From: Lacticaseibacillus camelliae DSM 22697 = JCM 13995
Lineage (GTDB): Bacteria > Bacillota > Bacilli > Lactobacillales > Lactobacillaceae
DNA length: 32,745 nucleotides
Reading direction: 5' to 3'
NCBI RefSeq assembly: GCF_001311195.1
Contig: NZ_BBAJ01000021.1
Span: 1-32,745 of the forward strand
A program made the position numbers and the translations under genes. The notes beneath the pieces are model-generated. The model searched no databases. It was not told the DNA's origin and saw only the letters and a list, made by a program, of their open reading frames with translations. This document shows positions 1 to 32,745 of this stretch, one piece after another (positions within the stretch are counted from its first letter, which is position 1; every line of letters starts with the position of its first letter).

Positions 1-546
1 CGCTGCGGGCTGGCGGATCGAGCCGCCGGTATCGGTGCCCAGCGCCATCGGGAGCTGGCCTGAGGCAACCGCCGCCGCAGAGCCGCCTGACGAACCGCCT
101 GGCACCTTGGTGTGATCCCAGGCGTTTTTGGTGGTCTTGAAAGCCGAGTTTTCGGTCGACGAACCCATCGCAAACTCGTCCAGATTCAGCTTGCCAGCAA
201 TGATGGCGCCAGCCGCCTGGAGCTTTTCGACCACGGTCGCATCGTAAATCGGCACAAAATTACCCAGGATCTTCGAGGCCGCGGTAGTCTTCAAGCCCTT
301 GGTGACGATGTTGTCCTTGATGCCCACCGGCACACCGGCAAAGGGCTTGTCCGCCGCGATGCCCGCGACGTCCTGAGCCGCGGCAGCCTGTTTGGCACCG
401 TCCTCATTCAGGGTCAAAAACGCGTCGATTTCAGGGTCGATCCGCTTGATCTCGGCAAAGGTCTGCTCGGTGAGGTCAGCCGCGGTGAGTTTGCCCGCCT
501 GGAGCTGCTCGTGAAGCTTGGTAATATCCAGATTGAAGTAACTCAC
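1..546 (-). CDS. gatA: Glutamyl/aspartyl-tRNA amidotransferase subunit A, N-terminal part (cut by window edge)
   Basis: Amidase subunit of GatCAB, which converts Glu-tRNA(Gln) and Asp-tRNA(Asn) to the amidated forms in the cytoplasm, using ammonia freed from glutamine. The 182 codons seen read without a break from a GTG start at 546. The amidase-signature Ser-cisSer-Lys triad is visible: Lys in GIKDN (about residue 77), Ser in PGGSSGG (about 152) and Ser in TDTGGSIRQP (about 176). The GTG lies 3 bases after the gatC stop, so the two genes are surely co-translated. The GGAGGA site for this start sits inside the end of gatC. gatB would follow beyond the left edge. Identity is very secure; only the C-terminal two thirds are missing. 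Confidence 0.96.
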   Translation of the reverse strand, partial: MSYFNLDITKLHEQLQAGKLTAADLTEQTFAEIKRIDPEIDAFLTLNEDGAKQAAAAQDVAGIAADKPFAGVPVGIKDNIVTKGLKTTAASKILGNFVPIYDATVVEKLQAAGAIIAGKLNLDEFAMGSSTENSAFKTTKNAWDHTKVPGGSSGGSAAAVASGQLPMALGTDTGGSIRQPAA

Positions 547-549
547 GGC

Positions 550-846
550 TTAATCGTCCTCCTTATCGATGATCGACGGCACTTGAATCAGCGTGCCCTT
601 CTTGGTCGGCACGTTCGAAAGCAGCGCCTTCACGTCGGTGTCGTTCTGCGCCACGTCCTCGCGCATCACATTTTCAAGGTGAATACTCTGGGTGGTCACA
701 GGCACGTCCGTGGTATCGACGGTCTCAAGTTGTGCGACCATGTTCAAGATCTCATCGAGTTGGGCCGTGTACTGCTGCAGCTCGTCTTCCGAAAAGGCCA
801 ATTTCGCCAATCCGGCAACATGCGCCACACTGTCTTTTGAAATCAT
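550..846 (-). CDS. gatC: Glutamyl/aspartyl-tRNA amidotransferase subunit C
   Basis: Small 98-residue subunit that wraps between GatA and GatB and stabilises the complex. The N-terminus (MISKDSVAHVAGLAKLAFSEDE) and the length fit the family. The C-terminal half carries the usual 'ENVMREDV' segment that precedes GatA. An AGAAGG-like ribosome site precedes the ATG. It lies 127 bases after camS. That gap holds a weak terminator for camS and a TGG-TAAACT extended -10-like sequence (about 889-897), so gatC may have its own promoter besides read-through. Confidence 0.95.
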   Translation of the reverse strand: MISKDSVAHVAGLAKLAFSEDELQQYTAQLDEILNMVAQLETVDTTDVPVTTQSIHLENVMREDVAQNDTDVKALLSNVPTKKGTLIQVPSIIDKEDD

Positions 847-939
847 GTTCTCTACCTTCTTCGCTTTTGCTTGGGGATTTAATCACTTTAGTTTACCATA
901 CGAACACTGCAGGCCCGCGCGCAGGCCGCATTTTTTCAC

Positions 940-964
940 AAAAACAGCCCAGGTTGCCCTGGAC
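940..964 (-). terminator. Rho-independent terminator after camS
   Basis: On the minus strand a 7-bp stem (GTCCAGG / CCTGGGC) with a GCAA tetraloop is followed at once by TGTTTTT. It starts about 10 bases past the camS stop. The stem is short, so partial read-through into gatCA is likely. Confidence 0.6.
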
Positions 965-973
965 TGCCGCCGC

Positions 974-2123
974 TTAGTAACTATCGAACACGTGGGTCGT
1001 GAAGTCCTTCTGTCCGCTGTCGCGTGCCAGGAAGGCCTGCGGACCCGAAGTCGCCTGCACCGTGATTTGAATCTTGACACCGCTTGGCAGATACTTGGAC
1101 GCCATTGAGCTGACGTACTGCGTGAAGCTTTGAATCTCGGTCAGCCCGTAGAACTGCGTGTTGATGGTGACATTCAGGCCGGCCAGCTGGTTATCCTCGT
1201 AGTGCGCCTGCGCCGTGACCCCGGCCAGCGTCGGGAAGAAGTTCTCAACGTTGCTCTGGAAATTATTAAAATCATCCGACACAGTCTGGTTGATCGGCTT
1301 CTTGTTGTCGACTGTCGGCAGCACTTCATTCTGCTGATTGACCGGCTTCCAGCTCTGAAGCGAGTCGCCGGACGTGGAGACCACGTAATCAAAGTAGGTC
1401 CCGCCGACCAGCGAGTCGCGCGCCGCCAGCTTGTACAGTGCGATCACGATCGGGGTATCTTGCTGACGCCTTTCATCTTGCGGACCCGCGCCACGACCTC
1501 TTTGGCCATGCGCCGGCCTTGCTGCGTCATGGCGCGTCGGTGATGTGCGTGGTGTAAGTGGCGCCATACTGCTGCTTTTCGTAGTAATCGTACTCGTTCA
1601 TCCCCAGCGCGATCGAGACCCCGCCCAGACTCATTGACGAGCCGCTTTGGGTCATGTAGTCCTGCTCCAAAATGGTTTGCAGGTACGTCGGCACGCGCTT
1701 GTTGGGGTCAGTGCTGCTGTTACTCTTCGGGTTCAGGCCATCCTGATCCGAGCTAGAGCGGTGCGCCAACCACTTCTTCGTGGTCGCCGTCGAGAGCAGT
1801 TGCCCTTCTTCGAACACATACTTAGAGGTGGCAAACTGCTTCTTGGAAATTTCCTGCAGGCCGGCCTCCATGCTCTTGATGTTGAACGCATTGCCGTCCT
1901 GCTGATTCTGCGTCAGCTGCAGCCCGCGGGCGCTCGAGGTCTGATAGCGGCCGTCCTTGATGACCCCTTCGTAGGTCCCGGAGTCCGAGGTGCCGGTGGT
2001 CGTGTACTTGCTCGTGCTGCTTGAGCCGGTGGTCCCGCTGGTGCCCGAATTAAAGTTCAGGTTGCCGCAGGCCGCAAGCAGCACTGCCGTTGCGACCAAT
2101 GCCGCAGTCAGAATTTTCTTCAT
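974..2123 (-). CDS. camS: CamS family sex-pheromone lipoprotein (two frame breaks as given)
   Basis: Membrane-anchored lipoprotein whose processed signal peptide gives sex-pheromone-like peptides in enterococci and staphylococci; its cellular role is poorly known. The start is the ATG at 2123, read from a GAGG site; upstream GTG/TTG codons overlap that site. Residues 1-20 form a lipoprotein signal ending in the lipobox LLAAC, followed by a Ser/Thr/Gly-rich linker. The C-terminal block (TPIVIALYKLAARDSLVGG...) is the CamS core. The frame breaks twice, near 1525 and 1465; each is cured by restoring one base (between ACC GAC GCG and CCATG, and one A in AGCAAGAT). The repaired protein is about 383 residues, normal for the family. 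Its place between ligA and gatC is conserved in lactobacilli. Confidence 0.9.
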
Positions 2124-2138
2124 CAACCAATGCCTCAC

Positions 2139-4153
<2,015 letters not shown>

Positions 4154-4168
4154 CTCGCTGCCTCCTGT

Positions 4169-6426
4169 CTAATCGACGTGCTTGGTGATCGGGGCGAAAG
4201 CCGCCAGCAGTCGCTTGACCCCCATGTCCGGAAAGGCGATGTCCAGCTCCTGGTCGTCGCCTTTGCCAGACACTTTGACGATGGTGCCGATGCCCCACTT
4301 GCGGTGCTCAGCCTTGTCGCCGACGGTCCAGGTCACCTTGCCGGCCGTGCTGGTCGGCGCCCCGGCATTGTCCACCACCTTGGCCCGCGTGCCTTGCGGG
4401 TGCCGCGAGTAGGTTGGCGTCACGGCCCGCGCCGTGCGATTGGCCTCGCGGTCGAACGGATAACTCGACTTTGGCGCCTGCTGCCCAACGGTTTCCAGCA
4501 GCTCCGGCTCAATCTCATCGATGAAGCGGCTTTGCGGGTTGTTCTGCCGCTGGCCATACAGCATCCGGGCATAAGCGTTGCTCAGGTACAGCTTCGACTT
4601 GGCCCGCGTGATGCCAACGTACGCCAGTCGCCGCTCCTCTTCCATTTCCTTCTCGTCCATGGCTGAGCGCGAAAGCGGGAACAGGCCCTCCTCCATGCCC
4701 ACCAGGAACACGACTGGAAACTCCAGGCCCTTGGCGGCGTGCAGCGTCATCAGCGTGACCTCCTGGCGTCTTCTTCGACCTCGTCTTGGTCCGACACCAG
4801 CGCTAAGTCGGCGATGAAGTCGACAAAAATGTCACTGTTTTCGTCTTCCGGTTCGTAGCGCTCGTCAAACTGCTGGGTGACGGAAAGCAGTTCCTGCAAG
4901 TTCTCAATGCGCGTATCCGCCTCGACCGTGCCGGCGTTTTTCAGCGTCGGCAGGTAGCCGGTATCATCCAGAATGGCCTGCATCAGGTCCGTGACCGTGC
5001 CCTTGTCCTTTTTGGCCTGAATTTGCTTGATGGTGCTGCCAAATTTGGCCAGTGCGCCGCGCGCCTTGCCCGAAACATCAGACAGCTCGGCGTTTTGCGC
5101 CGCTTCCAGCAGCGACCAGCCGTTTTGCGTGGCAAAGGCCTGCAGCTTCTCCATCGACGTGTCCCCGATGCCGCGCTTAGGCTCGTTGACGATCCGGTTG
5201 AAGCTCATGTCGTCATCCGGGTTGATCACCAGCCGAAAATAAGCCAACGCGTCCCTAATTTCCTTACGGTCGTAGAACTTGTGACCGCCGACCATCTTGT
5301 AGGGAATGTTGCTTTTGACAAAGGCCTCTTCAATCGCGCGGGACTGAGCGTTGGTGCGGTACAGCACGGCAAAATCACCATACTTGCGCTTGCCAACGCG
5401 GATGTCCTGCTCAATCGTTTTGATGACAAAATAGGCCTCGTCCAACTCGCTTTGCGCCCGGTAGTAGGTGATCTTGTCACCGGTTTTGTTCTCGGTCCAC
5501 AGCGTCTTGACCTGACGCTTCTTGTTGTTCTTGATCACATCGTTGGCCGCTTGCAGGATGTTCTTGGTCGAGCGGTAGTTCTGCTCGAGCAGCACGACCT
5601 GGGCATCGGGGTAATCCTTCTTGAAGTCCAAAATGTTCTGCATGTTGGCCCCGCGCCAGCCGTAAATGCTCTGGTCGGCATCCCCAACCACGCACAGGTT
5701 GCGGTACCCGTCGGCTAACATGTGCACCAGCTGGTACTGGGCCTCATTAGTGTCCTGGTACTCATCAACGTGAATGTACTGGAATTTGTTCTGATAAAAC
5801 TTCAGCGTCTCCGGATCCTTTTGAAACAGGATGATGGTCTGCATGATCAGGTCGTCAAAATCCAGCGCCTGGTCGGAACGCATGCGCTTCTGGTACTCGG
5901 CGTACACGGTCGCGGTCGTCTGCTCAAACGGGGTGCCGGCAGACTTCGCATACTGCTCAGGCGTTTTCAAGTCGTTCTTGGCGTTGGAAATGGCCGCCAG
6001 CAGCGCCTTGGGATCGTAGCGCTTGGGGTCGATGTTCAAGTCGGCCAGAATGTGCTTCACCAGCGTTTTCTGCTCGGCCGGGTCGGCGATGGTGAACGCC
6101 CGGTTCATGCCCAGCTTCTGAATGTCGCGCCGAAGAATGCGCACGCACAGCGCATGGAAGGTCGAGACCCAGACGTCCTTAGCAAGCTCCGGGTCAAGCA
6201 TTTTGGCGATGCGCTCCTTCATTTCGCGCGCTGCCTTGTTGGTGAAAGTGATGGCCAGGATGCGCCACGGGTTAATCCCTTTTTCCTCGATCAGGTACGC
6301 GACGCGGTGGGTCAAGACGCGGGTCTTGCCCGAGCCGGCGCCGGCCATGATCAAAAGTGGCCCCTCGGTGGCCAGCACCGCCTCGGATTGTTTGTCGTTC
6401 ATGCCTTTCAGTAGTGCATTCGCCAT
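4169..6426 (-). CDS. pcrA: ATP-dependent DNA helicase PcrA (one frame break as given)
   Basis: Superfamily 1A 3'-5' helicase of the UvrD/PcrA group, used in repair and in clearing protein or RNA from DNA. Helicase motifs appear in order: Walker A AGAGSGKT, motif II DEYQDT, motif [17 protein letters not shown], motif [10 protein letters not shown], motif [11 protein letters not shown] and motif [10 protein letters not shown]. The C-terminus is the PcrA-type tail that binds RNA polymerase (W..GD.A.H.KWG.G). The start chosen is the ATG at 6426 ([17 protein letters not shown]), 7 bases after AGGAAGGA; an upstream in-frame ATG at 6519 lacks a site and lies in the terminator region. The frame breaks near 4765 (one C missing in GACGCCAGG). 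Repaired length is 752 residues. Confidence 0.97.
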
Positions 6427-6461
6427 GATATCGTCCTTCCTGCTATGTCTTTGCTTTTCCC

Positions 6462-6470
6462 ATTGTACCA
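6462..6470 (-). promoter_or_regulatory. Candidate extended -10 promoter of pcrA operon
   Basis: TGG-TACAAT lies about 36 bases upstream of the pcrA ATG, directly after the terminator of the upstream gene. There is no good -35 box, as allowed for extended -10 promoters. Confidence 0.5.
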
Positions 6471-6497
6471 AAAAATCCGCCCTCAATACAGCGGCGG
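6470..6497 (-). terminator. Terminator between exonuclease gene and pcrA
   Basis: CCGCC / GGCGG stem with an 11-base loop, followed by ATTTTTT on the minus strand. It separates the 6608-7923 gene from pcrA. Confidence 0.55.
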
Positions 6498-6607
6498 TAG
6501 CACGCGAAAACGGCTTCACAACGGGCTTTAACAGGGTTTAGGCACGCATGGGCCCCAGGCGCGCGACCCGCGAAAATTTTACCGGCGGGCTTTCCTAGTT
6601 GCCCTGA

Positions 6608-7923
6608 TCAGTCGCCCAGCACGCCAGGCTTTAGGCTGGTGGCTTTAAACACCTGGTCGAATTCCGCGACCAGCGCAGCGGGGTCGCGCGCCGAGTCTTG
6701 CAGGTAAGCGTAAAGCGCGTAAGTGGTGACGGCGTCGTACAAGGCGCCATGGGCGAGCAGGCTCAGGCCCAGGTAATGGCGATAGGTCGTCAGGCTGACT
6801 TCGGGGTTGCCCGGCATCGGCCGGACTGCTTGGCCAGCAGCGCCACATCGATCAGGCGGTAGGGCTGCGGATACAGGTTAAACTGGCGGCGCAGGACTGG
6901 CAGATCGCCGCCGTGCATGGAAAAGCCCAGCAGACTGTCCGTGCCGATAAAGTCGACAAACTGACGAATTGCTTCATTGGCGGGCAACCCGTACTGCTTC
7001 AGCGTGTCTTCGTGGATCCCGGTGACGCGCTGGGAGTACATATTCAAATGCCGCCGGGCCGGCACCTGAACGAAGACGTTGAACGTGTCCACAATGTGGT
7101 TGGCCTTGACCTTCACCGCCCCAATTTCGGTGATGAACATGCCTTCCCGCGCATTGCCGCTGGAAAATTCCAAGTCAAACGCCGTGAAGTCGGTCACGGC
7201 CGTCTTGCCGTAAAGCACCTCACGCTCGCCGGGGCTTAAGGCCGCCGAGCGCGTGCGGGGGAACTGCCGGTGAACCAGGTTTTGCGCGCGCACGAGGACC
7301 TCCTGCTGCTGGCCGACACCGGCCCGGCCGCCTTGGCTGCGCACCCCCACGATGATCGCAGGCATCGGCAAAGTCCCCAGAAACCCGTGCAGCCACGGCT
7401 TGGCCAGCTTGGCCTGCGTGACTTTGACACCCGCCTGTTGCGCGGCCTTTAGCGTGCCGCCGGCAACCGGCCCGTACAGGGTCGCGCGGACCGCAGGCGC
7501 GTCCTCATCCAGCCGCCACTGGTGCAAAATCGCCTGCAGCGCCAGCAGCTGGTTTTGAATCTGCCGAATATCGCGCCAGCGCGGATAAAGCGTCTTGGGC
7601 AGTTGCGTGAGATCCCGCAGCGCCAACACGTAACTGTTCAGGATCCCCCGCAGCAGCCGGTCCGCCGCCTGCCCTGGCTTGGGGCCGCGAGGCTGGATCA
7701 CTTGCGAAACGAGTGGCATCGGGACGCCTTGCGCAATGGCGCGCGGCCAGAGGCCCTGCAGCGACAGCACCAACGCGCCATCCTCATTCAAACTGCTGGT
7801 GATCTGCTCTGGGTCCCCGCCAGCAAAGGCCGCCAGCAGCCGCACGGCAGCGGTCAGCTGCTTTGGCCACAGGTCTTCAGCCAGTGGCTTTTGTACTAGT
7901 TGTTTAACTTCCTCGACGTCCAT
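6608..7923 (-). CDS. DEDDh (DnaQ-type) 3'-5' exonuclease with a long unassigned N-terminal domain (one frame break as given)
   Basis: The C-terminal ~180 residues are a DEDDh exonuclease. Exo I is TAFDLEFSSGN (the D-x-E pair), Exo II is GFSMHGGDLPVL and Exo III is AHGALYDAVTTYAL (His and the last Asp). The N-terminal ~235 residues are not recognised; they are leucine-rich and basic, with no visible motif. The start chosen is the ATG at 7923 (MDVEEVKQLV), 8 bases after GGAG; the in-frame ATG at 7974 falls in the -35 box of its promoter. The frame breaks near 6827 (one base missing in GGCCGATGCCGG). Repaired length is about 438 residues. It is flanked by terminators on both sides, so it appears monocistronic. 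Likely nucleic-acid trimming, substrate unknown. Confidence 0.75.
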
Positions 7924-7945
7924 TTGTCCCACTCCATTCGCATTC

Positions 7946-7974
7946 AGCCTACCGAAAAGCAACTGGCTTTGCAA
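7946..7974 (-). promoter_or_regulatory. Promoter of the exonuclease gene
   Basis: TTGCAA, 17 bases, TAGGCT on the minus strand, about 23 bases before the ATG and just after the purB terminator. Confidence 0.55.
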
Positions 7975-7983
7975 GCGCTCACG

Positions 7984-8023
7984 TCACACAAAAACCGCTG
8001 ACGATCGCCAGCGGCCTTGTGTG
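7984..8023 (-). terminator. Terminator of the purine operon (after purB)
   Basis: CCGCTGGC / GTCAGCGG stem (one G-U) with a GATC loop and TTTTT, flanked by an outer CACACAA / TTGTGTG pairing. It lies within 60 bases of the purB stop. Confidence 0.8.
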
Positions 8024-8041
8024 AGCCCAAGTGCTCAGCTT

Positions 8042-9342
8042 CTAGTCGTCACCCAGCCCAATGCGCTCAAAAATCTCATCCACGTGGCGCAGGTGGTAGT
8101 GGTAATCAAAGGCGTCATCCAGCGCCGAGGGATCCAGGCGCTGGTGACCTTCGGATCGGCTTCCAGCAGCTGCCGAAAGTCGCGGTGCTCATCCCAGGCC
8201 TGCGCGGTCTTAGGCTGGACCAAATCATAGGCCGCTTCACGGCTCATGCCGGTTTCGATCAGCTTCAGCATCACGCGCTGGCTGAAGATCAGACCGTGCG
8301 TCTTTTGCATGTTCGCCTTCATCGTTTCCGGGAAGACGTCAAGATTCGTGATGATCCCCGTGAAGCGGTGCAGGATGTAATCAAGCAGCCCGGTGGCATC
8401 CGGCAGCATGATCCGCTCAGCCGAGCTGTGCGAAATGTCGCGCTCATGCCACAGCGGAACGTCCTCAAGCGCCGGTGTCGCGTAGCCGCGAATGATGCGC
8501 GCCAAGCCGGTGACGTTTTCGGAACTGATTGGGTTGCGCTTGTGTGGCATCGCCGAGCTGCCTTTTTGGCCGGGATTAAAGTGCTCCTCGACCTCATGGA
8601 CCTCGGTGCGCTGCAGGTGACGGATCTCCAGCGCAAAGCGCTCGATCGACGTCGCAATTAGACCCAAAGTCTGGATGTAGTGCGCGTGCAGGTCGCGCGG
8701 CAGGACCTGTGTGGAGATCTCCTGAGCGCGAATGCCCAAGTGCTCGCAGACGTAAGCCTCAACGGCTGGCGGCGTGTTTGCAAACGTCCCGACCGCGCCC
8801 GAGATCTTGCCAGCCTCGACATCGGCCGCCGCATCGTCAAAGCGCTTCAGATCGCGCTTGAGTTCGGAGTACCAAGTGGCCAGCACCAGCCCAAACGTGG
8901 TGGGCTCGGCGTGGACCCCGTGGGTGCGGCCCATCATCACCGTGTGCTTGAACTCCTTGGCGCGCCGGCCGACGACGTCCATTAACGCGACCAGGTCGGC
9001 CCGCAAAATCACGTCCGCCTGCTTCAGCACGGCGCCCTGTGCCGTGTCGACCACGTCGGTGCTGGTCAGGCCGAAGTGCACCCACTTTTTCTCGGGCCCG
9101 AGCGACTCCGAAACAGTGCGCGTGAAGGCCACCACATCGTGGCGCGTGACCGCTTCGATTTCGTGAATGCGCTCAACCGTGAAGCTGGCGTTTTTGCGCA
9201 AGGCCTTCACATCGGCCGCTGGAATCTCTCCCAGCTGACTCCAGGCTTCAGCAGCCAGAATCTCAACCTCGAGCCAGGCCTGGTAACGATTCTTTTCTGT
9301 CCACACGGCGGCCATTTCGGGCCGGCTGTACCGATCGATCAT
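8042..9342 (-). CDS. purB: Adenylosuccinate lyase PurB (frame break near C-terminus as given)
   Basis: Cleaves SAICAR and adenylosuccinate, releasing fumarate, in IMP and AMP synthesis. The start [14 protein letters not shown] and the superfamily signature [10 protein letters not shown] (about residue 260-270) identify it, along with TSTDVVDTA and [11 protein letters not shown]. The frame breaks near 8143, where one C of ACCCAGCGCC is missing; repaired, the tail ends RIGLGDD at the TAG at 8042. Repaired length is 433 residues, normal. The ATG lies 1 base after the purK stop, preceded by GAGGAGG inside purK, so translation is coupled. Confidence 0.96.
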
Positions 9343-9343
9343 G

Positions 9344-10467
9344 TTAGTCCTCCTCTGTCAGGTTCAAGTGAAAGTGATCCGTTGCATCCAGCAGTTGGTC
9401 AGCCTCGACCAGCGGCTTGTAAATCGTCATCATCCCAATCAGCTCATCGCCACTGGGGTAAAACTCAAATTGCCACTCCGGCTTGATCCGCACTTGGGTC
9501 ATTGCCGCTGCCGCATCTTCTGCCCGCAGCGGAATCATCACGCCTGGCCGCAGCAACTTTAACTGAGGCAGCGGCCAGCCAAGCAGTGCGCGCATGTGCA
9601 TCGCCACCGGGCTGAAGCCGGTGGTGCTGGCCAGAACGTGGTTGGTGAGTTGTGGGGCCGGATACAGCCGCTTGACATACAGCGACTGGTTAGGCGTCAT
9701 GAACAGCTCAATGCCAAACGCGCCGGTGTAGTTCAGGTGCGCGGCAATCAGTTTGGCCACGCGGGTGATCTCTTGGTGCACGGCATCGCCGCCAGTAGCC
9801 GGTACGAACGCCGCCTGCAGCTGATGATGCGCGAAGACCGTTTGCACCACCGGCATAACCTTGATGTCGTCCCCGTTTTTGACCACGGTGACCGCGTACT
9901 CGGTCGGGTGATCCAGCCACGCCTCAAGAATGTACGGCCGCTGCTGAAGCAACTGCTGAGCGTGGGCAACATCATCGGGACTCGTCAGCCGCAGCTGCTG
10001 ATCCGCCCCCATGTCCTTTTGAATGGGCTTGAGGATCGCCGGCAGCCCAACTGACTCGATGGCCTTGGCAATGTCACTGGGGCCAACAACTTGAGCGTAA
10101 GGCAGTATATTGACGTTGAGATCATCCAGAAATACCATTTCCAAATAGCGGTCCTGCGTGACCGACAAAATGTCGACACCGGAGGGCAGCTGGTGCTTCG
10201 TCGTCAGCTGCTGCAAGGCGTTGCCGTCGACGTTTTCGTTGGCAAACGTCACCACCGTGGCCACTTCGGCGAGCCGCGCCAAAGCCGCCGGATCCGTGGC
10301 CTTGCCAACCAACGGGATATCCGCCAGCGACAGCGCAATGTCGCTTTCACTGGGGGCAAGGATGATGGTGTTCATCCCCATTGCCTTGGCCGCGCCTGCC
10401 ATGCTGTAGGCTAACGGGCCACCCCCGATAATGCCGATCCCAGCACCGGTTGAATAAAATCAGTCAT
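9344..10467 (-). CDS. purK: 5-(carboxyamino)imidazole ribonucleotide synthase PurK (one frame break as given)
   Basis: ATP-grasp enzyme that makes N5-CAIR from AIR and bicarbonate. The N-terminus is [17 protein letters not shown] once one G is restored near 10448 (CAACCGGTGC should read CCGGGT); the rest reads as given. Later residues show the ATP-grasp order: LKPI near the ATP site, then FGIELFMT, where the Glu is a metal ligand. Repaired length is 374 residues, family-typical. The ATG at 10467 overlaps the pbuX stop by 8 bases (ATGACTGA type). purE is not adjacent on this side. Confidence 0.93.
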
Positions 10468-11812
10468 GTTTGTCGCCCTTTCGTGCCTGTGCCCCAGCCT
10501 GCTCATTCAGGCCGTCAGATTCTGGCAGCTCGGCCGGTGGGGTTTTAGCGTTAAACAACAGATTCAAGCCAACGGCAGAAACGCTCGCCAGCAGAATCCC
10601 AGAGGAGAACAACAGCTGCAGGGTCTTCGGCAGGGCCTGAACGATCTGGGGCTGCACGGTCACGCCGAGTCCCAGCCCGATGGAAATCGCGGCGACCAAA
10701 AGGTTCTTGTCGTCGTGAAAATCGACCTCCTGCAGCATTCGAATTCCCTGCACGGCCACCATGCCGAACATCACTAGCATGGCCCCGCCCAGCACGGGGT
10801 TCGGGATGATCGTGGCCAGCGCCCCGATTTTGGGCAACAGGCCCAGCAGGACCAAGAACATGGCGGAAAACATCACCGGCTTGCGCGTCTTAATGCCCGA
10901 AAGCTGCACCAGCCCCACGTTCTGGGAAAACGTGGTATATGGGAAGGTGTTGAAAATGCCGCCCAGCATCACGGCCAGCCCCTCAGCACGGTAGCCTTTT
11001 TTCAAATCGGCGCTTTCGATCTTGCGGTCGACCACGTCCCCCAGCGCGAAAAACACCCCGGTCGACTCGACCATGGAGGTCAAGGAGATCAGGATCATCG
11101 TTAAAATGGAGCTCCACTCAAAGTGCGGCACCCCGAAGTAAAACGGCGTAGGCACGTGGAACCAACTGGCTTCAATCACCGGCCGAAAAGACACCATGCC
11201 CATCAGCCCGCCGAGGACCGAGCCCCCGATCAGGCCAATAAGGATCGCGATTGAACGCACAAACCCCTTGCCCCAGACATTGAACGCTAAAATCAGGAGC
11301 ACCGTGAACATCCCGACGATCAAATTCGCGCCTGAGCCAAAACTTTTGGCTGCGACGTTGCCGCCGCCCAGGTTCTGAAACGCCACCGGGATTAGTGACA
11401 GACCGATTACCGTGATCAAACTGCCAGTCACCAGCGGCGGAAACAGTCGGCGCAGCTTGGCGAACGGCCCGGCGATCAGAAAAACAAAAACGCCGGCCGC
11501 AATGATGGCCCCGTACATCGTCTGAATGTCGAATTTCTGCCCAATCATGATGAGTGGCGCCACGGCCTGCACCGCGCACCCTAAGACGACCGGCAACCGA
11601 ATGCCGAAGAACTTGTTGCCAAATACCTGCAGCGCCGTGGCGATCCCACACATGAAAATGTCGATCGACACCAGGTAGGTCATCTGCTCGCTGGAAAAAT
11701 GCAGGGCCGACCCAATCAAAATCGGAACCAAGACGGATCCCGAGTACATGGCCAACAGGTGCTGAATGCCCAGTACTGCGGCTTTGGGCGCGGATAACTC
11801 AGACTGTTTCAT
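10460..11812 (-). CDS. pbuX: Xanthine permease (NCS2/nucleobase:cation symporter family)
   Basis: Integral membrane proton symporter for xanthine, 450 residues and intact. The start MKQSELSAPKAAVLGIQHLLAMYSG and the motif around SMVESTGVFFALG, followed by QNVGLVQLSG, are typical of NCS2 xanthine/uric-acid permeases. About 12-14 hydrophobic segments are visible. It lies 9 bases after xpt with AGGAGG in the gap, so xpt and pbuX form the usual salvage pair: import of xanthine and its conversion to XMP. Confidence 0.93.
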   Translation of the reverse strand: MKQSELSAPKAAVLGIQHLLAMYSGSVLVPILIGSALHFSSEQMTYLVSIDIFMCGIATALQVFGNKFFGIRLPVVLGCAVQAVAPLIMIGQKFDIQTMYGAIIAAGVFVFLIAGPFAKLRRLFPPLVTGSLITVIGLSLIPVAFQNLGGGNVAAKSFGSGANLIVGMFTVLLILAFNVWGKGFVRSIAILIGLIGGSVLGGLMGMVSFRPVIEASWFHVPTPFYFGVPHFEWSSILTMILISLTSMVESTGVFFALGDVVDRKIESADLKKGYRAEGLAVMLGGIFNTFPYTTFSQNVGLVQLSGIKTRKPVMFSAMFLVLLGLLPKIGALATIIPNPVLGGAMLVMFGMVAVQGIRMLQEVDFHDDKNLLVAAISIGLGLGVTVQPQIVQALPKTLQLLFSSGILLASVSAVGLNLLFNAKTPPAELPESDGLNEQAGAQARKGDKHD

Positions 11813-11821
11813 CGCGTCCTC

Positions 11822-12397
11822 CTAGTCTTCTTTGAAAATCACTTGACCATTTTCAAATGCCGCGATGCGGGCGAGCGCCTCGACGTGAATGTGACGCTGG
11901 TCCAGCAGCGCGCGGCCTTTTTGGAAGCTCTTTTCAATGACGACGCCGACCCCTTCCAGGTGCGCCTGGGCCTGGGCGATGATGTCGATTAGGCCTTCGA
12001 CCGCCTGGCCGTTGGCAAGGAAGTCATCGATGATCAGCACGTGGTCATCTGGGCCGAGGAACTTGGTTGCGATGGCGATCGTGTTGGCCGTCTTCTTCGT
12101 AAAGGAATAGACCTCAGCAGTGTAAAGGTGATCCTTCAGCGTCAGGCTCTTGTGCTTGCGCGCAAACACGACCGGCTTGTGAAACGCCATGCCAGCCGCG
12201 AGCGCTGGCGCGATGCCGGAGCTTTCGACGGTCAGGATCTTCGTAATCGGGACGTCCTTGAACCGCTGGTAAAACTCGGTGCCAAGCGCTGCCATTAAAT
12301 CCGGATCGATCTGGTGATTCAAAAAGCTGTCTACCTTAAGGACATCCGCGCCCAATACCTGTCCGTCCTGCCTGATCCGATCCTCTAGTAATTTCAC
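11822..12397 (-). CDS. xpt: Xanthine phosphoribosyltransferase
   Basis: Converts xanthine and PRPP to XMP. The PRPP loop is VLIIDDFLANGQA; the N-terminus is KLLEDRIRQDGQVLGADVLKVDSFLNHQIDP as in other Xpt proteins. The start chosen is the GTG at 12397, 5 bases after GGGGAG, giving 191 residues (family norm). An in-frame ATG at 12454 would add a 19-residue tail not usual for Xpt, although it too has an AAGGA site. First gene of the xpt-pbuX-purK-purB operon. Confidence 0.93.
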   Translation of the reverse strand: MKLLEDRIRQDGQVLGADVLKVDSFLNHQIDPDLMAALGTEFYQRFKDVPITKILTVESSGIAPALAAGMAFHKPVVFARKHKSLTLKDHLYTAEVYSFTKKTANTIAIATKFLGPDDHVLIIDDFLANGQAVEGLIDIIAQAQAHLEGVGVVIEKSFQKGRALLDQRHIHVEALARIAAFENGQVIFKED

Positions 12398-12527
12398 TGC
12401 TACTCCCCATCCTTCTTCGCGGTTTGCCGCACTTAGTTGCACAAATTCTAACATAGTTCAGGGTCCTTCACAATTTGCGCCGGGGCGAATGTGTGACTTT
12501 TTGCTTGCCTAATTTGCTGACAAAATT

Positions 12528-12540
12528 ACCGTTCGGCCTT
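12528..12540 (-). promoter_or_regulatory. Candidate PurBox upstream of xpt
   Basis: The core CCGAAC of the PurR-binding PurBox occurs on the minus strand about 130 bases before xpt. Its GAACGG is mirrored by a CCGTTC 39 bases further upstream. The flanks of the box deviate from the lactococcal consensus. No purine riboswitch core is present in this leader. Weak evidence. Confidence 0.3.
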
Positions 12541-12586
12541 GCGGCACAATGAATACGGGATAATCTCGGGTCAGAACGGCCCCTTT

Positions 12587-12627
12587 AAAAAAATCCCGAT
12601 AATTCGTCTTTTAGCGAAATTATCGGG
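12587..12627 (-). terminator. Terminator after the GH73 glucosaminidase gene
   Basis: Stem CCCGATAATT(T)CG / CGAATTATCGGG with an 8-base loop and seven T on the minus strand, about 42 bases past the stop of the 12669-13259 gene. It insulates xpt from the upstream genes. Confidence 0.88.
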
Positions 12628-12668
12628 AATATTTTGAAAGAGGCACAAGAACTTAGCAAAAACGCGAA

Positions 12669-13259
12669 TCACTGGTCGTATTTGCTCAAATCGTAGGTGT
12701 CGATCAGGCGAATCAGCTTATCCGCGTACGTCGGATCCGTGGCGTACCCCGCACGTTGCAAGGCCTTCGCCGCAGCCTGGTAGTCCGTCGCCTGCCGGAC
12801 GCCGTCATAAAGATGCGGGTTCCACTGAGGGCCGTTGACCAGCAGCTCAGCATGGGCCTTCATCGACGCCTGGTCGCTGGGATACACCCGAAACCGCGCC
12901 TCAACCGTCACCCACTTGCCGTCTTGGTACTCCTGAGTCTTGAGCAATTGGGAATGCGCCGGATCATCATCCTTGATGCCAAACAGATTATGGTAGTCCT
13001 TCGCAAGGGTGGAAGTCCCCCAGTCCGACTCCAAAATGGCCTGGGCCAGCGTGATACTCGGCAGCACTTGGTACTGCCCCTGCAGCGTCTGGGCGTATGG
13101 CGCAAGCCGTTTAATAAACGCGGCGTGCGCATCGGCCTGCGGCGAAGGCGCTGACGGCTTGGGCCGCAAGCTCAGCGTGGCGCCCAAAGCAACAATGATC
13201 AATGCGCCGGCCAGCAGCAGCCACAGCGGCCTTGGCAACCCTTTACGGCGTTTGGCCAT
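12669..13259 (-). CDS. Membrane-anchored GH73 endo-beta-N-acetylglucosaminidase
   Basis: Peptidoglycan hydrolase of the mannosyl-glycoprotein endo-beta-N-acetylglucosaminidase (GH73) type. Residues 1-12 are basic and 13-31 form one hydrophobic segment without a clear cleavage site, so it is probably anchored. The catalytic Glu is in AQAILESDWGTS, followed by the LFGIK motif and the TDPTYADKLIRLIDTYDL end found in FlgJ/Acm-like hydrolases. Length 196, intact, no cell-wall binding repeats. Its ATG overlaps the upstream gene's stop (TGATG), so it is translationally coupled to the unknown gene 13259-13761. Likely role: cell-wall turnover or septum cleavage. Confidence 0.88.
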   Translation of the reverse strand: MAKRRKGLPRPLWLLLAGALIIVALGATLSLRPKPSAPSPQADAHAAFIKRLAPYAQTLQGQYQVLPSITLAQAILESDWGTSTLAKDYHNLFGIKDDDPAHSQLLKTQEYQDGKWVTVEARFRVYPSDQASMKAHAELLVNGPQWNPHLYDGVRQATDYQAAAKALQRAGYATDPTYADKLIRLIDTYDLSKYDQ

Positions 13260-13761
13260 CAGTCAGACTCACTCGGCGCCGGCAGCTGTTTTTTGGTCCA
13301 TTCAAGCAGAGTCAGTTGCTTGGTTTCAAGCTTCTGTAGGTCCTTGGCCGGCACAATGAAGTCCAGCAGGTCAACAAGCCCGTGGCTGCCGTAGTCCATG
13401 CGAATCTGCAGATGGGCCGCACTGCCGGCCTCGTCTTGCACCTGCTTGACCACCGTTTTGACGCCGGCTTGCCGCAGCCATGCCTGCGCAATCGTGGCTT
13501 TAGCCTCCTGGAAGCGCCAGGCCACCCCTTCCTCGCTCGGCGTTGTCGCGTTTAGCACCACGATTTTTTTTGGGCGAGCATCCATTCGTAGTCAGTGAAC
13601 AGGTACCGCAGGCCATCGCGCTGCTTGGCCGTCAGCGCAGCATCCCCTGACGCCACGGCGGCGATCGGGATGTGCAGCTTGGCAGCCAAAATGGCCTCAC
13701 CTTTATCCCGGCGGGTCTGCAGCGTCATGGCAGCTAGTTCCAATAACGTTTGATCGTCCAT
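13259..13761 (-). CDS. Uncharacterised protein, cytosolic-looking (one frame break as given)
   Basis: Not recognised. It starts MDDQTLLELAAMTLQTRR at 13761. The frame breaks in a run of eight A (13564-13571 on the plus strand as T); with nine A it continues AQKKIVVLNATTP...LLEWTKKQLPAPSESD to 13259. Repaired length is about 167 residues. There is no signal peptide or membrane segment. The N-terminal ~60 residues look helical; the remainder is mixed alpha/beta. Tight coupling to the downstream GH73 hydrolase (TGATG) suggests joint expression. A TGG-TAAAAT extended -10 lies about 20-30 bases upstream of the start. Confidence 0.7.
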
Positions 13762-13876
13762 CGTATCACCTCGACTCTATTTTACCAGACTGCAACGGCT
13801 AGCGAACATGGGCCGGTATGATCGCGCTAGTATTTGAGCGGCAAATCGATTAACATTGGACATAGGGGGTGGGCAC

Positions 13877-14509
13877 GTGAAAAAAATTGGCATTTTCTTA
13901 CTGGGACTGGTGTTTCTCGCCGGCTGCTCTGGCGTTGGGTTCAACCAAAAAGCCCAATTGCAGTCAGCCGCGCGGACGCTGAACAGCCAGGTCACCGTCC
14001 AAAGCAAGCAGCTCACCGTCATCGACGGCGATGCCGCCGCCTTCCCCTCCACGTTCCAAAAGGCCTACGCGCAAGATCACAGCCAGGACTTCGCTCACGA
14101 AGGGGCGGTCAGCGATCTGATCGCTCGCCGCAGCAAGGCGTACAAGAAACTGGAAAGCGCGCAAACCGACATCGAAACGGCGACGACCACGCTGACCAAA
14201 GCGAACTCGCAGCAAAACGCCAATCTTCCGACCACGGCACTGAGCGACACGCTGAGCAGCCTGAAGCTGGCCAAACTCGACCACCGCACCTTTGATACCT
14301 ATTACAAGGAAATGACTGCCGCGGAAACCACCTTTTTTGAAACCGTGGCAAAAGCGCCAGATGACACTGCGACCATCAACGAGGCGCTGGGTCGGCTCAA
14401 TGAGTACACCAGCTCGCTGAGTCAGCAGGCAGAAATTGTCCAAGCCAACCTGCAGACGGTCAGTCAGAATGTCGCCGCACTGCAAACTGCCGTCCGGAAA
14501 ATGAAATAG
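13877..14509 (+). CDS. YkyA-like putative cell-wall-binding lipoprotein
   Basis: The start is the GTG at 13877, 8 bases after an AGGGGG site; the in-frame ATG at 13856 lies before that site. Residues 1-19 are a lipoprotein signal with lipobox FLAGC, so it is exported and lipid-anchored. The mature part is almost wholly alpha-helical with heptad-like spacing (ARRSKAYKKLESAQTDIETATTTL; LSQQAEIVQANLQTVSQNVAALQ). Length, lipobox and the 'QLTVIDGDAAAFPSTFQKA' region resemble the YkyA family (cell-wall-binding lipoprotein, function unproven). Intact, 210 residues, transcribed alone and divergently from the GH73 pair. Confidence 0.7.
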   Translation: MKKIGIFLLGLVFLAGCSGVGFNQKAQLQSAARTLNSQVTVQSKQLTVIDGDAAAFPSTFQKAYAQDHSQDFAHEGAVSDLIARRSKAYKKLESAQTDIETATTTLTKANSQQNANLPTTALSDTLSSLKLAKLDHRTFDTYYKEMTAAETTFFETVAKAPDDTATINEALGRLNEYTSSLSQQAEIVQANLQTVSQNVAALQTAVRKMK

Positions 14510-14555
14510 CTGCACCTGACGAACAAACCAGCAATGGCATAATGGCCCGTGCGAG

Positions 14556-14608
14556 CACCTCGGCATCGCGATTCTAAAACCGAATCGTGGTGACGAAGTG
14601 TTTTTTTT
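14556..14608 (+). terminator. Terminator after the YkyA-like gene
   Basis: Long imperfect stem (CACCTCGGCATCGCGATTC against GAATCGTGGTGACGAAGTG) followed by eight T on the plus strand. Confidence 0.85.
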
Positions 14609-14638
14609 GAATTTAATCTGTGTCCTAGGGCACCAGGA

Positions 14639-15256
14639 TTATTTGGCTCGGCGCCGTTTTTGGACCGCCAGCAGCGCCTGACCGAGCACTGGGACAACGA
14701 CCGCCGCCATCGCCGCCTCAGCAATCGCGTTGATGGCAAATGTGCCCATCAGGACGAACGCCAAATTGCCCGCGTTTGCGCCGGGGACGACACTGCTGGC
14801 GCGTTGGGCGAAGAAGACCCACGTGAAGAAAATGACCAAACCCGTGTTAGTCAAAGCCCCGCAAATCCCAGCCAAACTGAGTTTCATTGTCGCCCCGCGG
14901 CCGCTGCGCACGGTTTTGAACAAGTCATTAAAGACCAGACCCGCCACGATGCCGACCGCGACCCGCGGCACAATGGCGATGACGGGATTTTGAAACAGCA
15001 GCAGGGTCATCGGGTCGCCGGGCGCGGTGAAGGCCTTAAACAAGCTCACCCCACCCCACAGCAGGCCCATCGCGGCGCCGCCAGGGACGCCGAGTAACAC
15101 CCCGGCCAGGATCACCGTCAGATGGATCGTCGAAATGGCCGGCCACGCCGGAAACAGCCGAATGTAACCCACCATCGGCACATAGGCCTGCAGGATAATG
15201 AGCGCGCCGAAAATGCCGAGTAGCGTGATTGTGTTGGTTGAGTGATTAGAGCGCAT
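14639..15256 (-). CDS. panT: ECF transporter S component, pantothenate (PanT)-like
   Basis: Substrate-binding membrane subunit of an energy-coupling-factor vitamin importer; the shared EcfA/EcfT module is not in this window. 205 residues with about six hydrophobic segments. The motif run PAWPAISTIHLTVILAGVLL, followed by TAPGDPMTLLLFQNPVIAIVPR, matches the family annotated as pantothenate S components in lactobacilli. The substrate is therefore inferred, not shown. The start chosen is the ATG at 15256, 7 bases after GGGAGGT; an earlier GTG overlaps that site. Monocistronic. A GTTTAC-GGG-GTAAAC dyad lies 31 bases upstream. Confidence 0.8.
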   Translation of the reverse strand: MRSNHSTNTITLLGIFGALIILQAYVPMVGYIRLFPAWPAISTIHLTVILAGVLLGVPGGAAMGLLWGGVSLFKAFTAPGDPMTLLLFQNPVIAIVPRVAVGIVAGLVFNDLFKTVRSGRGATMKLSLAGICGALTNTGLVIFFTWVFFAQRASSVVPGANAGNLAFVLMGTFAINAIAEAAMAAVVVPVLGQALLAVQKRRRAK

Positions 15257-15287
15257 TGACTGCACCTCCCAAATCTTGTTGCCACTA

Positions 15288-15302
15288 GTTTACCCCGTAA
15301 AC
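15288..15302. promoter_or_regulatory. Small inverted repeat upstream of the ECF S-component gene
   Basis: Perfect 6-bp arms GTTTAC / GTAAAC with a 3-base spacer, overlapping a TAAACT -10-like hexamer on the minus strand. It fits an operator over the promoter; the regulator is unknown. Confidence 0.35.
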
Positions 15303-15316
15303 AGATAAAAGCATAC

Positions 15317-15341
15317 AAAAAAAACGGCTCAACGCCGTTTT
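15317..15341 (-). terminator. Terminator after the AP2-domain gene
   Basis: AAAACGGC / GCCGTTTT stem with a 5-base loop, continuing into a total run of eight T on the minus strand, 16 bases past the stop. Confidence 0.88.
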
Positions 15342-15357
15342 AAACTGTCAAAAAGAG

Positions 15358-15921
15358 TCAGGCCTCGCGGGAGACTAGCGGCTGCTCTGGCTCGTTTGCG
15401 GCCGCGAATCTGACGCTGGCCACAGGGCAAGGGGCAGCGGCGGTCTCGAGCCGCTCGAGCAACGGGACCAGGTAAGTCCGCTCGGCTTGGTGACGCGCCG
15501 CAACCGCCTCGGCAAAGGACACAAAGCTGCGATTCAACACCAAGTGGCCCTTGAAGAACAGCCGCGCGTTCCACTTGCCCGCCTGCTTATCGAAGGAGAC
15601 CCCGGTCACCCCGCTTTGGTTAGACGAGCGCAGGTTGAGCGTGGCAGTCAGGTTGACCCCTTCCGTCGCCGCAAACTGATCCTTTTGCCCGATCTTGGCG
15701 GCAGTTTTCGGATTACTGCGGATCGCCTGGCGCATGACTTCGCGCCGGTAGCAGCCGCAGGACGTCGTGGTCCCCTTGCGCAGCCGATAACCATCCACCA
15801 CAGTTTTATTGCCGCAGGTACACTGGCACAGCCACATGGCATTGCCATTCTTGGCGGCGCCGGCAAACGTCAACACAGTTAGCCGGCCAAACTGAAGGCC
15901 GGTTAAGTCTTTTCTCCTCAT
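15358..15921 (-). CDS. AP2 domain-containing DNA-binding protein without an HNH domain
   Basis: 187 residues, intact. The N-terminal third has the 'DLTGLQFGRLTVL' start and the CxC...C...SCGC zinc-ribbon-like cysteines (CQCTCGN...TTSCGCYRRE) common in phage and mobile AP2/HNH proteins. The central part (SNQSGVTGVSFDKQAGKWNA, FKGHLVLNRSF, FAEAVAARHQAE) is an AP2 fold. No HNH nuclease domain is present. The ATG at 15921 is 8 bases after AAGGAG; a GTG inside that site is rejected as start. It has its own promoter and terminator and borders the longest gene-free stretch. It could be a homing-element remnant or a domesticated regulator; function unknown. Confidence 0.8.
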   Translation of the reverse strand: MRRKDLTGLQFGRLTVLTFAGAAKNGNAMWLCQCTCGNKTVVDGYRLRKGTTTSCGCYRREVMRQAIRSNPKTAAKIGQKDQFAATEGVNLTATLNLRSSNQSGVTGVSFDKQAGKWNARLFFKGHLVLNRSFVSFAEAVAARHQAERTYLVPLLERLETAAAPCPVASVRFAAANEPEQPLVSREA

Positions 15922-15963
15922 TACAAACACTCCTTGCAGTATTAAAAAGTTTCCCCGTCAATC

Positions 15964-15992
15964 ATTTTGACTGCTGATGGGTAGGACGTCAA
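15964..15992 (-). promoter_or_regulatory. Promoter of the AP2-domain gene
   Basis: TTGACG, 17 bases, CAAAAT on the minus strand, about 45 bases before the ATG. Confidence 0.6.
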
Positions 15993-16381
15993 GAGAAAAG
16001 AAAAGTTTATAAATAAATTCGTAACGCCCGATGATGATCAAAAGTTTGCGCCAATGACCAATCAAAACGGCTTCATATCAATGATCAATTACCCTTCAGG
16101 CTATTTGACACCTCATTGCAACAGGTCAAATAAGCGCGGCAAAAATGTTAAAAAGCCATTGTTTAATGAGTACTAGCGTTATTTTTTTATTGTCGTCTGT
16201 TACAGTCTAGGCCAGTTTCATCGAGCGGCGGTCGCGCATTTGTTATTCGCCACTACCCCAACAACAGGACTAGTGTACATGCAAAAATGCACGATTACCA
16301 GGATTGACACTTTCCCAGTTGGCTTGGGCGGCGAACCTGATCTGGGGCGCGACTGTTGAGTCATATTAAGGCCGAAACGTC
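15993..16381. other. Gene-free AT-richer stretch with one dyad
   Basis: No credible reading frame on either strand between the AP2 promoter and the tRNA-Leu terminator. It is richer in A+T than its neighbours. It contains an inverted repeat at 16102-16132 (TATTTGAC / GTCAAATA, 15-base centre), two near-copies of a CAATGAYCAAT word near 16051-16090, and a T7 run near 16185. Nothing else could be recognised. Confidence 0.5.
16102..16132. repeat. Inverted repeat in the gene-free stretch
   Basis: Perfect 8-bp arms TATTTGAC and GTCAAATA, extendable by CT/AG with a 2-base bulge. Each arm contains a TTGAC word, so it could be an operator or a small hairpin; no T-run follows. Confidence 0.5.
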
Positions 16382-16419
16382 AAAAAAAGCCCGGCATCGC
16401 GATACGCGATACCGGACTC
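16382..16419 (-). terminator. Terminator of tRNA-Leu
   Basis: AGTCCGGTATCGCG / CGCGATGCCGGGCT stem with a 3-base loop and seven T on the minus strand, 17 bases past the tRNA. Confidence 0.92.
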
Positions 16420-16435
16420 GTGCGGCGTTCAATGA

Positions 16436-16521
16436 TGCGGGTGAAAAGACTCGAACTTTCATGATCGATAATGATCACAAGATCCTTAATCTTGCGCGTC
16501 TACCAATTCCGCCACACCCGC
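16436..16521 (-). tRNA. tRNA-Leu, anticodon AAG
   Basis: 86 nt. The acceptor GCGGGTG / CACCCGC is perfect and the discriminator is A. The D-arm is GCG...CGC with GG in the loop. The anticodon stem CAAGA / TCTTG has the loop TTAAGGA, which places AAG at 34-36. The long class II variable arm has stem TGATC / GATCA, and the T-arm has TTCGAGT. The 3' CCA is not encoded. A34 is expected to be read as inosine after TadA deamination, allowing CUU/CUC decoding. Confidence 0.95.
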
Positions 16522-16545
16522 ATGACGCTAAGAAGCACAAGAAAT

Positions 16546-16574
16546 AGTATATGGGACCGCTGGCTCATTGTCAA
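16546..16574 (-). promoter_or_regulatory. Strong promoter of tRNA-Leu
   Basis: TTGACA, 17 bases, TATACT on the minus strand; transcription would begin about 18 bases before the tRNA. Confidence 0.88.
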
Positions 16575-16613
16575 CGGCAAAACCGATTTTCACTGCCATA
16601 CTTAGCCAATCGC

Positions 16614-17064
16614 TCAGGCAGGTGTGACGGCCACAAGGCGATGACCGCACCGGCCGCACGCATATCGGCGCAGGTTCAGCCGGCGCTGCCGCGGATACAG
16701 CTGACCGCATCCCGAGCACTGGTAAAGATACTTGGGCGGCTTAGTCGGCCCCAGGCGCGGCGCCGTACCGCAGCCCGCCGACCGCGGCAAGCAGGTGCTT
16801 AAAGTCGGCATCACGATGGCGATAACCGCGGTGTGCCCGATACAAGTGGTAATGGCACAGCTCGTGCTTGATGATGCCCAGCTGGACTTGCGAATCGGCT
16901 GCATCAAACAACCTGAGGTTAAAGTCCAAGTTCTCATCCGGCAGGTGAAAGCGGCCGCCGGTGGTCCGCAAACGCCCATTAAATCGCGCCTGATGCACAA
17001 ACGGGCGGTGAAAATCCTTCAGGCTGACTTGTTCAACTAACGCTTGAAGTTCTTGGTTCGACAT
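16614..17064 (-). CDS. SprT-like zinc metalloprotease family protein (one frame break as given)
   Basis: About 150 residues once repaired. The zinc motif HELCH is in GIIKHELCHYHLYRAHRG, and a C-terminal zinc ribbon (YQCSGCGQLYPRQRR...YACGRCG) completes the SprT architecture. The start is the ATG at 17064 with GGGAGG upstream. The frame changes near 16750-16756 in a C/G-rich run; here the shift fits one extra base or two missing ones, unlike most breaks in this window. It begins 12 bases after trpZ, so it is probably the last gene of the trpXYZ transcript. The family is conserved in bacilli; the bacterial substrate is not known. Confidence 0.85.
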
Positions 17065-17076
17065 TTTTCCTCCCGG

Positions 17077-17835
17077 TCAGGCAAAGTACTGCAGCAGATC
17101 CTCCCGCGTCAGTGCCGCCTTTTTAGCCCCGGCGTAATCGGCGACCAGCCGGCCATCTTGCAGCACTACCAGCCGATTGCCATACTTCAGCGCCTCTTCG
17201 AGCTGATGGGTGATCATCAGGCAGGTCAGTTTTTCCTGCCGCACGATTGAATCCGTCAAGGTCATGATTTCGGCACTGGTATGCGGATCCAGCGCCGCGG
17301 TGTGCTCGTCCAAAAGCAAGAGTGCCGGTTCTTTCATCGTGGCCATCAACAGGCTGAGCGCCTGACGCTGCCCGCCCGACAGCTCCTCGGTCGGCTTGTC
17401 CAGTGCCTGATCGAGCCCGTTGGTGGTTTTCTTGGCAAGGGCTAAAAACTCGGCCATGCGGCCCTTTAGCCCCCGTAACTTCAGCGTCAGGTGCTGGCCG
17501 CGGCGACTTGCCAGCAGCAAATTTTCCGCAACAGTCATGCGCGGCGCCGTGCCCATCTTCGGGTCCTGAAACACCCGCGCGATCAGTCGTGCGCGGTGCT
17601 CCGGACGCGCGGTGGTGATGTTTTCGCCGGCCAGCGTAATGGTGCCGCCGGACACCGGTTTATCCCCAGTAATGGCGTTAAACAGCGTGGACTTGCCGGC
17701 CCCGTTCGCGCCCAGCACCGTGACGAAATCCCCCGGTGCGACGGTCAAGTTGATATCTGAGAGCAGCGCCCGGGAGGTCTCACCCACCGCGACGTTGACG
17801 CCCACGTGACTCAATGTTAATTGTGCTTCAGCCAT
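17077..17835 (-). CDS. trpZ: Tryptophan-type ABC importer, ATP-binding subunit
   Basis: 252-residue ABC ATPase. Walker A is GANGAGKST (about residue 42-50), the Q-loop FQDP, the signature LSGGQRQAL, Walker B LLLLDEH and the H-loop THQ. It overlaps the permease gene by 8 bases (ATGGCTGA), ensuring matched translation. The partners (BPD_transp_2 permease and an ABC_sub_bind protein) define the TrpXYZ-type importer studied in streptococci. Substrate is inferred from the partners and the Trp-codon leader. Intact. Confidence 0.92.
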   Translation of the reverse strand: MAEAQLTLSHVGVNVAVGETSRALLSDINLTVAPGDFVTVLGANGAGKSTLFNAITGDKPVSGGTITLAGENITTARPEHRARLIARVFQDPKMGTAPRMTVAENLLLASRRGQHLTLKLRGLKGRMAEFLALAKKTTNGLDQALDKPTEELSGGQRQALSLLMATMKEPALLLLDEHTAALDPHTSAEIMTLTDSIVRQEKLTCLMITHQLEEALKYGNRLVVLQDGRLVADYAGAKKAALTREDLLQYFA

Positions 17836-18730
17836 TTGTCTTCACCCCATTTTTCAGTACGCGCCGAATCTTGAACCGATGCTCAAAGGCCGGGATCATG
17901 ATTAGAATTGCCAGGACGATCGCCGAGATCAGCTGCAAGTCGTTTGGCGAAAAGCCCAGGCGCAGCACCAGCAGCAGCACGAACCGGTACAAGATACTCC
18001 CCAGTACCGTGGCGACCATGCGCTGGCTCAAAGTCAGCTCGCCGAACAGTACCTCGCCGATGATGATCGAGGCTAGCGCAATGACGATGACCCCGATGCC
18101 CATGTTGACGTCCGCGTACCCGTTGTTTTGCGCGATCAGCGAACCAGACAGCGCCACCAGGCCGTTGCCGACAATCAGACCCAGCACTTCCTGGCGCGCC
18201 GGCGCGATGCCCAGGCTGCGCGCCATGGTGGGATTATCCCCGGCAGCAATGAAGCCTTGGCCCAACTGCGTGTTCAAAAACAGGATCAGCAGGGTGACCA
18301 CCACCACGGCGACGATCAACCCCACGACCACGCTGTCGAAATATGGCGGCAGTGCTTTCAGAAACTTGGCACCGAATAAATTCGGCTTGTTCAGCAGCGA
18401 CAGATTCGACCGCCCCATGATCCGCAGGTTGACCGAGTAAGCCCCGGTCATGACCAGAATGCCGGCGAGCAGCACCGGCACCTTGCCGACTGTGGTGAGA
18501 AACCCGGTGATCGCCCCGGCCGCCATACCGGCCAGCATCCCCAGTAGGGTCGCCAGCAGCGGCGTCACCCCGTGAGAGATTGCGGCCACAGTGACCGCTG
18601 CGCCTAACGGGAACGTGCCTTCAACCGTCATATCCGGAAAATCCAGAATGCGGAAGGTCAAAAACAGCCCGACGCCCATTAAACCGTACAACAAGCCTTG
18701 CCCAATGGCGGAAACTCCTAAGCCCATCAT
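17828..18730 (-). CDS. trpY: Tryptophan-type ABC importer, permease subunit
   Basis: 300 residues with about eight to nine hydrophobic segments, branched-chain amino-acid-permease-like fold (BPD_transp_2). Typical blocks are FRILDFPDMTVEGTFPLGAA near the N-terminus and GQGFIAAGDNPTMARSLGI in the middle. Its start ATG shares one base with the trpX stop (TAATG); a second ATG follows directly. Intact. Confidence 0.92.
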   Translation of the reverse strand: MMGLGVSAIGQGLLYGLMGVGLFLTFRILDFPDMTVEGTFPLGAAVTVAAISHGVTPLLATLLGMLAGMAAGAITGFLTTVGKVPVLLAGILVMTGAYSVNLRIMGRSNLSLLNKPNLFGAKFLKALPPYFDSVVVGLIVAVVVVTLLILFLNTQLGQGFIAAGDNPTMARSLGIAPARQEVLGLIVGNGLVALSGSLIAQNNGYADVNMGIGVIVIALASIIIGEVLFGELTLSQRMVATVLGSILYRFVLLLVLRLGFSPNDLQLISAIVLAILIMIPAFEHRFKIRRVLKNGVKTNG

Positions 18731-19724
18731 TATTCAATCACCGTCCCATTCTTACGTGCGTCTTCGATCACCGACTGCGGGATCGTCATGCCCAGGACCT
18801 TGGCCTGCTTAAGGTTGACAATCAGCTCACCCTTCTTGGCGAAGTGAATCGGCGTGGTGGCCGGATCCTTGCCTTAAGAATCGCAGCGGTCATCTTGCCG
18901 GTTTCCACCCCAAGGTCAAACTGGTTCAAGCCTAACGTTGCGACCCCGCCCTGCCTGACCATAGTGTCAACAGTTGGGAACACCGGAATTTTCTGGGTGT
19001 TGGCCACCTGGACCAGCGTCGGCATCGCAGAGGCGATCGTGTTATCGGTCGGGACGAAAATCGCGTCGACCTGCGTCACCATTTGCGCGGCCACCTGATG
19101 CAGATCGTTGGTTGAGGCAATCGTGAAGTTCTTGACCGTAAAGCCTTCGTTGGGCGCCTCTTTCGTGACCATCTTCGCCTGCACCTGGGCAGAGGAATCA
19201 CTTGATGTGGAGATCACCCCAAGGACCTTCGCTTGCGGCATGATCTGCCGCACCAACTTCAGCTGCGCCTTGATGGGCGCCTGATCCGAAACCCCGGTGA
19301 TGTTGTTGCCCGGCCGAGCGTTGTTCTTGACCAGGCCAGCCCCTTTGGGATCCGTGATCGCCCCCAGCACGATGGGAATCTTCGTTGAAGCATCCGCCAG
19401 AGCCTGCGCGGAAGGTGTTGCGATGCCGACCATTGCAGCCGCTTTTTCGTTGACGAAGCGCTCAGACATCGTCTTCATGTTGCTCTGGTCATTCTGAGCG
19501 TTTTGAAAATCAATTTTCACGTTCTTGCCCACGGTGTAGCCCTCATCATCGAGGCCTTTAATAATGCCCTTATGGATCGCATCCAGCGCCGGGTGGCTCA
19601 TGAGCTGCAGGATGCCAACAGTTGGCACCTCCGCCTTCGTTTCGGCCTGCGGTTTCCCGGTTGTGACGAACGCGAAGCCGAGAAAGCCGAGCAGGACGAC
19701 GATCAATCCAATCATACGTTTCAT
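18730..19724 (-). CDS. trpX: Tryptophan-type ABC importer, substrate-binding protein (frame break near C-terminus as given)
   Basis: ABC_sub_bind family. The N-terminal block VGILQLMSHPALDAIHKGI, then NAQNDQSNMKTMS and GAITDPKGAGLV are very close to TrpX-type proteins. The N-terminal hydrophobic segment (residues 5-22) lacks a lipobox cysteine, so it is probably held by an uncleaved signal anchor. The frame breaks near 18872 (AAGGCAAGG lacks one G). Repaired, the tail continues LIVNLKQAKVLGMTIPQSVI and ends at the TAA overlapping trpY; length 331, normal. The start MKRMIGLI follows GGGGG about 8 bases upstream. Expression is controlled by the leader at 19748-20003. Confidence 0.93.
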
Positions 19725-19747
19725 ATCTGAATTCCCCCTAAGTAATC

Positions 19748-19787
19748 AAAAAGGCAGATCCAACCGCGCAGGCTGCGGAGATCTGCC
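19748..19787 (-). terminator. Second leader terminator, directly upstream of trpX
   Basis: GGCAGATC / GATCTGCC outer stem with an inner CCGC / GCGG hairpin, followed by TTTTT on the minus strand. It ends 24 bases before the trpX ATG. Its internal TCCGCA is complementary to the 3' arm of the first terminator. Confidence 0.88.
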
Positions 19788-19792
19788 GAAAC

Positions 19793-19832
19793 AAAAATCC
19801 GCACAAACTCAAAAGTTCAGAGTCTATGCGGA
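19793..19832 (-). terminator. First (attenuator) terminator of the trpX leader
   Basis: 13-bp stem TCCGCATAGACTC / GAGTTTGTGCGGA (two G-U pairs), loop of about 9, followed by TTTTTG. Its 5' arm contains CATAGAC, which can instead pair with the upstream GTCTATG. Confidence 0.88.
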
Positions 19833-19905
19833 CACACGTGCTGAACGCCAACATAGACACAACCTGCGTCTGGCAGGTCGTGTCAGCGACCTACCTAGTG
19901 TTGGC
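19822..19905 (-). promoter_or_regulatory. Mutually exclusive attenuator hairpins of the trpX leader
   Basis: Two alternative folds share bases. Fold A (anti-antiterminator): GCCAACA (19899-19905) pairs with TGTTGGC (19847-19853) around an inner 12-bp hairpin, GACACGACCTGC with GCAGGTTGTGTC (19856-19884). Fold B (antiterminator): GTCTATG (19852-19858) pairs with CATAGAC (19822-19828), which is the 5' arm of the first terminator. The GCCAACA arm lies in the last codons of the leader peptide, 6 bases past the Trp codon, so a ribosome paused there would block fold A and favour fold B, i.e. read-through. Confidence 0.75.
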
Positions 19906-19945
19906 TTTGCCAGCGAACATTAATCTGGGTAGTGAAGTTAGTCAT
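19895..19945 (-). CDS. 16-residue leader peptide with one Trp codon (trpX attenuator)
   Basis: ATG at 19945, 8 bases after a perfect AAGGAGG site, to the TAG at 19895. The peptide is MTNFTTQINVRWQSQH. The single Trp is codon 12 (TGG at 19910-19912), four sense codons before the stop. The strong ribosome site, short length, position between the promoter and two terminators, and overlap with the first hairpin arm all point to a regulatory leader peptide, not a functional protein. Confidence 0.82.
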   Translation of the reverse strand: MTNFTTQINVRWQSQH

Positions 19946-19974
19946 ATGGCGTTCCTCCTTAAATGATTAATTTG

Positions 19975-20003
19975 AGAATACGTTTCTCGCCGGACCGTGT
20001 CAA
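19975..20003 (-). promoter_or_regulatory. Promoter of the trpX leader and operon
   Basis: TTGACA, 17 bases, TATTCT on the minus strand; transcription would start about 20 bases before the leader peptide ATG. No terminator separates it from the gene upstream. Confidence 0.85.
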
Positions 20004-20025
20004 GGCTTTGGCGAATTTTTTTTTG

Positions 20026-20463
20026 CTAGGCGATCCGCGTGATCTTGCTCAGCTGCGTCATGATGCGCTCAGTCGCCGCGTCTTGGGCTTTTTCGGCGGC
20101 ATTAAACGCCTCGACGTCAAGGCTTTGCGGCCCATCTTTCAGACTCGCTGTCATCGCCTGGCAGCCGGCGACGAAATCGCGATAGGCCGCCACCAGCAAT
20201 TTGTGCGTGCCGATGAACCGGGCTGGCGGTGTGGTATTCGCCAAGGTGGTCAGCAGCTCCCCGTACTTCTCGGTGCCGTCTTCAAACAGCTGCTGGGTGG
20301 CACCGTAAGTTTGCGGGTCAAAATCGGCGATAGTGCCGGCGTCGATGGCCTCGCGAAGCGCCGTGAACTTGGGGTTGAGCAGATTCTGTTCCTCCTCAGT
20401 GCCGCCCATGACCTGCTGCATGACGTTGCTGAAGTGGACCATTTTTTGCTGGTTTTTATTCAT
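20026..20463 (-). CDS. Uncharacterised helical protein in the Mn-riboswitch operon
   Basis: 145 residues, intact, not recognised. It is acidic to neutral and predicted all-helical, with no signal or membrane segment. Blocks that look conserved-like are LFEDGTEKYGELL, TTPPARFIGTHKLLVAAYRDFVAGCQAM and EAFNAAEKAQDAATERI. The ATG is 8 bases after AGGAGG. It lies 24 bases after the P-type ATPase with no terminator between, so it should be under the same yybP-ykoY riboswitch. This suggests, without proof, a part in metal homeostasis. Confidence 0.8.
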   Translation of the reverse strand: MNKNQQKMVHFSNVMQQVMGGTEEEQNLLNPKFTALREAIDAGTIADFDPQTYGATQQLFEDGTEKYGELLTTLANTTPPARFIGTHKLLVAAYRDFVAGCQAMTASLKDGPQSLDVEAFNAAEKAQDAATERIMTQLSKITRIA

Positions 20464-20487
20464 TTGAAAATCCTCCTGAAAACCAGT

Positions 20488-23144
20488 TTACCCCTTTTTG
20501 AGGTGGCGTTGGCAAAACTTCACGACTTCGACGATCACAATCATCGCGACCCCCGCGCCAAGCACGGTCGCCCACTGGAAACCGTCGAGCTCGGTCACGT
20601 GGAACAAGCCGTTGAAGCCCGGCACCAGGATGGTAACCGCCAGCAGCAAGCCGCTGAGCAAAATGGCCCAGTTGAAGGTCCGATTGCGGAAGAAGCCAAC
20701 GGTGAAAAGACTCTGATGAACCGACTTCACATTGAAAGCGTGGAACAGCTGAATCAGCCCAGTGTGGCGTAGGCCATCGTGAGCGCATCGGCGTGAATCG
20801 CCGCGTTCGTGGTGTGGATCGGCCAGGTAATGGCGATGAAGTACACACCTAAAGTCAGCAGGCCTTCCAAAATGCCCTGCCAAATCACGGCCTGACCGAC
20901 GCCGCCGGTGAAGAAGTTCGACTTGCGGCCGCGCGGCTTTTGTTTCATGATCCCGGGCTCGGTGGGTTCAACGCCCAGCGCGATGGCCGGGAAAGTATCG
21001 GTGACTAGGTTGATCCACAGGATGTGAACCGGCGCCAGCAGGTCCCAGCCCAGCATTGTCATCATAAACAGGGTCAGGACCTCACCCAGGTTGGCGGACA
21101 GCAGGTACTGGATGGCTTTCTGAATGTTGGAAAAGACCTTGCGCCCTTCCTCGACGGCAATCACGATGGTGGAAAAGTTGTCATCGGCCAGCACCATGTC
21201 GGAAGCGCCTTTGGACACTTCCGTCCCGGTGATGCCCATGCCGATGCCGATGTCGGCCGCCTTAAGGGCCGGCGCGTCGTTCACGCCGTCCCCGGTCATC
21301 GCGACCACCTTGCCGCGCTTCTGCCAGGCGTTCACGATCCGCACCTTGTGTTCCGGCGCCACCCGCGCGTACACCGAATACTTGTCGACATTCTTCTCAA
21401 ATTCCTCATCGCTTTGCTTGTCCAGCTCAGCGCCGGTGATCACGGCCGCGTCATCCCCAGGCGCGATGATGCCTAAGCGCCCAGCAATGGCCTCGGCGGT
21501 ATCCTGATGGTCACCGGTGATTATCAGCGGTCGAATGCCTGCCGCCTTCGCGTCCGCTACCGCCTTAGCGGCTTCCGGCCGTTCCGGATCGATCATGCCG
21601 ACCAGGCCAGCAAAGATCAGGTCCTGCTCAATCGTGTCGGAGTTGACCGAATCTGGCAGCGTGTCCAGGTACTTATACGCGGCCCCCAGCACTCGCAGAG
21701 CCTGCTTGGCCATGCCCGTGTTTTCGCGCAGAATCGTCGCCTCATCCGCCGCGTTCATCTCGTGCACCTCGCCGCCGACCGCCAGCTGGGTGGTGCGCTT
21801 CAGCAGCTGGTCTGGCGCCCCCTTGGTCGCCACCAGGTAGCGGCCATCCGGGAGTTGGTGAATGGTGGACATCAGCTTGCGTTCGGAATCGAACGGCACC
21901 TCGCAACTCGCGGCTCGGCCTTCAGTTCCGCCTTCAAATCAAAATTCTGTGTCTGCCCGTATGCCACCAGCGCCGTTTCGGTCGGGTCGCCAAGCAACTG
22001 CCCGTCATCTTGCATCTTGGTGTCGTTGGAAAAATTCATGATGCGCAGTAGTGGGTTTGCCGACTGCACGCCTTCTTTGGCATCGTGCAACTGACCGTCG
22101 TAGTAAACCTTTTCCACGGTCATCTTGTTTTGGGTCAGCGTGCCTGTTTTATCCGAGGCGATGATTTCCGTGGAACCCAGGGTCTCAACGGCAGGCAGCT
22201 TGCGAACCAGCGAATTCCGCTTGGCCAGCTTCTGGGTCCCCAGGGCCAAAATTACCGTGACAATGGCCGGCAGCCCTTCCGGAATCGCGGCCACGGCTAA
22301 GGAAATCGCGGTCAAGAACATTTCCGGCAGGGTCTCCGCGCCGCGCCAAACGCCCACGGCAAACACAAACGCCGCGATCACCAGGATCATGATGGTGAGG
22401 GTTTTGCCCAGTGCCTTCAGGTTTTCGGACAGCGGCGTCGTCGTTTCCTGCGCCGCGTTCAGCATGCCGGCAATGCGGCCAACTTCGGTTTGCATCCCCG
22501 TGGCGGCCACGACGCCAACGCCGCGCCCGTACGTGATGTTGGAGTTCATGAAGGCCATGTTGGTGCGGTCCCCAATGCCGATGTCATCGCCAACCAAAGG
22601 CGCTGTCTGCTTTTCTACCGGCACCGATTCGCCGGTCAAAGCCGACTCCTCGCTCTTGAGGTTGGCAGACTCCAGCAAGCGCAAATCTGCCGGCACCACG
22701 TCGCCGGCCTCCAGGAGGACAATGTCGCCGACCACCAGCTCCGAGCTGGGGATCGTCACGACCTGACCGCCGCGGCGCACGTGCGCGTTCGGCGTCGACA
22801 TTTTCTGCAGCGCTCGATGGCTTCTTCGGCCTTGCTTTCCTGGAACACCCCGAACGCGGCGTTCAAAATGACCACGGCCAAGATGATCAGGGCATCGGCC
22901 CATTCGTGGACAATGAAGCCAGAAATCAGGGCTGCAACCAGCAGCACAATGATCATGAAATCTTTGAATTGATCCAAAAAGCGCTGCAACAGCGTTTTCT
23001 TCTCGCCTTGGGCCAGAGCATTCGGCCGTTTTGCGCCAGGCGGGTCTGCGCCTCTTGTGCGCTGAGACCTGCCTCCTCATTTGTCTGGAGCCGCTTTAGT
23101 GCTTCATCGTTCGTGATGGCGTAGAACGCCTTTTGCTCTGCCAA
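20488..23144 (-). CDS. P-type IIA cation-transporting ATPase, Ca2+/Mn2+ type (four frame breaks as given)
   Basis: Export pump of the SERCA/PMR1-like group. In order: actuator TGES loop (ALTGESVPVEKQ), M4 ion site AAIPEGLPA, phosphorylation motif SDKTGTLTQNK, KGAP in the nucleotide domain, TGDHQDTA, MTGDGVNDAPAL, then M5-M6 with LSANLGEVLTLF and ILWINLVTDTFPAIALG (Asn and Asp ligands). The start is a TTG at 23144, 8 bases after AAAGGAGG. Frame breaks near 23020, 22811, 21903 and 20757 are each cured by one restored base. Repaired length is about 886 residues, normal for this group. The upstream manganese riboswitch argues that Mn2+ is a physiological substrate, as for YoaB of Lactococcus. Confidence 0.93.
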
Positions 23145-23194
23145 TTAATTTTCCTCCTTTAGCGACCAACTAATTTAAGCTTACCATGTTAAGT

Positions 23195-23235
23195 AAAAAA
23201 AATAGACTTACACTGCCTCATGGCAGCATAAGTCT
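23195..23235 (-). terminator. Riboswitch expression-platform terminator
   Basis: AGACTTATGCTGCC / GGCAGTGTAAGTCT stem with an ATGA loop (two tandem G-U pairs), then A and eight T on the minus strand. Its 5' arm contains CTTATG, the 3' strand of the aptamer P1 helix, so aptamer and terminator exclude each other. Confidence 0.88.
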
Positions 23236-23312
23236 CACAGTTTCAGGTCACACCAGAATTTTGCCTAGCTGATGACATGACCACGGCAAGCGCCGTTAGT
23301 TACTCCCTTATG
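23227..23312 (-). ncRNA. yybP-ykoY manganese riboswitch aptamer
   Basis: P1 is CATAAG (23307-23312) with CTTATG (23227-23232). Directly after the P1 5' strand comes GGGAGTA, and directly before the P1 3' strand comes TGTGAGA, the two conserved edges of the class. Inside are the hairpin ACGGC-GCTT-GCCGT and a second arm GGTCA...TGACC enclosing TCATCAGC...CTGGTG. P1 shares its 3' strand with the terminator, so Mn2+ binding should hold P1 and permit read-through into the ATPase gene. Class identified by eye; a covariance-model search would settle it. Confidence 0.8.
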
Positions 23313-23321
23313 TGTAATATA

Positions 23322-23350
23322 AGTATAACTAATTAACTACTTTTGAGCAA
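23322..23350 (-). promoter_or_regulatory. Promoter of the riboswitch-ATPase operon
   Basis: TTGCTC, 17 bases, TATACT on the minus strand, immediately after the repaired nadE stop. Transcription would begin at about 23315, at the edge of the aptamer. Confidence 0.75.
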
Positions 23351-23353
23351 GCA

Positions 23354-24180
23354 CTATTTCCAAAAGTCGTCGAATACGGTGATCGGCAGGTGCCGCTTGT
23401 GAGCAGACCGCTGGTACCAGCTTTCGATGGTTTCGGCGGCCTGATCGGACACGGCCTTGCTTCCAGGTAGTCGTCGATGTCACGGTAGGAAACGCCCAAC
23501 GCCACTTCGTCAGGCAGTGCCGGCCGATTCTCTTCCAGATCGGCAGTCGGCGCCTTTTCATAAAGGTGCGCCGGGGCGTCCAGCAGCTTCAAAATGCCGG
23601 CGCCTTGGCGCTTGTTCAGCCGCCACAGCGGGGTCACGTCGGCCCCGCCGTCGCCGAACTTGGTGTAGAACCCGGTGACCGCCTCAGCCGCGTGGTCAGT
23701 GCCCACCACGGCCCCACTGCGGGCACCGGCGATGGCGTACTGCGCGATCATGCGGGCGCGGGCCTTCATGTTGCCCTTGTTGAAGTCGGAAACGGTCAGC
23801 CCGTTCGCAGCCACGGCCTGTTCCATGGCGTCGACCGAATCCTTGATGTTGACGCGCATGGTTTCGTCGGCGTGCATAAAGGCGATTGCCGCCATGGCAT
23901 CGGCCTCGTCGGCCTGTTCACCGTAAGGCAGGCGCACCGCAATAAACTTGTAGTCCTGGTCGCCGGTTTCCTGGCGCAGCTCGGTCATCGCCCGTTCCGC
24001 CATGGCGCCGGCAAGCGTCGAGTCCTGGCCACCGGAAATCCCTAACACATAGGTTTTCAGCGCCGGAAAGTGACTGATGTACTGCTTGAGAAAGTCGACT
24101 GAGCGCCGCAGTTCGGTTTCCGGATCAATGGTGGGCTGCACGTGAAGCGCGGCAATAATTTCTTTTTGTAATGGACGCAT
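23354..24180 (-). CDS. nadE: Ammonia-dependent NAD synthetase NadE (frame break near C-terminus as given)
   Basis: Makes NAD+ from deamido-NAD, ATP and ammonia. PP-loop [10 protein letters not shown] (about residue 47-56); other family blocks are [32 protein letters not shown] and the [20 protein letters not shown] end region. The start chosen is the ATG at 24180 ([12 protein letters not shown]), 7 bases after AAGGAG. The frame breaks near 23460 (GAAGCAAGG lacks one G). Repaired, it ends [14 protein letters not shown] at the TAG at 23354: 275 residues, family norm. It follows pncB by 44 bases. Confidence 0.96.
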
Positions 24181-24224
24181 AATATTCTCCTTCAAAGTTG
24201 GGCCGGTATGCGGTCGCAATTTGG

Positions 24225-25685
24225 TTACAACTGCTGTTTTTGCACCTTGACCTTGACGTGCTTGATCAAATCCATCTTGTCATCCCACAACTGCTGAGAC
24301 AAGTCAACCGGGTACTCTTGCGGGTTCAGCACTCGCGTGTACTCATCCCACAGCGAGTCGACACTTTGCAGACAGAAGGCACGGATCGCGTCGAGCGTCG
24401 CAGCTGGTAAACCAGCTCGCCATGGTCAAAAATGGTTTGCAGCACCGGCCGGGCGTTGAAGTCCTTGACGGTTTTGTTGATGTACGGGTAGCTGGGATGG
24501 AACATGTAGAGCTCGTCTTGGCCGGCCACCTCTTCTTCGTCGCGCGCGATGAAGTCCCCTTCCGACTTGCCGTTGGAGCGCCGGGTGATCCGCCAGACCT
24601 GTTTTTTTACCCGGCGTGGAAACTTTTTCGGCGTTGGAAGAAAGCTTAATGGTATCCACCATCTTGCCGCTTTCGTCTTCGATCGATACTAACTTGTACA
24701 CCGCCCCGAGCGCCGGGTGGTCGTAAGCCGTGATCAGCTTGGTCCCGATGCCCCAAATATCGATTTTGGCGCCTTGCATCTTGAGGTTCTGAATCGTGTT
24801 CTCATCCAAGTCATTGGAGGCCACGATTTTGGTTTGGGTGAACCCGGCCTCGTCAAGCTGCTGGCGGACGCGCTTGGAAATGTAGGCCATGTCGCCGGAG
24901 TCGATGCGCACGCCCTGAAAATCGATCTTGTCGCCCATTTCCTTGGCCACCTTAATGGCCGCCGGCACCCCGGACCGCAGCGTGTCGTAGGTATCGACCA
25001 AAAAGGTGACGTCGTGGTTAACTTCTGCGTAGGCCTTGAAGGCCTCGTAATCGTCGCGGTAGGCCTGCACCAGCGCATGCGCGTGCGTGCCGGCAATCGG
25101 AATGCCGAACAGCTTGCCGGCGCGCACGTTGGACGTGGAATTGAACCCGCCGATGTACGCGGCGCGGGTGCCCCAAATCGCCGCAGAAGTTTCCTGCGCA
25201 CGCCGGGTGCCGAACTCCATCAATGGATCATCGCCCACCACGGCCCGAATCCGCGCCGCCTTGGTCGCAACCAGCGTCTGGTAATTCAAAATGTTCAGCA
25301 GTGCCGTTTCGACGAGCTGGGCCTGAGCCAGCGGACCTTCCACCTGCATCATCGGCTCGTTGTTGAACACGAGGTCTCCTTCAACGGCTGAGCGCACCGT
25401 GCACGTGAACTTCAAATCCCGCAGATAGTCCAAAAAGCCCTGCGGATAGGGGGTGGATTCCTTCAGGTAGGCCAGGTCGGAATCGGTGAACCGCAGATGC
25501 TGTAGGTAATCGACCGCGTGCTCAAGGCCAGCAAAGACGGCAAAGCCGCTGCCGAACGGCAAGTCGCGGAAGTAGCATTCAAACACGGCGTTACGCTCCG
25601 AAATTCCTTGCTGCCAGTACGTGTACATCATGTTCAGTTCGTAAAAGTCTGTATGCAAGACTAAACTGTCGTCCGCATAATCCAT
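24225..25685 (-). CDS. pncB: Nicotinate phosphoribosyltransferase (two frame breaks as given)
   Basis: First step of NAD salvage from nicotinic acid (PRPP and ATP to nicotinate mononucleotide). The N-terminus [15 protein letters not shown], then [27 protein letters not shown] (the His that is autophosphorylated) and [15 protein letters not shown] are diagnostic. The start ATG at 25685 is 7 bases after AAAGGAG. The frame shifts at a run of seven A (24602-24608; six A would keep frame, i.e. an extra base) and again near 24400 (one base missing). Repaired length is about 486 residues, normal, ending at the TAA at 24225. Operon with nadE. Confidence 0.95.
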
Positions 25686-25743
25686 TGTCTGCTCCTTTGC
25701 GCGCGGGGCTGCCGTGCGACTGTCTTGGGTAAGAATGATTTTT

Positions 25744-25752
25744 ATTATAACA
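25744..25752 (-). promoter_or_regulatory. Extended -10 promoter of pncB-nadE
   Basis: TGT-TATAAT on the minus strand, directly after the T-run of the upstream terminator and about 60 bases before pncB. No clear -35. Confidence 0.65.
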
Positions 25753-25791
25753 AAAAAAGCGAGGCCGCTGCTTTTACGCTTGGCCTTCGCT
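25752..25791 (-). terminator. Terminator after the GntR gene
   Basis: AGCGA(A)GGCC / GGCCTCGCT stem with one bulged A and seven T on the minus strand, 24 bases past the repaired stop. Confidence 0.85.
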
Positions 25792-25814
25792 AATCAGTCT
25801 TAACATTCAGTACC

Positions 25815-26518
25815 TTAGCGCTCCAGGTAGAACTCAAAGCGCTCGCCTACGTACTGGGTGCGCACGTACTCAAACGGCTTGCCATCCTGCAGGAATGAGG
25901 TCTGCCGCAGCCGCAAGATCGCATCCCCGCGCTTGATCGCCAGGTACTCCGCAATCCGCTCGGAGGCGGTCATCGCACTGACGGTTTGCTGCGCGCCGCC
26001 GAGGACGTAGCCGCCTTTTTTTTCTCCAGCGTGTGGTAGAAGGACTTGGTGACTTCGCTCTTGGAAAAATCCTTGACCAGATCGTACGGCACTGTGGCCA
26101 CCTCAAAACTGATCGGGACATCATCCGCGAATCGGATCCGCTCCATCCGCAGCACCTGGTCCCCGTCCTTAAGCTTTAGTTTTTCACTTTCAGAAAGGGA
26201 GGGCTTGGCGACGTGATAAGAGATGGTCTTGCTCGAGGGGCGCTTGCCTTGGGCAATCATGATGTCGGTGAAGCTGGTCACACCGGACACGCGCTCTTGG
26301 ACCTTTTGGTTGGCCACAAACGTGCCGGCCCCAATGCGCCGCTCCAGGATCCCCTCGTCCACCAGCGTCTGGATCGCCTGCCGCAGGGTCATCCGCGACA
26401 CGTTGAAGGTAACGGCCAAATCGCGTTCACTCGGAATGCGGTCACCGATCTGCCACTTGCCAGCTTCGATTTCTTTCTTGATTTGATTGTGGATCTGAAT
26501 GTATACCGGTGCTTCCAT
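25815..26518 (-). CDS. GntR family regulator, HutC/UTRA type (one frame break as given)
   Basis: N-terminal winged helix (PVYIQIHNQIKKEIEAGKW, IPSERDLAVTFNVSRMTLRQAIQTL, GILERRIGAGTFV), then a UTRA effector domain (VLRMERIRFADDVPISFEVATVPYDL...). The start chosen is the ATG at 26518, 9 bases after GGGAGG; the ATG at 26527 abuts that site. The frame breaks in a run of eight A (26016-26023); nine A give EKKKGGYVLGG...RTQYVGERFEFYLER. Repaired length is about 234 residues, normal. An operator of the family type lies between its own -35 and -10. UTRA regulators usually sense amino-sugar or sugar phosphates; the ligand here is unknown since no sugar genes adjoin. Confidence 0.9.
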
Positions 26519-26566
26519 AATCTTCATCCTCCCTGGTCTGCTAGGCCACGTCCCAATGATACCTAT

Positions 26567-26595
26567 ATTTTAACTGGTATAGACCTAAATTACAA
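26567..26595 (-). promoter_or_regulatory. GntR gene promoter with internal operator
   Basis: TTGTAA, 17 bases, TAAAAT on the minus strand. The 17-base spacer contains GGTCTATACC, which fits the GGT-N4-ACC pattern of HutC-type operators. Binding there would block RNA polymerase, so autorepression is expected. Confidence 0.7.
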
Positions 26596-26603
26596 GGGGG
26601 CGG

Positions 26604-26628
26604 AAAAATTGCGCCTTCAGGCCGGCGC
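26604..26628 (-). terminator. Weak terminator after proC
   Basis: GCGCC / GGCGC stem with an 8-base loop and AATTTTT on the minus strand, a few bases past the proC stop and just upstream of the GntR promoter. Confidence 0.5.
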
Positions 26629-26634
26629 CAGAAG

Positions 26635-27425
26635 TTACTCTCGGTCCTTGGCAATCGTGGCGTCGACCCCAGCGACCACTGCTGGCATAAAGCCCGCAGC
26701 CTCCATCACCAGCATCCCCGCCACCGTCGTGCCGCCGGGGCTGGCAACTTTATCGGCCAGGTCCAGCGGACTGTCCCGACTGCTGAGCACCATCTGCGCG
26801 GAACCGCTGACCGCCTGGGCCGCGATTTTGGTGGCAGCCGCCTTGGTCAGACCGTACTTCACGCCTGCGCGACTGAGCGCATCGATGAACATGTAAACAA
26901 AAGCAGGCGAGCTGCCGGCCAACGCAACAAACGTGGAAAAATCTTTTTCCGGGAGCGCGATGGTTTCGCCCAGCCGGCTCAGGAGGGCCACCACGTCAGG
27001 CAGCACTTGAGCCGCCGCCTCGTTGGCCACATACGCTGTCATGCCGGCGTTCAGCGCCACGTTGAGGTTCGGCATCACCCGCACCAACGGGACCGGCGTG
27101 TTGGCCCAAGCCGCCAGGTCTTCAGATCAACCCCTGTCAGCAAGGACAGCACCGGAATCGGCCGCTTCACTAAAGTGTCGTGCACCTCGGCGAAGACCGG
27201 TTGGCCCAACGCCGGTGCGACCGCCAGCACCACCCAGTCGGCCGCCTCAGCCACCGCGGTGTTGCTGGCGACGGCAGTCACGCCAGTGCGCGCCGCGTAG
27301 GGCTCAAAATTTTCGGGGTGGCCGCCGTGAATGATAATATCTGAAGGCGCCAGCGCCTTCGCCTTCAGCAACCCTGCAATGATTGCCTGGGCCATGTTAC
27401 CGGCCCCGATAAAACCAAGTTTCAT
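26635..27425 (-). CDS. proC: Pyrroline-5-carboxylate reductase (one frame break as given)
   Basis: Last step of proline synthesis, NAD(P)H-dependent. The N-terminal Rossmann motif is MKLGFIGAGNMAQAI. The C-terminal signature block is ALAGSSPAFVYMFIDAL... and VASPGGTTVAGMLVMEAAG. The start chosen is the ATG at 27425 after GAAGGAGG. The frame breaks near 27116 (AAGACCTGG lacks one C); repaired, LKTLAAWANTPVPLVRVMPN joins the halves. Repaired length is 263 residues, normal. It sits 30 bases after the tRNA-Tyr terminator, with no obvious promoter of its own. Confidence 0.95.
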
Positions 27426-27454
27426 GTGTGTTCCTCCTTCGACTGTCTTGATGC

Positions 27455-27479
27455 AAAAAAAAGCCGCCAACCTGGCGGC
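27455..27479 (-). terminator. Terminator of tRNA-Tyr
   Basis: Perfect GCCGCCA / TGGCGGC stem, 3-base loop and eight T on the minus strand, 7 bases past the tRNA and 30 bases before proC. Confidence 0.92.
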
Positions 27480-27485
27480 CCCAAA

Positions 27486-27566
27486 TGGAGGATCTAGGAT
27501 TCGAACCTAGGAACCCGAAGGAACGGATTTACAGTCCGTCGCGTTTAGCCTCTTCGCTAATCCTCC
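27486..27566 (-). tRNA. tRNA-Tyr, anticodon GTA
   Basis: 81 nt. Acceptor GGAGGAT / ATCCTCC, discriminator A. Anticodon stem ACGGA / TCCGT with loop CTGTAAA (GTA at 34-36). Class II variable arm (CCTTCGGG region); T-arm CTAGG-TTCGAAT-CCTAG. The 3' CCA is not encoded. A TATGCT -10-like box lies about 14 bases upstream without a good -35. Confidence 0.97.
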
Positions 27567-27630
27567 AAGAATCTCGACACTTAGCATACAAAAAAAATTG
27601 CCACGCCGCGCAACGCCTTTTTGTTTTTCG

Positions 27631-28448
27631 TCAGGCCTGCAGCGTCACAAGCGTGCTTTGCCACTCCGCAAACCAATCGTCGCTGCGCCACTCCGTTAGC
27701 CGCCGCAGTCCGTACCCCATCGGCTGGTGGTGATACGTCGTGTGATTGGCGACCACCGGCCGATCGCGGTGATGCAGATGGCCAAACACCACATCGGCCA
27801 CTTCAAACCGCTCGAGCAGCTCGCCAAGGTGGCGCGACCCCATCAGGCCAGTGGCCATCTGCCAGCGCGGATGCGCAGGCTGTACGCCATCAACAGTGGG
27901 GTCGGCACAAAATGGGTCACGTAAATGACCCGCCGCCCTGCCGCGGCACCCAGTGCCTGCTGGGTGGTCGCAAGCACCCGCGCCATGCGTTCTTGGTCAG
28001 AAACCGGCTGGTCGATTGCCGAATCGATCCAATAAGCCCGCTTCCACTGGGCAAAATCCGCCCCGCTGGCCTGCAAGGCTGCCGGTGCCAACGAGTAGTC
28101 GTACCAGCCGTTGTTGCCGATGATCACCGTGTCAGTGCCTGGCACCGCCAAAGCTTTTTCATGGAGGTACAGGGGCGACACGGCGCTTTGGGCGGTTTGG
28201 TAAGAGACATTCTTGACTAAGTCGTGATTTCCTGCAAGGTACCGAATCGTCACGGCATTGCCCACTGCCGCTTGCAGCTGCTGGTAAAACCACAAGGTCA
28301 TCGTAAAATCGTTGAAGCTGTCGCCGGCGTTCACGTAAACCTGATAGTGGTTAGCAAGCAAATAACCAGCAATTTTGGCCACTGCCACTTGGGCATCGAT
28401 ATGATTGACATCAAAATGATTGTCGACGCTGAAAGCTAACTTGACCAT
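27631..28448 (-). CDS. Calcineurin-like metallophosphoesterase (one frame break as given)
   Basis: Metal-ligand motifs appear in order: FSVDNHFDVN (D-x-H variant), NAGDSFND (GD), AGNHD (GNH-D), THFVPTP and GHLHHRD. This set resembles the putative phosphoesterases found in many lactobacilli. The start chosen is the ATG at 28448 (MVKLAFSVDNHF) after AGGAGG. The frame breaks near 27868 (one base missing in CGCATCCGCGCTGG), joining AYSLRI to RWQMATGLMGSRH. Repaired length is 272 residues. Substrate unknown. Cytosolic, no signal peptide. Confidence 0.88.
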
Positions 28449-28507
28449 CTCGATTCCTCCTGTTCCGGCCTGCCGGATGGCGGCGCGACACCGCATGGCC
28501 TATGGTT

Positions 28508-28537
28508 ATCTTGACGGCAATCGGCTGCCAATGTCAA
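28508..28537 (-). promoter_or_regulatory. Promoter of the metallophosphoesterase gene
   Basis: TTGACA, 18 bases, CAAGAT on the minus strand, about 60 bases before the ATG. Confidence 0.6.
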
Positions 28538-28607
28538 CTCCACCCGGCAACCCAACGCCACCTGCTCCGAGCGCGGCCACGCAATCAGGCTCAGTCATCG
28601 CCATGCG

Positions 28608-28654
28608 AAAAAAAGTGTCCTGAGCAGGCCAGTGATGGCCCCCAGGACACTTTT
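28608..28654 (-). terminator. Terminator after dtpT
   Basis: AAAAGTGTCCTG / CAGGACACTTTT outer stem with an inner GGCC / GGCC hairpin and seven T on the minus strand, 12 bases past the dtpT stop. Confidence 0.93.
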
Positions 28655-28665
28655 GTCAGCGAGAA

Positions 28666-30135
28666 TCAGTTGACGCCTTGCATCAGTTTCTCGATCCGCG
28701 GCACGATGAACAACATCAGGAGGCCAAACACGACCGTCAGCGCACCGATGATACCGAAGTAAACCATTTCGGTGCCCGGGGTGTAGAAGCGCACCAGTTG
28801 GGCATTGATTGCTTGCCCGGCCGCGTCGCTCAAAAACCACATGCTCATCATCTGCGACGCGAAGGCTTTGGGCGCCAGCTTAGTCGTGACTGACAGACCG
28901 ACAGGCGAGATCAACATTTCCGCGATTTCCACGATTGCCCATGACAGCACCAGCCACAGCGGTGACACCCGCGCGCTAATGCCGGAAACCATCAGCGGCA
29001 GCATCATGACCAGGTAGGACAGCCCGGCCAGCACCAACCCGTAGGAGAACTTCTTCGGCGAGCTGGGCTGCTTTTCGCCCATTTTGACCCACAAGCGGGC
29101 AAAAATCGGCCCGTAAAGTAGGATGAATAATGGGTTCAGCATCTGGAACCAGCCGGGCAAAATGTGAAGCCCGGCAAAATGCAGCTGGGTCTGGTTTGCG
29201 GCAAACACAGCCAGCACAGAAGAGCCGGACTCTTCAATCGCCCAGAAAATGACCGAGGCCAGAAACAGCGCACATACGCCCAAACCCGGGAGTGCTCGAC
29301 TTTGGTGACCTTTTTTTGACCGCAGCATCATCCAGAAGTAAACGATCGGTACTGCAATAGCAAAAATGGTGATCAGGCTGATGACATTCGTCACGTTCAG
29401 CGAACCTGTCACGCCCATAATCGCAAGCAGGATCGCAACGAGCAGCACGCCAATGCCAATTTTGCCCAGCAGCGGCCGCAATTCATCCGAACTGATCGGA
29501 TCCGGCGCCTGATTGTCGACCGAGTTAATGTACTTCCGGCCGTCCACCACGTAGAAAATCAAGCCCACAGCCATCCCGAAGGCGGCCAATGAAAACCCGA
29601 CGTGGAAGTTGTACTTGGCCTGGAACCAAGACACGATCAGCGGTGCCAACAGTGACCCGAAGTTGATCCCCATCACGAAAATCGAAAAGCCGGAGTCGCG
29701 ACGAATGTCTTTTTCGCTGTACAGGTTGCCGACCATTTCCGACACATTGGGCTTCAGCAGCCCTGTGCCCAGGACGATCAGGATGATCGAACCAAACAAG
29801 GCGGTCGCCCCTGCTGGCATGCTCAGCAGGACATGGCCGAGCATAATGAGCACGCCGCCCCAGAACACGGTCTTACGCGCACCGAGCAGGCGATCGGAGA
29901 TGAAGCCGCCAATAGTGGAGCTCAGGTAGACCAGCGAGCCGTAAATCGACATGATCGACAGCGCGGTCGCCTGACTGAAGCCCAGCCCACCTTTGGCAAC
30001 GGAATAATACATGTAGTAGATGAGAATGGCGCGCATCCCGTAGTACGAGAACCGTTCCCAAAATTCGGTCATCGATAGGGTCAACAGCCCACGCGGATGG
30101 CCCAGAAATTGTTTTTCTTTAGTTGGTTTTTCCAT
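28666..30135 (-). CDS. dtpT: Proton-dependent di/tripeptide transporter (POT/PTR2)
   Basis: 489 residues, intact. The ExxERFxYYG proton-coupling motif is present as EFWERFSYYGMRA (about residue 24-36). Other POT marks are GGFISDRLLGARK after the second helix and GTGLLKPNVSEMVGNLY. About 12-14 membrane segments. The ATG at 30135 lies 12 bases after AGAGGA, a rather long gap. It has its own promoter and strong terminator, so it is monocistronic. It feeds peptides to an organism of amino-acid-dependent habit; symbol by similarity to the lactococcal protein. Confidence 0.95.
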   Translation of the reverse strand: MEKPTKEKQFLGHPRGLLTLSMTEFWERFSYYGMRAILIYYMYYSVAKGGLGFSQATALSIMSIYGSLVYLSSTIGGFISDRLLGARKTVFWGGVLIMLGHVLLSMPAGATALFGSIILIVLGTGLLKPNVSEMVGNLYSEKDIRRDSGFSIFVMGINFGSLLAPLIVSWFQAKYNFHVGFSLAAFGMAVGLIFYVVDGRKYINSVDNQAPDPISSDELRPLLGKIGIGVLLVAILLAIMGVTGSLNVTNVISLITIFAIAVPIVYFWMMLRSKKGHQSRALPGLGVCALFLASVIFWAIEESGSSVLAVFAANQTQLHFAGLHILPGWFQMLNPLFILLYGPIFARLWVKMGEKQPSSPKKFSYGLVLAGLSYLVMMLPLMVSGISARVSPLWLVLSWAIVEIAEMLISPVGLSVTTKLAPKAFASQMMSMWFLSDAAGQAINAQLVRFYTPGTEMVYFGIIGALTVVFGLLMLFIVPRIEKLMQGVN

Positions 30136-30203
30136 ATAAAAAATGCTTCCTCTCTCACTCAGCCCTAGTCAATTGCAAGAGGTTGCTGAGAATACAAGGA
30201 AAC

Positions 30204-30232
30204 ATTATAAGCGCGAATCATTATGCACTCAA
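30204..30232 (-). promoter_or_regulatory. Promoter of dtpT
   Basis: TTGAGT, 17 bases, TATAAT on the minus strand. The ~60-base leader can form CTCAGC / GCTGAG, whose loop carries CCTCT complementary to the ribosome site AGAGG. Confidence 0.8.
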
Positions 30233-30404
30233 ACTGAATTTTTTTATGTCAAACTGTTTTCTCATCGATCCTCTCATAAAGCCCCAATCGCTAAACCTTG
30301 TCGTGAATGCTTCCCGAAGATCAAGGGCGTTGAAGCGGATTCAGCCAGAGGTGTCGCATTAGGCGTTTATGAGCCTGTAAGCGCTGCGAATGAGAAAATA
30401 ATAT

Positions 30405-30980
30405 TTATTCATTTTTGCTGGAGGCCGAACTGCTGTCTGCGCTTTGTAGACTGCTGCTTGAACTCGTGCTGTCGCTACTGCTTGCTTTGGCTGCTGCCTG
30501 CGTGCGCTTGCTGTAATCGATCACGCTTTGCGGGAGTTGCCCACCGAAATCGCGCTGACCAAGCGTCTGACACTGAGTAAAGAAGTTCTTGCTGGCAGTA
30601 TTATAGGCAGCCTGATCCGTCCCGACCATCGTCGTCAGCGTCGTTTGCGCCGCCTTGACATAGCTTTGCAGCGCCTTAGTCAGCGCCGGGTTGGACTGAT
30701 TATCCGCGAGCTGTAACGCGATCTGGTTCAGCTTTGCTTGGCCAGTTTTCACGCTAGCTTTGATTGTCTCCGCGGACTGCTTGTAACTCGCCTGATTGAG
30801 CGGCTTGATCACCACGTCAGCGACTTTGACGTACCGCGCCTGCAATTGCTGTGTGGTATACTGTCTGCTAGTGATGACCGTCTTGGAACTACTGGACGCC
30901 GGCTTGGTGGCCTTCTTGGCACAGCCGCCAGCAGCGAACAAAACAGTCAGAAGTATTATCAAACGCCTAAATCTTTTCAT
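30405..30980 (-). CDS. Uncharacterised lipoprotein with Ser-rich tail
   Basis: The start is the ATG at 30980 (MKRFRRLIILLTVLF), 6 bases after GGAGG; the longer open frame upstream overlaps the opposite gene and is ignored. Residues 1-19 are a lipoprotein signal with lipobox AAGGC. The mature part is helical (QLQARYVKVADVVIKPLNQASYKQS, ALQSYVKAAQTTLTTMV). The last ~35 residues are almost only Ser, Ala, Asp, as in wall-spanning tails. 191 residues, intact. No family recognised; it resembles the 13877 lipoprotein only in overall design. Confidence 0.75.
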   Translation of the reverse strand: MKRFRRLIILLTVLFAAGGCAKKATKPASSSSKTVITSRQYTTQQLQARYVKVADVVIKPLNQASYKQSAETIKASVKTGQAKLNQIALQLADNQSNPALTKALQSYVKAAQTTLTTMVGTDQAAYNTASKNFFTQCQTLGQRDFGGQLPQSVIDYSKRTQAAAKASSSDSTSSSSSLQSADSSSASSKNE

Positions 30981-31001
30981 GATCCGCCTCCGTTGGTCAT
31001 G

Positions 31002-31010
31002 ATTATAGCA
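31002..31010 (-). promoter_or_regulatory. Extended -10 promoter of the Ser-rich lipoprotein gene
   Basis: TGC-TATAAT on the minus strand, 22 bases before the ATG, within the 48-base gap to the divergent gene. Confidence 0.65.
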
Positions 31011-31028
31011 TAGAAAGGTCGTGGCACC

Positions 31029-31453
31029 ATGGCGCTTTGGCACCTGATGTTCAATAAGCCTGCTTTCACCAAGGGCCAGGCCAAGCACATTGTCTATACG
31101 TTGCAGGACGCTGGCAATTTTGGCGGTTTTCCGATTGAAAAAATTGGGATCGTTCGCGACACTGCCGATCTGCTTTACATCGACATGCAGTTCAGAATCA
31201 CCATCGGGTTGACCCAGGACACCTTCGAAAACATGTTGAAATATCTGCTGGTGCTGTCCGGGCGCCTCGACACCGCGCCGCTGTCCGTGTATTTTGCCGT
31301 TATGCAAAAAGCTTAGACGACCTTCAGATCACCTATCAGCGGTACGAAGACCGCAGTCTGGATGTCTTTTTCTGGCAGGGCCCACCAATTGTGGCGCCTG
31401 CCGAGGATAAGGAACGTCTCAGGTTTCGGGACGATGAGCAGAGCAATCAGTAG
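31029..31453 (+). CDS. Uncharacterised small protein (one frame break as given)
   Basis: Not recognised. The open frame starts MALWHLMFNKPAFTKGQAKHIVYTL at 31029 (weak AAAGG site about 10 bases upstream) and stops early at 31316. If one A is restored in the A5 run near 31305-31309, it continues MQKSLDDLQITYQRYEDRSLDVFFWQG to a TAG at 31453, giving about 141 residues. The repaired tail is compositionally like the head, which supports the repair. No signal or membrane segment. Divergent from the lipoprotein gene and followed by a two-way terminator. Confidence 0.6.
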
Positions 31454-31508
31454 CAGTGGGCATTGTTGGTCCAAATCTGTCCACTTTTTTAGAAATTAGT
31501 CCAGTTAG

Positions 31509-31546
31509 AAAAAGCGGAAACCCGATTATACGGGGTTTCCGCTTTT
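31509..31546. terminator. Two-way terminator between the 31029 gene and tRNA-Thr
   Basis: AAAAAGCGGAAACCC / GGGTTTCCGCTTTT stem with an ~8-base loop; T-run on plus and a slightly longer one on minus. It serves both converging transcripts. Confidence 0.9.
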
Positions 31547-31572
31547 GTGTCCTACTATAGATCCTATCAAAA

Positions 31573-31645
31573 TGCCGTCTAAAGGATTCGAACCTTCGAC
31601 CCTCGGTTTACGATACCGATGCTCTACCAACTGAGCTAAGACGGC
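31573..31645 (-). tRNA. tRNA-Thr, anticodon CGT
   Basis: 73 nt. Acceptor GCCGTCT / AGACGGC, discriminator A. D-arm GCTC...GAGC. Anticodon stem TCGGT / ACCGA with loop ATCGTAA (CGT at 34-36). T-arm AAGG-TTCGAAT-CCTT. The 3' CCA is not encoded. Confidence 0.97.
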
Positions 31646-31669
31646 ATGAGTTTCATGACAACAAACGTA

Positions 31670-31698
31670 ATTATACAGGAGCAAAAAGGCGGTGTAAA
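31670..31698 (-). promoter_or_regulatory. Promoter of tRNA-Thr
   Basis: TTTACA, 17 bases, TATAAT on the minus strand, about 25 bases upstream of the tRNA 5' end. Confidence 0.8.
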
Positions 31699-31853
31699 CC
31701 CCTTTTTACGTTCTCTTTGCTCGCCCAAGGTCAGCCGGCAACTAGTCGCGTGTCTGCCGCTCTTCTACCACGGTTAGCCACACGTGCCGGTTGCCAATCA
31801 TCTGGGCCAAATTAGTGCGCCTATGCTAAACTAATGCCCTGAGGAGGATTCGC

Positions 31854-32645
31854 ATGCGAAAAAGAAGAAGCATGGTGAGAACGCTGGGCTTCACCGTTGC
31901 TGTCATCGTTAGTTTGGTGGCATGGGGCGCGAGACAGCTCAACCAGAACCAACCCGCTCAGTTCACCCCGGCTGCTCAGACGCAAAATCAGACCGGCAAC
32001 TACAAGCATCTTGCGGCACTGGACTACAAAAACGGCTCAACGCCTGTCATTACCGTGGGTCATGATCACGCGCAACTAAATATGAGCGACTGGGCAGGCC
32101 CCAAAATTCTCTACGGCAACTTGGACAGTTTAAATCGCACCACCACCAACGTCGGCTATCTCAACCGGCAGACGTTGATCCATTCTGCGGGGCGGCCCAG
32201 CCAAAACTTCGAACCAACTGGCTGGCACAACCGCTACGTCATCATCGATGGCAAACGCGTCAACCGCCAAAACCGGGGGCACCTAATTGCCTACACCCTG
32301 TCAGGCAACCTCAGTGTCACTGGGCACTTTCAGGCAGGTGCCTTGGGCTCCAGCGATAATCCGAAGAACCTGGCGACACAAACAGAATTTGCCAATCAAG
32401 TCCTGATGCAGCCATACGAGGAACAGGTTCGCCAAGCCCTCGAGAACGGCGCAAAAGTCATTTACCGCGTCACGACCGTATTTCGTGGTCAAGAATTGAT
32501 GCCGCGCGGATACTGGTTACAAGCTAAGTCGGATGGCGGCTTGGACTTTAATGTCTACATTTTCAACGTTCAGTCTGACATTCGTTATGATTACGCCACT
32601 GGCCGCAGCGTGATCGATCACAGCATCAATGTTCCAGAACAGTAG
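31854..32645 (+). CDS. Secreted or membrane-anchored DNA/RNA non-specific endonuclease
   Basis: 263 residues, intact. Basic N-terminus and one hydrophobic segment (about residues 8-25) with no lipobox, so an exported or signal-anchored protein. The beta-beta-alpha-metal nuclease core is seen as QNRGHLIAY (the general-base His follows Gly), then the metal-ligand Asn region NLATQTEFANQVLMQPYEEQV. The first position of the DRGH-type motif is Asn here. This fits the EndA/NucA-like family of extracellular nucleases in lactic acid bacteria. ATG 6 bases after GAGGAGG. Possible roles: nutrient scavenging or DNA processing at uptake. Confidence 0.87.
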   Translation: MRKRRSMVRTLGFTVAVIVSLVAWGARQLNQNQPAQFTPAAQTQNQTGNYKHLAALDYKNGSTPVITVGHDHAQLNMSDWAGPKILYGNLDSLNRTTTNVGYLNRQTLIHSAGRPSQNFEPTGWHNRYVIIDGKRVNRQNRGHLIAYTLSGNLSVTGHFQAGALGSSDNPKNLATQTEFANQVLMQPYEEQVRQALENGAKVIYRVTTVFRGQELMPRGYWLQAKSDGGLDFNVYIFNVQSDIRYDYATGRSVIDHSINVPEQ

Positions 32646-32655
32646 TCAACGCAAA

Positions 32656-32687
32656 CGTCCAGTCGCAATTGCGACTGGACGCTTTTT
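32656..32687 (+). terminator. Terminator after the nuclease gene
   Basis: Perfect palindrome CGTCCAGTCGCA / TGCGACTGGACG followed by C and TTTTT on the plus strand, 10 bases past the stop. Confidence 0.93.
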
Positions 32688-32711
32688 GTGCTATCGAATC
32701 ATCCAGAGAAC

Positions 32712-32737
32712 AAAAAAAGCCAGCCTGACGGGCTGAC
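32712..32737 (-). terminator. Terminator of a minus-strand gene beyond the right edge
   Basis: GTCAGCC / GGCTGGC stem, 5-base loop and seven T on the minus strand. It implies a gene converging from outside the window. Confidence 0.8.
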
Positions 32738-32745
32738 ATTTTTAG

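Follow-up and report, generated by a model that had tools for sequence, protein, structure and literature searches.

A probable leader-peptide attenuator ahead of trpXYZ in Lacticaseibacillus camelliae and related Trp, Tyr, and Phe leaders in Lactobacillales

Introduction

The enterobacterial trpL attenuator combines a short open reading frame (ORF) with Trp codons near its stop codon, mutually exclusive helices, and an intrinsic terminator. Among Firmicutes, leader-peptide attenuators have been described for His (PMC2965389 and PMC9413887) and for the branched-chain ilv-leu genes of Staphylococcus aureus (PMC5794164). Compared by description, as given in the parts of these papers available to us, they share with the locus considered here a codon-rich leader peptide and a terminator switch in a Gram-positive host and differ from it in the amino acids and genes concerned. 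The trpXYZ importer operon of Streptococcus suis carries a Trp T-box (PMC9382623), that is, the same operon responds to the same signal (tRNA-Trp charging), but through direct tRNA binding; the accessible text of that paper does not mention a leader peptide.

Two Rfam families resemble parts of the leader described below. RF04312, the “trpB motif,” is a strong candidate riboswitch in the classification of Narunsky et al. (2024; PMC11109978), with two or more covarying hairpins, and, as far as the accessible text goes, a classic attenuator was left possible. RF02863, “Enterococcus sRNA 2410,” was filed as a small RNA and not as an attenuator, and two transcripts were described for the Enterococcus faecium RNA behind it (PMC5593968, as far as available). 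In the open-licence PMC literature, as far as available, we met no account of a leader ORF for either family. Here, we compare with these systems a leader located upstream of trpXYZ in Lacticaseibacillus camelliae. Judging from sequence comparison, this operon is very probably governed by a ribosome-mediated transcription attenuator that reads charged tRNA-Trp.

Results

The window analyzed here is a 32,745-nt stretch of contig NZ_BBAJ01000021.1 of L. camelliae DSM 22697 = JCM 13995. The genome is a draft of 2.54 Mb in 161 contigs (84.5% complete), and Lacticaseibacillus hegangensis is near to it (97% TrpX identity). The importer operon lies on the minus strand, as do all elements described below, and consists of trpX for the substrate-binding protein of a tryptophan ABC transporter (18822 to 19724), trpY for the permease (17828 to 18730, PF02653), and trpZ for the ATP-binding protein (17077 to 17835, PF00005). 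Despite an apparently frame-shifted C-terminal end, the trpX product scores as a TrpX equivalog, with 422 bits compared to the NCBIfam cut-off of 390.

Upstream of trpX, an earlier note on this DNA had described a promoter, a ribosome-binding site, a short frame, and two overlapping complementarities, all of which are present on the minus strand. The promoter, TTGACA-17-TATTCT (19975 to 20003; TTGACA at 20003-19998 and TATTCT at 19980-19975), has 10/12 matches and is the sole promoter-like site in 19500-20500, where shuffled sequences average 0.5 sites. The ribosome-binding site AAGGAGG (19954 to 19960) is followed by a 16-codon leader ORF, MTNFTTQINVRWQSQH, which extends from the ATG at 19945 through the TAG stop codon at 19897-19895 (19895 to 19945 with the stop) and has a TGG codon at position 12 (19910 to 19912), the proposed stall site in the light of a position scan of relatives. 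GCCAACA (19905-19899) is complementary to TGTTGGC (19853-19847), and GTCTATG (19858-19852) is complementary to CATAGAC (19828-19822) inside the 5′ arm of a terminator hairpin at 19832-19798. The leader fold has a z score of −5.3, and none of 200 shuffles was equally stable. The terminator hairpin was found by folding; a simple terminator scan of 19500-20500 with a loop limit of 8 bases returned 0 terminators.

To follow the leader in other genomes, we collected relatives of TrpX; 139 of the 151 genomes in the family (Lactobacillaceae, as named relatives indicate) contained them. The 166 upstream regions examined comprised 16 named loci (including Enterococcus and Streptococcus), 30 further loci, and 120 fetched ones; leaving out eight weaker paralogues (L163-L170) and two duplicates (L099 and L101) gave 156 regions, window included. 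A script informed of W-containing endings found a short ORF with one to three Trp codons in 149 of the 156. When a neutral criterion was applied (ATG, a Shine-Dalgarno–like stretch, 9 to 25 codons, and W among the last eight), 123 of the 156 regions satisfied it, compared to a mean of 3.3 and a maximum of 5 in 20 shuffled sets and to 4 reverse complements; the leader ORF is therefore not a chance occurrence. The script missed the leader in seven regions (L031, L032, L043, L045, L051, L064, and L130), in one of which, L032, the ORF is present but cut at the region edge.

The 149 leaders carry one (91 leaders), two (51), or three (7) Trp codons, with tandem WW in 40, and two to four codons separate the last Trp from the stop in 131. 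The single TGG to which the earlier note had drawn attention is thus confirmed for the window and is not odd, being the commonest form. Two leaders (L129 and L147) are reduced: They have a Trp ORF and a terminator, apparently without the hairpins of segments 1 to 3 described below. Of 104 W leaders, 78 have a motif [LIVF]N shortly ahead of the aromatic residue, compared to 28.4 (maximum 40) in shuffled peptides, as do 26 of 26 F/Y leaders; its codons vary, which suggests selection on the leader peptide itself.

The comparison of leaders defines six segments that can form two mutually exclusive folds, an OFF fold (helices 0:3, 2:3, and 4:5) and an ON fold (helices 1:2 and 3:4). Segment 0 (19899 to 19905) is the GCCAACA within the ORF, whose pairing with 19853-19847 shows covariation. 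Segment 1, GGTAGGTCG (19887 to 19895), has the final stop-codon base as its first position and pairs with 19880-19872 in the ON fold. Segment 2 (19872 to 19884) has two alternative partners, segment 1 in the ON fold and 19867-19856 of segment 3 in the OFF fold. Segment 3 (19847 to 19867), the anti-terminator arm, has segments 2 and 0 as its OFF partners and segment 4 as its ON partner, through 19858-19852. Segments 4 (19820 to 19832) and 5 (19798 to 19810) are the 5′ and 3′ arms of the terminator T1, next to which lies a U-rich tract at about 19797-19788.

To model the OFF fold, we built the covariance model R1 from 18 sequences, among them that of the window (19786 to 19915), which matches it with 118.7 bits. 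R1 was searched in 100 sources, namely the window and 99 loci from among the 104 non-redundant leaders; the alignment took in the 70 whose matches were under 9e-5, the 30 lower-scoring ones being omitted. Because this alignment was fitted to the OFF fold, it favours the OFF counts: 91.8% of cells are paired, and both sides changed in 30 of 32 pairs (328 cells compared to 100.1 in shuffled alignments). For the ON helix 1:2, which lies outside R1 and competes with 2:3, 87.2% of cells in the 70 leaders are paired and 9 of 9 pairs changed on both sides (81 cells, compared to 27.8 when shuffled and at most 29 when slid). For the ON helix 3:4, the values are 90.8%, 4 of 7 pairs, and 13 cells compared to 3.0 in shuffled alignments; slid controls gave up to 16 doubly changed cells, yet no more than 61% of their cells were paired. 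A covariation record of both folds is the sign that would be expected of an attenuator. The sequences share kinship, and the p values throughout are non-independent. As regards the comparison of trpX orthologues proposed in the earlier note, the short frame, its Trp codon, and both folds with compensatory change were all found to be conserved.

The earlier note had suggested that a ribosome stalled at TGG frees GTCTATG by covering GCCAACA. Conservation and covariation support attenuation by the Trp codon, but the proposed mechanism is incomplete: The 12-bp hairpin 2:3 also holds the GTC of GTCTATG, so covering GCCAACA is insufficient, and the missing step is helix 1:2. When charged tRNA-Trp is scarce, the leader ribosome would stall at TGG and cover segment 0, leaving segment 1, at and past the stop codon, free to pair with segment 2. 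With helix 1:2 formed, segment 3 would be available to segment 4, and T1 would not form. In the opposite state, a ribosome at the stop codon would mask segment 1, 2:3 would pair, segment 0 would later lock segment 3, and 4:5 would build T1 and end transcription. We infer that the ORF is translated, that stalling and termination take place, and that the device responds to tryptophan.

To estimate the effect of ribosome position, the leader was masked to 12 nt beyond the start of the A-site codon, and the remainder was folded. This was done for 88 of the 104 non-redundant leaders, 16 being dropped for want of a first terminator placed 55 to 100 nt past the stop. In equilibrium folding with T1 complete, T1 formed at every ribosome position (means 0.83-0.87) without discrimination; the switch must therefore be kinetic. 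A scan of nascent RNA ending in the T1 loop was adopted after this result was known. The mean chance that segment 4 is held upstream (n = 88) was 0.85 when the A site contained the first Trp codon or the one after it and 0.83 when it contained the codon preceding Trp. It was 0.66-0.72 for positions two to eight codons ahead of Trp, 0.72 for a ribosome at the stop, and 0.69 with no ribosome. The Trp value exceeded the stop value in 68 of the 88 leaders, but between Trp and the stop the value fell across 0.5 in only 12 leaders and rose across it in 2. In L005, the nearest relative of the window, which stands in for it in this and the duplex tests (near-copies were removed), the values differed little (0.97 for Trp, 0.93 for the stop, and 0.94 without a ribosome). 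On average, the modeled behavior agrees with a kinetic switch that is adjusted to the Trp codon.

Segments 1 and 2, with their helices 1:2 and 2:3, were absent from the earlier note, as were two further elements. One is a second hairpin with a U tract, T2 (19753 to 19787; fold of −20.2 kcal/mol), which is seen in relatives as well: Two or more hairpin-U sites occur in 79 of 104 leaders compared to 12 of 104 reverse complements. A genuine terminator at T2 would likewise have to be defeated in the ON state. This would probably be achieved by the freed arm of T1, which would pair with the 5′ half of T2 and break T2 as well, in the manner of a domino. In the window, segment 5 (TGCGGA, 19803-19798) can form six pairs with segment 6 (TCCGCA, 19779-19774), which lies in that half, a pairing that blocks just the inner stem of T2.

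Across 69 leaders, the 5:6 duplex has a median energy of −9.4 kcal/mol and is stronger than GC-matched non-cognate duplexes (p 2e-9, kinship uncorrected), with z under −2 in 32% of leaders; four other pairings of the T1 and T2 pieces did not differ significantly from non-cognates (p 0.06-0.45). In a genus alignment of 12 sequences, 98.3% of the cells of helix 5:6 are paired, and 3 of 6 pairs (4 cells) are doubly changed. Compared to shuffles, the duplex of L005 (−10.1) is ordinary (z −0.7). When segment 5 was compared with all downstream sequence, the signal in Trp leaders was significant (p 1e-7), as it also was for the segment 4 control (9e-4), and it was not significant in 26 Phe/Tyr leaders (p 0.34). 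T2 is found in only 9 of 40 Phe/Tyr leaders; their 5:6 duplexes do not differ significantly from non-cognates (n = 6, p 0.12) and in these few cases are strong compared to shuffles (median z −4.3). The sequence data thus support the domino in Trp leaders but, among Phe/Tyr leaders, only in single cases. The two E. faecium transcripts would fit two terminators, a reading that the accessible text of PMC5593968 does not give them. We also considered T2 as a mere duplicate of T1, which would make 4:7 pair as strongly as 5:6, but the 4:7 pairing is less clear (p 0.064; 26% with z under −2); T2 may be a partial duplicate.

The other additional element is a potential helix between the leader start site and the segment 3 region, made up in the window of GAACGCCA (19954-19947) and TGGCGTTC (19850-19843). 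In 88 leaders, the Shine-Dalgarno–AUG stretch pairs with this region better than GC-matched non-cognates do (p 1.6e-5), while codons 4 to 9 show no such preference (p 0.19); in the 16 WQSQ leaders taken alone, the start-site pairing was not significant (p 0.27). Such a pairing may hold back re-initiation and so leave the decision to the pioneer ribosome.

The weaker TrpX paralogues set aside above (L163-L170) all have Phe/Tyr leaders (8 of 8), with peptides such as MRNDSKPQLNNSFFFGFFR (L165) and MIKNTNNCLQLNNRYYYSYYR (L168), and several of these leaders match RF02863. The window genome also has a pure Tyr leader, MTTNKPTQLNRLYYYGYYG (L002, contig C93), with T1 and T2, ahead of a TrpX paralogue; its ATG is located 307 bases upstream of the importer match. 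The leader endings grade from Phe (FSFSFFR, L164) through mixed (FYFSYFR, L163 and L166) to Tyr (YYYSYYR, L168), and some of these leaders may sense more than one amino acid. In the Phe/Tyr set, cognate and non-cognate pairings did not differ significantly for 0:3 and 3:4 (p 0.09 and 0.08).

Of 295 Lactobacillales genomes, 157 have an RF02863 match, which in 71 is above the cut-off. Among 30 high-scoring loci, the script found a leader ending in a Phe/Tyr cluster in 29, the exception being L200. The loci precede a gene for a TrpX-like importer or, by inspection at 7 of the 30, one for shikimate dehydrogenase (aroE; L196-L198 and L201-L204), an assignment confirmed by Pfam at both loci tested, L197 and L201. 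Shikimate genes thus seem to share the aromatic leader device. The RF02863 model starts inside a leader ORF ending in SYFR and holds 0:3 and 1:2, like the scaffold in the window, but the codons are those of Phe and Tyr.

In a tree of 65 importers (42 with W leaders and 23 with F/Y leaders), a single change between W and F/Y labels was sufficient, compared to 19.2 in shuffles (0 of 500 as low), a separation helped by the fact that the two groups came from different searches (TrpX similarity and RF02863). The Tyr importer of the window genome lies on a long branch. Importers with W leaders (the window and 2 of 2 relatives tested) score 420-422 bits, above the TrpX cut-off of 390, and 3 of 3 importers with F/Y leaders tested score 281-328 bits, under it; both sets of scores come from incomplete translations. 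The identity of the leader codons matches the amino acid of the downstream gene, where for F/Y importers we infer the substrates.

RF04312 was found in 159 of the 295 Lactobacillales genomes, in 52 above the cut-off. Of the high-scoring loci, 29 new ones were read, and all 29 have a Trp ORF with a ribosome-site–like stretch upstream (one with a GTG start), whose stop codon is located 12-30 nt ahead of the motif. By inspection, the downstream gene is TrpX-like in 23 loci, trpB in 3, and unassigned in 3; both trpB genes tested encode members of the PLP-enzyme family. The window itself matches RF04312 with 28.1 bits (E 0.047), under the gathering score of 59 bits, whereas the trpX leaders of L011, L012, and L015 match it above threshold. 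The shared place before trpX and the membership of L011 and L012 in the R1 seed link the window to these two members of the family. The first hairpin of RF04312 corresponds to helix 2:3 and the second to T1, and, like the window device, the motif lies ahead of trpX-like genes (and of trpB); the leader ORF, helices 0:3 and 1:2, and the second terminator are unmentioned in the accessible text of PMC11109978. At gathering scores, Rfam matches in the window are limited to three tRNA genes on the minus strand (16436-16521, 27486-27566, and 31573-31645), and neither the window nor the leader has a match to the trp leader family.

Discussion

At the level of sequence, the leader ORF, its conservation, the covariation of both helix sets, and the tracking of importer clade by codon identity are observed directly. 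Together, they make it very probable that the leader is a ribosome-mediated aromatic amino acid attenuator scaffold of Lactobacillales, of a known kind and with new variant features. Likeness to trpL extends to leaders ending in GWWRS (L161 and L162). The window device differs from trpL in that the antiterminator is 3:4 and the terminator 4:5, with one extra segment; segment 0 within the ORF locks segment 3; a second hairpin-U site is often present; and the gene controlled is an importer.

The riboswitch proposed for RF04312, in which tryptophan or another metabolite would be bound directly, draws on the classification of this family in PMC11109978 and on the sub-threshold match of the window, but the motif’s own authors, as far as their accessible text goes, left a classic attenuator open. 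A Trp ORF ahead of 29 of 29 high-scoring loci read, an encoded amino acid that varies with importer clade on a like scaffold, and the involvement of the end of the ORF and its stop codon in 0:3 and 1:2 make direct binding quite improbable; the leader-ORF results for RF04312 favour an attenuator. The earlier note had raised, as its own alternative, a TnaC-like arrest of the nascent peptide in which free tryptophan would be sensed at the stop and the arrested ribosome would mask segment 1, favouring termination. Such an arrest predicts the same direction of control, and the [LIVF]N motif with its varied codons could mean that the peptide partly matters. TnaC-type leaders have Trp about 12 codons ahead of a UGA stop and Pro at the end, features that the window leader lacks. 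In the relatives, the last Trp is close to the stop (two to four intervening codons in the 131 leaders noted above), UGA stops occur in only 7 of 149 leaders and Pro among the last six residues in 6 of 149, and the distance from N to the stop is variable. The existence of Tyr and Phe versions and of WW, YYYGYY, and FFFGFF forms also argues against such sensing, which we consider as poor a candidate as direct binding.

Control by a T-box or by TRAP, which is usual for Gram-positive trp genes, has, for the T-box, a precedent in the S. suis operon (PMC9382623, as far as available), and a search of the window genome at E up to 0.01 gave 30 T-box matches, one of them above the Rfam cut-off. None of these is on the contig of the window, which has no RF00230 match, and none is found in the leader even at E up to 10; control of trpXYZ by a T-box or TRAP is the least credible of the alternatives. 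In front of a gene read as trpD and of trpB are T-box matches that score 77 and 73 bits, below the cut-off of 93. The genome thus appears to use both devices for Trp, putative Trp T-boxes and the leader-peptide attenuator. That leader-peptide control of Trp genes is unusual, as the earlier note had it, holds for Gram-positive trp genes, but in Lactobacillales such leaders are common and no rare exception.

Until now, the related Trp, Tyr, and Phe leaders found in many lactic acid bacteria have been catalogued as a riboswitch candidate and a small RNA. The attenuator reading offers a concrete mechanism for the orphan riboswitch candidate RF04312 and for RF02863, indicates that leader-peptide attenuation is common for aromatic amino acid import in these bacteria, and raises the prospect that leader codons may predict importer substrates (Trp, Tyr, or Phe). 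A wider picture would have the stall set a chain of helices (1:2, 3:4, and 5:6, or 2:3, 4:5, and 6:7) that acts on two serial terminators and closes the leader’s own start site, with one scaffold re-coded for Trp, Tyr, or Phe across Lactobacillales and the two Rfam families as parts of it. We put this forward tentatively, as a conjunction whose chance of holding in full is slightly short of even. If the domino is true, two terminators are controlled by one sensor, an arrangement for which we met no precedent in the open-licence PMC literature, as far as available.

Several apparent frame-shifts occur in 18822-24219 of the window, at the end of trpX and, with genes named by inspection, in pieces of a cation ATPase and at the end of an NAD synthetase; they are probably assembly errors or decay. 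Phylum-wide, RF04312 was found in 4 of 398 genomes, in 1 above the cut-off, with nine candidates scored per genome. Two of these loci look like chance matches: L173, where a leader ORF was not seen, and L174, whose sole candidate is an 11-residue frame that starts with TTG and lacks Trp. The other two have leaders, for Trp in L171 and for Phe in L172. In L172, which is outside Lactobacillales, an RF04312-like motif of 52 bits (below the cut-off) is accompanied by the Phe leader MNYINNFNLKIQIFFNNHFR and followed by a transporter of the NSS family.
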